64,000 nucleotides of DNA from Prochlorococcus sp. MIT 1223 (GTDB taxonomy: Bacteria > Cyanobacteriota > Cyanobacteriia > PCC-6307 > Cyanobiaceae), in NCBI RefSeq assembly GCF_034092465.1, contig NZ_CP139303.1, positions 834,865-898,864 of the forward strand. Direction: 5' to 3'. A program made the position numbers and the translations under genes. This document shows, piece after piece, positions 1-64,000 of the stretch. Under the pieces are notes generated by a model. It did not search any database and was not told the origin of the DNA. It was given only the letters and a program-made list of their open reading frames with translations. Within the stretch, counting starts at the first letter, position 1. The number at the start of each line of letters is the position of its first letter.

Positions 1-2315
<2,315 letters not shown>

Positions 2316-2685
2316 ATTAACCTCTATTTAATAATTTCGGAAATAAATCCTCATTTAATAAAAAGAGTGTTTTCTATTTATTAGAAATTAAACATAAATT
2401 CTTTTATTAATAGAACTTATACTGTAATTACAATATGAATTCTATATAAAAGAATCATGCATCTATGAGATGCTTAATTCTTACCAGACTAATCTATGCA
2501 GTTGTCAAGGTTCTACTGAAGATCTATGAAGTTTTTTTTAGAAACTTCAAAGAGCCCAGCTTGTTACCAGCCATCATTTAATTAATTTGTGGAATGATAG
2601 AAAGCTAGGTTCATTTCAGAAAACATCGTCTAAATCACATCAACTACTTATCTCCATTTCGTTGGGATATCTGGTGGTTAATCAG
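2316..2685 (-). other. tRNA-Ala to 23S internal transcribed spacer
   Basis: This 370-base AT-rich spacer holds no gene. It contains a boxA antitermination element at 2502-2513. Closer to 23S it carries a stretch that probably forms the 5' half of the pre-23S processing stem, whose partner would lie off the left edge. Around 2527-2550 an A/T-rich gaagttt...aaacttc inverted repeat could form a small hairpin. Confidence 0.75.
2502..2513 (-). promoter_or_regulatory. boxA antitermination site in the rRNA spacer
   Basis: The minus strand reads GAACCTTGACAA followed by CTGCATAG. This matches the conserved boxA plus D4 block known from cyanobacterial 16S-23S spacers, where Nus factors load to prevent premature termination in rRNA. 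It lies about 185 bases upstream of the 23S 5' end. A related element is in the leader of the same operon at 4860-4871. Confidence 0.75.
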
Positions 2686-2758
2686 TGGAGGTAAGCGGAC
2701 TCGAACCGCTGACATCCTGCTTGCAAAGCAGGCGCTCTACCAACTGAGCTATACCCCC
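2686..2758 (-). tRNA. trnA: tRNA-Ala (anticodon TGC)
   Basis: A 73-base cloverleaf on the minus strand. It has a GGGGGTA acceptor pairing with TACCTCC and discriminator A, a TTTGCAA-type anticodon loop with TGC, and a TTCGAGT T-loop. No CCA is encoded. It sits in the rRNA operon spacer, nine bases downstream of tRNA-Ile, as in other cyanobacteria. Confidence 0.97.
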
Positions 2759-2767
2759 AACACCGAA

Positions 2768-2841
<74 letters not shown>

Positions 2842-2864
2842 AGGAGAACCATCGTTGGGTGTGA

Positions 2865-2886
2865 CCTAGACAAGTTTAGGAACTGA
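2865..2886 (-). repeat. 3' half of the pre-16S processing stem
   Basis: Bases 2872-2886 are perfectly complementary over 15 positions to 4840-4854 on the other side of the 16S gene. Pairing continues with G-U wobble into 2861-2871 opposite the leader boxA region. In the primary transcript this brings both ends of 16S together, the classic RNase III substrate. This is a sequence-based structural inference. Confidence 0.75.
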
Positions 2887-3020
2887 AAATTATAGATCTA
2901 AGAAAATGAATACTCACCTTCAATTAGTTCTAAAAATTGAGGTACCGATCGACCTAAGGTGACAGGACTATGGTCTAAGAATTTTTACTCAGACATCATA
3001 ATCTTTGTTTTGTCTCCCTG

Positions 3021-4502
<1,482 letters not shown>

Positions 4503-4839
4503 TGTAATCAAACCCTCTTGTAGAAAAACTACTCAGTTTGACTTGCTTCACCCGCTAATAAATTATTAATAGCAGTTGTTGCTCCTTCCTATGAAAGAAG
4601 GTTTCTAAGAGTGCACTTCAGAATCTCTTCTTTTGTGTCTTTCCGAGATCTCAGATCCGGTCGTTGCATCCACCTGTAACACCTTTACATGAAACTGAGC
4701 CGTGAGACTCAAATTCAATGCATTAGAGGGGATTGTGCAACTAAATTTCTTTTGACGGGACCTCACACCCTTATCGCAAATACATCCTTCATATAGAAAA
4801 ACCAGATAGGTTCCTCTATTTAAGGACGCGATAAAAGCG

Positions 4840-4871
4840 TCAGTTCCTAAACTTTTCAGTTGTCCAGGTTC
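4840..4871 (-). promoter_or_regulatory. 16S leader: 5' half of processing stem plus boxA
   Basis: Bases 4840-4854 pair perfectly with 2872-2886 downstream of 16S, giving the 5' arm of the pre-16S processing stem. Directly upstream in transcript sense, 4860-4871 reads GAACCTGGACAA on the minus strand, a boxA-type antitermination element. It resembles the spacer element at 2502-2513. The combination marks transcribed leader, so the rRNA promoter must lie above about 4872. Confidence 0.7.
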
Positions 4872-4913
4872 AGTATCTTTAGAAACTCCAAAAAATTTGA
4901 AGAATTAAAGATC

Positions 4914-4934
4914 TACGGTCATTTGATGACCGTA
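4914..4934. promoter_or_regulatory. 9-bp inverted repeat above the rRNA leader
   Basis: Perfect palindrome TACGGTCAT-TTG-ATGACCGTA, nine-base arms and a three-base centre. It lies about 40 bases upstream of the leader boxA of the rRNA operon, near where promoter or initially transcribed sequence is expected. It could be an operator or a leader RNA hairpin. It lacks a U-tract on either side, so a terminator is unlikely. Confidence 0.45.
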
Positions 4935-5179
4935 ATTGGAACTTACTAACTTAAGAAAAATCACTTTCCCTCAAATTCGCAAGTGCCCACTACACGATCA
5001 GGCTTTCGCCTCATAGGTCATGTGAGCTGCGCTTCTAATCTCAGTCAGATGCGCATCATTTAATGTAGACCATAACCCTCTCTTATGCAACAACTAATAA
5101 CAGTTCCGATTTGCGCAATTATCATCAAGAAGAAAGGAGCAAGCCATAACTAGCGTTTGCCCATTGAAACTAAAACTAA

Positions 5180-6637
5180 ATGGCAGGCCGCTTCAGCCAA
5201 CAAAATCAAAGAGTACGTCCAAACTCTAATGAAGACCAGGTCATCAAAAGAGCAAAGGAACATTTTGAAAAAACACTCATTGAAATTTCAGGAAGCCTTA
5301 CAGGAAGTGTGGCGGCCCTCGAGCATCCTGGGAACAAAAATGATGCGCTGAATTATGGGGAAATCTTCTTAAGGGATAACGTCCCTGTAATGATTTATCT
5401 TCTTACACAAAAAAGATTCGACATAGTTAAGAAGTTCCTTTCAGTAAGTCTGGGATTACAAAGCACCACTTATCAAACAAGAGGAGTTTTTCCCACAAGC
5501 TTTGTAGAAGAAGAAGGAGAGCTAATCGCAGATTATGGACAACGATCAATAGGCAGAATAACTTCAGCCGACGCAAGCCTATGGTGGCCAATACTTTGCT
5601 GGTTATATGTAAGGAAAAGTGGTGACCAAAGCTTTGGGACCAGTCAACAAGTCCAAAGGGGGATTCAACTATTACTTGACTTAGTACTTCATCCAACTTT
5701 TGAAGGAACTCCTGTTTTATTCGTTCCAGATTGCTCATTCATGATTGATCGTCCAATGGACGTTTGGGGAGCCCCCTTAGAAGTGGAAGTACTTCTTTAT
5801 GCATGTCTGAAAAGTTGCATAGAGCTTATGGAATTGAGCAGAAAAAACCAAGTCAGCCGATTACTAGATCAAAGATTAGTTCTAACTCGACAGTGGGTTC
5901 ATGATCTTCGACAATTTCTCTTGAAGCATTACTGGGTTACCAGCAAAACAATGCAAGTACTAAGAAGAAGGCCAACTGAACAATATGGAGAAGACCAACA
6001 TCAAAATGAATTTAATGTTCAGCCTCAGGTGGTTCCTTCTTGGCTACAAGATTGGCTAGAGAATAGAGGTGGATACTTAATAGGAAATATAAGGACAGGA
6101 AGACCAGATTTTCGCTTTTACAGTTTGGGAAATTCTTTGGCATGCATGTTTGGGGTTCTTACAGCGCCTCAGCAACGTGCTCTTTTCAGATTGGTTCTTC
6201 ATAATCGAGAACATTTGATGGCTCAAATGCCTATGAGGATTTGCCATCCACCAATGGATATAGACGAATGGCAAAATAAAACTGGATCAGATCCTAAAAA
6301 TTGGCCTTGGAGTTATCACAACGGAGGACATTGGCCAAGCCTTTTATGGTTCTTTGGGGCATCCATTCTTCTTCATGAGAAAAGGTATCCAAAAGCAGAT
6401 GTACTTCTAATGGGACAAATGCGAGCTCTTTTAGAAGAATGTTACTGGAGTCAACTCAATCAATTACCTCGTCAAAAATGGGCAGAGTATTTTGATGGCC
6501 CCACTGGAACTTGGGTGGGTCAACAATCAAGAACTTATCAGACATGGACAATAGTTGGATTTCTATTGTTGCATCACATTCTTAGAGACTCTCCAGAGGA
6601 TGTTTTAATGCTAGATCTTGAAGAAGGCTTTAATTAA
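5180..6637 (+). CDS. Neutral/alkaline invertase, GH100 family
   Basis: Cytosolic enzyme that hydrolyses sucrose to glucose and fructose. The 485-residue protein has the GH100 hallmarks: [13 protein letters not shown] near residue 55, QTTY-like [14 protein letters not shown], an [16 protein letters not shown] block, and [16 protein letters not shown] near residue 375. Length is normal for cyanobacterial members. The ATG at 5180 is forced because an in-frame TAA lies directly before it. No clear Shine-Dalgarno is visible. It is a single-gene unit, divergent from the rRNA operon and convergent with petD. Sucrose is a compatible solute and carbon store in marine picocyanobacteria, so the job is probably sucrose turnover. 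Confidence 0.93.
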
Positions 6638-6644
6638 AAAAGCC
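6626..6644. terminator. Possible shared terminator of invertase and petD
   Basis: GGCTTT and AAAGCC arms separated by seven A/T bases lie across the overlapping stop codons of the two convergent genes, with A/T-rich flanks. The stem is only six pairs, so this is a weak call for a bidirectional terminator. Confidence 0.35.
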
Positions 6645-7116
6645 CTAAAGTTAGTGACTTGTCTATTGGCAGACAAGCTCCTATGCCAAGATAAATAGTT
6701 AAAACAGTGCCAAAAAGAAAGAATGTCATTGCGACAGGTCTTCTAAACGGATTTGAAAACTTATTAACGTTTTCTATAAATGGTATAAGCATTAATCCAA
6801 GTGGTATCAATGTTTGTAGAGCAATGCCGAGTAATTTATTAGGAACAACTCTAAGTATTTGAAAAACAGGGTATAGATACCATTCAGGAAGAATTTCTAA
6901 TGGAGTAGCAAAAGGATTAGCTTTATCTCCCAAAAAGGCCGGGTCAAGTACAGCTAAACCAACTACGCATGCAATAGTTCCAAGTATCACTACCGGGAAT
7001 ATATACAAAAGATCATTCGGCCAAGCTGGTTCACCGTAATAATTATGCCCCATCCCTTTAGCAAGCTTCGCTCGTAATTTCGGATCAGCTAAATCTGGTT
7101 TTTTAAGGGAAGACAT
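6634..7116 (-). CDS. petD: Cytochrome b6f complex subunit IV
   Basis: Thylakoid membrane subunit IV of cytochrome b6f, which together with cytochrome b6 forms the quinol-oxidising core between the photosystems. It has 160 residues, the usual length. It starts [15 protein letters not shown] and has the conserved [16 protein letters not shown] region, three membrane spans and the [13 protein letters not shown] quinol-site motif around residue 77. petB lies 66 bases upstream on the same strand, the standard petBD operon. Its stop codon overlaps the stop of the convergent invertase gene. Confidence 0.98.
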
Positions 7117-7182
7117 AATTTGATAATCGCTAAATTCGTTTTAATGACCAATAAGATTAATACTAACTAATCCAAGTAATCC

Positions 7183-7839
7183 CTATAAAGGACCAGAGAT
7201 TCCTTGTTTACGAATCATTAAAAAATGCATAAGCATAAACACAGCCAATGCCCATGGAAGAACAAAAGTATGCAAGCTATAAAAACGAGTCAAAGTTGAT
7301 TGACCTACACTTTCACCTCCGCGAAGCAACTCAACCATAAAATCTCCAATTACAGGAATAGCGGCAGGAACACCAGACACAATTTTGACAGCCCAATAAC
7401 CCACTTGGTCCCAAGGCAATGAGTATCCTGTAACGCCAAAAGCAACAGTTATAACTGCCATAACTACTCCTGTAACCCAAGTAAGTTCTCTGGGCCTTTT
7501 AAAACCTCCAGTTAGATATACCCTGAACACGTGCAAGATCAGCATTAAAACCATCATCGATGCACTCCACCGATGAACTGATCTAATCAACCAACCAAAG
7601 CTCACGTCTGTCATAAGGTAACTAACAGAGCTATAGGCTTCTACAACAGTTGGTTTGTAATAAAAGGTCATCGCGAAGCCTGTCGCGAATTGAATCAAAA
7701 AACAAACTAGAGTGATCCCACCAAGACAATAAAAGATATTTACATGAGGAGGAACGTATTTTGAAGTGACATCATCCGCAATGTCCTGTATTTCAAGACG
7801 TTCTTGAAACCAGTCATAAACGGGCGAAGAGTTCGCCAT
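7183..7839 (-). CDS. petB: Cytochrome b6
   Basis: The haem-carrying membrane subunit of cytochrome b6f. It has 218 residues, a typical length, with four membrane spans. Haem-ligand histidines lie in the [24 protein letters not shown]-like helix and in the SLHTFVLPW helix. The conserved covalent-haem cysteine lies in FYCLGG near residue 38. First gene of petB-petD. Its start is 50 bases from the start of the divergent ctpA, so both promoters are packed in that gap. Confidence 0.98.
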
Positions 7840-7889
7840 TTAATTAGGTGCACTTTTAAAAAGATTCTACTTGATGTGTCCCATGGACT

Positions 7890-9227
7890 GTGCAAAGGAT
7901 TAATCCAATGCTTCCAACTGTTAAATCACTGCTCAGGAAAATGCAGCCCATTTTCACAATGCTGCTGAGCCTTTGCCTAGCAATGTGCCTGCTAATACAA
8001 CCTGCAATTGCTCTAAATGATGGGCAGCAGCTTGTTTTAGAAGCATGGTCTCTAGTCAATGAAGGGTATCTAGAGCCTCAAAAGCTTGATGATATTAAAT
8101 GGCGAAAACTTAGACAAAGAGCTCTTGAAAAGCCCATCACCACTTCATTTCAAGCCTATGCAGCAATAGACGCAATGGTTCTTCGTCTAGATGACCCATA
8201 CACGCGTTTAATTCGGCCAAAAGACTATGAAGCTCTTAAATCAAGCAATCTTGGAAGCGAAATAAACGGGGTAGGACTCCAACTAGGGTTACGAAATGAA
8301 GATAATCAAATTGTTGTTATTTCTTCTCTTGAAGGATCTCCAGCCGCAGATGCAGGAATCACAAGCGGGACTTTGATCATTAAAGTCAATGGCGAATCTC
8401 CAAAAAATCTTGGATTAGAAGCAACTGCAGCAAAATTAAGAGGAGAAGTTGGCTCGGAAGTTGTTGTAGAACTTCAAGCTCCTAATGAAGAAGCGAAAGA
8501 AATAAATCTTGAAAGAAGAAGTGTTGACTTAAGACCAGTTCGGACGAAAAGGCTTAGGAGCGAATCTCATACCCTTGGCTATTTACGAATTACTCAATTT
8601 AGTGAAAGTGTTCCAGATCAAGTAAAAGAAGCTTTGCAAGAACTTTCTCAGAAAGGAATAGAGGGGCTGGTTTTAGACCTAAGAAACAACTCAGGAGGCC
8701 TCGTAAGTTCAGGATTAGCTGTTGCAGATGCATTTATCAGCAAACAGCCAATAGTTGAAACAAAAAACAGAGAAGGGATTAATGATCCAATTCCTGCCGG
8801 AATCGAAACCCTTTATGACGGGCCAATGGTGACACTAGTAAATAAAGGGACAGCCAGTGCAAGCGAAATACTTGCTGGAGCACTGCAAGATAACAAAAGA
8901 TCTGAATTACTTGGGAATAGAACCTTTGGGAAAGGACTAATACAGTCCTTGACTAACCTTAGTGACGGAAGTGGAATCGCAATAACAGTTGCTAGTTACT
9001 TAACTCCTAATGGGAAAGATATACAAAATTTAGGTATAGAACCAGACAAGATATTGGAGCTACCTGAACCACTAAACCCAGGAGGGAATGAAGACAGATG
9101 GATACAAGATGCAGAGATTTACATGGGGGCAGCTTTAGATAGAGATGTTATAAAAACCACTCAATCGGAGAATGAAACATTAAATACAACCTCAGGAACA
9201 CTTCAAACCAATAACGATATTCCCTGA
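7890..9227 (+). CDS. ctpA: Carboxyl-terminal processing protease (D1 processing)
   Basis: S41-family serine protease exported to the lumen. CtpA removes the C-terminal extension of the D1 protein so that the manganese cluster can assemble. The first possible start is GTG 7890; ATG 7908 is equally plausible. An N-terminal hydrophobic segment ending QPAIAL looks like a signal peptide. A PDZ domain spans about residues 110-200. The Ser-Lys dyad is visible as Ser323 in GTASASEIL and Lys348 in FGKG, 25 residues apart as in Tsp/CtpA (numbering from GTG). It is divergent from petBD and two bases upstream of the HD-domain gene. Confidence 0.94.
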   Translation: MQRINPMLPTVKSLLRKMQPIFTMLLSLCLAMCLLIQPAIALNDGQQLVLEAWSLVNEGYLEPQKLDDIKWRKLRQRALEKPITTSFQAYAAIDAMVLRLDDPYTRLIRPKDYEALKSSNLGSEINGVGLQLGLRNEDNQIVVISSLEGSPAADAGITSGTLIIKVNGESPKNLGLEATAAKLRGEVGSEVVVELQAPNEEAKEINLERRSVDLRPVRTKRLRSESHTLGYLRITQFSESVPDQVKEALQELSQKGIEGLVLDLRNNSGGLVSSGLAVADAFISKQPIVETKNREGINDPIPAGIETLYDGPMVTLVNKGTASASEILAGALQDNKRSELLGNRTFGKGLIQSLTNLSDGSGIAITVASYLTPNGKDIQNLGIEPDKILELPEPLNPGGNEDRWIQDAEIYMGAALDRDVIKTTQSENETLNTTSGTLQTNNDIP

Positions 9228-9229
9228 TT

Positions 9230-10489
9230 ATGAGTATCAGGACCTACTACGACCCATTACATAAGGGGATAACACTGGATACAAATATTCCTGAGGAAGC
9301 CCTAATAATGCAATTAATAGATTCATCTCCTTTTCAGCGGTTAAGGAGAATTCGTCAACTAGGTCCGGCTTCTCTTACTTTTCATGGTGCCGAATCCAGT
9401 CGTTTCACTCACTCATTAGGCGTGTTTGAAATTTCAAGAAAAGCTTTAAATGGTCTCTTAAACATAAATCCAGACCTAAAAAAATTCAGACTTATCTTAT
9501 ATTCAGCTGCATTACTTCATGATCTTGGACATGGACCTTTTAGTCATACAAGCGAGGGGATTTTCAATTTAAATCATGAGCAATGGTCTGCCAATTTAAT
9601 AGAGAACCATCCTGAGATATCAGATCCTTTAGAAAAGTTTAATTCAGGATATTCAATTGAAATTGCAAATCTAATTAGGGGCAAAGATTCTCCCAACAAG
9701 GCCATAAAGGCTCTAATTAGTAGCCAGCTAGATTGCGATAGATTGGATTATTTAATTCGAGATAGTTACTCAACCGGGACAAACTATGGTGTATTAGATT
9801 TAGATAGAATTATTAAAGCACTAACACTTTCTCCAGATGGAGATTTAGCCATACACCCTAAAGGACTTCCAGCTGTTGAACATTACCTAGTTACTAGAAA
9901 CCTTATGTATAAAAGTGTATATAATCATAGATTAAATGAAGTTGCGAACTGGCTTCTCGAGAAAATATTTACTATTGCAAGAGATTTAGGGCCAGAAATC
10001 GTATGGGCTGATGAAAATATATCCAAATGGCTCTGGAATAAAAATGAAATAGGATTAGATGACTTTATAGCAAATGACGATATTGTAGTAAGTTATCACC
10101 TGCATAGATGGAAAGAAGGTAAGCACAAAATACTTTCCGAACTATGTTATAGGTATATTAATAGAATTCTATTCAAAGCGATAGATATAAACATTTTAAG
10201 CAATGAGAATCAAATCAAAGCTCTTGCAATAGCTAGAAGCATAGCCTCAAAAAATGGCCTTGATCCTGATACAACATGTGGAATAAAGAAACAGAAATTA
10301 CATGGATACCATCCTTACAAAGGAGGTTTGAGACTCTGGGATGGCAAAAATTTAAAAGCTTTAGAGAATGCCTCACCTTTAGTCAGAAGTCTCATAAGGC
10401 CAGAAGAATCAACCTGGTTAATTTATGAAAGAAAGATTCATAGTCCTCTAAAAAAGGAAATTGATTTATTAATAAATGAATTGAATTAA
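9230..10489 (+). CDS. HD-domain phosphohydrolase (dNTPase-like)
   Basis: A 419-residue soluble protein of the HD superfamily related to the SAMHD1/dGTPase group. Metal-binding residues are visible: H-shaped RFTHSLGVFEIS around residue 62, the HD pair in ALLHDLGHGPFSH around residue 100, and the distal Asp in SSQLDCDRLDYLIRD near residue 165. The N-terminal FQRLRRIRQLG is typical of this family. The precise substrate cannot be told from sequence; dNTP hydrolysis is the family inference. It starts two bases after the ctpA stop, so the two are likely co-transcribed. Confidence 0.85.
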   Translation: MSIRTYYDPLHKGITLDTNIPEEALIMQLIDSSPFQRLRRIRQLGPASLTFHGAESSRFTHSLGVFEISRKALNGLLNINPDLKKFRLILYSAALLHDLGHGPFSHTSEGIFNLNHEQWSANLIENHPEISDPLEKFNSGYSIEIANLIRGKDSPNKAIKALISSQLDCDRLDYLIRDSYSTGTNYGVLDLDRIIKALTLSPDGDLAIHPKGLPAVEHYLVTRNLMYKSVYNHRLNEVANWLLEKIFTIARDLGPEIVWADENISKWLWNKNEIGLDDFIANDDIVVSYHLHRWKEGKHKILSELCYRYINRILFKAIDINILSNENQIKALAIARSIASKNGLDPDTTCGIKKQKLHGYHPYKGGLRLWDGKNLKALENASPLVRSLIRPEESTWLIYERKIHSPLKKEIDLLINELN

Positions 10490-10537
10490 CAATAATATAT
10501 TGTTAATATAATTAATTAATGTACTAACCTTCATCTC

Positions 10538-11182
10538 TTGGTCTACACAATAATATTTCCAGAAAGTAATCATTCAGATTGGAAGCCGCTCCTGCAAAGG
10601 GAACTTCATAATATCGCTACAAAAAAAATTGAGATAGATTGCCTTGACTGGAAACTTAACTGTAAAGACTTATTGTATATACAAGAAGTCTGCAATACTT
10701 ATAATGTAAACATACAAAATATCAAGACAAATTTACCCGAGACTGTTGTTAGTTCTAAGGCAATTAAATTAAACTGTGAATTATCTATGAATAGTGATAT
10801 TACTCAAAAAAGAACTAAAGCTGGCCTCTCTTATAAGAAGAAATTAGAAAGCAATAAATCACTATATTTTCATGAAGGGACAATTCGATCAGGCGAACAT
10901 ATTGAGAGCGAAGGAGATTTATTTATTTATGGAGACGTAAATCCCGGAGCAATGGTTTCTTCAGATGGCAACGTAATGATTTGGGGAAGGCTCTTAGGCA
11001 TTGCACATGCTGGTAAGTCAGGAGATTTAGAAGCTAAAATTTCAGCTCTTCATTTAAGGCCAGTCCAACTAAGAATTGCTGACAAGGTAGCAAGAGGGCC
11101 TAAAGACAAACAAGAAGGAGGGCTCGTAGAAGAAGCCAAAATAGAGTCAGGAATAATTGTTATTTCCACACTAATCTCATAG
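10538..11182 (+). CDS. minC: Septum site-determining protein MinC
   Basis: Inhibitor of FtsZ ring assembly away from mid-cell, delivered to the membrane by MinD. The 214-residue protein has a divergent N-terminal domain and a well conserved C-terminal beta-helix with repeated GTIRSGEHIESEGDLFIYGD, VNPGAMVSSDGNVMIWGRL and GIAHAGKSGD blocks, as in MinC. There is no ATG; TTG 10538 is the only good start after the upstream in-frame stop. First gene of minC-minD-minE. Confidence 0.9.
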   Translation: MVYTIIFPESNHSDWKPLLQRELHNIATKKIEIDCLDWKLNCKDLLYIQEVCNTYNVNIQNIKTNLPETVVSSKAIKLNCELSMNSDITQKRTKAGLSYKKKLESNKSLYFHEGTIRSGEHIESEGDLFIYGDVNPGAMVSSDGNVMIWGRLLGIAHAGKSGDLEAKISALHLRPVQLRIADKVARGPKDKQEGGLVEEAKIESGIIVISTLIS

Positions 11183-11337
11183 AAATAAAAAAATAATTAA
11201 TTTAGATAAGCAATTAGCTATTAACTCATTATTTTAAATATCGACTCTTATTGATATATCAGTATTTAAAAAGATCAAAGTCAAACCTTTTAATGAACGC
11301 TTACTCCAAAGCAAAATCCAATTAAACTTTATTCACA

Positions 11338-12165
11338 TTGAGAAAATCATTGACTAAAGATACACGAGTCATTCTTATCTGCTCAGGCAAAGGAGGAGTG
11401 GGTAAAACAACCCTTACTGCAAATCTAGGAATTTCGCTTGCCAGTCAAGGCGTTAAAACAGCTGTATTAGATGCAGACTTTGGATTGCGTAATCTTGATT
11501 TACTCCTAGGTCTAGAAAATAGAATTGTTTATACAGCACAAGAAGTGCTTGAAGAAACTTGCCGACTAGATCAAGCGCTGGTCAAACATAAACAAGAGCC
11601 GAATCTTGCTCTACTGCCTGCAGGCAACCCAAGAATGCTCGAATGGCTTAAACCAAATGACATGAAGCAAATAGTTGAAATGCTTAGAGAAGAATTTGAC
11701 TATGTTTTAATCGACTGTCCTGCAGGAGTAGAAGACGGATTCAAAAATGCAATGGCTGCCTCACAAGAAGCAATAGTTGTTACAAATCCGGAGGTTTCCG
11801 CAGTAAGAGATGCTGATCGTGTAATTGGTTTACTGAATACAAATTCTATAAAACCAGTTCAATTAGTAGTTAATCGAGTAAGACCTAAAATGATGGCCAG
11901 TCAAGAGATGCTTTCAATTGATGATGTGACAGATATTCTTGCATTACCTTTACTGGGACTAGTTCTAGAGGATGAACAAGTAATAGTCAGTACTAATAGA
12001 GGAGAACCTCTAACTCTTAATGGAGGCAATTCTCCAGCTGGGAGATGTTACTCAAATATTGCGAAACGTCTTCAAGGAGAGGAAATACCTCTAATTGATC
12101 CCTCCAAAGAAGGATCAAGTTTAGGAGATAAGTTCAAAAGATTGATGCAAACAAAGATTTTTTAA
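11338..12165 (+). CDS. minD: Septum site-determining ATPase MinD
   Basis: Membrane-cycling ATPase that recruits MinC and is released by MinE. The deviant Walker [12 protein letters not shown] lies near residues 16-26, with switch and Walker B regions in [14 protein letters not shown] and [10 protein letters not shown]. The C-terminal [10 protein letters not shown] is the amphipathic membrane-targeting helix. No ATG start exists; TTG 11338 or TTG 11350 would serve, the second giving the more usual short N-terminus. minC ends 155 bases upstream and minE begins four bases downstream. Confidence 0.96.
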
Positions 12166-12169
12166 ATCC

Positions 12170-12508
12170 ATGACTCTCAGAGACCTCATTAACAAACTGC
12201 TTAGACGGCAACCAGCAAGTGCAAGTACTGCTAGGGAGCGTCTTCAATTAGTTCTTGCGCATGATCGAAGTGACTTAAGCAGCGATCTATTAGATAAAAT
12301 GCGAAAAGAGATCCTTGAAGTAGTCGCAAAATATGTAGAGATAGATATGAATGAAGGTGCTGTGAGCTTAGAGACAGAAGATAGGATGACTGCCTTAGTT
12401 GCAAATTTACCAATAAAAAGAACTCTTTCCGGTGAAATTCAATTAAAAGAGGGTAGTTCAACAAAGACAGAAATTGATGAGACAGCTAAAGAGCCAGAGG
12501 GAAGTTAG
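12170..12508 (+). CDS. minE: Cell division topological specificity factor MinE
   Basis: Regulator that stimulates MinD ATPase and confines MinC to the poles. It has 112 residues. The conserved [16 protein letters not shown] anti-MinCD segment lies near residues 22-37, followed by the dimerisation region with VVAKYVEID. The C-terminal 20 residues are acidic and low-complexity. Third gene of the min operon, four bases after minD. Confidence 0.95.
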
Positions 12509-12621
12509 GGCCCTATGAATAATCTTTTTAAGTCAAAGGCTCTAAAAATAGATTAATTTCTAGAATCTATGAAAGAATTTATATTCATCAAGTACCTTTC
12601 ATAGCTAGGATCATCAACAAG

Positions 12622-12693
12622 CCGGCTTAGCTCAGCGGTAGAGCAGCGCTTTTGTAAAGCGAAGGTCATCAGTTCAAATCTGTTAGCCGGCAT
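12622..12693 (+). tRNA. trnT: tRNA-Thr (anticodon TGT)
   Basis: A 72-base cloverleaf. The GCCGGCT acceptor pairs with AGCCGGC, discriminator A. The anticodon loop in GCGCTTTTGTAAAGCG gives TGT. The T-loop is TTCAAAT. No encoded CCA. It stands alone downstream of the min operon. Confidence 0.95.
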
Positions 12694-12752
12694 AGACGAA
12701 AGTTCAGGGTAGTCAAAAAAATTTCTTCAAGAATCTCTAGCAATCACAACTT

Positions 12753-12908
12753 CTATTCCCGACCTGAAAACAACCAAACTACTAATAGAACCAAGATGAA
12801 TCCAATTCCTCTAAGCTCTAAAATAGAAGTAATTGAAAAGACTAAAGGTTTAACTATCCAATAAAAAAAAGATTGGGCAATTACTAAAAAAACTAATAAC
12901 CAAATCAT
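12753..12908 (-). CDS. Small hydrophobic membrane protein, unknown function
   Basis: A 51-residue ORF not recognised as any named family. It starts MIWLLVFLVIAQSFFYWIV and ends FILVLLVVWLFSGRE, giving two predicted membrane helices around residues 2-18 and 34-48, joined by a short loop with KPLVFSITSILELRG. Its ATG begins immediately after the TAA of tsaC with no intervening base, so translation is probably coupled. The organisation prmC, tsaC, this ORF looks like one operon. Function cannot be inferred. Confidence 0.65.
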   Translation of the reverse strand: MIWLLVFLVIAQSFFYWIVKPLVFSITSILELRGIGFILVLLVVWLFSGRE

Positions 12909-13499
12909 TTAATCATTTATTCCTAAAGGCATAACAGCACCTCTTCTCAATAATCGCCATCTCCCAGGACTTTCCCACTTGATAACGCTACTAGCTAGTC
13001 CTGAAGGGTTTGGCCATGGGGTTGGCCCCAATAAAGGAACACCTGGAAAAGTCTTCGCAGCTTCTTCTGCAGTAAGGACTGGCTCCTCACCTGACAAATT
13101 TGCACTAGAAGTAGCTAAAGGACCACTTTCATCAAGTAATTTAATTGCTTGATCATTTGATGGAACTCTTAATCCAACAGTATTAGAATTTTGATTAAGC
13201 CAAGGGACCTCTTCCCCTGTTGCGGGTAAAACCATTGTTAAAGCACCTGGCCAAAAGGCCTCTGACATTTTTAAGGCATCTTCTTTTGCTGAAGAGCAGA
13301 TAATCTTTAGTAAATCCTCTTTTTTAGAAGACATAAGAATAAGAGGTTTATTGAAAGGTCTTTTTTTTATTTCCCATAATTTACTGGCATATTTAGGGCA
13401 AACAGCTATTGCCGGCAAAGTATCCGTGGGAAACAAGGCAATTTCCCCTTTATCTAGCCTCTTGCTCAATTCTTTTGCCTGACATTCAACTATATGCAT
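12909..13499 (-). CDS. tsaC: Threonylcarbamoyl-AMP synthase (YrdC/Sua5 family)
   Basis: Makes threonylcarbamoyl-AMP from threonine, bicarbonate and ATP, the first step of t6A modification at position 37 of ANN-decoding tRNAs. The 196-residue protein carries the YrdC signature: FPTDTLPA near residue 24, KKRPFNKPLILM near 46, and TSSANLSGEEP near residue 130. It is a stand-alone YrdC domain without the Sua5 C-terminal domain. It abuts prmC upstream (TAA directly followed by ATG) and a small membrane ORF downstream. Confidence 0.93.
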   Translation of the reverse strand: MHIVECQAKELSKRLDKGEIALFPTDTLPAIAVCPKYASKLWEIKKRPFNKPLILMSSKKEDLLKIICSSAKEDALKMSEAFWPGALTMVLPATGEEVPWLNQNSNTVGLRVPSNDQAIKLLDESGPLATSSANLSGEEPVLTAEEAAKTFPGVPLLGPTPWPNPSGLASSVIKWESPGRWRLLRRGAVMPLGIND

Positions 13500-14381
13500 T
13501 TATTCGCACCTTTCTCTACGACCCATTGCATAACGACGAATACCTTGGAAATCAACCTCCCAAGAAACTTCTTCAAATCCAAAATCAATCAAAAGTTTCT
13601 GCACAGATTCACTTTGATCATGATGATGTTCGAGAATCAACCATCCACCTAATCGCAATTTATTAATTCCTTCCGAAATTAATTTTCGACAAGATTCCAA
13701 ACCATCCTCGCCTCCACTTAATGCCAGTTTAGGCTCAAAATTCATAACACTTTTATCTAAGTTTTTCAATTCATTGACTGGAATATAAGGAGGATTTGCA
13801 AGTACCAAGTCAAAATAATTGTTTAAGTTTTTCAAAGGGTCCCACCAATTACCTAAATGTAAATTTACTTCTGAATTTGGACACAAGATTTCTAAATTAC
13901 TTTTTGCCAAAGAAAGTGCTTTTTGACTGCAATCAACAGCATGTCCTTCCCAATGAGGCAACTCTCTTGCTAACGCAATAGCAAGGGCTCCTGATCCAGT
14001 TCCCAAGTCCGCCCAAGCACCTTTTGAAGTCTTAACGATTTTGTGTAAGGCTAAGTCAATTAATAACTCTGTTTCTTGTCTAGGTATTAAAGCATCAGAA
14101 TTAATTTCAAGGACAAAGTCTCTCCAAGGACATTTACCTACAATGTACTGAAGAGGCTTTTTAGTTTCCAAGTGAATTGTCCATAAAAGATTTAATTCTT
14201 TTAGAGATTTTTGAAGTAAAAAAATACGTTCTGGATATAAAAAAATTTTTTGTTTTTCTGAGAAAGGTAATCCTCCCCCTAAATCTAATAACCAATCAAG
14301 TTCAATTTGATCTCCACCTAAGGCTAAATTGGATTTTCTCCAAGATAAAATCTCTTCACCACTATAAGAATAACCTTCCAT
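13500..14381 (-). CDS. prmC: Release factor glutamine methyltransferase
   Basis: SAM-dependent N5-glutamine methyltransferase acting on the GGQ motif of release factors 1 and 2. The 293-residue protein has an N-terminal helical domain, then PLQYIVG and LIPRQETELL motifs, the SAM-binding WADLGTGSGALAIALA (about residues 122-137), and the catalytic NPPYIP near residue 198. First gene of a three-gene operon with tsaC and a small membrane protein. Confidence 0.95.
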   Translation of the reverse strand: MEGYSYSGEEILSWRKSNLALGGDQIELDWLLDLGGGLPFSEKQKIFLYPERIFLLQKSLKELNLLWTIHLETKKPLQYIVGKCPWRDFVLEINSDALIPRQETELLIDLALHKIVKTSKGAWADLGTGSGALAIALARELPHWEGHAVDCSQKALSLAKSNLEILCPNSEVNLHLGNWWDPLKNLNNYFDLVLANPPYIPVNELKNLDKSVMNFEPKLALSGGEDGLESCRKLISEGINKLRLGGWLILEHHHDQSESVQKLLIDFGFEEVSWEVDFQGIRRYAMGRRERCE

Positions 14382-14461
14382 ATAAATTTATGGTCAATCC
14401 CCATAACGAGAATAGACCTAATTTCAAACCATTTAAGTCCTAAATCAATTCTTAAGATGGC

Positions 14462-14620
14462 TTATTTTTTGGACTCAGGAGAAAGCCTTCCTTTACTGGT
14501 ATCAGAGAAAAAGCTTGATTTTTCACCATCGGCTGTAGCCAAATAAAGACCAATTAGAAAAATCACTGGAACGCCAACGAAAAGAAGACTTGCAGCAGCG
14601 CCAAAATTAGTGGTTTCCAT
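14462..14620 (-). CDS. psbM: Photosystem II protein M
   Basis: A single-span low-molecular-mass subunit at the photosystem II dimer interface. The 52-residue ORF begins METTNFGAAASLLFVGVPV, matching the conserved PsbM start, with one membrane helix at about residues 8-28. It has an unusually long polar tail (GEKSSFFSDTSKG and on), a known feature of picocyanobacterial PsbM as I recall it. It is a separate minus-strand unit between prmC and the divergent psbB. Confidence 0.9.
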   Translation of the reverse strand: METTNFGAAASLLFVGVPVIFLIGLYLATADGEKSSFFSDTSKGRLSPESKK

Positions 14621-15072
14621 ACTTCAGATTGTTATTCGTAGATTTGAACACCCGCAACACTATAAATCTCTTTTCACTCGTTCCTGCCCTTCTATCAATC
14701 TAGAAAGAGATTTTGTAACCACAAAACATCAAATATTTTTTTCAAGGAGGCTAAATAGTTCCCAAAATTTTCGATAATGCAAAAAAAAAACCAAAAAAAA
14801 GCATCCAAGTGGATAAAAAAATCAAAAAACTTATAAAGAAAAAAAAAAGTAGTGAAAAGTTAACTTCGACTGACCAGATTTTAAAAACGTAGTGATAGCA
14901 GTGGATTAGGCCATTAAAGTGAGTTTAGAAGGTGGAAAAATCTTCTTATTTTGAGCTCAATAGTGTCAATAGTCGTTGCAGCTAGCAACAACCTTCCCCG
15001 TTGGGCATGCAAGAACCTTTACGATCATGCGGTCTGGCTGCATTAAGTAGCTTCGTTCACGAAACCTGACAC
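14621..15072. other. psbM-psbB divergent intergenic region with A-tracts
   Basis: This 452-base gap carries the promoters of psbM (minus) and psbB (plus). Its middle, about 14780-14852, is a run of long A-tracts in near-helical phase, suggesting bent DNA upstream of psbB. A short TTCGTTCACGAA hairpin lies at about 15052-15063, just before the psbB start. I see no credible coding region or known RNA gene. Confidence 0.5.
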
Positions 15073-16629
15073 ATGGGATTGCCCTGGTATCGGGTGCACA
15101 CAGTCGTAATTAACGACCCTGGCCGCCTCTTGGCCGTGCACCTCATGCATACAGCTTTACTTGCCGGCTGGGCCGGCTCAATGGCCCTTTACGAATTGGC
15201 CATTTTTGATCCAACTGATCCAGTCTTAAACCCAATGTGGCGTCAAGGCATGTATGTCATGCCTTTTATGGCGCGCCTAGGCGTCACCAATAGCTGGCGT
15301 GGCTGGGATATCACAGGAGGTACTGGAGCTTTTGATTTTGATTCTTTAGATTTTTGGGGCAAAGCTCTTCCGTTTTCTACGTTTGAAGGTGTTGCCCTGG
15401 CTCATATTGTCTTCAGTGGTCTGCTGATTTTGGCAGCCATCTGGCATTGGACTTACTGGGATCTTGAACTTTGGGAAGATTCAAGAACTGGAGAGCCAGC
15501 ATTAGATCTTCCGAAAATCTTTGGAATACATTTACTTCTAGCAGGACTCACTTGCTTTGGTTTTGGTGCATTCCACTGCGCTTCCGTTGGCATCTGGGTA
15601 TCTGATGAATATGGACTTTCAGGTCATGTTGAGGCAGTAGCACCAGCATGGGGAGCCGAAGGATTCAATCCATTTAATGCCGGAGGAATTGTTGCCAACC
15701 ATATTGGTGCAGGCCTAATAGGAATAATTGGTGGTGTTTTCCATATCACTAACCGTCCAGGAGTAAGGCTATACAAAGCCTTGAAAATGGGAAATATTGA
15801 AGGCGTTTTAGCTAGTGCACTAGCAGCGGTACTTTTTGTTTCTTTTGTAGTTGCCGGAACAATGTGGTACGGCTCAGCTACTACTCCAGTGGAATTATTC
15901 GGACCAACTCGTTATCAGTGGGATTCCGGATACTTCAAAACTGAAATCAATCGCCGAGTTCAAGAAGCGGTTAATAATGGGGCAACAAAGGAAGAAGCCT
16001 ATGCTGCTATCCCTGAAAAACTTGCTTTCTACGATTATGTAGGAAATAGCCCTGCAAAAGGCGGTCTATTTAGAACTGGTGCATTGGTTAATGGAGATGG
16101 CTTGCCAACTGGTTGGCAAGGTCATATATCTTTCCAAGATAAAGAAGGAAATGATCTGGAAGTAAGAAGAATTCCTAATTTCTTCGAAAACTTCCCAGTC
16201 ATTCTTGAAGATGCAGATGGAAATGTTCGTGCTGACATTCCTTTCCGTAGAGCAGAAGCTAAATACTCCATTGAGCAAACTGGAGTCAAGGCAACTGTTT
16301 ATGGTGGAGAGTTAAATGGCCAAACATTTACAGATCCGGTTGTAGTAAAACGTCTTGCACGTAAAGCTCAGCTAGGAGAAGCCTTTAAGTTCGATAGGGA
16401 TCGCTACAAGTCTGATGGTGTATTCAGAAGCTCTCCTAGAGCCTGGTTCACCTATGCCCACCTATGTTTTGGACTATTATTCCTATTTGGACATTGGTGG
16501 CATGCAGCTAGGACCCTATTCAGAGATAGATTCGCTGGAATCGATCCTGAGTTAGGCGATCGTGTTGAGTTTGGACTCTTCAAGAAACTTGGAGATGAAT
16601 CCACTCGACGAGTTCCAGGCCGTGCCTAA
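15073..16629 (+). CDS. psbB: Photosystem II CP47 core antenna protein
   Basis: Chlorophyll-binding inner antenna of photosystem II. The 518-residue protein begins [20 protein letters not shown], the canonical start, and has six membrane helices with histidine chlorophyll ligands ([33 protein letters not shown]). The large lumenal loop between helices five and six occupies about residues 260-450. The end RRVPGRA is typical. psbT follows 34 bases downstream, and both share a strong terminator. Confidence 0.99.
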
Positions 16630-16663
16630 TTGAAGGAATCTTTATCCACTATCGAGAATCCAG

Positions 16664-16759
16664 ATGGAAGCATTCGCTTACACACTTCTAATGACCTTGG
16701 CAGTCGTAACACTCTTCTTTGCCGTCGCTTTCCGCGATCCCCCAAAGTACGATAAATAA
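16664..16759 (+). CDS. psbT: Photosystem II protein T
   Basis: A 31-residue single-span subunit at the photosystem II dimer interface. It begins [20 protein letters not shown] and ends FRDPPKYDK, diagnostic of PsbT. It lies directly after psbB, the conserved psbB-psbT order, and is followed by a rho-independent terminator seven bases past the stop. Confidence 0.97.
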
Positions 16760-16765
16760 ATTGCC

Positions 16766-16803
16766 AAAAAAAAATCCCCTGGTTAACTAGGGGATTTTTT
16801 TTT
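16766..16803 (+). terminator. Rho-independent terminator of psbB-psbT
   Basis: An A-tract plus TCCCCT, then GGTTAACT, then AGGGGA plus a nine-base T-tract. The hairpin is nearly symmetric with A and T runs on both sides. It ends the psbBT unit; there is no convergent gene here to use the other direction. Confidence 0.93.
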
Positions 16804-16951
16804 GGTAAGAATTAATTCTCAGACTGGGATTCACGCAACTTTTTTCTATATTTACAAAAAAGAAAAAGTAAACTCAAATACACAAACCCTTCTCATTAAG
16901 CAAATAAATGTATAAAGTAAATTCGAATACCATTTTATGTATAGGGCAGCA

Positions 16952-17434
16952 ATGCAATGCCCCGCTTGCCAAAACACAGATAGTCGAGTCCTCGAGTCAC
17001 GTTCTGCTGATGCAGGTAAAAGCGTGAGGAGAAGGAGAGAATGTTTGAATTGCGATTTTCGCTTTACTACCTATGAAAGAGTAGAAACTATTCCTATTAC
17101 AGTTATCAAAAGGAATGGTAATAAGGAAATATTTAATAGAAATAAAATACTAAATGGAATTACCAGAGCAAGTGAAAAGATTTCAAAAATCTCTCAAAAA
17201 GGAGAATTAATTGTTGATGATATAGAAATTCAGTTACAACAAAAAAATCTCAGGGAAGTACAAAGTTCAGATATAGGAGAAATGGTCCTAGATCATTTAA
17301 AAGAACTAAGTGAGGTTGCCTATATTCGCTTCGCATCAGTATATAGAGAATTTCATGGAGTCAATGATTTTATAGAAACGCTAGAAACATTAAACCCAGA
17401 AGAAAAAGAACAATTGGCAAGTGTTATTTCATAG
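16952..17434 (+). CDS. nrdR: Transcriptional repressor NrdR
   Basis: Zinc-finger and ATP-cone repressor of ribonucleotide reductase genes. The protein starts [17 protein letters not shown], the canonical NrdR start, so ATG 16952 is preferred over ATG 16937, which would add MYRAA. The zinc ribbon uses CPAC and CLNC at about residues 3-6 and 31-34, with [10 protein letters not shown] next, then an ATP cone from about residue 49. It is 160 residues long. It lies between psbBT and the S1 gene; co-regulation with a ribonucleotide reductase gene is not visible here. Confidence 0.95.
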
Positions 17435-17505
17435 TGATAGTTGAGTATGTAAAGTAGTTAATTATTGCCATAAGGTCGGCGGGCCATTATGGACACAGTC
17501 ACCCA

Positions 17506-17519
17506 CTACCTATAGGTAG
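17506..17519. promoter_or_regulatory. 14-bp perfect palindrome before the S1 gene
   Basis: CTACCTATAGGTAG is a perfect palindrome ending 14 bases before the ATG of the S1 gene. It is nested between GGTC at 17474-17477 and GGCGG/CCGCC arms at 17478-17482 and 17521-17525. The leader RNA could fold near the start codon, which would fit S1 autoregulation, or the DNA could be an operator. Both are inference. Confidence 0.4.
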
Positions 17520-17533
17520 ACCGCCTTACCCCC

Positions 17534-18643
17534 ATGTCTGAAAATCTTAAAGAAACTGATCAAGAGTTGTCAGAAGTGCAAAAAAATACAGAGGAGGAGA
17601 TTAAAAACGAACTCGAGACATCTAGCGAAGCAGAAACAGAAGCTCTAGATATTGATGAATCTTTGGATATTCCAGAAGATATCCCCACGGCGGACGATCC
17701 ATCCAGTAGAGCAAAGAGATATGACTTTGATGGTGCTGGTTTTACTCTTGATGAGTTTGCTTCTTTACTTAGTAAATACGATTACAACTTCAAACCAGGA
17801 GATATTGTCAAAGGTACAGTTTTTGCTCTTGAGTCGAAAGGAGCAATGATAGATATAGGGGCAAAGACTGCGGCATTTATGCCAATGCAAGAAGTCTCTA
17901 TAAATCGAGTAGAAGGCCTAAGCGATGTATTGCAGCCTACAGAGCAAAGAGAGTTTTTTATAATGTCAGAAGAGAATGAAGATGGTCAGCTAGCTTTATC
18001 AATTAGAAGAATTGAATATCAAAGGGCCTGGGAAAGAGTAAGGCAACTGCAAAAAGAAGATGCAACTATTTATTCTGAAGTCTTTGCAACTAATAGAGGA
18101 GGAGCATTAGTTAGGGTGGAAGGATTAAGAGGCTTTATTCCTGGTTCTCATATCAGTACTCGCAAAGCAAAGGAAGAGTTGGTCGCAGATTTTCTTCCTT
18201 TAAAGTTTCTTGAAGTTGATGAAGAGAGAAATCGTCTTGTTTTAAGTCATAGGCGTGCTTTGGTCGAAAGAAAAATGAATAGACTCGAAGTTGGTGAAGT
18301 AGTAGTGGGTGCAGTAAGAGGAATCAAGCCATATGGAGCTTTCATTGATATTGGGGGAGTCAGTGGACTACTTCATATTTCTGAAATCAGTCACGAACAC
18401 ATTGAAACTCCTCACTCAGTTCTAAATGTCAATGATCAAATGAAAGTAATGATTATCGACTTAGATGCAGAAAGAGGGAGAATTTCTCTTTCAACTAAGG
18501 CTCTTGAACCCGAACCAGGAGATATGTTGACTGACCCACAGAAAGTGTTTGACAATGCCGAAGAAATGGCTGCAAAGTATAAACAAATGTTGCTTGAGCA
18601 AGCTGAAGAAGGAGAAGATCCAATCGCAGTAATGACTGTTTAA
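17534..18643 (+). CDS. rpsA: 30S ribosomal protein S1
   Basis: RNA-binding protein of the small ribosomal subunit that helps mRNA loading. The 369-residue protein has an acidic N-terminus of about 60 residues, then three S1 domains: from GDIVKGTVFALESKG (about 91), from ATIYSEVFATNRGGA (about 177), and from GEVVVGAVRGIKPYGAFID (about 255). Cyanobacterial S1 proteins have three or four domains, unlike the six of E. coli. The ATG at 17534 follows a structured leader. The HAD gene begins 17 bases downstream. Confidence 0.95.
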   Translation: MSENLKETDQELSEVQKNTEEEIKNELETSSEAETEALDIDESLDIPEDIPTADDPSSRAKRYDFDGAGFTLDEFASLLSKYDYNFKPGDIVKGTVFALESKGAMIDIGAKTAAFMPMQEVSINRVEGLSDVLQPTEQREFFIMSEENEDGQLALSIRRIEYQRAWERVRQLQKEDATIYSEVFATNRGGALVRVEGLRGFIPGSHISTRKAKEELVADFLPLKFLEVDEERNRLVLSHRRALVERKMNRLEVGEVVVGAVRGIKPYGAFIDIGGVSGLLHISEISHEHIETPHSVLNVNDQMKVMIIDLDAERGRISLSTKALEPEPGDMLTDPQKVFDNAEEMAAKYKQMLLEQAEEGEDPIAVMTV

Positions 18644-18660
18644 AATTACTTAGGTATTTA

Positions 18661-19434
18661 ATGGCTGAGATTTTCTTGAATAATATTAGTTTGGGAGATT
18701 TTAAAGGTGTTTTATTTGATAAAGATGGGACATTGACTAGCAGTAAGTCAAATCTTAGAGATATTGCCAACTCTAGGGTTAGAGAAATTAAAAAAATTCT
18801 TAAAAATAAGTTAATAAAAAATGAGTTAAACCAGCTTATTAAACTGCTGAAGTCTGCTTATGGTCTAACAGAAAACTTAGTAGATCCAAATGGCCTTATA
18901 GCAATTGCATCTAGACAAGATAATTTAATCTCTACTGCAACTTTAATTTCCATATTTACAAAGAGTTGGCCTGAAGCAATTGATATATCTAATAAGGTTT
19001 TTCAAAGTGCTGATAAAGATTTATCTGATCTAGAAAGTATTGCGAAGGAAAGACCTCTTTTCAAAGGAGTAAAGATCTTATTAGATAAATTGGTACAAGC
19101 CAATATCAAATGTGCTGTTATTAGTAATGATACGAGCAAAGGAATCAAGGATTTTCTCGATCACAATAAAATAGCAAATCAATTTGCGGGATATTGGAGT
19201 TGTGAAAACAACCCACCCAAGCCTAATCCCACTGCAGTAATCAAATTATGCAAAAGCATTGATCTTCATCCTCATGAATGTATGTTAATAGGTGATAGTG
19301 ATTTAGATTTAAAAATGGCTCAACAAGCAGGGATAGGTATATCAATAGGTTATGTATCTGGTTGGGATATAAAGCCTGATATCTCTTATCAAAATAAATT
19401 AATATCAAAATGGGAAGAACTATCTTGCCACTAA
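18661..19434 (+). CDS. HAD-superfamily hydrolase, phosphoglycolate phosphatase-like
   Basis: A 257-residue haloacid-dehalogenase hydrolase, probably a small-molecule phosphatase. All four motifs are visible: FDKDGTLT (nucleophile Asp near 21), VISNDTS near 154, the PPKPNP lysine near 185, and MLIGDSDLDLKMA near 207. The cap is inserted after motif one. The substrate is not determined by sequence; Gph-type phosphoglycolate phosphatase is one possibility. It lies between rpsA and metK with gaps of 17 and 32 bases. Confidence 0.85.
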   Translation: MAEIFLNNISLGDFKGVLFDKDGTLTSSKSNLRDIANSRVREIKKILKNKLIKNELNQLIKLLKSAYGLTENLVDPNGLIAIASRQDNLISTATLISIFTKSWPEAIDISNKVFQSADKDLSDLESIAKERPLFKGVKILLDKLVQANIKCAVISNDTSKGIKDFLDHNKIANQFAGYWSCENNPPKPNPTAVIKLCKSIDLHPHECMLIGDSDLDLKMAQQAGIGISIGYVSGWDIKPDISYQNKLISKWEELSCH

Positions 19435-19466
19435 AAAACTAAAATAATGATCTAAAAAGTTCTTCT

Positions 19467-20711
19467 ATGAATAAGTTTGTATTCACTTCAGAATCAGTAA
19501 CTGAAGGACACCCTGACAAAATTTGTGATCAGATAAGTGACTCTGTCTTAGATGCTCTATTAAGTCAAGATCCCAATAGCAGAGTAGCTTGTGAAGCAGT
19601 AGTGAATACAGGCTTATGCCTTATAACAGGAGAAGTAACTACAAAGGCAAAAGTTGATTTCATTAAACTTGCTAGAAATGTAATTAATGAAATTGGCTAT
19701 GAAGGGTATCGAGCAGGCGGATTTGATTCTAATAGTTGTGCAATCCTAGTAGCACTTGACCAGCAATCGCCCGATATAGCTCAAGGAGTCAATGAAGCAG
19801 ATGACCATTCCGGAGATCCACTCGACAAAATAGGTGCTGGAGATCAAGGAATAATGTTTGGCTATGCCTGCAATGAAACCCCTGAATTAATGCCTTTGCC
19901 TATTAGTTTGGCTCATAGACTTGCAAGGAGGTTAGCTTATGTGAGACATCAGGGAATATTGAATTACCTTTTACCGGACGGGAAAACACAAGTTAGCGTT
20001 GCTTATGAAAATGATAAGCCTGTTTCAATCGACACAATTTTAATATCCACTCAACATACAGAAGAAGTTGATGGAATCAGCGAGGAAAAAGGAATTAGAA
20101 AAAAAATAGAAAAAGATCTGTGGGAACATGTTGTAGTTCCAGCAACTTCCGACCTTAAATTAAAGCCAAATAAAGAAGAAACTAAATTTCTTGTTAATCC
20201 AACTGGGAAATTTGTTGTTGGAGGGCCCCAAGGTGACGCTGGCCTAACCGGAAGAAAAATAATTGTTGATACTTATGGAGGAGCTGCAAGACATGGAGGC
20301 GGGGCTTTCTCTGGAAAGGACCCAACTAAAGTTGATCGATCTGCCGCTTATGCAGCAAGATTCGTATCTAAATCATTAGTTTCGGCAGGTTTTGCAGAAA
20401 GGGTTGAGGTCCAACTTAGTTATGCAATAGGAGTAGCAAAGCCTATATCAATTCTCGTAGAAACTTTTGGCAGCAGCAAATACTCCAATAATGATTTAAC
20501 AGAACTAGTCTCAAACTATTTCGACCTTCGCCCTGGAGCAATTATCAAGCAATTCAACCTCAAAGAATTACCACAAGAAAGAGGAGGACGTTTTTACAGA
20601 GATACAGCTGCTTATGGCCATTTTGGACGTCAAGACTTGGACTTACCTTGGGAGAATGTGATAGAAAAAGTCAATGAAATTAAAGATGTAAATTTCGCAA
20701 AAGAAGATTAA
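19467..20711 (+). CDS. metK: S-adenosylmethionine synthetase
   Basis: Makes S-adenosylmethionine from methionine and ATP. The 414-residue protein starts [20 protein letters not shown] and has the signature blocks [12 protein letters not shown] (about 122-133) and [19 protein letters not shown] (about 276). Length and motifs are normal. No SAM riboswitch fits in the 32-base gap upstream. An FGGY kinase gene follows after 13 bases. Confidence 0.98.
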
Positions 20712-20724
20712 GGAATAGCCTCAG

Positions 20725-21957
20725 ATGGCAGATGATCGATTGGCAATGGGAATTGATCTTGGGACTTCTGGAGTACGAGTAGTATTAATAAATTCTCAAA
20801 TAGAATTAGTTTATTCAGCCTCCATTAATTACAATTTAGGATTAGAAGAATGCAAAGACTGGGAGAGATGTTGTGAGAGTTTAATTAATAATATACCCAC
20901 AAAGCTCAAACAAAAACTTAAGGGAATTGCAATAGATGCAACATCTGGGACGATAATTGCTTGTGATAACAATGGTAAACCCATAGGGAAAGCAATTACT
21001 TACTATGAAGATTATTCAGAAAGTTATATCAATCAATTAAAAGGATTTAGCAAAGAAAATCTCAAAAAATATTCCAGTCTTGGTAGCGCTCTAAAATTAA
21101 TTGAAAGGCATGGAGAAAATTTATTATTAAGGAGTCAAGCTGATTGGGTTAGCAGCTGGCTAACAGGAAAATGGGAATTAGGGGAAGAAGGAAATAACCT
21201 AAAGTTAGGCTGGGATCCATATAATAAGTCTTGGCCTAAAATTTTTTATAACCATTCTTTAAAAAAAATGGTCCCAGAAATTATTTCTAGTGGCAATCAA
21301 TTAGGAAAAATCAATATAAAAAGATCAAAGGTTTTAGGTCTCCCTAACGATGTAATTATTATAGCTGGTACAACAGATTCGAATGCAGCAGTAATTGCCG
21401 CCAATGCTTCAGATAGTGAAGGGATAAGTATTCTTGGTAGCACAATTGTTTTGAAAAAATTTGTTGAGAAACCAATTTTTGCAGAAGGTATAACAAATCA
21501 TCTTGTCGGAGGCAAATGGATATGCGGTGGCTCTTCCAATTCTGGTGGTGCTGTGCTTAGAAAATTCTTTAACGATCAGGAGATAGAAGATTTAAGCAAT
21601 CAAATCAATCCATATAAAAGTTCTAATATAAATCTATTACCATTACCATTTAAAGGAGAAAGATTTCCTATAAATGACCCTAATTTAAAACCAATTCTTA
21701 CTCCTAGACCAATAAGTGATTCTTTATATCTGAAGGCCTTATTAGAAGGATTAGCTAATATTGAAAAACAAGGATGGCAAAAGCTTGCAGACTTAGGTAT
21801 TAACCAACCAACTAAAATTATCACACTTGGTAATGGTGCAAGAAATATACAATGGCAAAAGATCAGAGAGAGGATTATTCAAATACCCATAAGAATATGT
21901 AAACGCCCACCTGCAATTGGTGTAGCAAAAATTGCAGCCAATTCTATATTTGAATAA
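20725..21957 (+). CDS. FGGY-family carbohydrate kinase
   Basis: ATP-dependent sugar kinase of the FGGY family. The 410-residue protein has the N-terminal phosphate loop GIDLGTSGVRVVLI (about 9-22), IDATSGTIIACD near 72, the AGTTDSNAAVIAANA block near residue 213 carrying the likely catalytic Asp, and a C-terminal GNGARNIQWQKI ATP-site segment near 370. At 410 residues it is shorter than glycerol kinases and xylulokinases and resembles the short cyanobacterial D-ribulose/xylulose kinase-like group. The exact pentose substrate is an inference. Confidence 0.85.
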   Translation: MADDRLAMGIDLGTSGVRVVLINSQIELVYSASINYNLGLEECKDWERCCESLINNIPTKLKQKLKGIAIDATSGTIIACDNNGKPIGKAITYYEDYSESYINQLKGFSKENLKKYSSLGSALKLIERHGENLLLRSQADWVSSWLTGKWELGEEGNNLKLGWDPYNKSWPKIFYNHSLKKMVPEIISSGNQLGKINIKRSKVLGLPNDVIIIAGTTDSNAAVIAANASDSEGISILGSTIVLKKFVEKPIFAEGITNHLVGGKWICGGSSNSGGAVLRKFFNDQEIEDLSNQINPYKSSNINLLPLPFKGERFPINDPNLKPILTPRPISDSLYLKALLEGLANIEKQGWQKLADLGINQPTKIITLGNGARNIQWQKIRERIIQIPIRICKRPPAIGVAKIAANSIFE

Positions 21958-22048
21958 AAATTTTTAATAAAATATTCCCAAATAGCCAATCAAAAAAGAG
22001 TTAAAGATTATTAGATTTACGTTAATATTTAAAAAACCATTAAAGACT

Positions 22049-22321
22049 ATGAAGGAAGAAGAACTAAACAGTGAAGTTTGCGATCGTATTTGCAAGCATA
22101 TGAATGAGGATCATCAAGATGCGATAAATCAATATGCACTGCACTATGGAAAGATTACCGAATTTAAAAATGTAATAATGAAAACCCTAAACTCAGAATA
22201 TCTTGAACTGGAAACTGACAAAGAATTAATCCAAATTAATTTCGACCATACGCTTAAAGACAGCGAAGATGCACACAAAACATTGATTCATATGCTTAAG
22301 ACAATCTCAAAACAGTGTTAA
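22049..22321 (+). CDS. DUF2470 domain protein
   Basis: A 90-residue protein matching the DUF2470 pattern: CKHMNEDHQDAINQYALHYG at about residues 13-32 and a later INFDHTLKDSEDAHKTLIHML. DUF2470 is often found at the C-terminus of haem-utilisation or flavin-split-barrel proteins and of chloroplast glutamyl-tRNA-reductase-binding proteins. Here it stands alone. A tetrapyrrole-related role is only a family hint. It is a separate unit before tRNA-Phe. Confidence 0.75.
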   Translation: MKEEELNSEVCDRICKHMNEDHQDAINQYALHYGKITEFKNVIMKTLNSEYLELETDKELIQINFDHTLKDSEDAHKTLIHMLKTISKQC

Positions 22322-22452
22322 CACTTCAGCTTGCGAGCTATCTGCTCTAGAACTTAATTACAAAATAATGTAAGCATTGCCAAATCTTCCTAACAATATA
22401 TTCCTACTGGTGAGAGGACAGTAATGTAAATTGAATAAAGGGATAACTTTAG

Positions 22453-22525
22453 GCCGGGATAGCTCAGTTGGTAGAGCAGGCGACTGAAAATCGCCGTGTC
22501 CCCAGTTCAAATCTGGGTCCTGGCA
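22453..22525 (+). tRNA. trnF: tRNA-Phe (anticodon GAA)
   Basis: A 73-base cloverleaf. The acceptor GCCGGGA pairs with TCCTGGC including one G-U, discriminator A. The anticodon stem-loop GGCGACTGAAAATCGCC gives GAA. T-arm CCCAG-TTCAAAT-CTGGG. No encoded CCA. Confidence 0.96.
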
Positions 22526-22585
22526 TTAATAAAGAGAACATTAATCTTGTCCTTCTCTTCACAAAGTCACAACAACAATCTTTTA

Positions 22586-22789
22586 ATGAACAATGCTGAT
22601 GGCTTTGCCATGGCGTTTGACGAGGTTTGGACCAAGGAGATCTCAACTCTAAAAGATTCAGACTTAACTCAAGAAGAAAAAATCTCCTTGGTTTTTTCAA
22701 AAATTGACGACCATCCTTTCTTGATCGAAAATCCAATCCAGGCAAAAGAAGTCGCCATATTTAGAATAAGGTTATTAGATTTAAAGTAA
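22586..22789 (+). CDS. Small hypothetical protein
   Basis: A 67-residue ORF of unknown function. The sequence MNNADGFAMAFDEVWTKEI is followed by a charged helical region and FSKIDDHPFLIENPIQAK. It has no membrane segment and no motif I recognise. ATG 22586 is chosen because the longer frame starting at 22496 would run through the tRNA-Phe gene. It lies 60 bases after the tRNA and about 100 bases before galE. The composition looks like a real small cytosolic protein, but this is not proven. Confidence 0.5.
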   Translation: MNNADGFAMAFDEVWTKEISTLKDSDLTQEEKISLVFSKIDDHPFLIENPIQAKEVAIFRIRLLDLK

Positions 22790-22887
22790 GGTTTAACAAG
22801 ATTAGTAGCTTAAGATATAATTTCTACTATTAAAATACCTTTTTTTAATTAGATAAAAGTGGTAAAATTTAGTATCGGATTGAAATT

Positions 22888-23973
22888 ATGGGCTCTATCC
22901 TAATAACTGGAGGGGCAGGATTTATAGGTTCTCATACTTGTGTGGTTCTATTAAATGCTGGTTATAATTTAATTATAATAGATAATTTTTCTAATAGTTC
23001 TCCAAGCGTAATAAGCAGTATTGCAAAACTTGCAAAATTAGAAGATAAGATAACAGAAGCAAGGCTTCAATTAGTAAAAGGTGATATTCGTGACAAAGAG
23101 TTAGTTACACAGATTTTTGAAATAGCAAAAAGAAAGGGCACAAGAATTATTGCTGTAATACATTTTGCAGGCTTAAAGTCTGTTCATGAGTCCATTCAAA
23201 AGCCTTTACTGTATTGGGATGTAAATACTTCTGGGACAAGGAAATTATTAGAAGTGATGAATGAGTTTTCATGCAAAGTTCTTGTATTTAGTAGCAGTGC
23301 AACTGTTTATGGAGATCCTTGTGTAATACCCATAGATGAAACTTCACCTATTAACCCAATCAATCCTTACGGAAAAACAAAGGCAGCAGTAGAAATGCTT
23401 CTAGCTGATATTTCTAATTGCCAACAAAGAACAAAACCATTTCAAAAAAGTCCTACAGATTGGAGAATTGCCATATTGCGTTATTTCAATCCAGTTGGAG
23501 CTCATCCAAGTGGAGAGATTGGAGAAGATCCCAAAGGGATCCCCAATAATCTTTTCCCATTAATTAACCAAGTAGCAGAAGGCAAAAGAGATTTGCTCCA
23601 CATCTTTGGGAATGATTGGCCCACTATTGATGGCACGGGGGTAAGAGATTATATCCATGTTATGGATCTTGCTGAAGGCCACAAAGCAGCATTAGAAAAG
23701 CTACTGAGATCTGAACCTCAATTATTAACTTTAAATCTTGGTAGTGGCAAAGGGCATTCTGTATTGGAGTTAATTCATTGCTTCGAAGAAGTAACCGGGA
23801 AAAAGATCTCTTATCAAATCGCCAATCGAAGAGCTGGGGATTCTGCTATATCAATTGCAAGTCCTAAGTTGGCTCTCAAATATTTAAATTGGTCAACACA
23901 AAAAAGTCTAAAAGATATATGCGATGATGGATGGAATTGGCAAAGCAAGAACATTTATAAAAACAAATTCTAA
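22888..23973 (+). CDS. galE: UDP-glucose 4-epimerase
   Basis: Interconverts UDP-glucose and UDP-galactose for polysaccharide and glycolipid synthesis. The 361-residue short-chain dehydrogenase-type protein has the NAD loop GGAGFIGSHTCV (about 6-17), FSSSATVYGDP near 136, catalytic YGKTK near 159, and FNPVGAHPSGEIGEDPKG near 202, typical of GalE rather than other epimerases. Single-gene unit. Confidence 0.94.
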   Translation: MGSILITGGAGFIGSHTCVVLLNAGYNLIIIDNFSNSSPSVISSIAKLAKLEDKITEARLQLVKGDIRDKELVTQIFEIAKRKGTRIIAVIHFAGLKSVHESIQKPLLYWDVNTSGTRKLLEVMNEFSCKVLVFSSSATVYGDPCVIPIDETSPINPINPYGKTKAAVEMLLADISNCQQRTKPFQKSPTDWRIAILRYFNPVGAHPSGEIGEDPKGIPNNLFPLINQVAEGKRDLLHIFGNDWPTIDGTGVRDYIHVMDLAEGHKAALEKLLRSEPQLLTLNLGSGKGHSVLELIHCFEEVTGKKISYQIANRRAGDSAISIASPKLALKYLNWSTQKSLKDICDDGWNWQSKNIYKNKF

Positions 23974-24048
23974 AAAAGTAATATTTAGAGAAAACTTTTT
24001 GATGCGTTATTTTTATTAAGTAAGTCCTTTCATAATAGGAATTTTGTC

Positions 24049-25443
24049 TTGAATCAATCGAAAGGTTTATCAGCTATTAACTTAGCAAGGCTAAGTCTTT
24101 TCCAAGGATGTCTTGGCTGCTTGGCTGTAATTTTTGCCGGGATGCTAAATAGAATAATGATATCTGAACTTGCATTCCCTGCGATTTTAGTTGGAGGAGG
24201 ACTTGCTTTTGAGCAATTAATGGCACCATCACGAGTTTTGTTTGGGAATATTTCTGACACTTGGCCAATTCGAGGACAGAAAAGAACACCTTATATATGG
24301 CTTGGATCGGCTGGATTTTGCTCAATGGCAATACTTTCAATTCCGTTGATCTTCATTACTGAAAAAGCTCTTTCAGGAGGTGATTGGTTACAAATAACAA
24401 TGGCAGCAGTATCTCTCTGTGTTCTTTTTTCTCTTTATGGATTAGCGGTTTCTCTCGCAACCACACCATATCTTGCTCTTGTCATTGACATGACAACTGA
24501 GGAAGAAAGGCCTAGAGCAGTTGGGATTATATGGTGCATGTTAACTGTAGGAATAGTAGTCGGAGCTATCGCAATATCTATAACAACAAAAGGGTTGGAT
24601 GGGATTTCTGATCCTGCCTTACTTGAACCTGCTCTTCAAAGATTCATGACATGGGTTGGGGGAATAGTTTTACTAATTACTTTCTTTGCATGTTGGGGAA
24701 TAGAAGAACGAAATAATTCCAATCATTCATCAACTAATACTAAGTCAAAGAATAACGAAGTCGGACTAAGGAAAGCATGGTCTATCATCATTTCTAGCAA
24801 GCAAATACTAATCTTCTTTGTTTTTCTAGTTCTCTACACATTAGGTCTATTTTTACAAGATCCAATACTAGAAAGTTATGGAGCAGAAGTATTTAATCTG
24901 CCAATTTCACAAACCACATTGTTAAATGCTTTCTGGGGAGTAGGTACCCTTATTGGATTACTTATTGGAGGTCTTTTTATTACACCTAGATTAGGAAAAT
25001 TATCTACTGCCAGGATTGGATGTTGGTTAATAGTAAGTTCACTATTTCTGCTAATTATCAGTGGTTACTTTCAAAATGAAAACGCACTTTTTGGAATATT
25101 AGTTATTTTCGGGTTAGCCGCAGGAATAGCTACTAACAGCGCCTTATCATTAATGCTTGATTTAACCCTTCCAGAGATGGCAGGCACCTTAGTAGGAGTT
25201 TGGGGACTGGCCCAGGCTCTTTCCAGAGCATTGGGGAAGATATTAGGTGGAGGGCTACTGGATATTGGCAGATATTATCTTGGATCAGAGAAACCTTTTA
25301 TGGCATTTTCCTTTGTATTTTTACTCGAAATTATTGTTACTTGTATAGCAATTTTTGTCCTCGGCAAGGTTAGTGTAAAGAGATTCAGAGATGAAACTTC
25401 TCAAACTATGGAATCTCTGATGATGGCTGAACTTGATGGATAG
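24049..25443 (+). CDS. PucC/BCD-family membrane carrier, pigment-related
   Basis: A 464-residue polytopic membrane protein of the major facilitator superfamily in the PucC/LhaA (bacteriochlorophyll delivery) branch. About 12 membrane spans are visible. The branch-specific segment LAFEQLMAPSRVLFGNISD lies near residue 54, followed by RGQKRTPYIWLG and the TTEEERPRAVGI loop near 150. PucC relatives are needed for light-harvesting complex assembly in purple bacteria. The likely role here is chlorophyll-protein assembly. Start is TTG 24049; no ATG fits. It ends 38 bases before the phycoerythrin linker gene. Confidence 0.85.
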   Translation: MNQSKGLSAINLARLSLFQGCLGCLAVIFAGMLNRIMISELAFPAILVGGGLAFEQLMAPSRVLFGNISDTWPIRGQKRTPYIWLGSAGFCSMAILSIPLIFITEKALSGGDWLQITMAAVSLCVLFSLYGLAVSLATTPYLALVIDMTTEEERPRAVGIIWCMLTVGIVVGAIAISITTKGLDGISDPALLEPALQRFMTWVGGIVLLITFFACWGIEERNNSNHSSTNTKSKNNEVGLRKAWSIIISSKQILIFFVFLVLYTLGLFLQDPILESYGAEVFNLPISQTTLLNAFWGVGTLIGLLIGGLFITPRLGKLSTARIGCWLIVSSLFLLIISGYFQNENALFGILVIFGLAAGIATNSALSLMLDLTLPEMAGTLVGVWGLAQALSRALGKILGGGLLDIGRYYLGSEKPFMAFSFVFLLEIIVTCIAIFVLGKVSVKRFRDETSQTMESLMMAELDG

Positions 25444-25481
25444 AATAAATAAACATTACTACACCTTGCTTTTCTTCTAAA

Positions 25482-26276
25482 ATGTCTCTAATACCTCAAA
25501 AGGCATTTCATTTAGGAGCAGAGTCATTATTTGAATTCCCTATAAGATTTAACAAATCAAATCATTCTGGTAGTAAAAGAATAAGCTACATTCTTCACTC
25601 AAAAGGAGGTTGCATGCCTGGGCAACCTAACGTATTTATGAAAAACGCAAGATCAAAGGCATCAGGAGGATCAAATGTTATTGAAAATAGAATAACTAGA
25701 GAGTTTAAATTAGAAAATTATCATATTTTATATGGCATTAAATATATACATACTAACCTTACTTCATTTTCTTATGATCAATATCACCCGAATGATGATG
25801 AGTCTTTTAGAGTATCAATAAATGCAGCTTATAGACAAATATATGGAAATTTACATCCATTGGAAAGTGAAAGACCAATTGATATTGAAAGACGTCTTAG
25901 GAATGGTGATATAACTATTAGAGAATTTATAAGAAGGCTATCAAAATCTGATTTTTATAGAAAAAATTACTTTGAAAGAATAAACCAAAAGAGAGTTGTA
26001 GAGCTAAGTATAAAGCATATACTGGGCAGACCAATTTTGAAACAATCTGAATTGATTAAAAATATAGAATTAATAAATTCAGAAGGGTTTGAAAGTTATA
26101 TTGATTTTCTAATTGACTCTTATGAATATATAGAAATATTTGGAGAACATACAGTGCCTTTTATGCGGGCTTGGGATTCCTCTTGCGGGCTAAGGACATC
26201 AAGCTTTATGAATAGTATTAAACTAACTGCTTCATTTGCAACAAGCGATAATGCAAGTCATCTGAGATCTATATGA
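25482..26276 (+). CDS. ppeC: Phycoerythrin linker polypeptide
   Basis: A 264-residue protein with a phycobilisome linker domain from about residue 110, recognisable by NAAYRQIYGN, the ERRLRNGDITIREFIRRLSKS block and EYIEIFGEHTVPFMRAW. About 100 residues precede the domain and contain GGCMPGQPN with Cys44. Linkers organise phycobiliproteins; in low-light Prochlorococcus a single linker accompanies the residual phycoerythrin. Basic composition suits linker function. It heads the plus-strand ppeC, 62-residue ORF, cpeS, cpeT series. Confidence 0.88.
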   Translation: MSLIPQKAFHLGAESLFEFPIRFNKSNHSGSKRISYILHSKGGCMPGQPNVFMKNARSKASGGSNVIENRITREFKLENYHILYGIKYIHTNLTSFSYDQYHPNDDESFRVSINAAYRQIYGNLHPLESERPIDIERRLRNGDITIREFIRRLSKSDFYRKNYFERINQKRVVELSIKHILGRPILKQSELIKNIELINSEGFESYIDFLIDSYEYIEIFGEHTVPFMRAWDSSCGLRTSSFMNSIKLTASFATSDNASHLRSI

Positions 26277-26497
26277 ATTATTACTGAGCTGAAGTATAAA
26301 GATTAATACATCTAAAAAATCATTTTTGAAAATCCAAAATCCTTTAATTTCTTACATTAACCAAATCAAAGCAGAAATCGATATTAAGATAAGGTGACTT
26401 GGCATGCTAAATATTATGTACATGCTTTAGAGGATCCAAACCTTCTTAAGCAATAGCCAAGAAAGGCTTACCCAGTAATCCAATAATAAAAAAATCC

Positions 26498-26686
26498 ATG
26501 TCAATTAACCGTCCATCCTCAAACAAAAAACCAGGGGAACAATCCTCTACTACTCCCTCTGGGAAAGAAGTCCCGATGGCGATGTCAATGATGGTCGACT
26601 CAATGGTGCGAATGATCCAAAAAGCTAATATTGACCAAGAGGAATGTGTGAAAGAAGATTACTCTGAAGACATTGATGAAAATTGA
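26498..26686 (+). CDS. Met-rich small protein in the phycoerythrin cluster
   Basis: A 62-residue ORF without a family I recognise. It is polar at the N-terminus (NRPSSNKKPGEQSSTTPS). It then has a short amphipathic helix with six methionines at about residues 27-38 (MAMSMMVDSMVRM), then an acidic tail. Its end overlaps the cpeS start by 14 bases, so the two are probably translationally coupled. The 221 bases upstream (26277-26497) hold no other gene and presumably its promoter. A role in phycoerythrin assembly or control is suggested only by position. Confidence 0.6.
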   Translation: MSINRPSSNKKPGEQSSTTPSGKEVPMAMSMMVDSMVRMIQKANIDQEECVKEDYSEDIDEN

Positions 26687-27215
26687 AAACTTCATCAAAA
26701 GAAGTGAGGGGAATTGGAAATCTATGCGTAGTGGTCATTCACTTGCCTTCAAACAGTTCGAAGAGATAGTTAGTGATATAAGAATTAATTTACTTTCAGT
26801 TAATGACAATGAAGTGTTAAATCTAGTGAAGAAAAATAATATATCCTCAGGAGAATTTACATCTCCTTTCATTATCTGCTGGGAAGCCGAAAGCAATTGG
26901 GAGGAAGAGAAAAAAGATACTACTCTAAATGGTTCATGTGTAATTGTTCCTGTACCTATTTCAGAGGAGAAAGGTATAATGCTACGTAGTTCTGGGTATG
27001 TAGAGAATATTGAGACAAAAAGTGAATATGAGTTCCTAGAAGAAGGTACTATACTTTTATCAACTAATTACAATAAAACAATTGCAGAAGAACGTATTTG
27101 GTTTATATCTGAAAATCTAAGATGCCGATCTTCAGTAATAAAAAGCTCAGGTTCAAATTCCATTCTGCAAACATCATATGCCTCTGAAATACGCAGATTA
27201 AATAATTTGCGATAG
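26673..27215 (+). CDS. cpeS: Phycoerythrobilin lyase, CpeS family
   Basis: CpcS/CpeS-type chromophore lyase, 180 residues. Family features are present: IENFIKRSEGNWKSMRSGHSLAFKQFEE at the start, CWEAESNWEEEK near 68, VPVPISEEKGIMLRSSGY near 90, and EERIWFISENLRCRSSVIKSSG near 133. The fold is a lipocalin-like barrel. In other cyanobacteria CpeS attaches phycoerythrobilin at Cys82 of beta-phycoerythrin, and that cysteine is kept in the CpeB of this window. It overlaps the upstream small ORF and is five bases from cpeT. Confidence 0.92.
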   Translation: MMKIENFIKRSEGNWKSMRSGHSLAFKQFEEIVSDIRINLLSVNDNEVLNLVKKNNISSGEFTSPFIICWEAESNWEEEKKDTTLNGSCVIVPVPISEEKGIMLRSSGYVENIETKSEYEFLEEGTILLSTNYNKTIAEERIWFISENLRCRSSVIKSSGSNSILQTSYASEIRRLNNLR

Positions 27216-27219
27216 TCAA

Positions 27220-27828
27220 ATGTCTACTAGAACTAATCAATTAATAATAAATTTTGCAAAAACAATATCAGGTAAGTATAGCAATCAAAAACAAGCTAAT
27301 GAGCAACCTCAGAAGTTTGCTCATATCAACATTTACTTCATGCCATTATCTTACGATCTTTTAAATAGCCCAGGTTTTTATACAGAACAGAGTTATGACT
27401 ATGATCCATGGACTCCATATCGCCAAGCTATACTTAAAATACATAACAAAGGCAATATAATTATTACTGAAAACTTTGAAATTAAAAATTCTATAAGAAT
27501 CGCTGGAGCAGGTTCAAATCCTAATTTACTAAAAGAAATAGAGATAGAGAAACTATCTTTAAGAAAAGGATGTTCAATGCACTTTAGAAAATTAAATAAA
27601 GCTGATTTTTTAGGCAAAATTGAGCCTGGGAAGAAGTGCTTAGGCCGGAAAGAGAACGCCACCGTTTATATCAATAGCCATGTATATGCAAATGATTCTC
27701 AATGGATAAGTAAGGATGAAGGTTTTGACATTAATACACAATGCAAAATATGGGGTTCTAATGATGGTCCATTTATATTTTCAAAAGAATATTCGCTTAA
27801 TGATTATATAGATAGAAATTGGCTATAA
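27220..27828 (+). CDS. cpeT: Phycobilin lyase, CpeT/CpcT family
   Basis: A 202-residue CpcT/CpeT-type lyase. Diagnostic segments: FAHINIYFMPL near residue 33, SPGFYTEQSYDYDPWTPYRQ near 50, and GCSMHFRKLNKADFLGKIEPG near 117. Family members attach bilin to the Cys153/165-type position of beta subunits, and the matching cysteine is Cys163 in this CpeB. It begins five bases after cpeS and is convergent with cpeY. Confidence 0.92.
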   Translation: MSTRTNQLIINFAKTISGKYSNQKQANEQPQKFAHINIYFMPLSYDLLNSPGFYTEQSYDYDPWTPYRQAILKIHNKGNIIITENFEIKNSIRIAGAGSNPNLLKEIEIEKLSLRKGCSMHFRKLNKADFLGKIEPGKKCLGRKENATVYINSHVYANDSQWISKDEGFDINTQCKIWGSNDGPFIFSKEYSLNDYIDRNWL

Positions 27829-27850
27829 AACAATGCTTTAAATCTATTAT

Positions 27851-29170
27851 TTATTCAAAATTTTTCATATGAATGTAGTTTGCTTTAATTGATACAAAAG
27901 GATTTTGATCATTTCTTGAATCTTCTATTATACCTTTTATATTTAATTTATTTTCTTTTAAAAAATAAAGCTCTATAGCCCTTAAAGCTGAATAGCGACA
28001 AGCCCAGTAAGGAGTATTTTCAGAGTCTAAGAATCTTAAAAGATTAGCTTCTGAGTTTAAAGTTCTATAAGATAAAATGAGAAATATTGATGGAGGTCTA
28101 AATTTCATATAATCAGGCCAATCACTATCTAATAAAGATGAAGTGAATTCCAATATAAACTTCCTTTGATTATCATTCCAATCAGTCACGAAAGTAAATA
28201 ATTTAATCAAAAAATATATAGCCCCATAATCTCTGTTAATCCTACCTAGCACTCTATTTAAAGGTTCCCATAAATCCCTAGCAGAGAAATTAACAAGGGT
28301 TTCAAGAGCAAGGTAAGCTTTATTGAAATCGGTATTAAAAAAGTCATTAAGTAGCAAATCTAAGGATCTTATTTTATCTGATCTATTAATTAATCTAAGT
28401 TGAGTAGGGTTATCTACTATAACAGAATCTAATAGATGAAAAAGTTTCACTTCATTTCCTTTATCTTCTCCAATTGGCCATAGTTTCTTTATTGCTCGAA
28501 GTCTAAAGAAAGGAGATATTGGTGTTTTAATAACTGACGGTAGCAAATCAATCGCTTCTGCATTGATTATATCTTCAACTGCTGTTTGCCTATCATTCTG
28601 ATTAGGTACTAGGAGTAAACTATCTAATTCTTTATAAAGCTTCTTCTCATGAGTGAATTTAATTATTGCAGAAATCGCAGCACCATATACTCCATTTTGC
28701 AATGACTTTTGATCTAATAATCTTTTAATCTTAGGCAATGACCTAGAGACTCTCATGAAAGATAGTGATTGAATTAATGAACGTCTATGCTGCTTTTTAT
28801 CTTCAAGTAAATTAGATATCATATCTTGTATTTGATCATCTTCACATGAAAGTTTAGCGAGAGCAAGTGATGCATTCTCAACCAAATAAGGATCCTCGCT
28901 ATTTAGAAAAAAGCTTATTTCGGGTATTGATCTAGTGCAATTCAATTGAGCTAATACTTCTATAGCTTTACGTTTTGCTATAATTGTTGATTGTGATTTA
29001 CCTTTTTTCTTAAGAAAATTAATAAGAGCATCTTCTGTTTCACAGCATGGATATTCGAGGAGATTAGCAACCGCTTTATAATAATCACTTAAAAGATTAA
29101 GTTTAGAGATAGGTCTAGATAAAATATCTAATGCTGTTTCTTTAGCTAATAAGGGAGGTTTACTAAACAA
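27851..29170 (-). CDS. cpeY: Phycoerythrobilin lyase subunit CpeY
   Basis: A 439-residue HEAT-repeat (E/F-type) bilin lyase. The middle contains degenerate repeats such as YLVENASLALAKLS and RRSLIQSLSFMRVSRSLP, and FFRLRAIKKLWPIGEDKGNE is typical of CpeY. With CpeZ as chaperone, CpeY attaches phycoerythrobilin at Cys82 of the alpha subunit in freshwater cyanobacteria. The equivalent cysteine is kept as Cys73 in the CpeA of this window. It is divergent from the extra HEAT-repeat gene and convergent with cpeT. Confidence 0.87.
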   Translation of the reverse strand: MFSKPPLLAKETALDILSRPISKLNLLSDYYKAVANLLEYPCCETEDALINFLKKKGKSQSTIIAKRKAIEVLAQLNCTRSIPEISFFLNSEDPYLVENASLALAKLSCEDDQIQDMISNLLEDKKQHRRSLIQSLSFMRVSRSLPKIKRLLDQKSLQNGVYGAAISAIIKFTHEKKLYKELDSLLLVPNQNDRQTAVEDIINAEAIDLLPSVIKTPISPFFRLRAIKKLWPIGEDKGNEVKLFHLLDSVIVDNPTQLRLINRSDKIRSLDLLLNDFFNTDFNKAYLALETLVNFSARDLWEPLNRVLGRINRDYGAIYFLIKLFTFVTDWNDNQRKFILEFTSSLLDSDWPDYMKFRPPSIFLILSYRTLNSEANLLRFLDSENTPYWACRYSALRAIELYFLKENKLNIKGIIEDSRNDQNPFVSIKANYIHMKNFE

Positions 29171-29336
29171 GGTATCAGAAATAGCCGTATCATCCTAAGC
29201 AGGAAATTTATATTATTTCTCAGGATATAATCAATTGTAAAGAGAAATTTGTTTTACTTGATAACGTAATTATATAAATTGTTTTTGATCAATATTATAC
29301 TTATCAAAAAATCTAGTCCATAAAGGTAACTGAATA

Positions 29337-30236
29337 TTGTCTTCAAACATCCCAGAAAAAATTAATCACTCTGATTTTAAGATAAGTCCGGAAGAAGCTC
29401 ATGCACTAGCAGAGCAATTAAAGGAAAAACTCGGTACAAGGGATTTTCAAAAAACAAACCATAAACTCACCAACTTAATGATTGCTGGATTAGGTGATGA
29501 TAGAGGTTTAGTCAGGCGGACATTTGCAGAAAGTCTTGGAATTATTGGAAGTTCAGCACTGCCTGGATTATTTGAAGTACTAAAAAATAGTCCAAATGTA
29601 ATAGCAAGAAGAGCCGCAGCTAAAACTCTAAAGCTAGTGGGGGATCCAAATGCAGTTCCATATCTGCTAGAAGCTCTTATGAATGATACGGATCCAGTCG
29701 TTCAAGGGTCAGCCGCAGGCGCGATGGCAATATTTGGGAAGGCAGCAATTGATGCTCTTTTAAAGGTAATCTCCAACTCAAAAAGCAGCTCAATGCAATG
29801 TGGTCTTGCCTCTTGGGCGTTATCTTTTGCCGGGGGGCAAGCTCCAGACGAATTAAAGAACGCCGCCAAATCAAACAATCCGGCTATTAAGACTGCAGCA
29901 ATAGCTGCATTTGGAGATCTTATGCAAACTTCATATGATAAAGAGTTAGAGAATATTTTACTGAACGCGTTAAATGATAATTCCCCAGATGTTCGTATTG
30001 AAGCAACAAGACTTGTAATTAATATTAATAATACACAACTAATTGAAGAGATTCTTTCCAAGAAAATTAATGATACCAATTTATTAGTAAGAAGAATTGC
30101 AGCAATTTATCTAATGAAATTAGATACACCAAATGCAATCAAGATACTTAATAAACGTATTCATGAAGAGAAAGAAAACAGTGTTAAAGAAGTAATTAAT
30201 CTTGCAGTAAAAAAGCTTTCAAATCCAAGGGATTAA
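29337..30236 (+). CDS. HEAT-repeat protein, bilin lyase/NblB-like
   Basis: A 299-residue protein made almost entirely of HEAT repeats of about 31 residues, for example GLVRRTFAESLGIIGSSALP, NVIARRAAAKTLKLVGDPNAVP, DPVVQGSAAGAMAIFGKAAI and NPAIKTAAIAAFGDL. This architecture is shared by E/F-type bilin lyases (CpcE/CpcF, CpeF, MpeV), by NblB and by IaiH-type proteins. Its position between cpeY and cpeZ argues for a job on phycoerythrin, perhaps at beta Cys50/61, for which no other lyase gene is seen here. Start is TTG 29337 with AAGGT upstream. Confidence 0.75.
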   Translation: MSSNIPEKINHSDFKISPEEAHALAEQLKEKLGTRDFQKTNHKLTNLMIAGLGDDRGLVRRTFAESLGIIGSSALPGLFEVLKNSPNVIARRAAAKTLKLVGDPNAVPYLLEALMNDTDPVVQGSAAGAMAIFGKAAIDALLKVISNSKSSSMQCGLASWALSFAGGQAPDELKNAAKSNNPAIKTAAIAAFGDLMQTSYDKELENILLNALNDNSPDVRIEATRLVININNTQLIEEILSKKINDTNLLVRRIAAIYLMKLDTPNAIKILNKRIHEEKENSVKEVINLAVKKLSNPRD

Positions 30237-30246
30237 AAAAATTTAT

Positions 30247-30855
30247 TTAAGCATAGTTTTTTAGTCCATCAATTGCTGCCTGTTTAGATAATTCGTCGAT
30301 TGAATTATCTGCTATTAGGCTATTAAGGTAATCAGGGATACTTGGGTCTTTCAATTCGGAAAGTGCTGATATAGAAGCCTTAGATTTCAGTATATTTTTA
30401 TCCTTTGCCAATATTTTTAAAAATCTAATACCTTCATTCCTCAATTCTCTTAAAAGACAAATTAATGACAAAACAATCTGTGGCTCTTCATATTGAAGAG
30501 ATGAGTCTATTACTTTAATTAATTCATTAGGCATTACTTTATATTCTATATCTGAAGCAATTAGCACAAACACTTTTAAACAGCAAATTTTTATTATTTC
30601 CTTATCAGTCGAGAAAAATAATTGCGTCAAAGGTGGTATAACTTTTTCTCCATACCTGCTCAATGATTTTACAGACTTCCTTCTTAATTCAATATTATCA
30701 CAGCCGAGATATTCAATTAGTTTTTCCAATGAATAATCTGGGTAGTATTTAATCATGTTCAATGTAGCCAATTTATTTATATTTGGATTTTGATGATGAA
30801 AATCATTGAAAATCATCTTCAAAGATGGTTTCTGGTTTTGATCTACTTTTTCCAT
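30247..30855 (-). CDS. cpeZ: Phycoerythrin chaperone/lyase subunit CpeZ
   Basis: A 202-residue HEAT-repeat protein with NINKLATLNMIKYYPDYSLE, NIELRRKSVKSLSRYGEKVIPPL near residue 56, and a C-terminal LSKQAAIDGLKNYA. Length and start match CpeZ, which in other species is chaperone-like for phycoerythrin and assists CpeY. Third gene of the cpeB-cpeA-cpeZ unit, 49 bases after cpeA. Convergent with the extra HEAT-repeat gene, with 10 bases between stops. Confidence 0.85.
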   Translation of the reverse strand: MEKVDQNQKPSLKMIFNDFHHQNPNINKLATLNMIKYYPDYSLEKLIEYLGCDNIELRRKSVKSLSRYGEKVIPPLTQLFFSTDKEIIKICCLKVFVLIASDIEYKVMPNELIKVIDSSLQYEEPQIVLSLICLLRELRNEGIRFLKILAKDKNILKSKASISALSELKDPSIPDYLNSLIADNSIDELSKQAAIDGLKNYA

Positions 30856-30904
30856 TAAATGCTAATTATAAAATTATTTCTTTTCTCAATTCGAGCATCA
30901 ATGT

Positions 30905-31372
30905 TTAAGCCAAAGCATTAATTAAATGGTCCAAAAGAGACTTGAATTCTGCAACAGCTTGTCTACCCATATAATCAGAAAGATTTTGCTTATCCCGAAT
31001 AAAAGTAAATGCTTCAATATAAGCAACTGTAGGAAGGAGTTGTATTCTTATTACTTCCCTCATCCCAGCAATTCCCCATTCATCAAGAGGACCAGTTCCA
31101 CCCGTAACAAGACAATAATTAATCAATCGGAGATAATGGTGAATATCTCTAGTACATTTATCTTTATTAGAAAGTTGATAGGCAGCAGATTCATACACTG
31201 CATCAACAGCTTCATTAGCAAGCCTATCTATTGAATTCGCAAGTTTTTCCGCTGCTTCTATTCTTGCTCTTGCTCTATCCAGAGAGCCTTTAACCGATTC
31301 AAGATCACTAATGCTAGGAAATCTTCCAGCAGCATCTGCGGCAGATAAAACTGTTGTCACAGCTGATTTCAT
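30905..31372 (-). CDS. cpeA: Phycoerythrin alpha subunit, shortened
   Basis: A light-harvesting bilin apoprotein of 155 residues, where typical CpeA has 164. The start MKSAVTTVLSAADAAGRFPS and the DKCTRDIHHYLRLINYCLV and GGTGPLDEWGIAG blocks are diagnostic. Cys73 in KCTRD is the equivalent of attachment site Cys82. A deletion of about nine residues lies just before it. The second usual site, Cys139 in the RNRGC motif, is lost: the region reads IRDKQNLSDYM. Second gene of cpeB-cpeA-cpeZ, 60 bases after cpeB. A single bilin per alpha subunit is expected. Confidence 0.95.
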   Translation of the reverse strand: MKSAVTTVLSAADAAGRFPSISDLESVKGSLDRARARIEAAEKLANSIDRLANEAVDAVYESAAYQLSNKDKCTRDIHHYLRLINYCLVTGGTGPLDEWGIAGMREVIRIQLLPTVAYIEAFTFIRDKQNLSDYMGRQAVAEFKSLLDHLINALA

Positions 31373-31432
31373 GAGATAAGCCTCGATTGAAAAAGATAAT
31401 TTCGAAGAAAGAGAAGGTAGGGATGAAAAAAC

Positions 31433-32212
<780 letters not shown>

Positions 32213-32434
32213 ATGCCTGAACCGACACTAGAAGAATTGACAGAATCCATTCAATCCTTAAAAACTTATAGAGACAGACTTCGAAATGAACTGATCTCGA
32301 TCTCTAACAAACTCAGGATCCCATCAAAAAGCATCAATTTTTCTATAGATAATCACACTGAATTAAATAAAGTTGAGGATATGCTAAAGAAGCTAATAGA
32401 ACAAAGGTCAAATCAGATTAATCAAAATAAATGA
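32213..32434 (+). CDS. Small coiled-coil hypothetical protein
   Basis: A 73-residue ORF of unknown function. It is strongly helical and charged: LEELTESIQSLKTYRDRLRNEL at the start and LNKVEDMLKKLIEQR near the end, with heptad-like leucines, joined by a short middle segment. No membrane span and no known motif. ATG start at 32213. It is divergent from cpeB and 117 bases before the helicase gene. The well-behaved coiled-coil pattern supports a real protein. Confidence 0.65.
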   Translation: MPEPTLEELTESIQSLKTYRDRLRNELISISNKLRIPSKSINFSIDNHTELNKVEDMLKKLIEQRSNQINQNK

Positions 32435-32551
32435 AAAATACATTCATTTAAATCAACTTTAAGTACTATTCGACTATCAATCCAATAAAAAACGATTGAT
32501 TAGTTATTTAAAATGGTCAACAATTTTAATTTCTAACGATTCTAATTTTCC

Positions 32552-34963
32552 ATGAATGAAAAAAAGAAAAACTTTCTAAGTGGTTTAAATAATGAACAAA
32601 CCTTAGCAGTAGATCATTTTTCAGGTCCTTTATTAGTAGTTGCTGGAGCAGGAAGTGGTAAAACAAGAGCTTTAACTCACCGCATAGCGCATTTAATATC
32701 TGAATATAATGTAGACCCTTCGGAAATTCTAGCTGTAACTTTTACTAATAAAGCAGCTAGAGAAATGAAAGATAGATTGGAATTATTATTGGCAAAAAGG
32801 CTTTCAGAAAATCAATTTGCTCAACCTTGGAATACCTTACAAGTTGCTGAACAACGTCAATTACGTAATCGTATATATCAAGAGATAACAAAAGAATTAT
32901 GGATAGGAACATTCCATTCTCTATTTGCAAGACTTTTGAGATTTGATATTGATAAATTTGTAGATCTAGGAGGATTGAAATGGACTAGACAATTTTCAAT
33001 TTATGATGAATCTGATGCACAAGGCCTTGTTAAAGAAATAATTACACAAGACTTGAAGTTAGATCCTAAAAGATTTGAGCCAAAGAAAATTCGGTGGGCT
33101 ATAAGCAATGCAAAAAATCAAGGTATTTTACCTAATCAATACGAAAAACAAGCTGAAGGACAAAGAGGAAAAATAACAGCAGAAGCTTATCAACTCTATA
33201 GAAAAGCATTAGCTGCAAATAATGCACTTGACTTTGACGATCTTCTCCTACTTCCAGTAGAGTTATTAAAGCAAAATAAGTCAATCAGAAGCTACTGGCA
33301 TCAAAGATTTAAGCATATTCTTGTTGATGAGTACCAAGATACAAACTGGACACAATATGAATTAATTAAACTCTTAGCAACAAATGGAGTCGAACCTAAT
33401 TTATTTAAAGAGTGGACTAATCGATCAGTATTTGTTGTAGGCGATGCAGATCAAAGTATTTATAGTTTTAGAGCCGCAGACTTTCGAATCTTAATGGGTT
33501 TTCAAGATGACTTTGGAGACAAGAGTAAAGATAATGTGTCTTCGACAATTGTTAAGCTTGAAGATAACTATAGATCTACTTCCACAATTCTGGAAGCGGC
33601 AAATTCATTAATTGCCAATAACAAAGAAAGATTGGAAAAGGTTTTAAAAGCCACTCGAGGAGAAGGAGAGTTAATAAAGCTTACTGAATGCGATGATGAG
33701 ATATCAGAAGCGGAAGCGATCGTTCATAGACTTAGGCTTCTTAATGCCTCTAACTCAGAATTAAATTGGGGGCAGATGGCAGTTCTTTATAGGACGAATG
33801 CGCAATCAAGATCAATTGAGGAATCTTTAGTTAGATGGAGTATTCCTTATATAGTCGTAGGGGGTCTTCGTTTTTATGACCGCAGAGAAATTAAAGATGT
33901 TCTCGCTTATTTAAAATTATTGATAAACCCTGCAGACAGTGTAAGCCTTTTAAGAATTATGAATGTCCCCAAGCGTGGAGTTGGCAAGACAACTGTTCAA
34001 AGACTTACTGATGCAGCTAATCAATTAGCAATTCCAATTTGGGATCTTTTGAATGATGGAGAAGCAATACGATCATTAGGGGGAAGATCTGCAAAGGGGC
34101 TATTACAATTTAGTGAGTTAATAAATAGTCTAAGAAATGAAGTAAATATTTCTCCTCCCTCTCAATTAATACAACTTGTTCTCGAGAAAAGTGGTTATTT
34201 AAGCGAATTAATTGCAACTGCAACTGATGAAGCAGAAGAGAGACGAAGAAACCTTCAAGAACTTGTCAATGCAGCACTGCAGTATCAGGAAGAAAATGAG
34301 ACCGCTACTTTAGAAGGATTTTTAGCTAGTGCAGCATTAGCAAGTGATGCAGACAAAAAAGAGTCGACTAATAATCAAGTTACCTTAATGACATTGCATA
34401 GCAGTAAAGGCTTAGAATTCCCAGTTGTTTGCTTGGTAGGAATGGAACAAGGATTATTCCCTAGTTATAGGTCACTTGATGACCCTTCATCACTAGAAGA
34501 AGAACGACGACTGTGCTACGTAGGTATTACTAGAGCGAAAGAAAGATTATTTTTATTTCATGCAAATGAACGAAGGACATGGGGAGGCATTCGAGAACCT
34601 GCTATCCCTTCATTATTCTTATCAGAACTTCCTAGAGATTTAATAGAAGGAGACATTCCTCTTACAGGAGGAACCGCACTAAGAAGAGATAAGCATTTAG
34701 AACGTCTAACACGTATTGACCGAGAAGAAAAACTGTCTCAATCGCAGAGTTATCCGAAAAATGCAGTTCGACGAAGATATAGTGGCCCTTCCCCTGAGAA
34801 AGCTTGGAAAATAGGAGATAAAGTAATTCATAACTCATTTGGAATTGGAGAAATAACTCATATTTTTGGCTCCGGGGAAAAAATCTCTTTAGCTATCAAA
34901 TTCCAAGGACTAGGTGCAAAGATTCTTGACCCAAGGCTGGCTCCTATACAATTAGTCGAATAA
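32552..34963 (+). CDS. pcrA: UvrD/PcrA-family DNA helicase
   Basis: Superfamily 1 3'-5' helicase used in nucleotide excision repair and replication restart. The 803-residue protein has Q-motif LNNEQTLAVDH, Walker A GAGSGKTRALTHRI (about 33), Walker B VDEYQDTNW (about 259), motif III GDADQSIYSFRAAD (about 300), and later MTLHSSKGLEFPVV and YVGITRAKERL. A PcrA-type C-terminal Tudor-like segment is recognisable in WKIGDKVIHNSFGIGEI. UvrD, PcrA and Rep are not separable from sequence alone here. Confidence 0.95.
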   Translation: MNEKKKNFLSGLNNEQTLAVDHFSGPLLVVAGAGSGKTRALTHRIAHLISEYNVDPSEILAVTFTNKAAREMKDRLELLLAKRLSENQFAQPWNTLQVAEQRQLRNRIYQEITKELWIGTFHSLFARLLRFDIDKFVDLGGLKWTRQFSIYDESDAQGLVKEIITQDLKLDPKRFEPKKIRWAISNAKNQGILPNQYEKQAEGQRGKITAEAYQLYRKALAANNALDFDDLLLLPVELLKQNKSIRSYWHQRFKHILVDEYQDTNWTQYELIKLLATNGVEPNLFKEWTNRSVFVVGDADQSIYSFRAADFRILMGFQDDFGDKSKDNVSSTIVKLEDNYRSTSTILEAANSLIANNKERLEKVLKATRGEGELIKLTECDDEISEAEAIVHRLRLLNASNSELNWGQMAVLYRTNAQSRSIEESLVRWSIPYIVVGGLRFYDRREIKDVLAYLKLLINPADSVSLLRIMNVPKRGVGKTTVQRLTDAANQLAIPIWDLLNDGEAIRSLGGRSAKGLLQFSELINSLRNEVNISPPSQLIQLVLEKSGYLSELIATATDEAEERRRNLQELVNAALQYQEENETATLEGFLASAALASDADKKESTNNQVTLMTLHSSKGLEFPVVCLVGMEQGLFPSYRSLDDPSSLEEERRLCYVGITRAKERLFLFHANERRTWGGIREPAIPSLFLSELPRDLIEGDIPLTGGTALRRDKHLERLTRIDREEKLSQSQSYPKNAVRRRYSGPSPEKAWKIGDKVIHNSFGIGEITHIFGSGEKISLAIKFQGLGAKILDPRLAPIQLVE

Positions 34964-35022
34964 ATATGATACTTGTTTTCTTCTATACATCTAATAATTT
35001 TCCGTAAGAATAAATCCAGAGA

Positions 35023-36264
35023 ATGGAGGAGTTTATCTTAGATACAAAGGAATTATGTCTTCCAAGAAATCTATTGGAGACAATTAAGCTTGCCGCGAGA
35101 AGAGCAGGAATCAAGCGAATTGCTTTAACAGGAGGAGTTATAAGAGATCATCTACTTCATTTCTACTTCAAACATCCAATATCTATGCCAAAAGATTTGG
35201 ACCTCATCATTGAAGGTGAACCATTTATACTTGCCAAAGTGCTTGAGCAAGAGATTGGTACGGAGAGGGTAGAGATAGTTCGAGAAAATAAACTTTTTCA
35301 AACTATCGAAATGAAGATTGACGATTTCCCTGTGGATGTGGCCAGTGCAAGAGAAGATCAATATCTTTTATCAGCAGAGAACCCAAAGACAATTTCAACG
35401 ACAATAGAAAAAGATCTTAGAAGACGTGATTTCACACTCAATGCTATAGCACTAGAACTTACAAGTAATACTTTAATAGACCTACATAATGGTAGGGATT
35501 CAATCAAAAAACGTCACTTAGAATTAATTCATCCTAAAAGTATTGAAGATGACCCTACTCGCATAATCAGAGCCGCAAGATATGCATCAAGACTTGATTT
35601 AAGGCTGTCACCTAAAAGCCTTTATCAAGTTCAGTCTACACTTGATAAGTGGCCATGGCACTGGAAACCAGATGATACTAGTGAAGCAGCTCCGGCTGCT
35701 TTAAGTACTAGGCTTCGAATGGAACTTGAACTCTTATTTTCTCAAGAACCTTTTAAGAAAGCAATTCAATATTTACAAAACTGGGGGGCATTAATTCTAT
35801 TAGATAACCAACTGCAATCAGATTCAACTTGGAGTGAGAGATTGGATTTGGCATTGAAATTTGAGATAAGTCCTTTAATAGCATTTATTGCTAGCGCTTC
35901 AAATCCAATACAGTTAGCAAAAAGATTACAATTGGCTCAACGAAAACAAAAGATCCTTGTCGAGAGTATTGCTATTCAAGAATTCTTTAATGAAATCCAT
36001 GAGAAACAAACATATATAAATTGGTTGCCCTCTGATTGGTGCGAAGCAATTGAAAAAAATAAATGGGATAAAGATAGTATCGCAATTGCAATATGTCTCA
36101 ACCACCCTCTCCGGGAACCTTTGTATAAATGGATTAAGAGTTGGCGATTAGAGAAATCACCTATAAGCGCAAATGAATTAATAACACAAGGATGGGCTCC
36201 TGGTCCATCCTTAAAAGCGGAACTTAAACGACTTAGGAAGGAGAAATTAGATGGAATGAACTGA
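35023..36264 (+). CDS. tRNA nucleotidyltransferase / poly(A) polymerase family
   Basis: Class II nucleotidyltransferase, 413 residues, likely adding the CCA end to tRNAs; no tRNA seen here encodes CCA. The catalytic region shows TGGVIRDHLL (about 38-47), metal-binding DLDLIIEG (about 59), DVASARED and the RRRDFTLNAIAL motif (about 138). Some members are A-adding or poly(A) polymerases, which this sequence does not exclude. Its last 18 bases overlap the convergent SelD-fusion gene. Confidence 0.85.
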   Translation: MEEFILDTKELCLPRNLLETIKLAARRAGIKRIALTGGVIRDHLLHFYFKHPISMPKDLDLIIEGEPFILAKVLEQEIGTERVEIVRENKLFQTIEMKIDDFPVDVASAREDQYLLSAENPKTISTTIEKDLRRRDFTLNAIALELTSNTLIDLHNGRDSIKKRHLELIHPKSIEDDPTRIIRAARYASRLDLRLSPKSLYQVQSTLDKWPWHWKPDDTSEAAPAALSTRLRMELELLFSQEPFKKAIQYLQNWGALILLDNQLQSDSTWSERLDLALKFEISPLIAFIASASNPIQLAKRLQLAQRKQKILVESIAIQEFFNEIHEKQTYINWLPSDWCEAIEKNKWDKDSIAIAICLNHPLREPLYKWIKSWRLEKSPISANELITQGWAPGPSLKAELKRLRKEKLDGMN

Positions 36265-38439
36265 ACCAATCTTTATCCATGCACCTTCATCTATTAATTC
36301 ATCAGCTATAGATGAAGAGCATGCCAAGCACAAGGGGCCACAAGTTTGAGGATCCACAATTAATTCCATTATCTGCTGATGATGTTTACTCTCCAAAGGA
36401 ATATTTCCAAGATCCCACTCAAACCAAGACCCCATATTCCCTTTAGGTTCAAATAGACGCCAAAATCTACGATTAGCAGAAGCGAATGTACTCCTATGAC
36501 CTGCTGCTAAAAGTCTTAATACTCCTGGGAAAGAAGGAATAGCTTCTGCCATCAAAATAATCTTTAATGGTGTTAATTCATTCTCAAGAAGCTTTGAATT
36601 ACTTGACGAAAGCATTTCCCACAAATGTCCTAGCAATCCAAAGCCAGTGATATCCGTACAGGCATGAAAAGCATCTGAGTTACATTGTTGAGATTGCTTA
36701 TTAAAAAGATTTAACAAAAGGGAATGCTGGCTCAAGTTCATCTGTGCAATTGCGAAATCCAAATCACTTGGATCAACAGCTCCTTGCATCGATGCAGCAA
36801 AAATGACTCCACTACCTAAAGATCGACTTAGTAAAATAACGTCTCCTTCTTGAAGACCATTTTTGTTCCAAGCTTTATTTTCACTACTAATTAAACCATT
36901 AACACTTAAAGATATTTGTATTGCATTAGCAATTATTCCAGGGGTTTGACTTCTTGATTCAAGAGTATGTCCTCCTATAATTCGAGCATCTTGTGGTTCT
37001 AATGCAGATCTAATACCTCCTAAGACTTGCACTAATAGCTCTTTTTGGACCCCATCTGGAACAGCCGGCAAAGTTACAATAGGCTGAGCAGAAATAACAA
37101 CTCCTCCTGTTGCCCAAATATCTGAACATGCATGCAGTGCTGTAAGTCTTGCATTCAGCCAAGGGTCACTTATAAGAGAAGGGAAACCATCAACGCTTTG
37201 AATTAAATTTTCACCCGAAGAAGATTTAAAAACAAGTGCCGCATCTTCTGAATTATTTTCTAGTCCATTAACGTTACTCTCCTTCAAAGCTTCTCGTAAC
37301 GGCTCTGAAGCAAGTTTTGCGGCGCAACCTCTGCAAAGTTTTTTTTCATCGTCATTTTGTGAATGACTCGCCATCATTGAAATATCATCAAACATCCTCA
37401 TAAATCTTCGATCTATAAATTTCTTCCAGAACCAAATCCAAGGGTGAGGGCCTATAAGCTTCTCGCCCCAAAACGCCCAAGCTAAATCAACCTCTGGCTT
37501 AAAAGGGCCACCTACTATTTGAAGTGCTCTTTTTTGAGGTTTCCAAACAAGTAATTTTTTACCTTCAGTTTGTCTCTCAATGTTTCTCGCCAACTTACTT
37601 GCTGCCCGAACCGCCCATACACCAGAAGGAGGTCGAGGTGATTCTTTAAGTACACCGCAATCGCCAACAGCGAAAACATACGGATAAAGAGTTGATTGAA
37701 AAGTTGCCAATGTAGATATACGACCTGATACTTCTAAAGGCAGTCCACTATTTTTAATCCACTCCGGAGGCTGGTTTCCTGTACACAAAAGGGCCGGTCC
37801 ACTAATAGGAACATCTCTCTCCACAAGAGAAATCCTTTCTGAGATAAGAACATTTTTGATCTTTTCACTTAACTTCTTAGAAGTAAATTGCAATTGCAAA
37901 GGGCGCTCAGGCCATCTTTTTCTCAAAGCAAAAGCTATTTCTAAACCAGCGAATCCTGCACCAATTACTGAAAATGTTTTTTCTTTGCTAGCAGAGGATC
38001 TGATATCTTCACTCTTTATAAAATCCAATGCTTTATTAAATGGCTTGATTGGGATAGCCAATGCTTCTGAATTTAAGCTTTGATTAAATTTACTGGTATT
38101 TGTACTAGAGCCAAAATCAAGGCTAATTCTTGAAAAATTAAGATTTGGCCTATGTTTCAGAAATAAAGTTTTTTCTTTTGCATTCAATCCCAAAATCTCA
38201 TCAATTACTAAAACAACTTCTGCTCTATCAGCTAATACTCGTAAATCAATCTGTGCATCGTTCCAACAATATTCTCTAGCAATAACTCCAGGAAACATTC
38301 CCGAGTAAATAGTTGTACTGTTCCTATTAACTAGAGTGATTAAACCTTTTGGTCTGAACTGGGAATTTGCCGCCCATCGCATCAACATCAAAGCATGAGA
38401 ATGGCCTCCACCAGCAAGAACAAGATGATCAAACAACAT
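36247..38439 (-). CDS. Pyridine nucleotide-disulphide oxidoreductase/SelD fusion
   Basis: A 730-residue two-domain protein. Residues 1 to about 360 form an NDH-2-like FAD oxidoreductase with LVLAGGGHSHALML at the start and the second dinucleotide fold GAGFAGLEIAFALRKRW near 160. Residues about 365-730 match selenophosphate synthetase: CRGCAAKL with Cys in the catalytic Sec/Cys position, LTALHACSDIWATGG, GGHTLES and TDITGFGLLGHLWEM. This fusion is known in picocyanobacteria. SelD would feed 2-selenouridine tRNA modification, since these organisms lack selenoproteins as far as I know. Divergent from mtnP with 12 bases between starts. Confidence 0.9.
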   Translation of the reverse strand: MLFDHLVLAGGGHSHALMLMRWAANSQFRPKGLITLVNRNSTTIYSGMFPGVIAREYCWNDAQIDLRVLADRAEVVLVIDEILGLNAKEKTLFLKHRPNLNFSRISLDFGSSTNTSKFNQSLNSEALAIPIKPFNKALDFIKSEDIRSSASKEKTFSVIGAGFAGLEIAFALRKRWPERPLQLQFTSKKLSEKIKNVLISERISLVERDVPISGPALLCTGNQPPEWIKNSGLPLEVSGRISTLATFQSTLYPYVFAVGDCGVLKESPRPPSGVWAVRAASKLARNIERQTEGKKLLVWKPQKRALQIVGGPFKPEVDLAWAFWGEKLIGPHPWIWFWKKFIDRRFMRMFDDISMMASHSQNDDEKKLCRGCAAKLASEPLREALKESNVNGLENNSEDAALVFKSSSGENLIQSVDGFPSLISDPWLNARLTALHACSDIWATGGVVISAQPIVTLPAVPDGVQKELLVQVLGGIRSALEPQDARIIGGHTLESRSQTPGIIANAIQISLSVNGLISSENKAWNKNGLQEGDVILLSRSLGSGVIFAASMQGAVDPSDLDFAIAQMNLSQHSLLLNLFNKQSQQCNSDAFHACTDITGFGLLGHLWEMLSSSNSKLLENELTPLKIILMAEAIPSFPGVLRLLAAGHRSTFASANRRFWRLFEPKGNMGSWFEWDLGNIPLESKHHQQIMELIVDPQTCGPLCLACSSSIADELIDEGAWIKIGSVHSI

Positions 38440-38451
38440 TTTTCCAATTCA

Positions 38452-39372
38452 ATGAAAAATAATGAACCAAGTACTTTTTCTCTAGAGAAAGCGAGGCTGG
38501 GAGTATTAGGAGGGAGTGGACTTTATTCAATTGATTCAATTGAAGAAGTAAAGGAAATACATCTAGACACACCTTATGGCAAGCCCTCTGATGCCTTACG
38601 TATAGGGAAATTAGGCAAAATGGAAGTGGTTTTTCTGGCTCGTCATGGAAGAAATCACACAATTCAACCAACAGACATACCTTACCAAGCGAATATTTGG
38701 GCTTTGCGTTCATTAGGAGTGAGATGGATATTATCCCCTTCAGCAGTTGGTTCTCTTCAAGAGCAAATAAGGCCTCTAGACATGGTAATTCCTGACCAAT
38801 TTATCGATAGAACGCATCAAAGGCCCCTAACTTTTTTTAGCGAAGGCGTTGTGGCTCATGTAACAATGGCAGATCCATTTTGTCCAATACTTTCAAAGGT
38901 ACTTGCGGAAGAAGCAGAAAAAATTATTCCTGAAGGCAGGCAAATTCATCGTGGAGGCACTTATCTTGCAATGGAAGGGCCGGCATTCTCAACCAGAGCA
39001 GAATCTGAACTTTATAGAAGCTGGGGCTGTTCAGTTATTGGAATGACTAACCATACTGAAGCTCGCTTAGCGAGGGAAGCAGAAATTGCCTATGCATCCC
39101 TTTCCATGGCAACTGATTATGACTGCTGGAATCAAAATCATGAAAATGTAACAGTAGAAATGGTTATTGAAAATCTAAAAGCCAATGCATTTATTGGCAA
39201 AAAAATAGTTGCGGCCACTGCTCTCAAAATAGATCAGTTAAGACCGCGTAGTGCAGCTCATAGTGCTTTAAAAAGCGGTCTCTTGACAAATAAGGACATC
39301 GTGCCTGATTTGACAAGAGAAAAAATTGACATATTCACAAGCCCCTACTGGGGCTTGTTTTCTAAAAGTTAA
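38452..39372 (+). CDS. mtnP: S-methyl-5'-thioadenosine phosphorylase
   Basis: Cleaves methylthioadenosine with phosphate in purine and methionine salvage. Of the PNP/MTAP family: LGVLGGSGLYSID near residue 15, ARHGRNHTIQPTDIPYQANIWAL-like segment near 67, AMEGPAFSTRAESELYRSWG near 180, and GMTNHTEARLAREAE. ATG 38452 gives 306 residues and clears the SelD-fusion start; the longer frame from 38395 would overlap it. The last codons contain a terminator hairpin. Confidence 0.93.
   Translation: MKNNEPSTFSLEKARLGVLGGSGLYSIDSIEEVKEIHLDTPYGKPSDALRIGKLGKMEVVFLARHGRNHTIQPTDIPYQANIWALRSLGVRWILSPSAVGSLQEQIRPLDMVIPDQFIDRTHQRPLTFFSEGVVAHVTMADPFCPILSKVLAEEAEKIIPEGRQIHRGGTYLAMEGPAFSTRAESELYRSWGCSVIGMTNHTEARLAREAEIAYASLSMATDYDCWNQNHENVTVEMVIENLKANAFIGKKIVAATALKIDQLRPRSAAHSALKSGLLTNKDIVPDLTREKIDIFTSPYWGLFSKS
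39337..39361 (+). terminator. Terminator inside the 3' end of mtnP
   Basis: ACAAGCCCC-TACT-GGGGCTTGT forms a perfect nine-pair GC-rich hairpin followed by TTTTCT. It lies within the last dozen codons of mtnP (residues Ser-Pro-Tyr-Trp-Gly-Leu-Phe), before the stop at 39370-39372. The U-tract is only on the plus-strand side, so it acts for mtnP rather than psbJ. Confidence 0.75.
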
Positions 39373-39402
39373 TTATCAAAGCCAGTCGACTTTATTGATA
39401 AT

Positions 39403-39594
39403 TCAAGCCGAGCCTATACCTGTGTAGGAACCGTAGAAAAATATTCCTAAAACAAAAATAACGGCAATTCCCCCAGCAGTTGCTACTAGCCATAAAGGAA
39501 GAGCTCCTTCTGTCCAGCGCCTCTCCCAAGAAATAGCTGGACGTCCATCAGGGAGCCTATCCCCCAAACGTCCATCGGGTCCTTTGGTACTCAT
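39403..39594 (-). CDS. psbJ: Photosystem II protein J
   Basis: Single-span photosystem II subunit near cytochrome b559. The 63-residue protein has a polar N-terminus ([20 protein letters not shown]) and one membrane helix, then the conserved [14 protein letters not shown] end. Last gene of rubA-ycf48-psbE-psbL-psbJ. A possible weak stem TTATCAA...TTGATAA lies just past its stop at 39373-39401. Confidence 0.96.
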
Positions 39595-39614
39595 GATTGA
39601 AAATTGGGATGAAT

Positions 39615-39734
39615 TTAGTTAAAGAAGTAGCTTGAAAAAAGAATTCCCATTACAAAAGTAAGAAGCAGTCCAAGATAAAGACTTGTTCTGTTCAACTCAA
39701 CAGGAAGTTTGTTTGGGTTGGGATTAACTTGCAT
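39615..39734 (-). CDS. psbL: Photosystem II protein L
   Basis: A 39-residue single-span subunit, required for electron flow on the photosystem II acceptor side. It begins [20 protein letters not shown] and ends SSYFFN, diagnostic of PsbL. It lies 20 bases upstream of psbJ. In the usual operon psbF stands directly before psbL; here psbE does, 34 bases away. Confidence 0.96.
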
Positions 39735-39768
39735 GGATAATAAAATGATCACTCAATGGTGATGTTGT

Positions 39769-40017
39769 TTATTTCAGGCGCAAATCAAGTTGAGCCTTGG
39801 AGTCAAATCTTTGAGTAACAACAGGAGCCTTCGATTCAGATCCTTGAAAGTAAGTATCTGGTCTAGGAGTTCCAAATGCGTCATAGGCAAGGCCTGAAGA
39901 TACAAATAGAAAACCTGCTACGAAGATAGCGGGAAGAGCCACTGCATGGATAATCCAATAGCGGACACTTGTAATGATCTCAAAAAACGGGCGTTCCCCT
40001 GTGGAGCCGGCAGCCAT
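39769..40017 (-). CDS. psbE: Cytochrome b559 alpha subunit
   Basis: Haem-binding subunit of cytochrome b559 in photosystem II. ATG 40017 gives 82 residues starting [20 protein letters not shown]; a longer frame from TTG 40029 is unlikely. The haem-ligand His is in [14 protein letters not shown] near residue 23. The lumenal [10 protein letters not shown] motif and intact end QLDLRLK show that the gene is complete. Its beta partner psbF, needed for the second haem histidine, does not follow as expected. Confidence 0.97.
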
Positions 40018-40124
40018 AGCCTTACGCAAATCAGCTCATAGATCTTATCAAGGCTCGAACTGAACTAGGTAAATGCTTAATCAGGTGGTTACACAGCGTT
40101 GCGGAATTTATATATAAATTTTAT

Positions 40125-41141
40125 TTATCCAAGCCATCTCAATAAATTTCCTCTCTCTCCAAATACAAATCCTTTTGTCGTATCTCCTGGACCACTCTTT
40201 GTAAAAAGAATGCGAATAAAGTTAGTAGGAACCAAGTCTCCAACAGGATCTTTCTCCCATGATTCTCCACCATCCCTACTGGATAACAAGGTTCCATTGC
40301 CTCCTGCAGTCCAAATAATGTCGCTAGGGTCCCAAGCAATATCCAAATAGTTATATCCATTCAAAATAGGAATTATTGCTTTCCCCCAACTGTCTAAATC
40401 ATCTGAATCTTCAAGAAATCTGATTTCTGCCCCGCGAGAAAGCATCCATAAATCGCCATTTGGTTGCAAACCAACACTTTGTACTCTTTTGCTACTTGCT
40501 CTTTGATGTGGTTCCCAATTTTCTTGTCCCTGTGGAAGAACAGAGAAAAAATTACCTAAACTACTTACGCTTATATAACTTCCATCTTCATTCCTTCTCA
40601 AATCACGAATTCCACCAGAGCCTGAAGCATCAGAAACCAAACCTTCCCAATTTTTTCCAGAATCAATTGTTTTATAGATAGCACCTGCTGTAGTTGCCAG
40701 TTCAGCTGAATCTGGGCCTAGTGTTTTTATTAAATATGGATCTCCAGGCAATTTATTCCCCAATGAAAGACTAGTCCAATTTTTACCTCCATCATTTGTA
40801 TGAAGAACTAAACCAGGTTGACCAGCAATCCATCCTTCATCTCCAAGAAAGTCAACACTAACTAAACGAAAATTGTCTTCAGTAGGTATTTCTAAACTTC
40901 TCTCATGCCAGACCTTCCCACCATCATCTGTCTCTAAGATTAAACGTTCAGTCCCTACAAGAAATCCCTTCTGATCATTTACAAAGGAAATATCTAAAGG
41001 ATTGGATTCCGTCTCAAGGTTAACTATTTCCCAGGGACTAGAACTCGCTTGGGGAAGTCTTGTAGCAACACATCCGCTTAGGAAAAAACCAATAACGACT
41101 GTTAGTAATAAATTCAAAGATTTAGAGAAAAAACTATTCAT
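40125..41141 (-). CDS. ycf48: Photosystem II assembly factor Ycf48
   Basis: Lumenal seven-bladed propeller lipoprotein that binds precursor D1 and helps reaction-centre assembly. ATG 41141 gives a signal peptide with lipobox FFLSGC, so the longer frame from 41210, which runs into the rubredoxin gene, is rejected. Repeated VGTERLILETDDGGKVW, LVLHTNDGGKNW, AIYKTIDSGKNW and TLLSSRDGGESW blades are visible. Protein length is 338. It lies 13 bases after rubA and before psbE, a conserved cyanobacterial order. Confidence 0.95.
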   Translation of the reverse strand: MNSFFSKSLNLLLTVVIGFFLSGCVATRLPQASSSPWEIVNLETESNPLDISFVNDQKGFLVGTERLILETDDGGKVWHERSLEIPTEDNFRLVSVDFLGDEGWIAGQPGLVLHTNDGGKNWTSLSLGNKLPGDPYLIKTLGPDSAELATTAGAIYKTIDSGKNWEGLVSDASGSGGIRDLRRNEDGSYISVSSLGNFFSVLPQGQENWEPHQRASSKRVQSVGLQPNGDLWMLSRGAEIRFLEDSDDLDSWGKAIIPILNGYNYLDIAWDPSDIIWTAGGNGTLLSSRDGGESWEKDPVGDLVPTNFIRILFTKSGPGDTTKGFVFGERGNLLRWLG

Positions 41142-41154
41142 AACGATGAGACTT

Positions 41155-41559
41155 TTAACGCAGAGAATACAGAGAAAGGAAGCAAGCAGCAGCAAATGCC
41201 AAGCCTCCAAAAATTAATACATTTTTTTGCCCTGAGGGAAGAGTGTTAAAACCAAATCCATAACTAAGATTTTCGTCAAAACCACTAGGCTTAAGTCTAG
41301 AGCCTATATCTTTATAGGCATCAATACCCGATCTGCATACTGGACAGCGGAATTTAGATTTATCTATCTCTAAAAAGGCAGTGCCTTTAGGAATGTCAAA
41401 TTTCTTCAAACCCTCTTGAGGGTCATAGATATAGCCACATCCACAGCATTGAAATCGATGTTCTTTTATAGCTTCTTTTGAAGCTACAAGGATTTCATTA
41501 GTTGATGGATCCATTTGACCCGTCTTCTTGCTTTGGGAAACAGAGTTAACTTCATCCAT
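41155..41559 (-). CDS. rubA: Membrane-anchored rubredoxin RubA
   Basis: Rubredoxin needed for photosystem II (and I) biogenesis. The iron site is formed by [10 protein letters not shown] and CPVCRSGI, two CxxC pairs about 35 residues apart. A C-terminal membrane helix ([19 protein letters not shown]) anchors it. ATG 41559 gives [12 protein letters not shown] and 134 residues; a longer start at 41607 would come within three bases of the divergent ndhC start. First gene of rubA-ycf48-psbE-psbL-psbJ. Confidence 0.93.
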
Positions 41560-41609
41560 CACAGTTTGCACACTCACACAACTCAACTCTATCTGCACTA
41601 AGAGCAAAA

Positions 41610-42008
41610 ATGAGTGCCAAAATGATAGAAAATAAGCATGATCTTATGTTTTCCCTTGAGGGTTATGACTATTTCTTAGGTTTCCTTTTGCTTTCAAGTG
41701 CTGTTCCCATACTTGCATTGGTAACAAATAAACTGGTTTCCCCTTCTAGCAAAGCTGGAGAAACACAGCTCACATATGAGTCAGGAATGGAGCCAATAGG
41801 TGGTGCATGGATTCAATTTAATATTCGTTATTACATGTTTGCTCTTGTTTTTGTAATATTTGATGTTGAGACAGTATTTCTATATCCCTGGGCAGTTTCA
41901 TTTCATCGTCTGGGATTGCTGGCTTTCATAGAAGCACTTATTTTTATTGCAATCTTGGTTGTCGCACTAGCATATGCATGGAGAAAAGGAGCACTCGAAT
42001 GGAGCTAA
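41610..42008 (+). CDS. ndhC: NDH-1 subunit NdhC
   Basis: Membrane subunit 3 of the photosynthetic NDH-1 complex, used in cyclic electron flow and respiration. It has three membrane helices, the conserved [26 protein letters not shown]-like region near residue 55, and [13 protein letters not shown]. It has 132 residues from ATG 41610; ATG 41622 is an alternative start. First gene of ndhC-ndhK-ndhJ, divergent from rubA. Its 3' end overlaps the longest ndhK frame by 35 bases. Confidence 0.96.
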
Positions 42009-42750
42009 TGCATTGAAAGAGTATCCATCTGATACAACAATTCGCGATCTTCGAGCTGCAACTTGCGGTCCGATAGGTGCTCCACAAGTCACTAATGACT
42101 TAAGTGAGAATATTATTCTTACAAGTCTTGATGACCTACACAATTGGGCAAGACTAAGTAGCTTATGGCCTCTTTTATATGGCACTGCATGCTGCTTTAT
42201 TGAATTTGCAGCATTAATTGGTTCGCGGTTTGATTTTGATAGGTTTGGATTAGTTCCCCGAAGTTCACCTAGGCAAGCTGATCTTTTAATAGTTGCAGGA
42301 ACAGTCACTATGAAAATGGCCCCCGCACTTGTAAGACTTTATGAGCAAATGCCAGAGCCAAAGTATGTTATTGCAATGGGTGCTTGCACAATTACTGGAG
42401 GAATGTTCAGCGCAGATTCAACAACAGCTGTTAGAGGAGTAGACAAATTAATACCTGTAGATCTTTACCTACCTGGTTGTCCCCCCAGACCAGAGGCGAT
42501 TTTTGATGCTGTCATCAAACTTCGTAAGAAAGTTGGCAATGAATCATTTTTAGAAAGATCAAAAATTACTCAAACACACAGATATATAACTATTCCACAT
42601 AAAATGAAAAGGATACCAGCTGAGATTACAGGTAAATATTTAAAGGCAGAAACTCAAAAAGCTGCATTAGAGCCAGCTAATGAGGAAGCTTTCAAAATAA
42701 ACAATCAAAATGATCCAATAAGTATTTCTGAAAATCAAGTAATTCAATGA
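41974..42750 (+). CDS. ndhK: NDH-1 subunit NdhK
   Basis: Peripheral-arm iron-sulphur (N2 cluster) subunit of NDH-1. Cluster cysteines lie in [25 protein letters not shown] and [14 protein letters not shown]. The longest frame begins at ATG 41974 and overlaps ndhC; TTG 42013, just past the ndhC stop, is a plausible true start giving about 245 residues. The C-terminal 50 residues are low in conservation. It overlaps ndhJ by four bases (ATGA). Confidence 0.95.
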
Positions 42751-43292
42751 CAGAAGAAAACCTCGATAATCCAGGGGAAGAAATTTCTCAAGAGATAACT
42801 GGACCCAAAGCAGGAGAAGCAAGTATTTGCTTATCCAAAAGAAATTTAATTCATACTGTTTTAGAACCTGATCATCTTGGTATTGAAATCATCTCAGTAG
42901 AACCACATAATTTATACGAAATTATTTCTGCATTGAAGGCAGAGGGATTTAATTATCTTCAATGCCAAGGTGGTTATGACGAAGGACCTGGGGAACAACT
43001 TGTTTGCTTCTACAATTTAATATCAATCAAAGATTTCGATGCGAAATCGAAGCCAAGAGAAGTCAGAGTAAAAGTATTTCTAGAAAGAGATGGAGATCTT
43101 TCTGTCCCAAGCCTTTATGGACTTTTTCGTGGTTCAGACTGGCAAGAAAGAGAGACATATGACATGTTTGGAATTAATTTTATAGGTCATCCTCATCCAA
43201 AAAGGTTATTAATGCCTGAAGACTGGAAAGGATGGCCTCTTAGGAAGGATTATGTACAACCAGACTTTTATGAGATGCAAGATGCTTATTGA
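42747..43292 (+). CDS. ndhJ: NDH-1 subunit NdhJ
   Basis: Peripheral-arm 30-kDa-type subunit of NDH-1. It has 181 residues. The signature [36 protein letters not shown]-type block lies near residues 132-167 and is well conserved. The ATG overlaps the ndhK stop, so translation is coupled. The last seven bases overlap the end of the convergent yvcK-like gene. Confidence 0.96.
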
Positions 43293-44620
43293 GGTTTAAC
43301 CTTTTGAGTTCTTCTATATCTTCTATAAAATCTTATTATTCCTATAGCTAAACTTTTTGGATCATGCCTCAAGGTTATTGATTGCCTGTCTCCTTGAAAT
43401 GACATCTGTATAACCCTATAGCCCTGAGCAATAAGTTTTTCTCTGTCACATAAAACTGGCTCAGCCCCTTTATATCTGTAGTAATCAATCAAAGGGGAAT
43501 CTACTAATTGAGATTGAGCAAGAATATTATTAAAGATTCTTTTTGTAATTCCCAGACTTGCTAGCTGAGCCTCTATTGCTCTGATATGGCCCTCAACAGA
43601 CAAGCCATCTGTCTCTCCTGGTTGTGTCATCAAATTGCATATATATAGCTTGGGAACTTTGCTTCTTTGTATTGCCTCGACTATCTCTGGGATAAGTAAA
43701 TTAGGCATTAAAGATGTATACAAACTTCCTGGGCCAAGAATAATTATGTCTGCATTGTTTATCGCCTCAATTGCACTTGGCAAGGCTGGAGGTCTTTCTG
43801 GTAAGCAACCTATTCTTACGATAGGACTACATGCCTTTCCTATTGCTGATTCCCCATATATTCGTTCTCCATTTTCAAGTTCTGCCCATAGCCTTACATC
43901 AACATTAGTCGCAGGAACTACCTGTCCTTGCACTGCAAGAATACGACTAGATGCAGTAATTGCACTCTCAAAACTTCCAGTTATTGCAGTTAAAGCACTT
44001 AAGAAAAGATTCCCAAAGCTATGACCTTGCAATCCATTACCAGATGGGAAGCGATATTGAAAAAGACGAGTTAATAATTGCTCTTCTCTAGATAAAGCAG
44101 CCAAGCAATTTCGAATATCGCCTGGTGGCTGCATGCCAAGTTCTCTACGAAGTATTCCACTGCTACCTCCATCATCAGCAACAGTTACTATTGCTGTGAT
44201 ATTACTGCTGTATTTCTTCAAACCTGTAAGTAAGCAAGATAAACCTGTTCCTCCCCCTATAGCTAAAATATTAGGCCCTCTATTTAACTTACTCTTTGCC
44301 AATAATGCATCAACTAAGAAAGTACCTTCTGAAGGCGCTAAAGCTTGCGAGATAGATTGAAAACTCCTGCTTTGTCCGTAAATAAGCAAACCGATTCCTA
44401 TTAATAGAATAAATGGACCAGTAAAGCTAATAGGAAGAAATGTCGTAATTACTCCGAGTAAAAAAAATAGAATTTCTAATAACCAATAAATAGGTCGAAA
44501 ATCAGTCCAAATAACAATTCCCAAAAGACCAATTAATAATCCGAACCCAGAGGTGAACATCCAACGCTTGACAACCAATCCTGGCAGAAGCCATCTAATG
44601 GCTCTTTGAGAACGTTGCAT
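43286..44620 (-). CDS. YvcK/CofD-like protein with membrane anchor
   Basis: Gluconeogenesis-factor family (YvcK), related to CofD. The cytosolic domain carries [59 protein letters not shown] and [19 protein letters not shown] 44620 ([14 protein letters not shown]) is preferred; the frame extends to 44770 and would add 50 very basic residues. Two or three membrane helices follow within about the first 85 residues from this start, so the protein is membrane-tethered, unlike Bacillus YvcK. YvcK proteins bind UDP-sugars and affect cell-wall metabolism; the role here is inferred. Confidence 0.88.
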
Positions 44621-44823
44621 CACGTTACTTTTATAAAAAGATCTCAAAGATCTTTTCTTGACCTTAAAAAAATTTGGTGCAAGTTTTCTACGACTTTTCA
44701 ATGTTTTCTTTAATAAGATCGTTCTTAAATGCCTTATAAGAAAATTAGGAAGGGTCTCATGAGACTTCACTAATTAAACATTCAAGGCAGAATTAGATGA
44801 AAGAGTGAGTTTCAGATTCAGGA

Positions 44824-45606
44824 ATGCCAAGCATCACACCAGCGGTAGAAATCAAGAACTTAACAATGGAATGGAAAGCTACTCCTGTTCTAAATAATCT
44901 TAATCTTTCAATTAATCCTGGAGAGCGCTTAGCAATTGTTGGTCCATCTGGCTCAGGTAAGTCAACAATACTTAGATTACTAGCTGGTCTACTTTTACCT
45001 TCAAGTGGAAATATTCAATTATTCGGGCAAAAACAGAATTACCTTCGACTAGATCAAAATAATCCTCCTGATGTTCGGATTGTATTTCAGAACCCTGCTC
45101 TCTTAGCTTCATTAACAATTGAGGAAAATGTAGGTTTTCTTTTGACAAGGTCTGGGGAAATGAATAAAGAAGTAATACATAAGAAAGTTAACTCTTGCCT
45201 AAAAGAAGTAGGTTTATATGATGTCGCTGATAAATTCCCAGGTCAATTAAGTGGTGGTATGCAAAAAAGAGTTAGTTTTGCTAGAGCATTAATAAATGAA
45301 TCCACCGAGGACTGCTTAATGCCATTACTTTTATATGATGAACCAACTGCAGGTTTGGATCCAATCGCTTGTACCCGCATAGAAGATTTAATTGTAAAAA
45401 CAACTGATTTTGCGAAAGGAACTTCAATAGTCGTAAGCCATGTTTTAAGCACCATAGAGCGTTCTGCTGAAAGAGTTATTTTGCTTTATGGAGGTCAATT
45501 CCAATGGCAAGGATCAATAGATGAATTTAAACAAAGTGATAATTCTTATGTAAAACAGTTCCGTGGAGGTAATCTTCAAGGACCAATGCAACCTATGGAC
45601 ATTTAA
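44824..45606 (+). CDS. ABC transporter ATPase, MlaF/Ttg2A-like
   Basis: ATPase of an MCE-type lipid transporter. The 260-residue protein has Walker A GPSGSGKSTILRLLAG (about 39), Q-loop VFQNPALL, signature LSGGMQKRVSFARAL (about 140), and Walker B LLLYDEPTAGLD. The long spacer after the signature (STEDCLMPLLL) is seen in MlaF relatives. Five bases before the MCE gene, so the pair forms one unit. A permease gene is not adjacent. Confidence 0.88.
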   Translation: MPSITPAVEIKNLTMEWKATPVLNNLNLSINPGERLAIVGPSGSGKSTILRLLAGLLLPSSGNIQLFGQKQNYLRLDQNNPPDVRIVFQNPALLASLTIEENVGFLLTRSGEMNKEVIHKKVNSCLKEVGLYDVADKFPGQLSGGMQKRVSFARALINESTEDCLMPLLLYDEPTAGLDPIACTRIEDLIVKTTDFAKGTSIVVSHVLSTIERSAERVILLYGGQFQWQGSIDEFKQSDNSYVKQFRGGNLQGPMQPMDI

Positions 45607-45611
45607 TTTTT

Positions 45612-46454
45612 ATGCGTCGCAGCCTTCGTGATGCCTGTGTAGGATTTTCCTTAATTGGTGGAATTGTTGTTTTTTCTGGGGCAATGCTCTGGTTAAGAGG
45701 AGTTCGCTTCAGCTCAAATTCTTGGAGCATAACTGCCACTTTCAAAGATGCAAGTGGACTGTCAGAAATGTCGCCAGTTAGCTATCGGGGAATATTAGTT
45801 GGATCAGTCAAAAAGATTGAATTCACGCCTAAATCAGTCGAAGCTAAGATAGAAATTAACAATAAGAATCTAATATTAACTAAACCAGTTTATGCAAAAG
45901 TAATTACAAATTCAGTGTTAGGAGGAGATGCTCAAGTCTCCTTAATAAGCCTTGGCCTTCCTTTAGCAGAGAACAAACTGCCTATATCAAAAGAATGCAA
46001 TAATAATAAGATTGTCTGCAATGGAGATAAAATTGAAGGAAGGAAACTAAAGAGTATTTCAGCACTTACAGAAGAGCTACAAAAGATTGTCTTACGAGCA
46101 GAAGAAGAAGATGTGCTTGGAGATATGTTGGAATCAATGGAGCAATTTGATAAAACACAAGAAAATTTAGATGATTTAATTCTCCTATCAAAAAAGGAGC
46201 TTATTAGAGCTAAACCTATAATTACTGAATTAATAGAAGCAGCATCTCATTTAAATAATATACTTGCCACAATTGATAATCCGAAGACATTGAATGACTT
46301 AATTAATACGGCAGGTTCAGCAAGATCCTTAACAAATAAGATAGATAAATTAAGTACTAATATTGAACAAATTACAAGTGATAAAGAGCTTATAGCAGCC
46401 TTAAGAGATGTAACTATTGGATTAAGTAAATTCTTTAATGATGTCTATAAATAG
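45612..46454 (+). CDS. MCE-domain lipid transport protein, MlaD-like
   Basis: A 280-residue protein with one N-terminal membrane helix (about 10-28) and an MCE domain: SWSITATFKDASGLSEMSPVS, YRGILVGSVKKIEFTPKSVEA and VYAKVITNSVLGGDAQVSL. The C-terminal half is a long helix-rich tail. Homologues (Ycf22/TGD2/MlaD) bind phospholipids in the periplasm and take part in envelope or thylakoid lipid transport. Follows the MlaF-like ATPase. Convergent with chlD, 10 bases between stops. Confidence 0.87.
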   Translation: MRRSLRDACVGFSLIGGIVVFSGAMLWLRGVRFSSNSWSITATFKDASGLSEMSPVSYRGILVGSVKKIEFTPKSVEAKIEINNKNLILTKPVYAKVITNSVLGGDAQVSLISLGLPLAENKLPISKECNNNKIVCNGDKIEGRKLKSISALTEELQKIVLRAEEEDVLGDMLESMEQFDKTQENLDDLILLSKKELIRAKPIITELIEAASHLNNILATIDNPKTLNDLINTAGSARSLTNKIDKLSTNIEQITSDKELIAALRDVTIGLSKFFNDVYK

Positions 46455-46464
46455 ATATTTTTAT

Positions 46465-48612
46465 TTAATTAACGGAACTTATAGCTTCCATTGCAATTGA
46501 AGCTATGGCCTTATCGCTAGCTTTAGGTAATTGAACATACTTTCCTCCTGCTGCATCTGCCATATCTTTTCCAATACCACTAGCAATAAATTTTCTTTCC
46601 GTATCAATAACTAGCAATTTAATACCAAGAGACCTGTACCGGGTTGCAATATCAATAACTTCTTGTTTGAGATCAACAGGATCTTCTCCCTCAACAGGTG
46701 GTTGACCCAAAGAATTACTTAAAGGAATATTTCCACGGCCATCAGTTATAGCAACAACTACAACTTGACCGAGATCTCCAGTAGACAAAGCATTAGCACC
46801 AACCCTTGCAGCTTGTGTCAAGCCATGTGAGAGGGGGGATCCTCCTCCACATGGCATTGTTTCTAGTCGCCTTTTAGCAGCTGTAATTGATCGAGTAGGA
46901 GGCAACAAGACTTCAGCTTGCTCCCCTCTAAAGGGGATCAAGGCAACTTCATCTCTGTTTTCATAAGCCTCCGTGAGAAGACGAATGACTGCTCCTTTGG
47001 CACTTTGCATACGATTAAGAGCCATTGAGCCACTGGCATCAACCAAGAAGATAACTAGGGAACCTGCCTTTCTTTGCAATAACTTTGCCCTGAGGTCAGA
47101 TTCTTCAACTATTACTTTCCTATTAGGATTCCTTTCCCTCCTAGCTTTTTGATAAGGAGCAGCAGATCTCAATGTTGCATCTACAGCAATTCTATTAACA
47201 GGGCCACGAGGAATAATCGGCTTAACATACCTTCCTCGATTATCACTTAACACCGCAGAGCGACTGCCACTATTACCTGCTTTAGATTTGGCCGATGCAA
47301 AAACCAAAAGGTCCGGGTCCACTGCACATTCCTCAGGATCAAGCATAAATTCTTCTGGGATGGGAGGAGATGACTCCTCATCAGGGGCATCATCATCGTC
47401 CTCTTCGGATTCATCTTCGGGTGAGTCATCTTGCTGCTGATCTTCAGGAGGAGGTGGCTGCTGATCTTCAGGAGGTGGTGGCTCCATTTGCTCTTCTTGT
47501 GGCGGGAGTTGCAATGCTCTTGGCACAATCACAAGACGAACAGCCACTTGCAAGTCTTCTGCCTCCACCTGATCTCTTCCTCCAAGAGCTGCGTGAGCTT
47601 TAGCTACTCGTACTGCATACAGTTCGGATCTATGGCCTTCAACACCTCCTCGAATTGCTTCTGTGACGAGATATTTAATTTGTTCAGAGGTGATTTTCAC
47701 ATCCTTTAACCATTGCCTTGCCAATAAAAGTTGGGTAGATAAAGCTTCAGTTTGTTCTTGAAAGTTTTTGGCAAATTTCTCACTAGACTCGCCATGAGCA
47801 ATTGCAGATTGTGTTATTTCAACGCGCTGTTCATTGGTTATTAATTGATCCGCAGATAAAACAATTGCAAATCTATCCAACAAATGATCTCTTACAGCTC
47901 CTTCTTCGGGGTTATAAGTAGCAATTAATAATGGTCTACATGGGTGGGTAAGACTTAACCCTTCTCTCTCAACCTTATTCTCACCAGAGCCTACCGAAGC
48001 AAGAATCAAATTCACTATGCCTTCATCAAGGAGATTTAATTCATCTATATACAGAACACCTCTATGTGCTTCAGCGAGTAATCCAGGTTGAAAAACAGCA
48101 CTTCCACTATTGAGAGAAGCAGTCACATCAACAGATCCAACTAACCTATCTTCCGTAACCCCAATTGGAACTTGAACAAAAGGAGCAGGAACAACTTTTA
48201 CAGGCAGATCATTGGAAGATAAATTCTTGCTAAAAAAGCCTAATTTTTCTTCTAAAAATTCTTTCGTGGACTGGTCCCATTCATCAGAAGCATTTGGATC
48301 AAGGTTCCTTCCTATGGATAGAGGGCATAAATCCTCAGATTGATTCTCCTGAGAGTTATCTGTATCCAGAATCTCAATAGGAGGGATAAGAGCATGTAAT
48401 GCTCTTGCCAAAACAGACTTACCAGTCCCTCTACCACCTGCAATGATTACCCCTCCCAAGCATGGATCAACCGCAGCCAGCATTAAAGCAAGTTTTAGTG
48501 TTCCATGGCCTGTAATAGCAGCCAAAGGGAATGATCTATTAGCTATATCTTTAGCTAAGGAACCCTCTGTCCCAGAAGAGTTATAAGTAGGATTTTCTTG
48601 ACTAGCGACCAT
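46465..48612 (-). CDS. chlD: Magnesium chelatase subunit ChlD
   Basis: The D subunit of Mg-chelatase, which inserts magnesium into protoporphyrin IX, the first committed chlorophyll step. The 715-residue protein has an AAA+ domain at the N-terminus ([14 protein letters not shown] near 59, [11 protein letters not shown] near 193), a proline and acid-rich linker at about 385-435, and a C-terminal integrin-I (VWA) domain with the MIDAS motif DASGSMA near 530. It is alone on the minus strand, divergent from folK. Confidence 0.97.
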
Positions 48613-48657
48613 TGCACTAAATGAAAAATCAAATTCCTCTATTTTGATTATGAACTA

Positions 48658-49239
48658 ATGAGTACTTTTATAGTTCCACCTCCCAGAACTCTTGCAATTG
48701 CTTTAGGGGCAAATATTGCAAGTCAAATTGGACCTCCAGCAACTACTTTAGTAGCAGCAAGGGAATCATTAACCAAAATAATTAATGAGTGGTGTACCTC
48801 ATTGCTTAAAGAAAATACAAGTAAAGAAGATATATCCCAAGGAATTCATTACAAATGGTCACCACTTTTTGAGACAAAGCCAATAGGTGGGCCAACTCAA
48901 CAAAGTAATTACATAAATGCAGTTGTTTTAATTAATGGTCCAATCTTAGAGAAAATAAATCCTACAGAAGTAGCCATCTTAGATTTACTAGAAAGAACAA
49001 TCCTTATAGAGAAATCTTTTGGGCGTAATAAACAAAGGTCAATTGAAAAATGGGGTCCTAGAACTATTGACCTAGATATTCTTGTATGGGGCGATCTTCA
49101 AGTAAATAATAAAAAACTGACACTCCCTCATCCTCGGATTATTGATAGAAATTTTGTTATTACCCCACTTTCCTCAGTCTTAAGTACTACAGACACAAAA
49201 CCTCTTCAGTTACCTCCTAGAAAAGGTTGGACTGAATAA
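48658..49239 (+). CDS. folK: HPPK, folate synthesis pyrophosphokinase
   Basis: Transfers pyrophosphate from ATP to 6-hydroxymethyl-dihydropterin in folate synthesis. The 193-residue protein contains IALGANIASQIGPP near the start, SPLFETKPIGGPTQQSNYINAVV near 63, the IEKSFGRNK segment near 117, and the diagnostic WGPRTIDLDILVWG near 130. ATG 48658. Divergent from chlD and 67 bases before the Nudix gene. Confidence 0.94.
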   Translation: MSTFIVPPPRTLAIALGANIASQIGPPATTLVAARESLTKIINEWCTSLLKENTSKEDISQGIHYKWSPLFETKPIGGPTQQSNYINAVVLINGPILEKINPTEVAILDLLERTILIEKSFGRNKQRSIEKWGPRTIDLDILVWGDLQVNNKKLTLPHPRIIDRNFVITPLSSVLSTTDTKPLQLPPRKGWTE

Positions 49240-49306
49240 AAAGATTTGAGAGTTTCGCATCTTGCGTATGAAGTTGCCATTATCTATATATCTTATTCAA
49301 TTAGTT

Positions 49307-49867
49307 ATGGCGAATTTGCCGCCTATTGAACCATCAAAAGTCCTTAAAACAACTGCATCACTTGATGCTAAAAAAATTCGCTTTGAAATCAATCAAATTG
49401 AACTACCTACGGGAATTAAAGATGAGTTTGGAATTATTAAACATCCTGGCGCATCACTTGCTGTACCTATTACTGATGATGGACGAGTAGTAATTCTTCG
49501 ACAATATCGTTTTGCAGTTTCAAGAAGATTGCTCGAGTTTCCAGCAGGGACTCTTGAGCTTGGAGAAGATCCTCTTAGTTCAATAAAAAGAGAGCTTGGG
49601 GAAGAAAGTGGGTATCAAGCTTCTAAATGGGATTCTTTAGGAATAATGATTCCATGCGCTGGATACTCAGATGAGATTATAAATATTTATTTAGCAAGAG
49701 ATCTTAAACTATTAGAAGAGAAGCCAGCGGGAGATATAGATGAAGACATAGAAGTTTTATTAATGGAAAAAGATGAGTTAGACAAAAAGATTTCAAGCGG
49801 GGAAGAAGCCTTAGACGGGAAAAGTATTACGGCCTGGTATAGAGCATGTCAGGCCCTCAACTCTTGA
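49307..49867 (+). CDS. Nudix hydrolase, ADP-ribose pyrophosphatase-like
   Basis: A 186-residue Nudix enzyme. The Nudix box is complete: GTLELGEDPLSSIKRELGEE plus SGY (about residues 84-106), matching GX5EX7REUXEEXGU. Preceding ILRQYRFAVSRRLLEFPAG is typical of ADP-ribose/ADP-sugar hydrolases. ATG 49307 (MANLPP) is preferred; the longer frame from 49262 adds a hydrophobic stretch of no clear function. The last 57 bases overlap the convergent aminotransferase frame. Confidence 0.87.
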   Translation: MANLPPIEPSKVLKTTASLDAKKIRFEINQIELPTGIKDEFGIIKHPGASLAVPITDDGRVVILRQYRFAVSRRLLEFPAGTLELGEDPLSSIKRELGEESGYQASKWDSLGIMIPCAGYSDEIINIYLARDLKLLEEKPAGDIDEDIEVLLMEKDELDKKISSGEEALDGKSITAWYRACQALNS

Positions 49868-51055
49868 TTCATTAATAAGCGTTTTAATTGCATTAATAAC
49901 AAAGTCTTGTTGCTCCTCAGATATTTCTGGAAAGATAGGAAGACTTAATACTTGACTACACGTCTCCTCTGTTCTATCAAGATTTTCAAAAGAATTCTTA
50001 AAAACCTTATATGCAGGCTGAAGATGAATTGGCACTGGGTAGTAAATAATAGTTTGAACACCTAATTCATCTAGCTTCAATTTAAAGATATCTCTAGTCT
50101 TACTATTGTATGGTCCTTCCATATCAGGCAATTGATTGGATTGATCATTTTCTTGATAAGAATATTTAGTTACTTTAATAACAAATTGATTCCATCCATG
50201 AATAATATTCTTATTATTTGAATAGTCAGGTATATGAATTCCAGGTAATTGCTTAAGAGCTTTGATATAGCGAAATGCAATTTTTTCTCTTTGAATTATC
50301 CAATCAGAGAGTTTTGGTAGCTTTACATTTAAAATTGCTGCCTGCAAAGCATCTAGGCGACTGTTATAACCTAACTCTGTATGAAAATATCTTTTAGGCA
50401 TTCCATGAACTGCAAGCTCTCTTATCTTTCTTGCTAGATGATCATCATTGGTAGTAATAGCACCTCCATCACCTGCAGCTCCTAAATTCTTAGTAGGGAA
50501 AAAACTAAAGCATCCGACATCACCCCAACTTCCTACAGATTTATTTTTCCATTTAGCACCAGCCGCTTGAGCACAATCTTCAATGACTTTTAATTGATAC
50601 TTACCTGCAAGATCCATAATCTTATCCATATCAACAGGGCATCCAAAAAGATGCACAGGTAATATTGCTTTTGTTTTTGAGTTAATTGCTTTTTCTATCA
50701 AATTCAGATCAATTAAATATCCATTCGTTTCTATATCTACAAAAACCGGCTTCGCACCGACATTACTTATAGCTTCAGCAGTCGCAAAAAAAGAGAACGA
50801 AGAAGTTATCACCTCATCATCCTTACCTATTCCAAGCGCCCTTAACGCAAGTACCAAAGCATCTGTCCCGCTATTACAGCTCACTGAATAGTTAGTTCCT
50901 ATATATCGAGAAAATGATTCTTCGAAACATCTAACCTCTTCTCCACCTATGTATTTTCCGCTTTCAAGGACTCTTAAAACAGCATTATTAATCTCTTGTC
51001 CAATCTCGGACAATTGTTTATCAAGACTAAATGGAGGCACCTTCATAAAAGGCAC
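49811..51055 (-). CDS. DegT/DnrJ/EryC1-family sugar aminotransferase
   Basis: PLP-dependent aminotransferase of the nucleotide-sugar type, 414 residues. SFSFFATAEAISNVGAKPVFVDI near residue 85, GCPVDMDKIMDLA, EDCAQAAGAKW near 160, and the PLP-lysine motif FSFFPTKNLGAAGDGGAI near 182 are diagnostic. Start at 51055, or ATG 51046 (MKVPPFSLDK). The C-terminal 19 residues lie in the overlap with the Nudix gene. Members make amino sugars for surface polysaccharide. No other surface-sugar gene is adjacent. Confidence 0.88.
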   Translation of the reverse strand: MPFMKVPPFSLDKQLSEIGQEINNAVLRVLESGKYIGGEEVRCFEESFSRYIGTNYSVSCNSGTDALVLALRALGIGKDDEVITSSFSFFATAEAISNVGAKPVFVDIETNGYLIDLNLIEKAINSKTKAILPVHLFGCPVDMDKIMDLAGKYQLKVIEDCAQAAGAKWKNKSVGSWGDVGCFSFFPTKNLGAAGDGGAITTNDDHLARKIRELAVHGMPKRYFHTELGYNSRLDALQAAILNVKLPKLSDWIIQREKIAFRYIKALKQLPGIHIPDYSNNKNIIHGWNQFVIKVTKYSYQENDQSNQLPDMEGPYNSKTRDIFKLKLDELGVQTIIYYPVPIHLQPAYKVFKNSFENLDRTEETCSQVLSLPIFPEISEEQQDFVINAIKTLINESRVEGLTCSIPGRNTFPV

Positions 51056-51099
51056 ACTAATTGTTCACGGTAAAAATTTGTTTATTTTTCATTTAAAAA

Positions 51100-51720
51100 T
51101 CACCCAAACCAAAAAGGTTCTTTCCCTGGATGCCATTTAATGTTGCAGCCAATAGAAGGATTTTGATCAACATTGACTGGTTCTCCATTTAAAACTTTAT
51201 CTAAAGCTTGCCTTAAGTCTTTCCCAGTAACAGGTATTCCATTAGCTGGCCTACTTCCATCAAGTTGACCTCTATATTGCAATTCATGCTCTCCATTTAT
51301 CAAGGAAGGTGCAAAAAGAAAAAAATCAGGGGTACAAGCTGCCATAAGTGATTTGGCTAAAAGTTGATCTTGGTCAAATAAATAAGGAAATCTCCAGCCA
51401 TTGGTATTTGCTTGCTTGGAAAGATATACAGGTGCATCTTGCGGATGAGTAATCAAACTATTACTAGAGACAGCAATCATATAAATCTTCTCTCCATAAT
51501 CTTCCTGCAAATTTGTTAGTCCATTTTCTACATGCTTTACAAATGGACAATGCGCGCATATGAGCATAAATAATATTGGCTTAAGTGAAAACATCTTTTG
51601 ATTAATACTTCTGCAGCCTTTTCCGTAAAAAGGGCCTAGCTCTATCCCTTCTACAACAGGTAATTCAAAGGCTGGGAGCCTGGTGCCCAATGGCAACATA
51701 TTAGATGCAGTTCTAACCAT
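51100..51720 (-). CDS. Thioredoxin-fold (AhpC/TSA-like) protein
   Basis: A 206-residue redox protein of the thioredoxin superfamily. LPAFELPVVEG near residue 18 is followed by a thioredoxin fold with CAHCPFVKHVENGL near residue 56 (CxxC type). Later ACTPDFFLFAP carries the cis-proline region, and QYRGQLDGSRPANG is typical of the peroxiredoxin-like group. The target is unknown. It lies 45 bases upstream of the aminotransferase gene on the same strand. Confidence 0.82.
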   Translation of the reverse strand: MVRTASNMLPLGTRLPAFELPVVEGIELGPFYGKGCRSINQKMFSLKPILFMLICAHCPFVKHVENGLTNLQEDYGEKIYMIAVSSNSLITHPQDAPVYLSKQANTNGWRFPYLFDQDQLLAKSLMAACTPDFFLFAPSLINGEHELQYRGQLDGSRPANGIPVTGKDLRQALDKVLNGEPVNVDQNPSIGCNIKWHPGKEPFWFG

Positions 51721-51838
51721 TTTTTGCAGTTTTAATCATTACTAATTATGGGTCTTATTAAATATATAAACCCAGGACATAAAATCTGCGCACAGAATAA
51801 GAGAGAATCTTTAAAAGGTTCAAATTATTTCTTGAAAG

Positions 51839-52621
51839 ATGCTTCTAAACTTAAGTGGTAAGAAAATCCTAGTTACTGGGATAGCAAACAATCGTTCGAT
51901 CGCCTGGGGCATCGCACAACAACTAAGCAAAGCAGGAGCTGAGCTGGGGATAACTTATTTACCAGACGAGAAAGGTAGATTCGAATCAAAGGTAAAAGAG
52001 CTCACGGCGCCATTAAATCCCAGTCTTTTCCTTCCCTTAAACGTCCAAGACAATTCTCAAATAGAAGCTGTGTTTAATGAAATAAAGGACAAATGGGGTG
52101 AGCTCGATGGTCTAGTCCATTGTCTAGCTTTTGCTGGCAAAGAAGAGTTAATTGGTGACTACAGTGCTACTAGTTCAGAAGGGTTTTCTAGAGCTTTAGA
52201 TATCAGTGCATATTCTCTAGCGCCACTTTGCAAGCATGCCAAGGAGTTATTCACAGAAAAAGCAGGTGTTGTCACTCTTACTTATTTAGGAGCAGATAGA
52301 GCAATTCCTAACTACAACGTTATGGGAGTAGCCAAAGCCGCTTTAGAAGCATCAGTTCGATACTTATCTGCTGAGCTTGGTCCAGAGAAACAAGTTAGAG
52401 TAAATGCAATAAGTGCAGGGCCAATTCGTACTTTGGCAAGTTCCGCTATAGGTGGAATTCTAGACATGATTCATAATGTAGAAGAGAAGGCCCCTTTGAG
52501 GAGAACTGTTACTCAAACTGAAGTTGGCAATACCGCTGCATTTTTACTGAGTGATTTGTCTAGTGGTATCTCAGGTCAAACAATTTACGTAGATGCTGGA
52601 TATTGCATTAACGGAATGTGA
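51839..52621 (+). CDS. fabI: Enoyl-ACP reductase (NADH)
   Basis: Final reductive step of type II fatty acid elongation. The 260-residue short-chain dehydrogenase has ILVTGIANNRSIAWGIAQQL near the start, LVHCLAFAGKEEL near 92, the Y-X6-K active site in NYNVMGVAKAALEAS (about 154), and SAGPIRTLASSAIGG near 192. All are specific to FabI. ATG 51839. hisB follows 36 bases downstream. Confidence 0.97.
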   Translation: MLLNLSGKKILVTGIANNRSIAWGIAQQLSKAGAELGITYLPDEKGRFESKVKELTAPLNPSLFLPLNVQDNSQIEAVFNEIKDKWGELDGLVHCLAFAGKEELIGDYSATSSEGFSRALDISAYSLAPLCKHAKELFTEKAGVVTLTYLGADRAIPNYNVMGVAKAALEASVRYLSAELGPEKQVRVNAISAGPIRTLASSAIGGILDMIHNVEEKAPLRRTVTQTEVGNTAAFLLSDLSSGISGQTIYVDAGYCINGM

Positions 52622-52657
52622 TTTAACTAACAACATTTCATTCACCAGATAAGACAT

Positions 52658-53266
52658 ATGACTTCACCAAGGCAGGGCGAAATCCATCGAGTAACAAAAG
52701 AAACGGACGTTTTTGTTCGTATAGATCTTGATGGGAAGGGAGTATGCAAAATCAATACCGGCATACCTTTTCTCGATCACATGCTTCAACAAATCTCAAG
52801 CCATGGACTTTTCGATTTAGAAGTAACTGCAAATGGGGATACTCATATAGACGATCACCATACAAATGAAGATGTTGGGATTGCTTTTGGACAGGCACTA
52901 TCAAAGGCACTAGGAAACAGATCAGGTATTTTTCGTTTTGGTCATTTTATGGCCCCTTTAGATGAAGCTTTGATTCAAGTAGTACTGGACTGCTCAGGCC
53001 GTCCTCATTTAGCTTATGGATTAAAAATACCTGTCGAGAAAGTAGGGAGCTACGACACTGAGCTGGTTAAAGAATTCTTTGGAGCAGTAGTAAATAATAG
53101 TGGCCTCACATTACATATAAGGCAAATAGAAGGTTCAAATGCTCATCATATTATCGAGGCATGCTTTAAATCTTTTTCCAGAGCATTAAGAATGGCCGTT
53201 GAATATGATCAAAGAAGAAATGGCTCAATACCAAGTAGCAAAGGAGTCTTAGAACAAGCTGGATAA
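52658..53266 (+). CDS. hisB: Imidazoleglycerol-phosphate dehydratase
   Basis: Sixth step of histidine biosynthesis. It has 202 residues, normal for the monofunctional enzyme. Metal-binding motifs: [13 protein letters not shown] near residue 37, [15 protein letters not shown] near 62, and [17 protein letters not shown] near 160. ATG 52658. It may be co-transcribed with fabI. Confidence 0.97.
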
Positions 53267-53355
53267 ATGCCTGTTCAATTCAACTTGTTTAATTAGGGAA
53301 AAACCTCACAAGTTGGTGAAATTTAAGCGAATATAGCTCATATTCCAATTTCCAT

Positions 53356-54849
53356 TTGATGACTATATCCTCTAAAAAAATCAATCGAGAAGAAACTGTT
53401 TCTAACTTCAATAGAGAAGATTGGATTAGTGCCTATAGGAATGTTGACAAAGAGATATCAAACCTTGAACTCAAGGTAACCAGAGGAGAAGTTCCAAAAT
53501 CTCTTTGCGGAACTTTTTATAGAAATGGGCCAGGTCAATTAGAACGAGGAGGGCAATTTGTGCACCATCCTTTCGATGGAGATGGAATGATTGCTTCAAT
53601 GCAATTCGCAAATGGGAAAGTAACCTTCAGTAATCGTTTTATAAGAACAGAAGCCTGGTTAGAAGAAGAAAAAGCTAATAAATTTTTGTATAGAGGTGTC
53701 TTTGGTACGCAAAAACCAGGTGGTCAAATAGCAAATGCTTTCGACCTTCGTTTAAAAAATATTGCGAATACAAATATCATCAAACTAGGAGATGAACTTC
53801 TTGCACTCTGGGAAGCAGCTAGTCCTTATTCCTTAAACTTAAAAACACTTAGAACAAATGGAATTTCAGATCTAAATGGAGTTCTAAAAAAAGGAGAAGC
53901 CTTCAGTGCTCATCCAAGATTTGATCCTGGGCATAATGGCGAGGCCAAAATGGTTACGTTTGGTGTAAAAACTGGACCTAAAAGTGTACTGAGATTGATG
54001 GAATTCGCAAATGAAGGGAAAGCATCAGGTCATCTTTTAAGTGATAGAAAAGATTCCTTTAATGGATTCGCTTTTCTACACGACTTCGCAATAACTCCAA
54101 ATTGGGCAATATTTCTGCAAAACGCAATTACTTTCAATCCAATACCCTTTTTATTAGGTAAAAAAGGAGCCGCACAATGCCTCACATCTAATATTCAATC
54201 AAATGGAAAATTTTGGCTAATTCCTCGAGATAGCGGTTGTTTTTCAGGAAAAGCACCTTTAATTTTTGATGCACCTAAAGGATTTGTTTTTCATCACTTA
54301 AATGCTTTTGAAAAAGACCAAGAAATAATTTTGGAAAGCATTTTTTATGAAGATTTTCCATCCATAGAGCCAGGGGAAGATTTTCGCCAAATTAACTTTG
54401 AGGAAATACCGGAAGGTATTCTGAAAAGATGTTCAATCAATCCAAACAAAGGTCAATTTGAGCTAGAGGTTTTAAGTAATCAATGCTGTGAGTTTGCAAT
54501 GGTCAACCCTAATAATCAAGGACTTAGTGCACGTTTTAGTTGGATGGCAACCGCAGAGCGAAAATCAGGTAATGGTCCGCTTCAATCTATAAAGAAATTA
54601 GATCTACATGATGGAGAAGAGCATTACTGGAGCGCAGCACCAAGAGGTTTTGTTAATGAACCTTTAATGGTTCCAAACCCACATTCCACAATTGAAGATG
54701 ATGGATGGATAGTAGTTTTGACTTGGAATGGAGAGAGAGTTGGGACTGATTTAGTAATTCTGAAAGCAAAGGATCTTTCTGAACAAGCAGTCATTGAATT
54801 ACCTATTGCGATTCCATATGGCTTACATGGAAGTTGGGTTGCAAATTGA
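53356..54849 (+). CDS. Carotenoid cleavage oxygenase
   Basis: Non-haem iron oxygenase of the RPE65/CCD family, cleaving carotenoids or apocarotenoids. The 497-residue protein has the family start GTFYRNGPGQLERGG and the four iron-ligand histidines in expected contexts: His186 (SAHPRFDPG), His242 (FLHDFAIT), His314 (FHHLNAFE) and His491 (YGLHGSW). Resembles apocarotenoid-15,15'-oxygenase-type enzymes of cyanobacteria; the natural substrate is unknown. Single-gene unit between hisB and rdgB. Confidence 0.9.
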   Translation: MMTISSKKINREETVSNFNREDWISAYRNVDKEISNLELKVTRGEVPKSLCGTFYRNGPGQLERGGQFVHHPFDGDGMIASMQFANGKVTFSNRFIRTEAWLEEEKANKFLYRGVFGTQKPGGQIANAFDLRLKNIANTNIIKLGDELLALWEAASPYSLNLKTLRTNGISDLNGVLKKGEAFSAHPRFDPGHNGEAKMVTFGVKTGPKSVLRLMEFANEGKASGHLLSDRKDSFNGFAFLHDFAITPNWAIFLQNAITFNPIPFLLGKKGAAQCLTSNIQSNGKFWLIPRDSGCFSGKAPLIFDAPKGFVFHHLNAFEKDQEIILESIFYEDFPSIEPGEDFRQINFEEIPEGILKRCSINPNKGQFELEVLSNQCCEFAMVNPNNQGLSARFSWMATAERKSGNGPLQSIKKLDLHDGEEHYWSAAPRGFVNEPLMVPNPHSTIEDDGWIVVLTWNGERVGTDLVILKAKDLSEQAVIELPIAIPYGLHGSWVAN

Positions 54850-54874
54850 ATAAAATTCGCTAAAGGAATATTTT

Positions 54875-55456
54875 TCAACCAATTTCAAAAAGTTTGTTCA
54901 GCCCTGGCTTTAATAATTTGAATGCAATTCCTCTATGACCATATGTCTTTTTTTTCTCAGATTCCATTTCCGCAAAAGTTAATCCTGTTTCTAAAACTTC
55001 GAATATTGGATCATAACCAAAACCATTACTTCCTCTTGGTAAATAGGTAATTAATCCCTCACATTTACCTTCAACCTCCAGAATTACTTTTCCCTTTTTC
55101 GCAATACAAATCGCTGCGTTAAATCTTGCTTTCCGGTTCTCAAAGTTTTTCAATTCGTTTAATAATTTACTAATTCTTTCTGAATCTGTGCTTGCATAAC
55201 GAGATGAATAGATTCCAGGTGCACCATTCAAAGAGTCTACACATAAACCTGAATCATCTGCTAATGAATATTCTCCCGTAATTCCAGAAACTTCTAAAGC
55301 TTTTATTCTGGCATTTTCAGCAAAAGTATTTCCATTTTCATTAATTTGAATAAAATCAGGTTGAGACAATATATTGATATTAAATTCAGATAATAATTCT
55401 CTAAATTCTTTTATTTTTCCTTGATTTCTAGTTGCTATTATTAAAGAAGTTTTCAT
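54875..55456 (-). CDS. rdgB: Non-canonical purine NTP pyrophosphatase
   Basis: Removes dITP/XTP from the nucleotide pool (HAM1/RdgB family). The 193-residue protein has ATRNQGKIKEFRELL at the start, the ADDSGLCVDSLNGAPGIYS substrate loop (about 66-84), and GSNGFGYDPIFEV near 142. The gene lies 17 bases after the phosphohexomutase gene on the same strand. Confidence 0.95.
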   Translation of the reverse strand: MKTSLIIATRNQGKIKEFRELLSEFNINILSQPDFIQINENGNTFAENARIKALEVSGITGEYSLADDSGLCVDSLNGAPGIYSSRYASTDSERISKLLNELKNFENRKARFNAAICIAKKGKVILEVEGKCEGLITYLPRGSNGFGYDPIFEVLETGLTFAEMESEKKKTYGHRGIAFKLLKPGLNKLFEIG

Positions 55457-55473
55457 TTTATTAATAAGGTTAT

Positions 55474-56934
55474 TTATAAACTCTTAACTAGCTTGGTTGC
55501 CCAATTAAGAGTGCTCTGAAGATCTTCATTACTTGGAGCCTGAGAATATACTCTTAGCAAAGGTTCAGTCCCTGAAAAACGAAACATTAACCAATAGTTT
55601 TTATCTAGAATAAATTTAATTCCATCAATTTTAATAATCTGCTTAACCCTTTTACCATTAACTAGATCAGGTATATTCTCAGAAAGAAAAGATTCTAATC
55701 TATCTTTTTCATTAATAGTATTAAATACTAAATCAATTCGATCAAAGAATATTTTTCCAAAACGTAATTGAAGGTCATCTAGTCTTTGAAATAATAATTG
55801 TTTTCCCTGAGAAATTGCTTCCAACAATACTAATGAAGTATAGAGAGCATCTCTTTCAGGAATATGTGATCCAAAGCCTATACCACCAGACTCTTCTCCT
55901 CCAATTAATATTTCTTGAGTAATCATCTCATGTGCAATGTACTTAAACCCTACTGGTAATTCAATAATTTCTCTTCGATAATTTTCAGCTACTAATCGCA
56001 TTTGATCACAACCACTAACAGTTTTAACAATGGATCCAGGTCTATTCCTAATACCAATCAAATGATCAATCAATAACGGCATAAGATATTGAGTACTGCA
56101 ATAATTCCCATTTTCATCTACAGCAGCTATCCGATCACCATCACCATCAAAAACCAATCCCAAAGAAGGTCTTCCACTATCACATGAAACTTTCACTATG
56201 TTGATGAGATTAGAAATATACTTAGCCAATGGCTCAGGGGGGTTACCTCCAAATAAAGGGTCACAATGACTATTTATTTCTCTAATCAATCCAGAAGGAG
56301 CATCACAAAAAAGTTCTGATATACAACCTGCAGCAGATCCATACATTGGATCGATGATCACATTTAAACCTACATTTTTAAGTCCACGAATAATTTCAGG
56401 GATATCAAATTTACTTTTCAATCCATTTAAATGCTCTTTGCGACATTCAAATCTATTTGTTCTTCCATCTACAGGAATGGTTATTCCACCAGCTTCAAGT
56501 CTTTGCTCAACTGCTTTAGTGAAATCAGAATCTACTGAACCTCCTAGTGAACTTTTTATCTTTAATCCAAGCCATTCTGGGGGATTGTGGCTTGCGGTAA
56601 TTACCAAGGCACCTAGCGCTTGATGATTTTTTACTGCCCAACTGCAAGCTGGGGTTGTCACAGGAGAATCTGTTAATAAAGGCTCAAGTCCACATCCTCT
56701 AACTGCTGACGCCACAGCTTCAGCCATTGCATCAGCTAAAAAGCGACGGTCGTATCCAATAATAATTTCACGGCTTCGAAGATCAGAAGGTTTCCGATAA
56801 TTAAGTTCTTGAGAAGAAGCAATAGCTACCGGCAAAAGTTTTTCCAGAGTAAAGTCAACTCCCAAGATTCCTCTCCAGCCATCAGTACCAAATGAAATAG
56901 GCTGAGGAGCTAAACGTAACGGCTTTTTTGTCAT
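55474..56934 (-). CDS. Phosphoglucomutase/phosphomannomutase
   Basis: Alpha-D-phosphohexomutase, 486 residues. The four domain signatures are present: FGTDGWRGILG near residue 15, the phosphoserine loop VITASHNPPEWLGLKIKS near 114, metal loop VFDGDGDRIAAVD near 243, sugar-binding GGEESGGIGF near 347, and phosphate-binding RFSGTEPLLRVYSQ near 457. Whether glucose or mannose phosphate is preferred is not clear. It links glycogen or sucrose metabolism and cell-surface sugars. Confidence 0.93.
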   Translation of the reverse strand: MTKKPLRLAPQPISFGTDGWRGILGVDFTLEKLLPVAIASSQELNYRKPSDLRSREIIIGYDRRFLADAMAEAVASAVRGCGLEPLLTDSPVTTPACSWAVKNHQALGALVITASHNPPEWLGLKIKSSLGGSVDSDFTKAVEQRLEAGGITIPVDGRTNRFECRKEHLNGLKSKFDIPEIIRGLKNVGLNVIIDPMYGSAAGCISELFCDAPSGLIREINSHCDPLFGGNPPEPLAKYISNLINIVKVSCDSGRPSLGLVFDGDGDRIAAVDENGNYCSTQYLMPLLIDHLIGIRNRPGSIVKTVSGCDQMRLVAENYRREIIELPVGFKYIAHEMITQEILIGGEESGGIGFGSHIPERDALYTSLVLLEAISQGKQLLFQRLDDLQLRFGKIFFDRIDLVFNTINEKDRLESFLSENIPDLVNGKRVKQIIKIDGIKFILDKNYWLMFRFSGTEPLLRVYSQAPSNEDLQSTLNWATKLVKSL

Positions 56935-56987
56935 TGGTATTCAATTAATAGGTTTGATCTAAAAGGCATCCGACTTATCTTTTGTTT

Positions 56988-58445
56988 ATGGCAATCCCAA
57001 CGCATAAATCAATTTTAATCACTGATCGCCTTCTTAGAAGCTCGATTCGTTGCAGAAGAAAAGCTTGGTTAGATAGTTATGGAGATAAAAGCAAAAAGCT
57101 TTGGTCAGCTCACCGCACACTTCAATTAGATCATCAACACCAAAGCTTTATTTCCTTGTTAGAGAATTCAAAAAGCAAAAGTATTGGATCATGCCAAGAA
57201 GGAGCACCTTTTGTACTTGGATTAAAACTCAAATTGGAAAATTCATCAGGCTATTCACTGCAAGCAAGCCCAGCAATAATTCAGAAAATTGATGGAAAGA
57301 GTAAATGGGGAGATTTTTCTTATAGACCCGTCATAACTCGACAGGGTAACAATTTAACAAGAGAACATCGACTTATTCTTTCATTAACTGGACAACTTCT
57401 TGAAAATCATCAAGAAGCTCCGGTTAATGAAGCTATTGTAATTTGCAAGAAAGAGAAAAGACTTGATATCGAAGTTATAAAACTTACAGAAAGCCTTGGA
57501 GTTCAAGTTCTAGAAAGTATTAATAAACTCACTAAAGATCTTAAACTTTTAGTACCTCCTCCATTAACACAAAACAGACGTAAATGTGCAATTTGCTCGT
57601 GGCGAGGAATATGTAACTTAGAAGCAAGCTCTCAAGGCCACCTCACCGAGGTAAATGGAATTGGAGGGAAAAGATTAGAAATGCTTAAAAAAGTTGGAAT
57701 CACTAATTTAGAAGAACTTTCAAAGTCTAATCCTAATCAAATTAAGGATAGTTTAGGTGATATTAACGGCGAACTTAGCAATAAAATTATTCAACAAGCC
57801 TTGGTAAAAATAGAAAATAAAGAAAAGCATATAAACCAATTAGAAGCATTACCAGAATTAAAAGATGCTCCTGGAGTATTGCTATATGATATTGAATCTG
57901 ACCCAGATAAGAAACATGATTTTCTTCATGGTTTCTTGAAATTAAAGCATGATAAAAATGGAAGCTGGGGTTTAGATCATATTAAATATCAGCCGCTTCT
58001 TAATATTAACAATGATAATGAAAATTATATCTGGGAAAGAATTCGAAAAAAATTAAATAATTATCCAGATTGGCCAATACTACATTATGGAGACACTGAA
58101 CTATTATCAATTACAAAACTAGCGCATAGGCAGAATATAAATAGGTCAGATATACAAATTATTAGCAATAGGTTTATTGATATTCAATATATATTAAAGA
58201 AACATTGGGTATTACCTCTTACTAGTTATAGCCTTAAGAGTGTTGCAAAGCATATCGGCTTTGATTGGGACATGAAAGGTGTTGACGGATCTATGGCTCT
58301 ATTGTGGTGGCGACAATGGAAAAATTCAAGGAAACTATCTAAAAGCTTTTCAAAAAATTTAAACTATATTTTTAATTACAATAAAGATGATTGTTTAGCA
58401 ACTTGGGCCATTACATCTTGGATGTTAACACAAGACAACTTATAG
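56988..58445 (+). CDS. TM0106-type RecB/Cas4-like nuclease with RNase H fold
   Basis: An uncharacterised nuclease-like protein, 485 residues from ATG 56988. The N-terminal half is a RecB/Cas4-like module with four cysteines spaced as in an iron-sulphur cluster: Cys22 and Cys200, Cys203, Cys209 (RKCAICSWRGIC). A helix-hairpin-helix follows (EVNGIGGKRLEMLKKVGITNLEEL). The C-terminal half looks like a DnaQ/RNase H-type exonuclease: LLYDIESDPDKKHDFLHGF, LHYGDTE, and the YNKDDCLATWAI tail. The combination matches the TM0106 family. Role in DNA or RNA processing is unknown. Divergent from the phosphohexomutase gene. Confidence 0.8.
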   Translation: MAIPTHKSILITDRLLRSSIRCRRKAWLDSYGDKSKKLWSAHRTLQLDHQHQSFISLLENSKSKSIGSCQEGAPFVLGLKLKLENSSGYSLQASPAIIQKIDGKSKWGDFSYRPVITRQGNNLTREHRLILSLTGQLLENHQEAPVNEAIVICKKEKRLDIEVIKLTESLGVQVLESINKLTKDLKLLVPPPLTQNRRKCAICSWRGICNLEASSQGHLTEVNGIGGKRLEMLKKVGITNLEELSKSNPNQIKDSLGDINGELSNKIIQQALVKIENKEKHINQLEALPELKDAPGVLLYDIESDPDKKHDFLHGFLKLKHDKNGSWGLDHIKYQPLLNINNDNENYIWERIRKKLNNYPDWPILHYGDTELLSITKLAHRQNINRSDIQIISNRFIDIQYILKKHWVLPLTSYSLKSVAKHIGFDWDMKGVDGSMALLWWRQWKNSRKLSKSFSKNLNYIFNYNKDDCLATWAITSWMLTQDNL

Positions 58446-58456
58446 CAAGTATAATA

Positions 58457-59293
58457 CTAACTATCATTATTTAATTGAGCAAATGAGATAGGAATTTTTA
58501 GGCTTATCGAATGATAACTATTTACCGAAAAAAGCGTATTGTATTTTAAATACTGTCTCTTTATCATGGCTAAACCAATTGTTTTTTTATCGCTAATTTT
58601 GCAAGAAGAAGTTATAATACCAGCAATTGATTCCTTCTTATTATCTACTAAATCTGTATTAACTTTAATTTCATGATTTGACTCCCAAAAACGTATTTGT
58701 TTATTGACTAAACCTACTCGTATTAATTTAGAAATTATCTCTTGCCCAAGATAGCAGCCTTTATTGGAATCAATTAAATCAATGAGTCCTAATTCTATTG
58801 GATTGCTTGCAGAAGAAATATCTTTTTCACTAAGTGGTATACCCTGCATTATCCTCCAAGATTCGACTTCTTTCAATGTTGCTAATCTAAAGCCCTTAAA
58901 TATATTATCAATTGACTTTTTATCTCCAATCCATCTAACTATAGATTCTTTCCATGTCTCTTCTAGAGATATTTTTTGAACCCTTCTGATACAATCTATT
59001 GATTTAATATGAACTCTATCTGCAGGAAAAATCACACGGTCAAATCCTTCCAAGACTTCCTGATGACTACCTGAAAGAACTAAAATATCTGCACCTATTG
59101 AATTCAATTTAATTTCTATTAAAGCACGAACCTTTCCTTTATTTGATAAGCAACATGCCTTTATAAAATCTTCTTTATGTGCGCCAATTATATCAGCTGA
59201 TGTCTGTCCATGAAGGAATTGCCTTACACCTTCTCCTGTTAACTTTATCACTTTATAATTAGCTTCCCAAATAATATTTTCCACGTTATTCAT
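58457..59293 (-). CDS. ygfZ: Folate-binding protein YgfZ
   Basis: Folate-dependent factor for iron-sulphur cluster maintenance, related to GcvT. The 278-residue protein carries the signature KGCYLGQEIISKL near residue 180, with the YgfZ-type cysteine, and VRQFLHGQTSADI near residue 22. Starts with no gap after the pyrE stop codon, so it is translationally coupled to pyrE. Convergent with the nuclease gene, 11 bases between stops. Confidence 0.88.
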   Translation of the reverse strand: MNNVENIIWEANYKVIKLTGEGVRQFLHGQTSADIIGAHKEDFIKACCLSNKGKVRALIEIKLNSIGADILVLSGSHQEVLEGFDRVIFPADRVHIKSIDCIRRVQKISLEETWKESIVRWIGDKKSIDNIFKGFRLATLKEVESWRIMQGIPLSEKDISSASNPIELGLIDLIDSNKGCYLGQEIISKLIRVGLVNKQIRFWESNHEIKVNTDLVDNKKESIAGIITSSCKISDKKTIGLAMIKRQYLKYNTLFSVNSYHSISLKIPISFAQLNNDS

Positions 59294-59878
59294 TTAATTA
59301 GTTAGGTCAATCGACCTTGTTGATACTTCTTCAATAGAAAAAACACTCTCAAGGACTAAGCCAGCATTCGAAATTGTTAAATCTGCCCCCTCTCTTCTAT
59401 CAACAAGAGCGACAATTTTATTAATGGAATAGCCCAGCTCACTTAGAGGTTTTACTGCTTTAAGAGAAGACTGGCCTGTCGTAACTACATCTTCCAATAT
59501 TGTAATCAATGATCCTTTTGGAGGTAAAGGACCTTCTATCCAAGACTCAGTTCCATGACCTTTTGGCTTCTTTCGAACTATTAGAGCATTTAAATCTCTA
59601 TTAACCTGAGCGGCTGCCATAGAAACTCCACTAACCAAAGGGTCCGCTCCTAGAGTTAAACCAGCAACTGCACACGCTTCAGGCTCAACATAATTAAGCA
59701 TCAAAGTGCTTATTAGATTCAATCCAATCCCACTAAGGCTTACTGGTTTGCAATTCACATAATGAATACTCTTTCGCCCTGAAGACAAAGTAAAATCTCC
59801 TTTTTGATAAGCGTTTTGAGCCAGAAGATTTAATAACTCGTTTTTGATAGCCTGATTAGATTTTATTGAAGGATTCAT
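59294..59878 (-). CDS. pyrE: Orotate phosphoribosyltransferase
   Basis: Converts orotate and PRPP to orotidine monophosphate in pyrimidine synthesis. It has 194 residues. [18 protein letters not shown] near residue 25 and the PRPP-binding [18 protein letters not shown] near 128 are diagnostic. TAA is directly followed by the ATG of ygfZ. Confidence 0.95.
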
Positions 59879-59987
59879 ATTAAAATGGGAATAGCTAAGC
59901 TTCCTGAATTTTTGAATTATTTCCCTAACATTTATTATTAGTGAAAAACCTTCCTATTATCCAGTAGATCCCTGAAATCAACTTTCC

Positions 59988-60060
59988 GGGGGTGTAGCAA
60001 TCTGGTGAATGCAGCGAACTCATAATTCGCCTTAGGCGAGTTCGATCCTCGCCACCCCCA
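59988..60060 (+). tRNA. trnM: tRNA-Met (anticodon CAT), elongator-type
   Basis: A 73-base cloverleaf. The acceptor GGGGGTG pairs with CACCCCC, discriminator A. The anticodon loop CTCATAA gives CAT. T-arm GCGAG-TTCGATC-CTCGC. The first pair is a normal G-C, so it is not an initiator tRNA. A tRNA-Ile with lysidine-modified CAU cannot be fully excluded. The CBS-domain gene begins 13 bases downstream. Confidence 0.92.
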
Positions 60061-60073
60061 TCAAACATTTTTA

Positions 60074-61381
60074 ATGCAAGTTTTCGTTCTTGGCATATTG
60101 CTAGCTATACCAGCTTTCTTTGCAGCTGGAGAAGTTGCAATTATTAGGTTACGCCCAAGTCGCGTTGAAAGATTGCTTGAAGAAGGGACAGAAGGAGCCC
60201 AGGCTATTCATCGCCTTCAGAGGAGAATGAGAAGAGCTTTAATGGTTGCTCAATTAGGAGTAACTGTTTCTCTTGTTTCATTAGGTTGGTTTGGGTATGA
60301 ATTTACAAATGAATTAACAACTTCCGAAACTTCAAAAACTTTCTGGAAAATATTTGTCTTCTTAGGCATAGTTATTCTTGCGACTTTACTTTCAGGACTC
60401 CTTCCCAAAGCTTTAGTTCTTAATAGACAAGAAGCTGCTGCACTTAAGCTAGCCCCTCTCTTGGAAATTGCCATGAGAACCATGGCGCCTGTCCTATATG
60501 TCCTAGAAAAAATAGCCTCATTATTATTAAAATTGGTTGGTTTAAACACAAGATGGGATTCCCTTGTCTCTGCCTTATCTGCAGGGGAATTGGAAAGTCT
60601 CATTGAAAGTGGAAGTGTAACTGGGCTATTGCCTGATGAAAAAAATATCCTTGAAGGTGTTTTTGCGCTTCGTGATACTCAAGTTAGAGAAGTTATGATT
60701 CCACGCTCTGGAATGGTGACCTTACCAAGGGAAGTTTGCTTCGCTGAACTAATGAGGGAAGTTCATATTTCTCGCCATGCGCGTTTCTTTGTAACTGGAG
60801 ATTCACTTGATGATGTTTTGGGAGTTCTCGACCTGCGAAGACTTGCGGAACCTATTTCAAATGGAGAAATGCAAGCGGATACCCCACTTGCACCATATAT
60901 AAAACCGGCTCCAAAAGTGCTGGAAACAGCAACATTAGCTGAGCTATTACCTTTGATAAAAAGCGGAAATCCTTTACTTCTAGTTATTGATGAACATGGA
61001 GGAACTGAAGGCCTCATCACTGCAACTGATCTAACAGGAGAAATTGTTGGAGATGAAATCCAAACTGAAATCAATGAGCCATATCTTCTTCAAATAGACG
61101 GTAACCCCTTAGCTTGGCTTGCGGATGGAAACTTTGAAATAATTGAATTAAATAGACAGTTAAATCTTGATTTACCTGAATCAGATAATCATCATACTAT
61201 TGCAGGTTTTCTTCTAGAAAAACTCCAAAAAGTTCCAATAGTAGGGCAAAAACTTTTATACAAAAAAACAAAATTTGACATAATCTCTATGCAAGGTCCA
61301 AGAATAAATCGTGTCAAAATAATCCTGACCAAAGATTCTCCCGAAGAAGATTCTCAAGAGTTAAGGTCAAGCAATTCCTAA
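60074..61381 (+). CDS. CorC/HlyC-type CBS-domain membrane protein
   Basis: A 435-residue protein with an N-terminal DUF21 (CNNM) membrane domain (about 1-170, FFAAGEVAIIRLRPSRVERL near 15), a pair of CBS domains with VREVMIPRSGMVTLP near 205 and VIDEHGGTEGLITATDLTGEIVGDE near 305, and a C-terminal CorC/HlyC transporter-associated domain. Relatives are implicated in magnesium or cobalt efflux. Substrate here unknown. Ten bases before the Gfo/Idh gene. Confidence 0.9.
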   Translation: MQVFVLGILLAIPAFFAAGEVAIIRLRPSRVERLLEEGTEGAQAIHRLQRRMRRALMVAQLGVTVSLVSLGWFGYEFTNELTTSETSKTFWKIFVFLGIVILATLLSGLLPKALVLNRQEAAALKLAPLLEIAMRTMAPVLYVLEKIASLLLKLVGLNTRWDSLVSALSAGELESLIESGSVTGLLPDEKNILEGVFALRDTQVREVMIPRSGMVTLPREVCFAELMREVHISRHARFFVTGDSLDDVLGVLDLRRLAEPISNGEMQADTPLAPYIKPAPKVLETATLAELLPLIKSGNPLLLVIDEHGGTEGLITATDLTGEIVGDEIQTEINEPYLLQIDGNPLAWLADGNFEIIELNRQLNLDLPESDNHHTIAGFLLEKLQKVPIVGQKLLYKKTKFDIISMQGPRINRVKIILTKDSPEEDSQELRSSNS

Positions 61382-61391
61382 CACCATAAAA

Positions 61392-62396
61392 ATGGCAACC
61401 AAAATGGTTCCGGTAAAAGTTGGAGTAATAGGAATAGGCAATATGGGATGGCACCATGCCAGGGTGTTAAGCCTAATAAAGGACGCTGATCTTGTTGGTG
61501 TTGCAGATCTTGACCAAGAAAGAGGGAAACTGGCTACTGAACAATTTAATTGCAAATGGTTTGAGACTTACGAAGAATTACTACCGAAAGTAGAAGCAGT
61601 ATGTATAGCTGTACCAACTTTGCTACATCACAAAGTCGGTCTTGAATGCCTGAAAGCTTGCAAACATGTATTAATAGAGAAACCTATAGCTGCTTCTCAA
61701 GACGAAGCCTCAGCGCTAATAGATGCATCAAACAAAGCAAATTGCTTGCTTCAAGTAGGACATATTGAAAGATTTAATCCAGCTTTCAGAGAGTTAACAA
61801 AAGTAATTGCAAATGAAGAAGTTGTAGCAATTGAAGCAAGAAGGCATAGTCCTCACTCTGACAGGGCTAATGACGTATCAGTTGTATTAGATCTAATGAT
61901 CCATGACATAGATTTAATTCTAGAGCTGACAAACTCCAAAGTAGTAAGACTTACAGCAGTGGGAGGGAGAAGCAATAAAGGCCCAATTGATTACGTAAAT
62001 GCAACACTTGGTTTTAAAAATGGTGTAATCGCAAGTCTCACTGCAAGTAAAATGACTCATAGAAAAATACGTAATTTAAGCGCCCATTGCAAAGAAAGCC
62101 TTGTTGAAACAGATTTTTTAAATCACAATCTTCATATTCATAGACGCGCACATGAATGGTATTCAGCAGACCATGGTGAATTGTTATATCGAAATGATGG
62201 ATTTGTTGAAGAAGTGAATACGACGTCAATAGAACCTCTTTACGCAGAATTAGAACATTTTCTTCAATGTGTTAGAGGGATAGAGACTCCTGCTGTTGAT
62301 GGACTACAAGCATCTAGAGCGCTTCATCTGGCAGACTTAATAGAGCAAGCCGTAGAAAACCCCATAAATGAAATATCACTTGGACTTGGCCTCTAA
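61392..62396 (+). CDS. Gfo/Idh/MocA-family oxidoreductase
   Basis: NAD(P)-dependent sugar or inositol-type dehydrogenase, 334 residues. The N-terminal Rossmann fold begins VGVIGIGNMGWHHARVL; the family EKP motif is in VLIEKPIAASQDEA near 92, and VGHIERFNPAF near 117 and LDLMIHDIDLILEL near 165 mark the substrate site. ATG 61392 or ATG 61404 may be the start. The substrate is not predictable. Likely co-transcribed with the CBS-domain gene. A strong terminator follows. Confidence 0.9.
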   Translation: MATKMVPVKVGVIGIGNMGWHHARVLSLIKDADLVGVADLDQERGKLATEQFNCKWFETYEELLPKVEAVCIAVPTLLHHKVGLECLKACKHVLIEKPIAASQDEASALIDASNKANCLLQVGHIERFNPAFRELTKVIANEEVVAIEARRHSPHSDRANDVSVVLDLMIHDIDLILELTNSKVVRLTAVGGRSNKGPIDYVNATLGFKNGVIASLTASKMTHRKIRNLSAHCKESLVETDFLNHNLHIHRRAHEWYSADHGELLYRNDGFVEEVNTTSIEPLYAELEHFLQCVRGIETPAVDGLQASRALHLADLIEQAVENPINEISLGLGL

Positions 62397-62426
62397 ATGC
62401 TATTTAAAATAAAAATAATTCAAGAC

Positions 62427-62472
62427 AATAAAAGCTGTCTTAATAGAAATCTCTATTAAGACAGCTTTTATT
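62427..62472. terminator. Bidirectional terminator, 21-bp perfect stem
   Basis: A perfect inverted repeat with 21-base arms and a four-base loop AATC. The arms begin with AATAAAAGCTGTCTTAATAG on the left and end with AAGACAGCTTTTATT on the right. A/T runs on both ends give U-tracts in both directions. It lies between the convergent Gfo/Idh gene and psbK and should serve both. Confidence 0.9.
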
Positions 62473-62523
62473 CTTAGATTTTGCCGGCTTAATGGGTAAA
62501 AGAATTAAACCTTGACAAAGGTT

Positions 62524-62667
62524 TTAACGAAACCCTACTGCTGCCTGCCATACAAAAACTAGCAGGAAGAAGAAAATAGGTATCAGTGGAAGCACATCCA
62601 CTGTTGGAGCAAAAGCGCGATACGCCTCTGGTAATTGAGCAAGCAAGTCGAGGGAAATTGAATTCAT
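62524..62667 (-). CDS. psbK: Photosystem II protein K
   Basis: Single-span photosystem II subunit. The 47-residue ORF begins [20 protein letters not shown]; the conserved [20 protein letters not shown] helix and QAAVGFR end are diagnostic. A short presequence precedes the mature part, as in other PsbK. It follows tgt by 21 bases on the same strand, an order known in picocyanobacteria. Confidence 0.96.
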
Positions 62668-62688
62668 CCCTAATAATCAATGGACGTT

Positions 62689-63816
62689 TCAAGGACAATA
62701 CCATGTGTTACGTGCTTTAGAGTCACTATCCCAAGGAGCGAAATCCTCTGAAAAAGAACCTTCTTCAATAGCTAACCTCATAGCCTTAGTAAAACGGATC
62801 AAATGAGTCAAATTATGCAAACTCAAAAGAGTAAGGCCTAGTAATTCATTACTCCTTATCAAGTGATGCAAATATGCCCTGGTGTGCTTCTGACATGCTT
62901 CGCATGAACAAGTTTTGTCCAACGGCTGAAAATCATTTTTAAAACATGAATTTTTAAGATTCCATCTCTCACCATTAATCAATACACTTCCATGCCTTCC
63001 TAAGCGCGTAGGCAAAACACAATCAAATAAATCAACACCGTTTGCAACAGCAATCGCCATTTCCTTTAGAGTTCCTATACCCATCAAATATCTAGGACGA
63101 TTCTCAGGAAGCAGAGGAGTTATATAACGAACAATTTTATTAATTTCATTGCTATCTTCACCAACACTTACACCTCCAATTGCTATCCCAGGTAATTCAA
63201 ATCCAGAAACAATTCTTGCACTCATCTCACGAAGATGAGGGAAACAACCTCCTTGAACTATGCCAAAGAGTGCTTGATCATTCTTGTTATGCTTTGAAAC
63301 ACATCTTTCTAACCATTTATGAGTACGGAGACATGCAAGTTCTATATCATTTTCACTAGCTGAAAAAGGTGGGCATTCATCAAATGCCATGGCCACGTCA
63401 GCCCCTAAAGCCATCTGAATTTCTATTGCAATTTCAGGCGTAAATTCAATGTGACGTCCATCTCTAGGACTTTGAAAAGAAACACCTTGATCATCAATTT
63501 TGTTTAAATTTGCAAGACTAAAAACTTGGAATCCGCCTGAATCAGTAAGTATTGGCCTATCCCAGCCCATAAATTTATGTATTCCTCCTGCTTCAGAAAT
63601 AATTTGCTCTCCAGGTTGAAGATGAAGATGAAAAGTATTAGCTAAAATCATTTCTGCATCTGTACCTAAAAGCTGTTCAGAAGAAATACCCTTAACCGTG
63701 CCAGAAGTACCAACAGGCATAAACCTAGGGGTCAAGACTTGTCCATGAGGAGTAAAGAATGAGCCAGTTCTTGCTCTTGTGTTCGGACAACAATTTTTAA
63801 TCTGAAAATTAAACAC
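62689..63816 (-). CDS. tgt: tRNA-guanine transglycosylase
   Basis: Exchanges guanine 34 for preQ1 in GUN-anticodon tRNAs for queuosine. The 375-residue protein has [15 protein letters not shown] near 29, [13 protein letters not shown] near 90 (active-site Asp), the second Asp in [15 protein letters not shown] near 267, and the zinc site [17 protein letters not shown] near 307. The first codon is GTG. Divergent from cobS. Confidence 0.96.
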
Positions 63817-63897
63817 AGTCTTTTTACAAAAATATTTTGAGTTTTTTTGGACAAATAGTTAGGGACTTCATTATTTTGGGAATCATGATTGGTGATA

Positions 63898-64000
63898 ATG
63901 CAAAAAAATCTACATAAATCACGTTGGCATCATGACTTAGCAGGGGCTTGGGTCTTTTATACCATTCTTCCAAAATGGTCTTTATCTAAAACCTCTTTTA
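63898..64000 (+). CDS. cobS: Adenosylcobinamide-GDP ribazoletransferase, 5' end only
   Basis: The first 34 codons of a gene cut by the window edge. MQKNLHKSRWHHDLAGAWVF then YTILPKW matches the CobS start, where the segment DLAGAWVFYTxLP is typical. CobS joins alpha-ribazole to adenosylcobinamide-GDP in the last steps of cobalamin synthesis and is a membrane protein. ATG 63898. Divergent from tgt; the 81 bases between them hold the promoters. Confidence 0.75.
   Translation, partial: MQKNLHKSRWHHDLAGAWVFYTILPKWSLSKTSF

Follow-up and report, generated by a model that had tools for sequence, protein, structure and literature searches.

The genome of Prochlorococcus sp. MIT1223 lacks the canonical psbF gene of the psbEFLJ operon, and its only remaining PsbF is a 101-residue "long form," encoded elsewhere, in which asparagine replaces the histidine that ligates the haem of cytochrome b559. 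With a probability of roughly 0.7, we think that psbF was deleted, that the long form fills the place of PsbF, and that cytochrome b559 in this organism has one histidine ligand and is either haem free or holds a low-potential haem whose ligation is weak or different. Cytochrome b559 has been regarded as the same across oxygen-evolving organisms.

The psbE-psbL junction in MIT1223 and its relatives

The window analysed here is a stretch of 64,000 nt from the MIT1223 genome, which is a single contig of 1,795,922 bp. The operon genes all lie on its minus strand. A gene for a ycf48-like photosystem II (PSII) assembly factor (40125..41210), called from its open reading frame and conserved position and named from sequence and synteny rather than by family search, with an approximate start codon, lies upstream of psbE. 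The psbE gene (39769..40017), for the cytochrome b559 alpha subunit (82 aa; TIGR01332, 119 bits), is separated by 34 bases (39735..39768, minus strand), where relatives have psbF, from psbL (39615..39734; 39 aa; PF02419, 78.7 bits; NF001972, 93.7 bits), beyond which lies psbJ (39403..39594; 63 aa as listed; PF01788; NF002722, 98.3 bits). Aligned with PSII chains E, MIT1223 PsbE keeps its haem histidine. These family searches confirmed each gene and so bore out an earlier note on this DNA, which had described psbE and psbL as whole, with 34 bases between them and psbF absent. No PsbF-like open reading frame was found in or near the gap, and the by-eye search that had found no PsbF in the intergenic gaps of the window was also right, the sole PsbF-like gene being located outside it.

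Comparison of this junction among related genomes, which the earlier note had proposed, showed that the loss is shared by some lineages and that the other picocyanobacterial lineages read keep psbF at the junction, with a psbE-psbF spacer of 1 to 4 nt where measured. MIT1223 belongs to genus g1 and to the LLVIII grade (PMC11559063, Table 3). The psbE-psbL gap is 34 nt in MIT1223 itself (G000), 33 nt in a second g1 genome (G002; 59% complete), in which the long form was not found, and 29 nt in six LLI genomes (G057, G172, G109, G129, G145, and G265); in a seventh LLI genome (G260), psbE is present and operon psbF is absent. In a further g1 genome (G001; 76% complete), the long form is present and the psbE operon was not recovered. 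Genus g56 was taken as LLI on the basis of its members AG-402-M23, AG-402-O21, and AG-402-L09, which have the same gene neighbourhood and are classed as LLI (PMC6370341). Loss of canonical psbF is common to the genus of MIT1223 and the LLI clade and is not unique to MIT1223.

Two other explanations for the empty junction were considered. The earlier note had allowed for a deletion introduced during assembly or sequencing, and we reject this as almost inconceivable because psbF is missing at the same place in the second LLVIII genome and in seven LLI genomes; moreover, MIT1223 was assembled as one scaffold at 236x coverage (PMC11559063, Table 3). The absence of psbF from the MIT1223 junction is thus confirmed as real. 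It is also conceivable that a canonical short psbF lies elsewhere in MIT1223, too diverged or too short to detect, given that very short genes can be missed. However, six-frame Pfam and protein searches of the whole genome, with E values of up to 10, returned psbE and the long form as the only two Cytochrom_B559 matches, with no third b559-family gene, and the same kind of search finds genes of 46 to 52 residues in relatives. We therefore consider a hidden short psbF very improbable.

A long-form PsbF paralogue with asparagine at the ligand position

Searching the rest of the genome for PsbF, as the earlier note had suggested, recovered the 101-residue long-form gene on the minus strand at G000:C1:700681-700986, outside the window and 174 kb from psbE. 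Its product, which starts MDFRLILVFTPIIFSLVFTVFWLTKWEVLKW, scored 63.2 bits against TIGR01333 (cut-off, 61.15), 37.7 against PF00283 (cut-off, 30), and 158.3 bits against NF002717, "cytochrome b559 subunit beta, long form" (cut-off, 153). Residues 59 to 96 align with PDB chains F, and an AlphaFold model places helices at residues 3 to 25 and 65 to 90, with a mean pLDDT of only 60 (low confidence). Outside the ligand site, the PsbF-type helix is nearly unchanged, residue by residue.

Canonical PsbF carries the motif RWLAVHALAIP, in which H ligates the haem. Asn75 of the MIT1223 long form aligns to the haem histidine of PDB chains F, and the bis-histidine pair formed by PsbE and PsbF is absent from the genome, which retains the PsbE histidine only. 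Asparagine occupies the ligand position in all long forms read (codon AAT in 120 readings and AAC in 17, from partly redundant loci and including four readings of one G014 protein), and histidine does so in all 51 operon PsbF readings, likewise from partly redundant loci, with no exception. The G014 long form (100 residues; RWLAINALGIP) has asparagine while still retaining tryptophan. A 30-residue core of the long form is encoded by 35 distinct DNA sequences in the case of one peptide and by 41 in the case of another; many DNA sequences thus specify the same 30 residues, and the core, including the asparagine, is therefore under purifying selection.

Besides the MIT1223 genus (g1) and LLI (g56), the long form occurs in LLII/III-type genera (g10, g39, and g16), HL (g17; many genomes, though not all), some of the large-genome members (g34), and g53, g36, and g13. 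In a phylum-wide sample of 386 genomes it occurred in 18, all of them in MIT1223's own family. A phage origin was considered and rejected after a search of viral contigs turned up no relative. The long form accompanies an intact operon psbF in many Prochlorococcus genomes of LLII/III and HL and in some larger-genome picocyanobacteria; whenever both were read, the operon copy was the short one, with histidine. In g1 and g56, by contrast, the long form was the only PsbF found; in the LLI genomes that were searched and gave a match, it was the only PsbF match, and psbF was absent from the psbE-psbL interval in those that were read. Because the two forms coexist in relatives, the long form is an older paralogue of operon psbF and not a relocated gene. 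The idea that psbF had moved thus held insofar as a psbF-like gene does exist elsewhere in the genome but failed as to its origin. Complete HL genomes with the long form usually also have canonical PsbF, and some HL genomes lack the long form; its ancestral role may therefore have been different, which counts against our explanation. One HL genome (G374; loci L082 and L083) has two long-form copies in addition to operon psbF.

Two uncharacterised membrane proteins, encoded at L006:5981-6577 and L006:7165-7566, flank long psbF and are possible partners. The same two surround it in L039-L070 and L141-L220 (LLVIII, LLI, and most HL), and neither had a match in Pfam or NCBIfam. The flavodoxin gene isiB (L006:7891-8412) adjoins this cluster in LLVIII and LLI. 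A general link between long psbF and iron stress was nevertheless rejected, since isiB did not appear in the flanking sequence retrieved, up to 3 kb, for the HL and LLII/III long-psbF loci.

The N-terminal module of the long form matched a PsbY profile with an hhalign probability of 93.8%, compared with 1.9% for PsbJ, 0.4% for PsbL, and 3.8% for PsbF as controls from the same organism group; against the PsbY family model NF009711, it scored 13.4 bits, below the cut-off of 48. On these comparisons, a relationship of the module to PsbY is likely but not proven. The best PDB match was chain F of 7YMI, which is entered as "Photosystem II protein Y" and is 99 residues long; of these, residues 4 to 47 match PsbF and residues 62 to 83 match the PsbY-like module; PsbF and PsbY are fused in this one chain in solved PSII (7YMI/7YMM). 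The 7YMI structure is the PSII-Pcb complex of Acaryochloris marina (PMC12661325). LLII/III and HL genomes have a separate psbY, and none was detected in LLVIII (g1) or LLI (g56). This gene was also undetected or very diverged in many other small-genome Prochlorococcus-like genera, and because some genera in which it was undetected have both histidines, psbY loss is not specific and a strict tie between it and ligand loss was rejected; the link is suggestive only. Arabidopsis plants without PsbY retain only the low-potential form of cytochrome b559 (PMC9214863). In Prochlorococcus MIT 9401, a 61-residue open reading frame directly after the HL long psbF (L204:3310-3495) repeats the PsbY-like module (MDIRFLIVGAPFLIAFFYTLFWLKKWGAF).

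Expected state of cytochrome b559

Among the explanations offered by the earlier note, a true loss with an altered cytochrome b559 is the best supported, as canonical psbF is gone and the remaining PsbF is without the haem histidine. We propose that, with canonical psbF deleted from its operon (psbEFLJ), its structural place in PSII would have been taken by the distant paralogue, a protein predicted to have two helices, the N-terminal one PsbY-like and the other PsbF-like, joined by a cytoplasmic-side linker of ~35 residues. Most likely, canonical psbF and psbY would have been lost after this combined PsbY-like/PsbF-like protein took over. We infer that the long form assembles into PSII at the PsbF site because its helix is otherwise nearly unchanged. 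With Asn75 in place of the haem histidine, cytochrome b559 of MIT1223 can have only one histidine ligand, that of PsbE, and would be either haem free or occupied by a low-potential haem that is weakly or differently ligated. Judged from the genes, cytochrome b559 is probably altered or haem free throughout LLI and LLVIII.

Published work bears on this proposal in both directions. PSII containing apo-b559 is viable and works at the wild-type level in Thermosynechococcus elongatus; in Synechocystis and Chlamydomonas, however, most haem-ligand mutants accumulate little PSII, which counts against our explanation (PMC9214863). In MIT9312, a "PsbF-like" gene (PMT9312_RS06075), which is probably the long form, is transcribed, and plastic leachate represses it along with other genes of PSII (PMC6517427). 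Proteomics of SS120 yielded peptides assigned to PSBF_PROMA (PMC5451487), an entry that could be either form of PsbF, and we left these peptides out of the evidence.

Replacement of PsbF by the long form could occur without loss of the haem, and this sub-case of our explanation, which is opposed to the haem-free reading, is a serious possibility to which we give somewhat less than an even chance. Here the PsbE histidine would serve on one side of the haem, with Asn75, water, or another residue opposite, giving a functional low-potential cytochrome b559. PsbE in LLVIII and LLI keeps its histidine together with the haem-pocket arginine and tyrosine (RYWIIH), which LLVII-type genera have lost, and the asparagine is invariant rather than drifting, which suggests that it has a specific role. 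On the other hand, the single-ligand changes H23A and H23M in T. elongatus PsbE gave apo-b559 (PMC9214863). Another alternative is that the long form serves another membrane complex and that PSII manages with PsbE alone, for example, with a PsbE-PsbE cytochrome b559 that has two histidines. In keeping with such a role, many genomes have both the long form and canonical PsbF, and the long form is linked to the two membrane proteins in LLVIII, LLI, and HL. Nevertheless, the close conservation of the PsbF-type helix at all but the ligand site argues against it; 59%-complete G002 is the only genome shown to be without operon psbF in which the long form was not found; and in model organisms PSII is blocked when subunits of cytochrome b559 are lost, according to work cited in PMC9214863. 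We thus regard a role outside PSII as unlikely and favor replacement of PsbF by the long form.

Independent ligand losses and comparison with known systems

In nine LLVII-related genera (g2, g12, g21, g41, g42, g46, g52, g55, and g57), it is the haem histidine of PsbE that is replaced, by glutamine (loci read, L110 and L251-L262, including that of the cultured strain MIT1307xe). The haem-pocket arginine and tyrosine are changed as well, so that the usual RYWIIH mostly reads KFWVIQ, and the operon PsbF keeps its histidine but has FF for WL before it. Going by these residues, the PsbE Gln lineages are a second, independent case of loss of a b559 ligand. Considered together with the PsbF Asn lineages, they indicate that one ligand was lost via different subunits in different low-light lineages.

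Loss of psbF itself may have occurred once or twice. In an rpoB tree, g1 and g56 form neighbouring but separate branches, corresponding to two changes, although a single g1-plus-g56 clade was not quite rejected (AU test, P = 0.055). A tree of Ycf48 and MtnP, encoded by neighbours of psbE, accepted the single clade (p-AU = 0.41), with MIT1223 represented by MtnP only.

We found no report in the open-access literature searched of operon psbF loss, of asparagine in the long form, or of glutamine in PsbE; the long form is already known, being named in NCBIfam, and ligand loss is apparently unreported in that literature. The boldest reading is that PSII in LLI and LLVIII, via PsbF, and in LLVII-type genera, via PsbE, contains a naturally haem-free cytochrome b559, the haem having disappeared on two or more occasions and by way of different subunits. 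We hold this reading tentatively, as one that could well prove wrong. If it is true, oxygenic photosynthesis in the dim ocean can do without the haem of cytochrome b559. With cultured strains that are without one ligand in either subunit, and close relatives that have both, the question would be directly testable in abundant ocean phototrophs. Such strains would also be a natural counterpart to the engineered mutants of the ligands, whose growth in Synechocystis and Chlamydomonas is poor.

Compared with canonical PsbF (TIGR01333; psbEFLJ operon), the long form shares the PsbF-type helix, AMQF included, but has ~100 rather than ~45 residues, an extra N-terminal helix, and a gene outside the operon, and it has asparagine for the haem histidine and threonine for the tryptophan four residues earlier. 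By score, the MIT1223 protein is a member of the NCBIfam "cytochrome b559 subunit beta, long form" (NF002717/NF002720); that entry names length only, whereas the MIT1223 member is the sole PsbF and is without the ligand. The fused PsbF-PsbY of A. marina (7YMI chain F) likewise joins a PsbF-like helix to a PsbY-like one within a single chain, but with PsbF first, the reverse of the order in the long form, and with the haem histidine kept, and it has been seen in solved PSII. Engineered b559 haem-ligand mutants of Synechocystis, Chlamydomonas, and T. elongatus resemble LLI and LLVIII in that one histidine ligand is replaced, and in the T. elongatus mutants PSII still assembles; those mutants are products of the laboratory, whereas in LLI and LLVIII the replacement is the natural, clade-wide state of ocean phototrophs.
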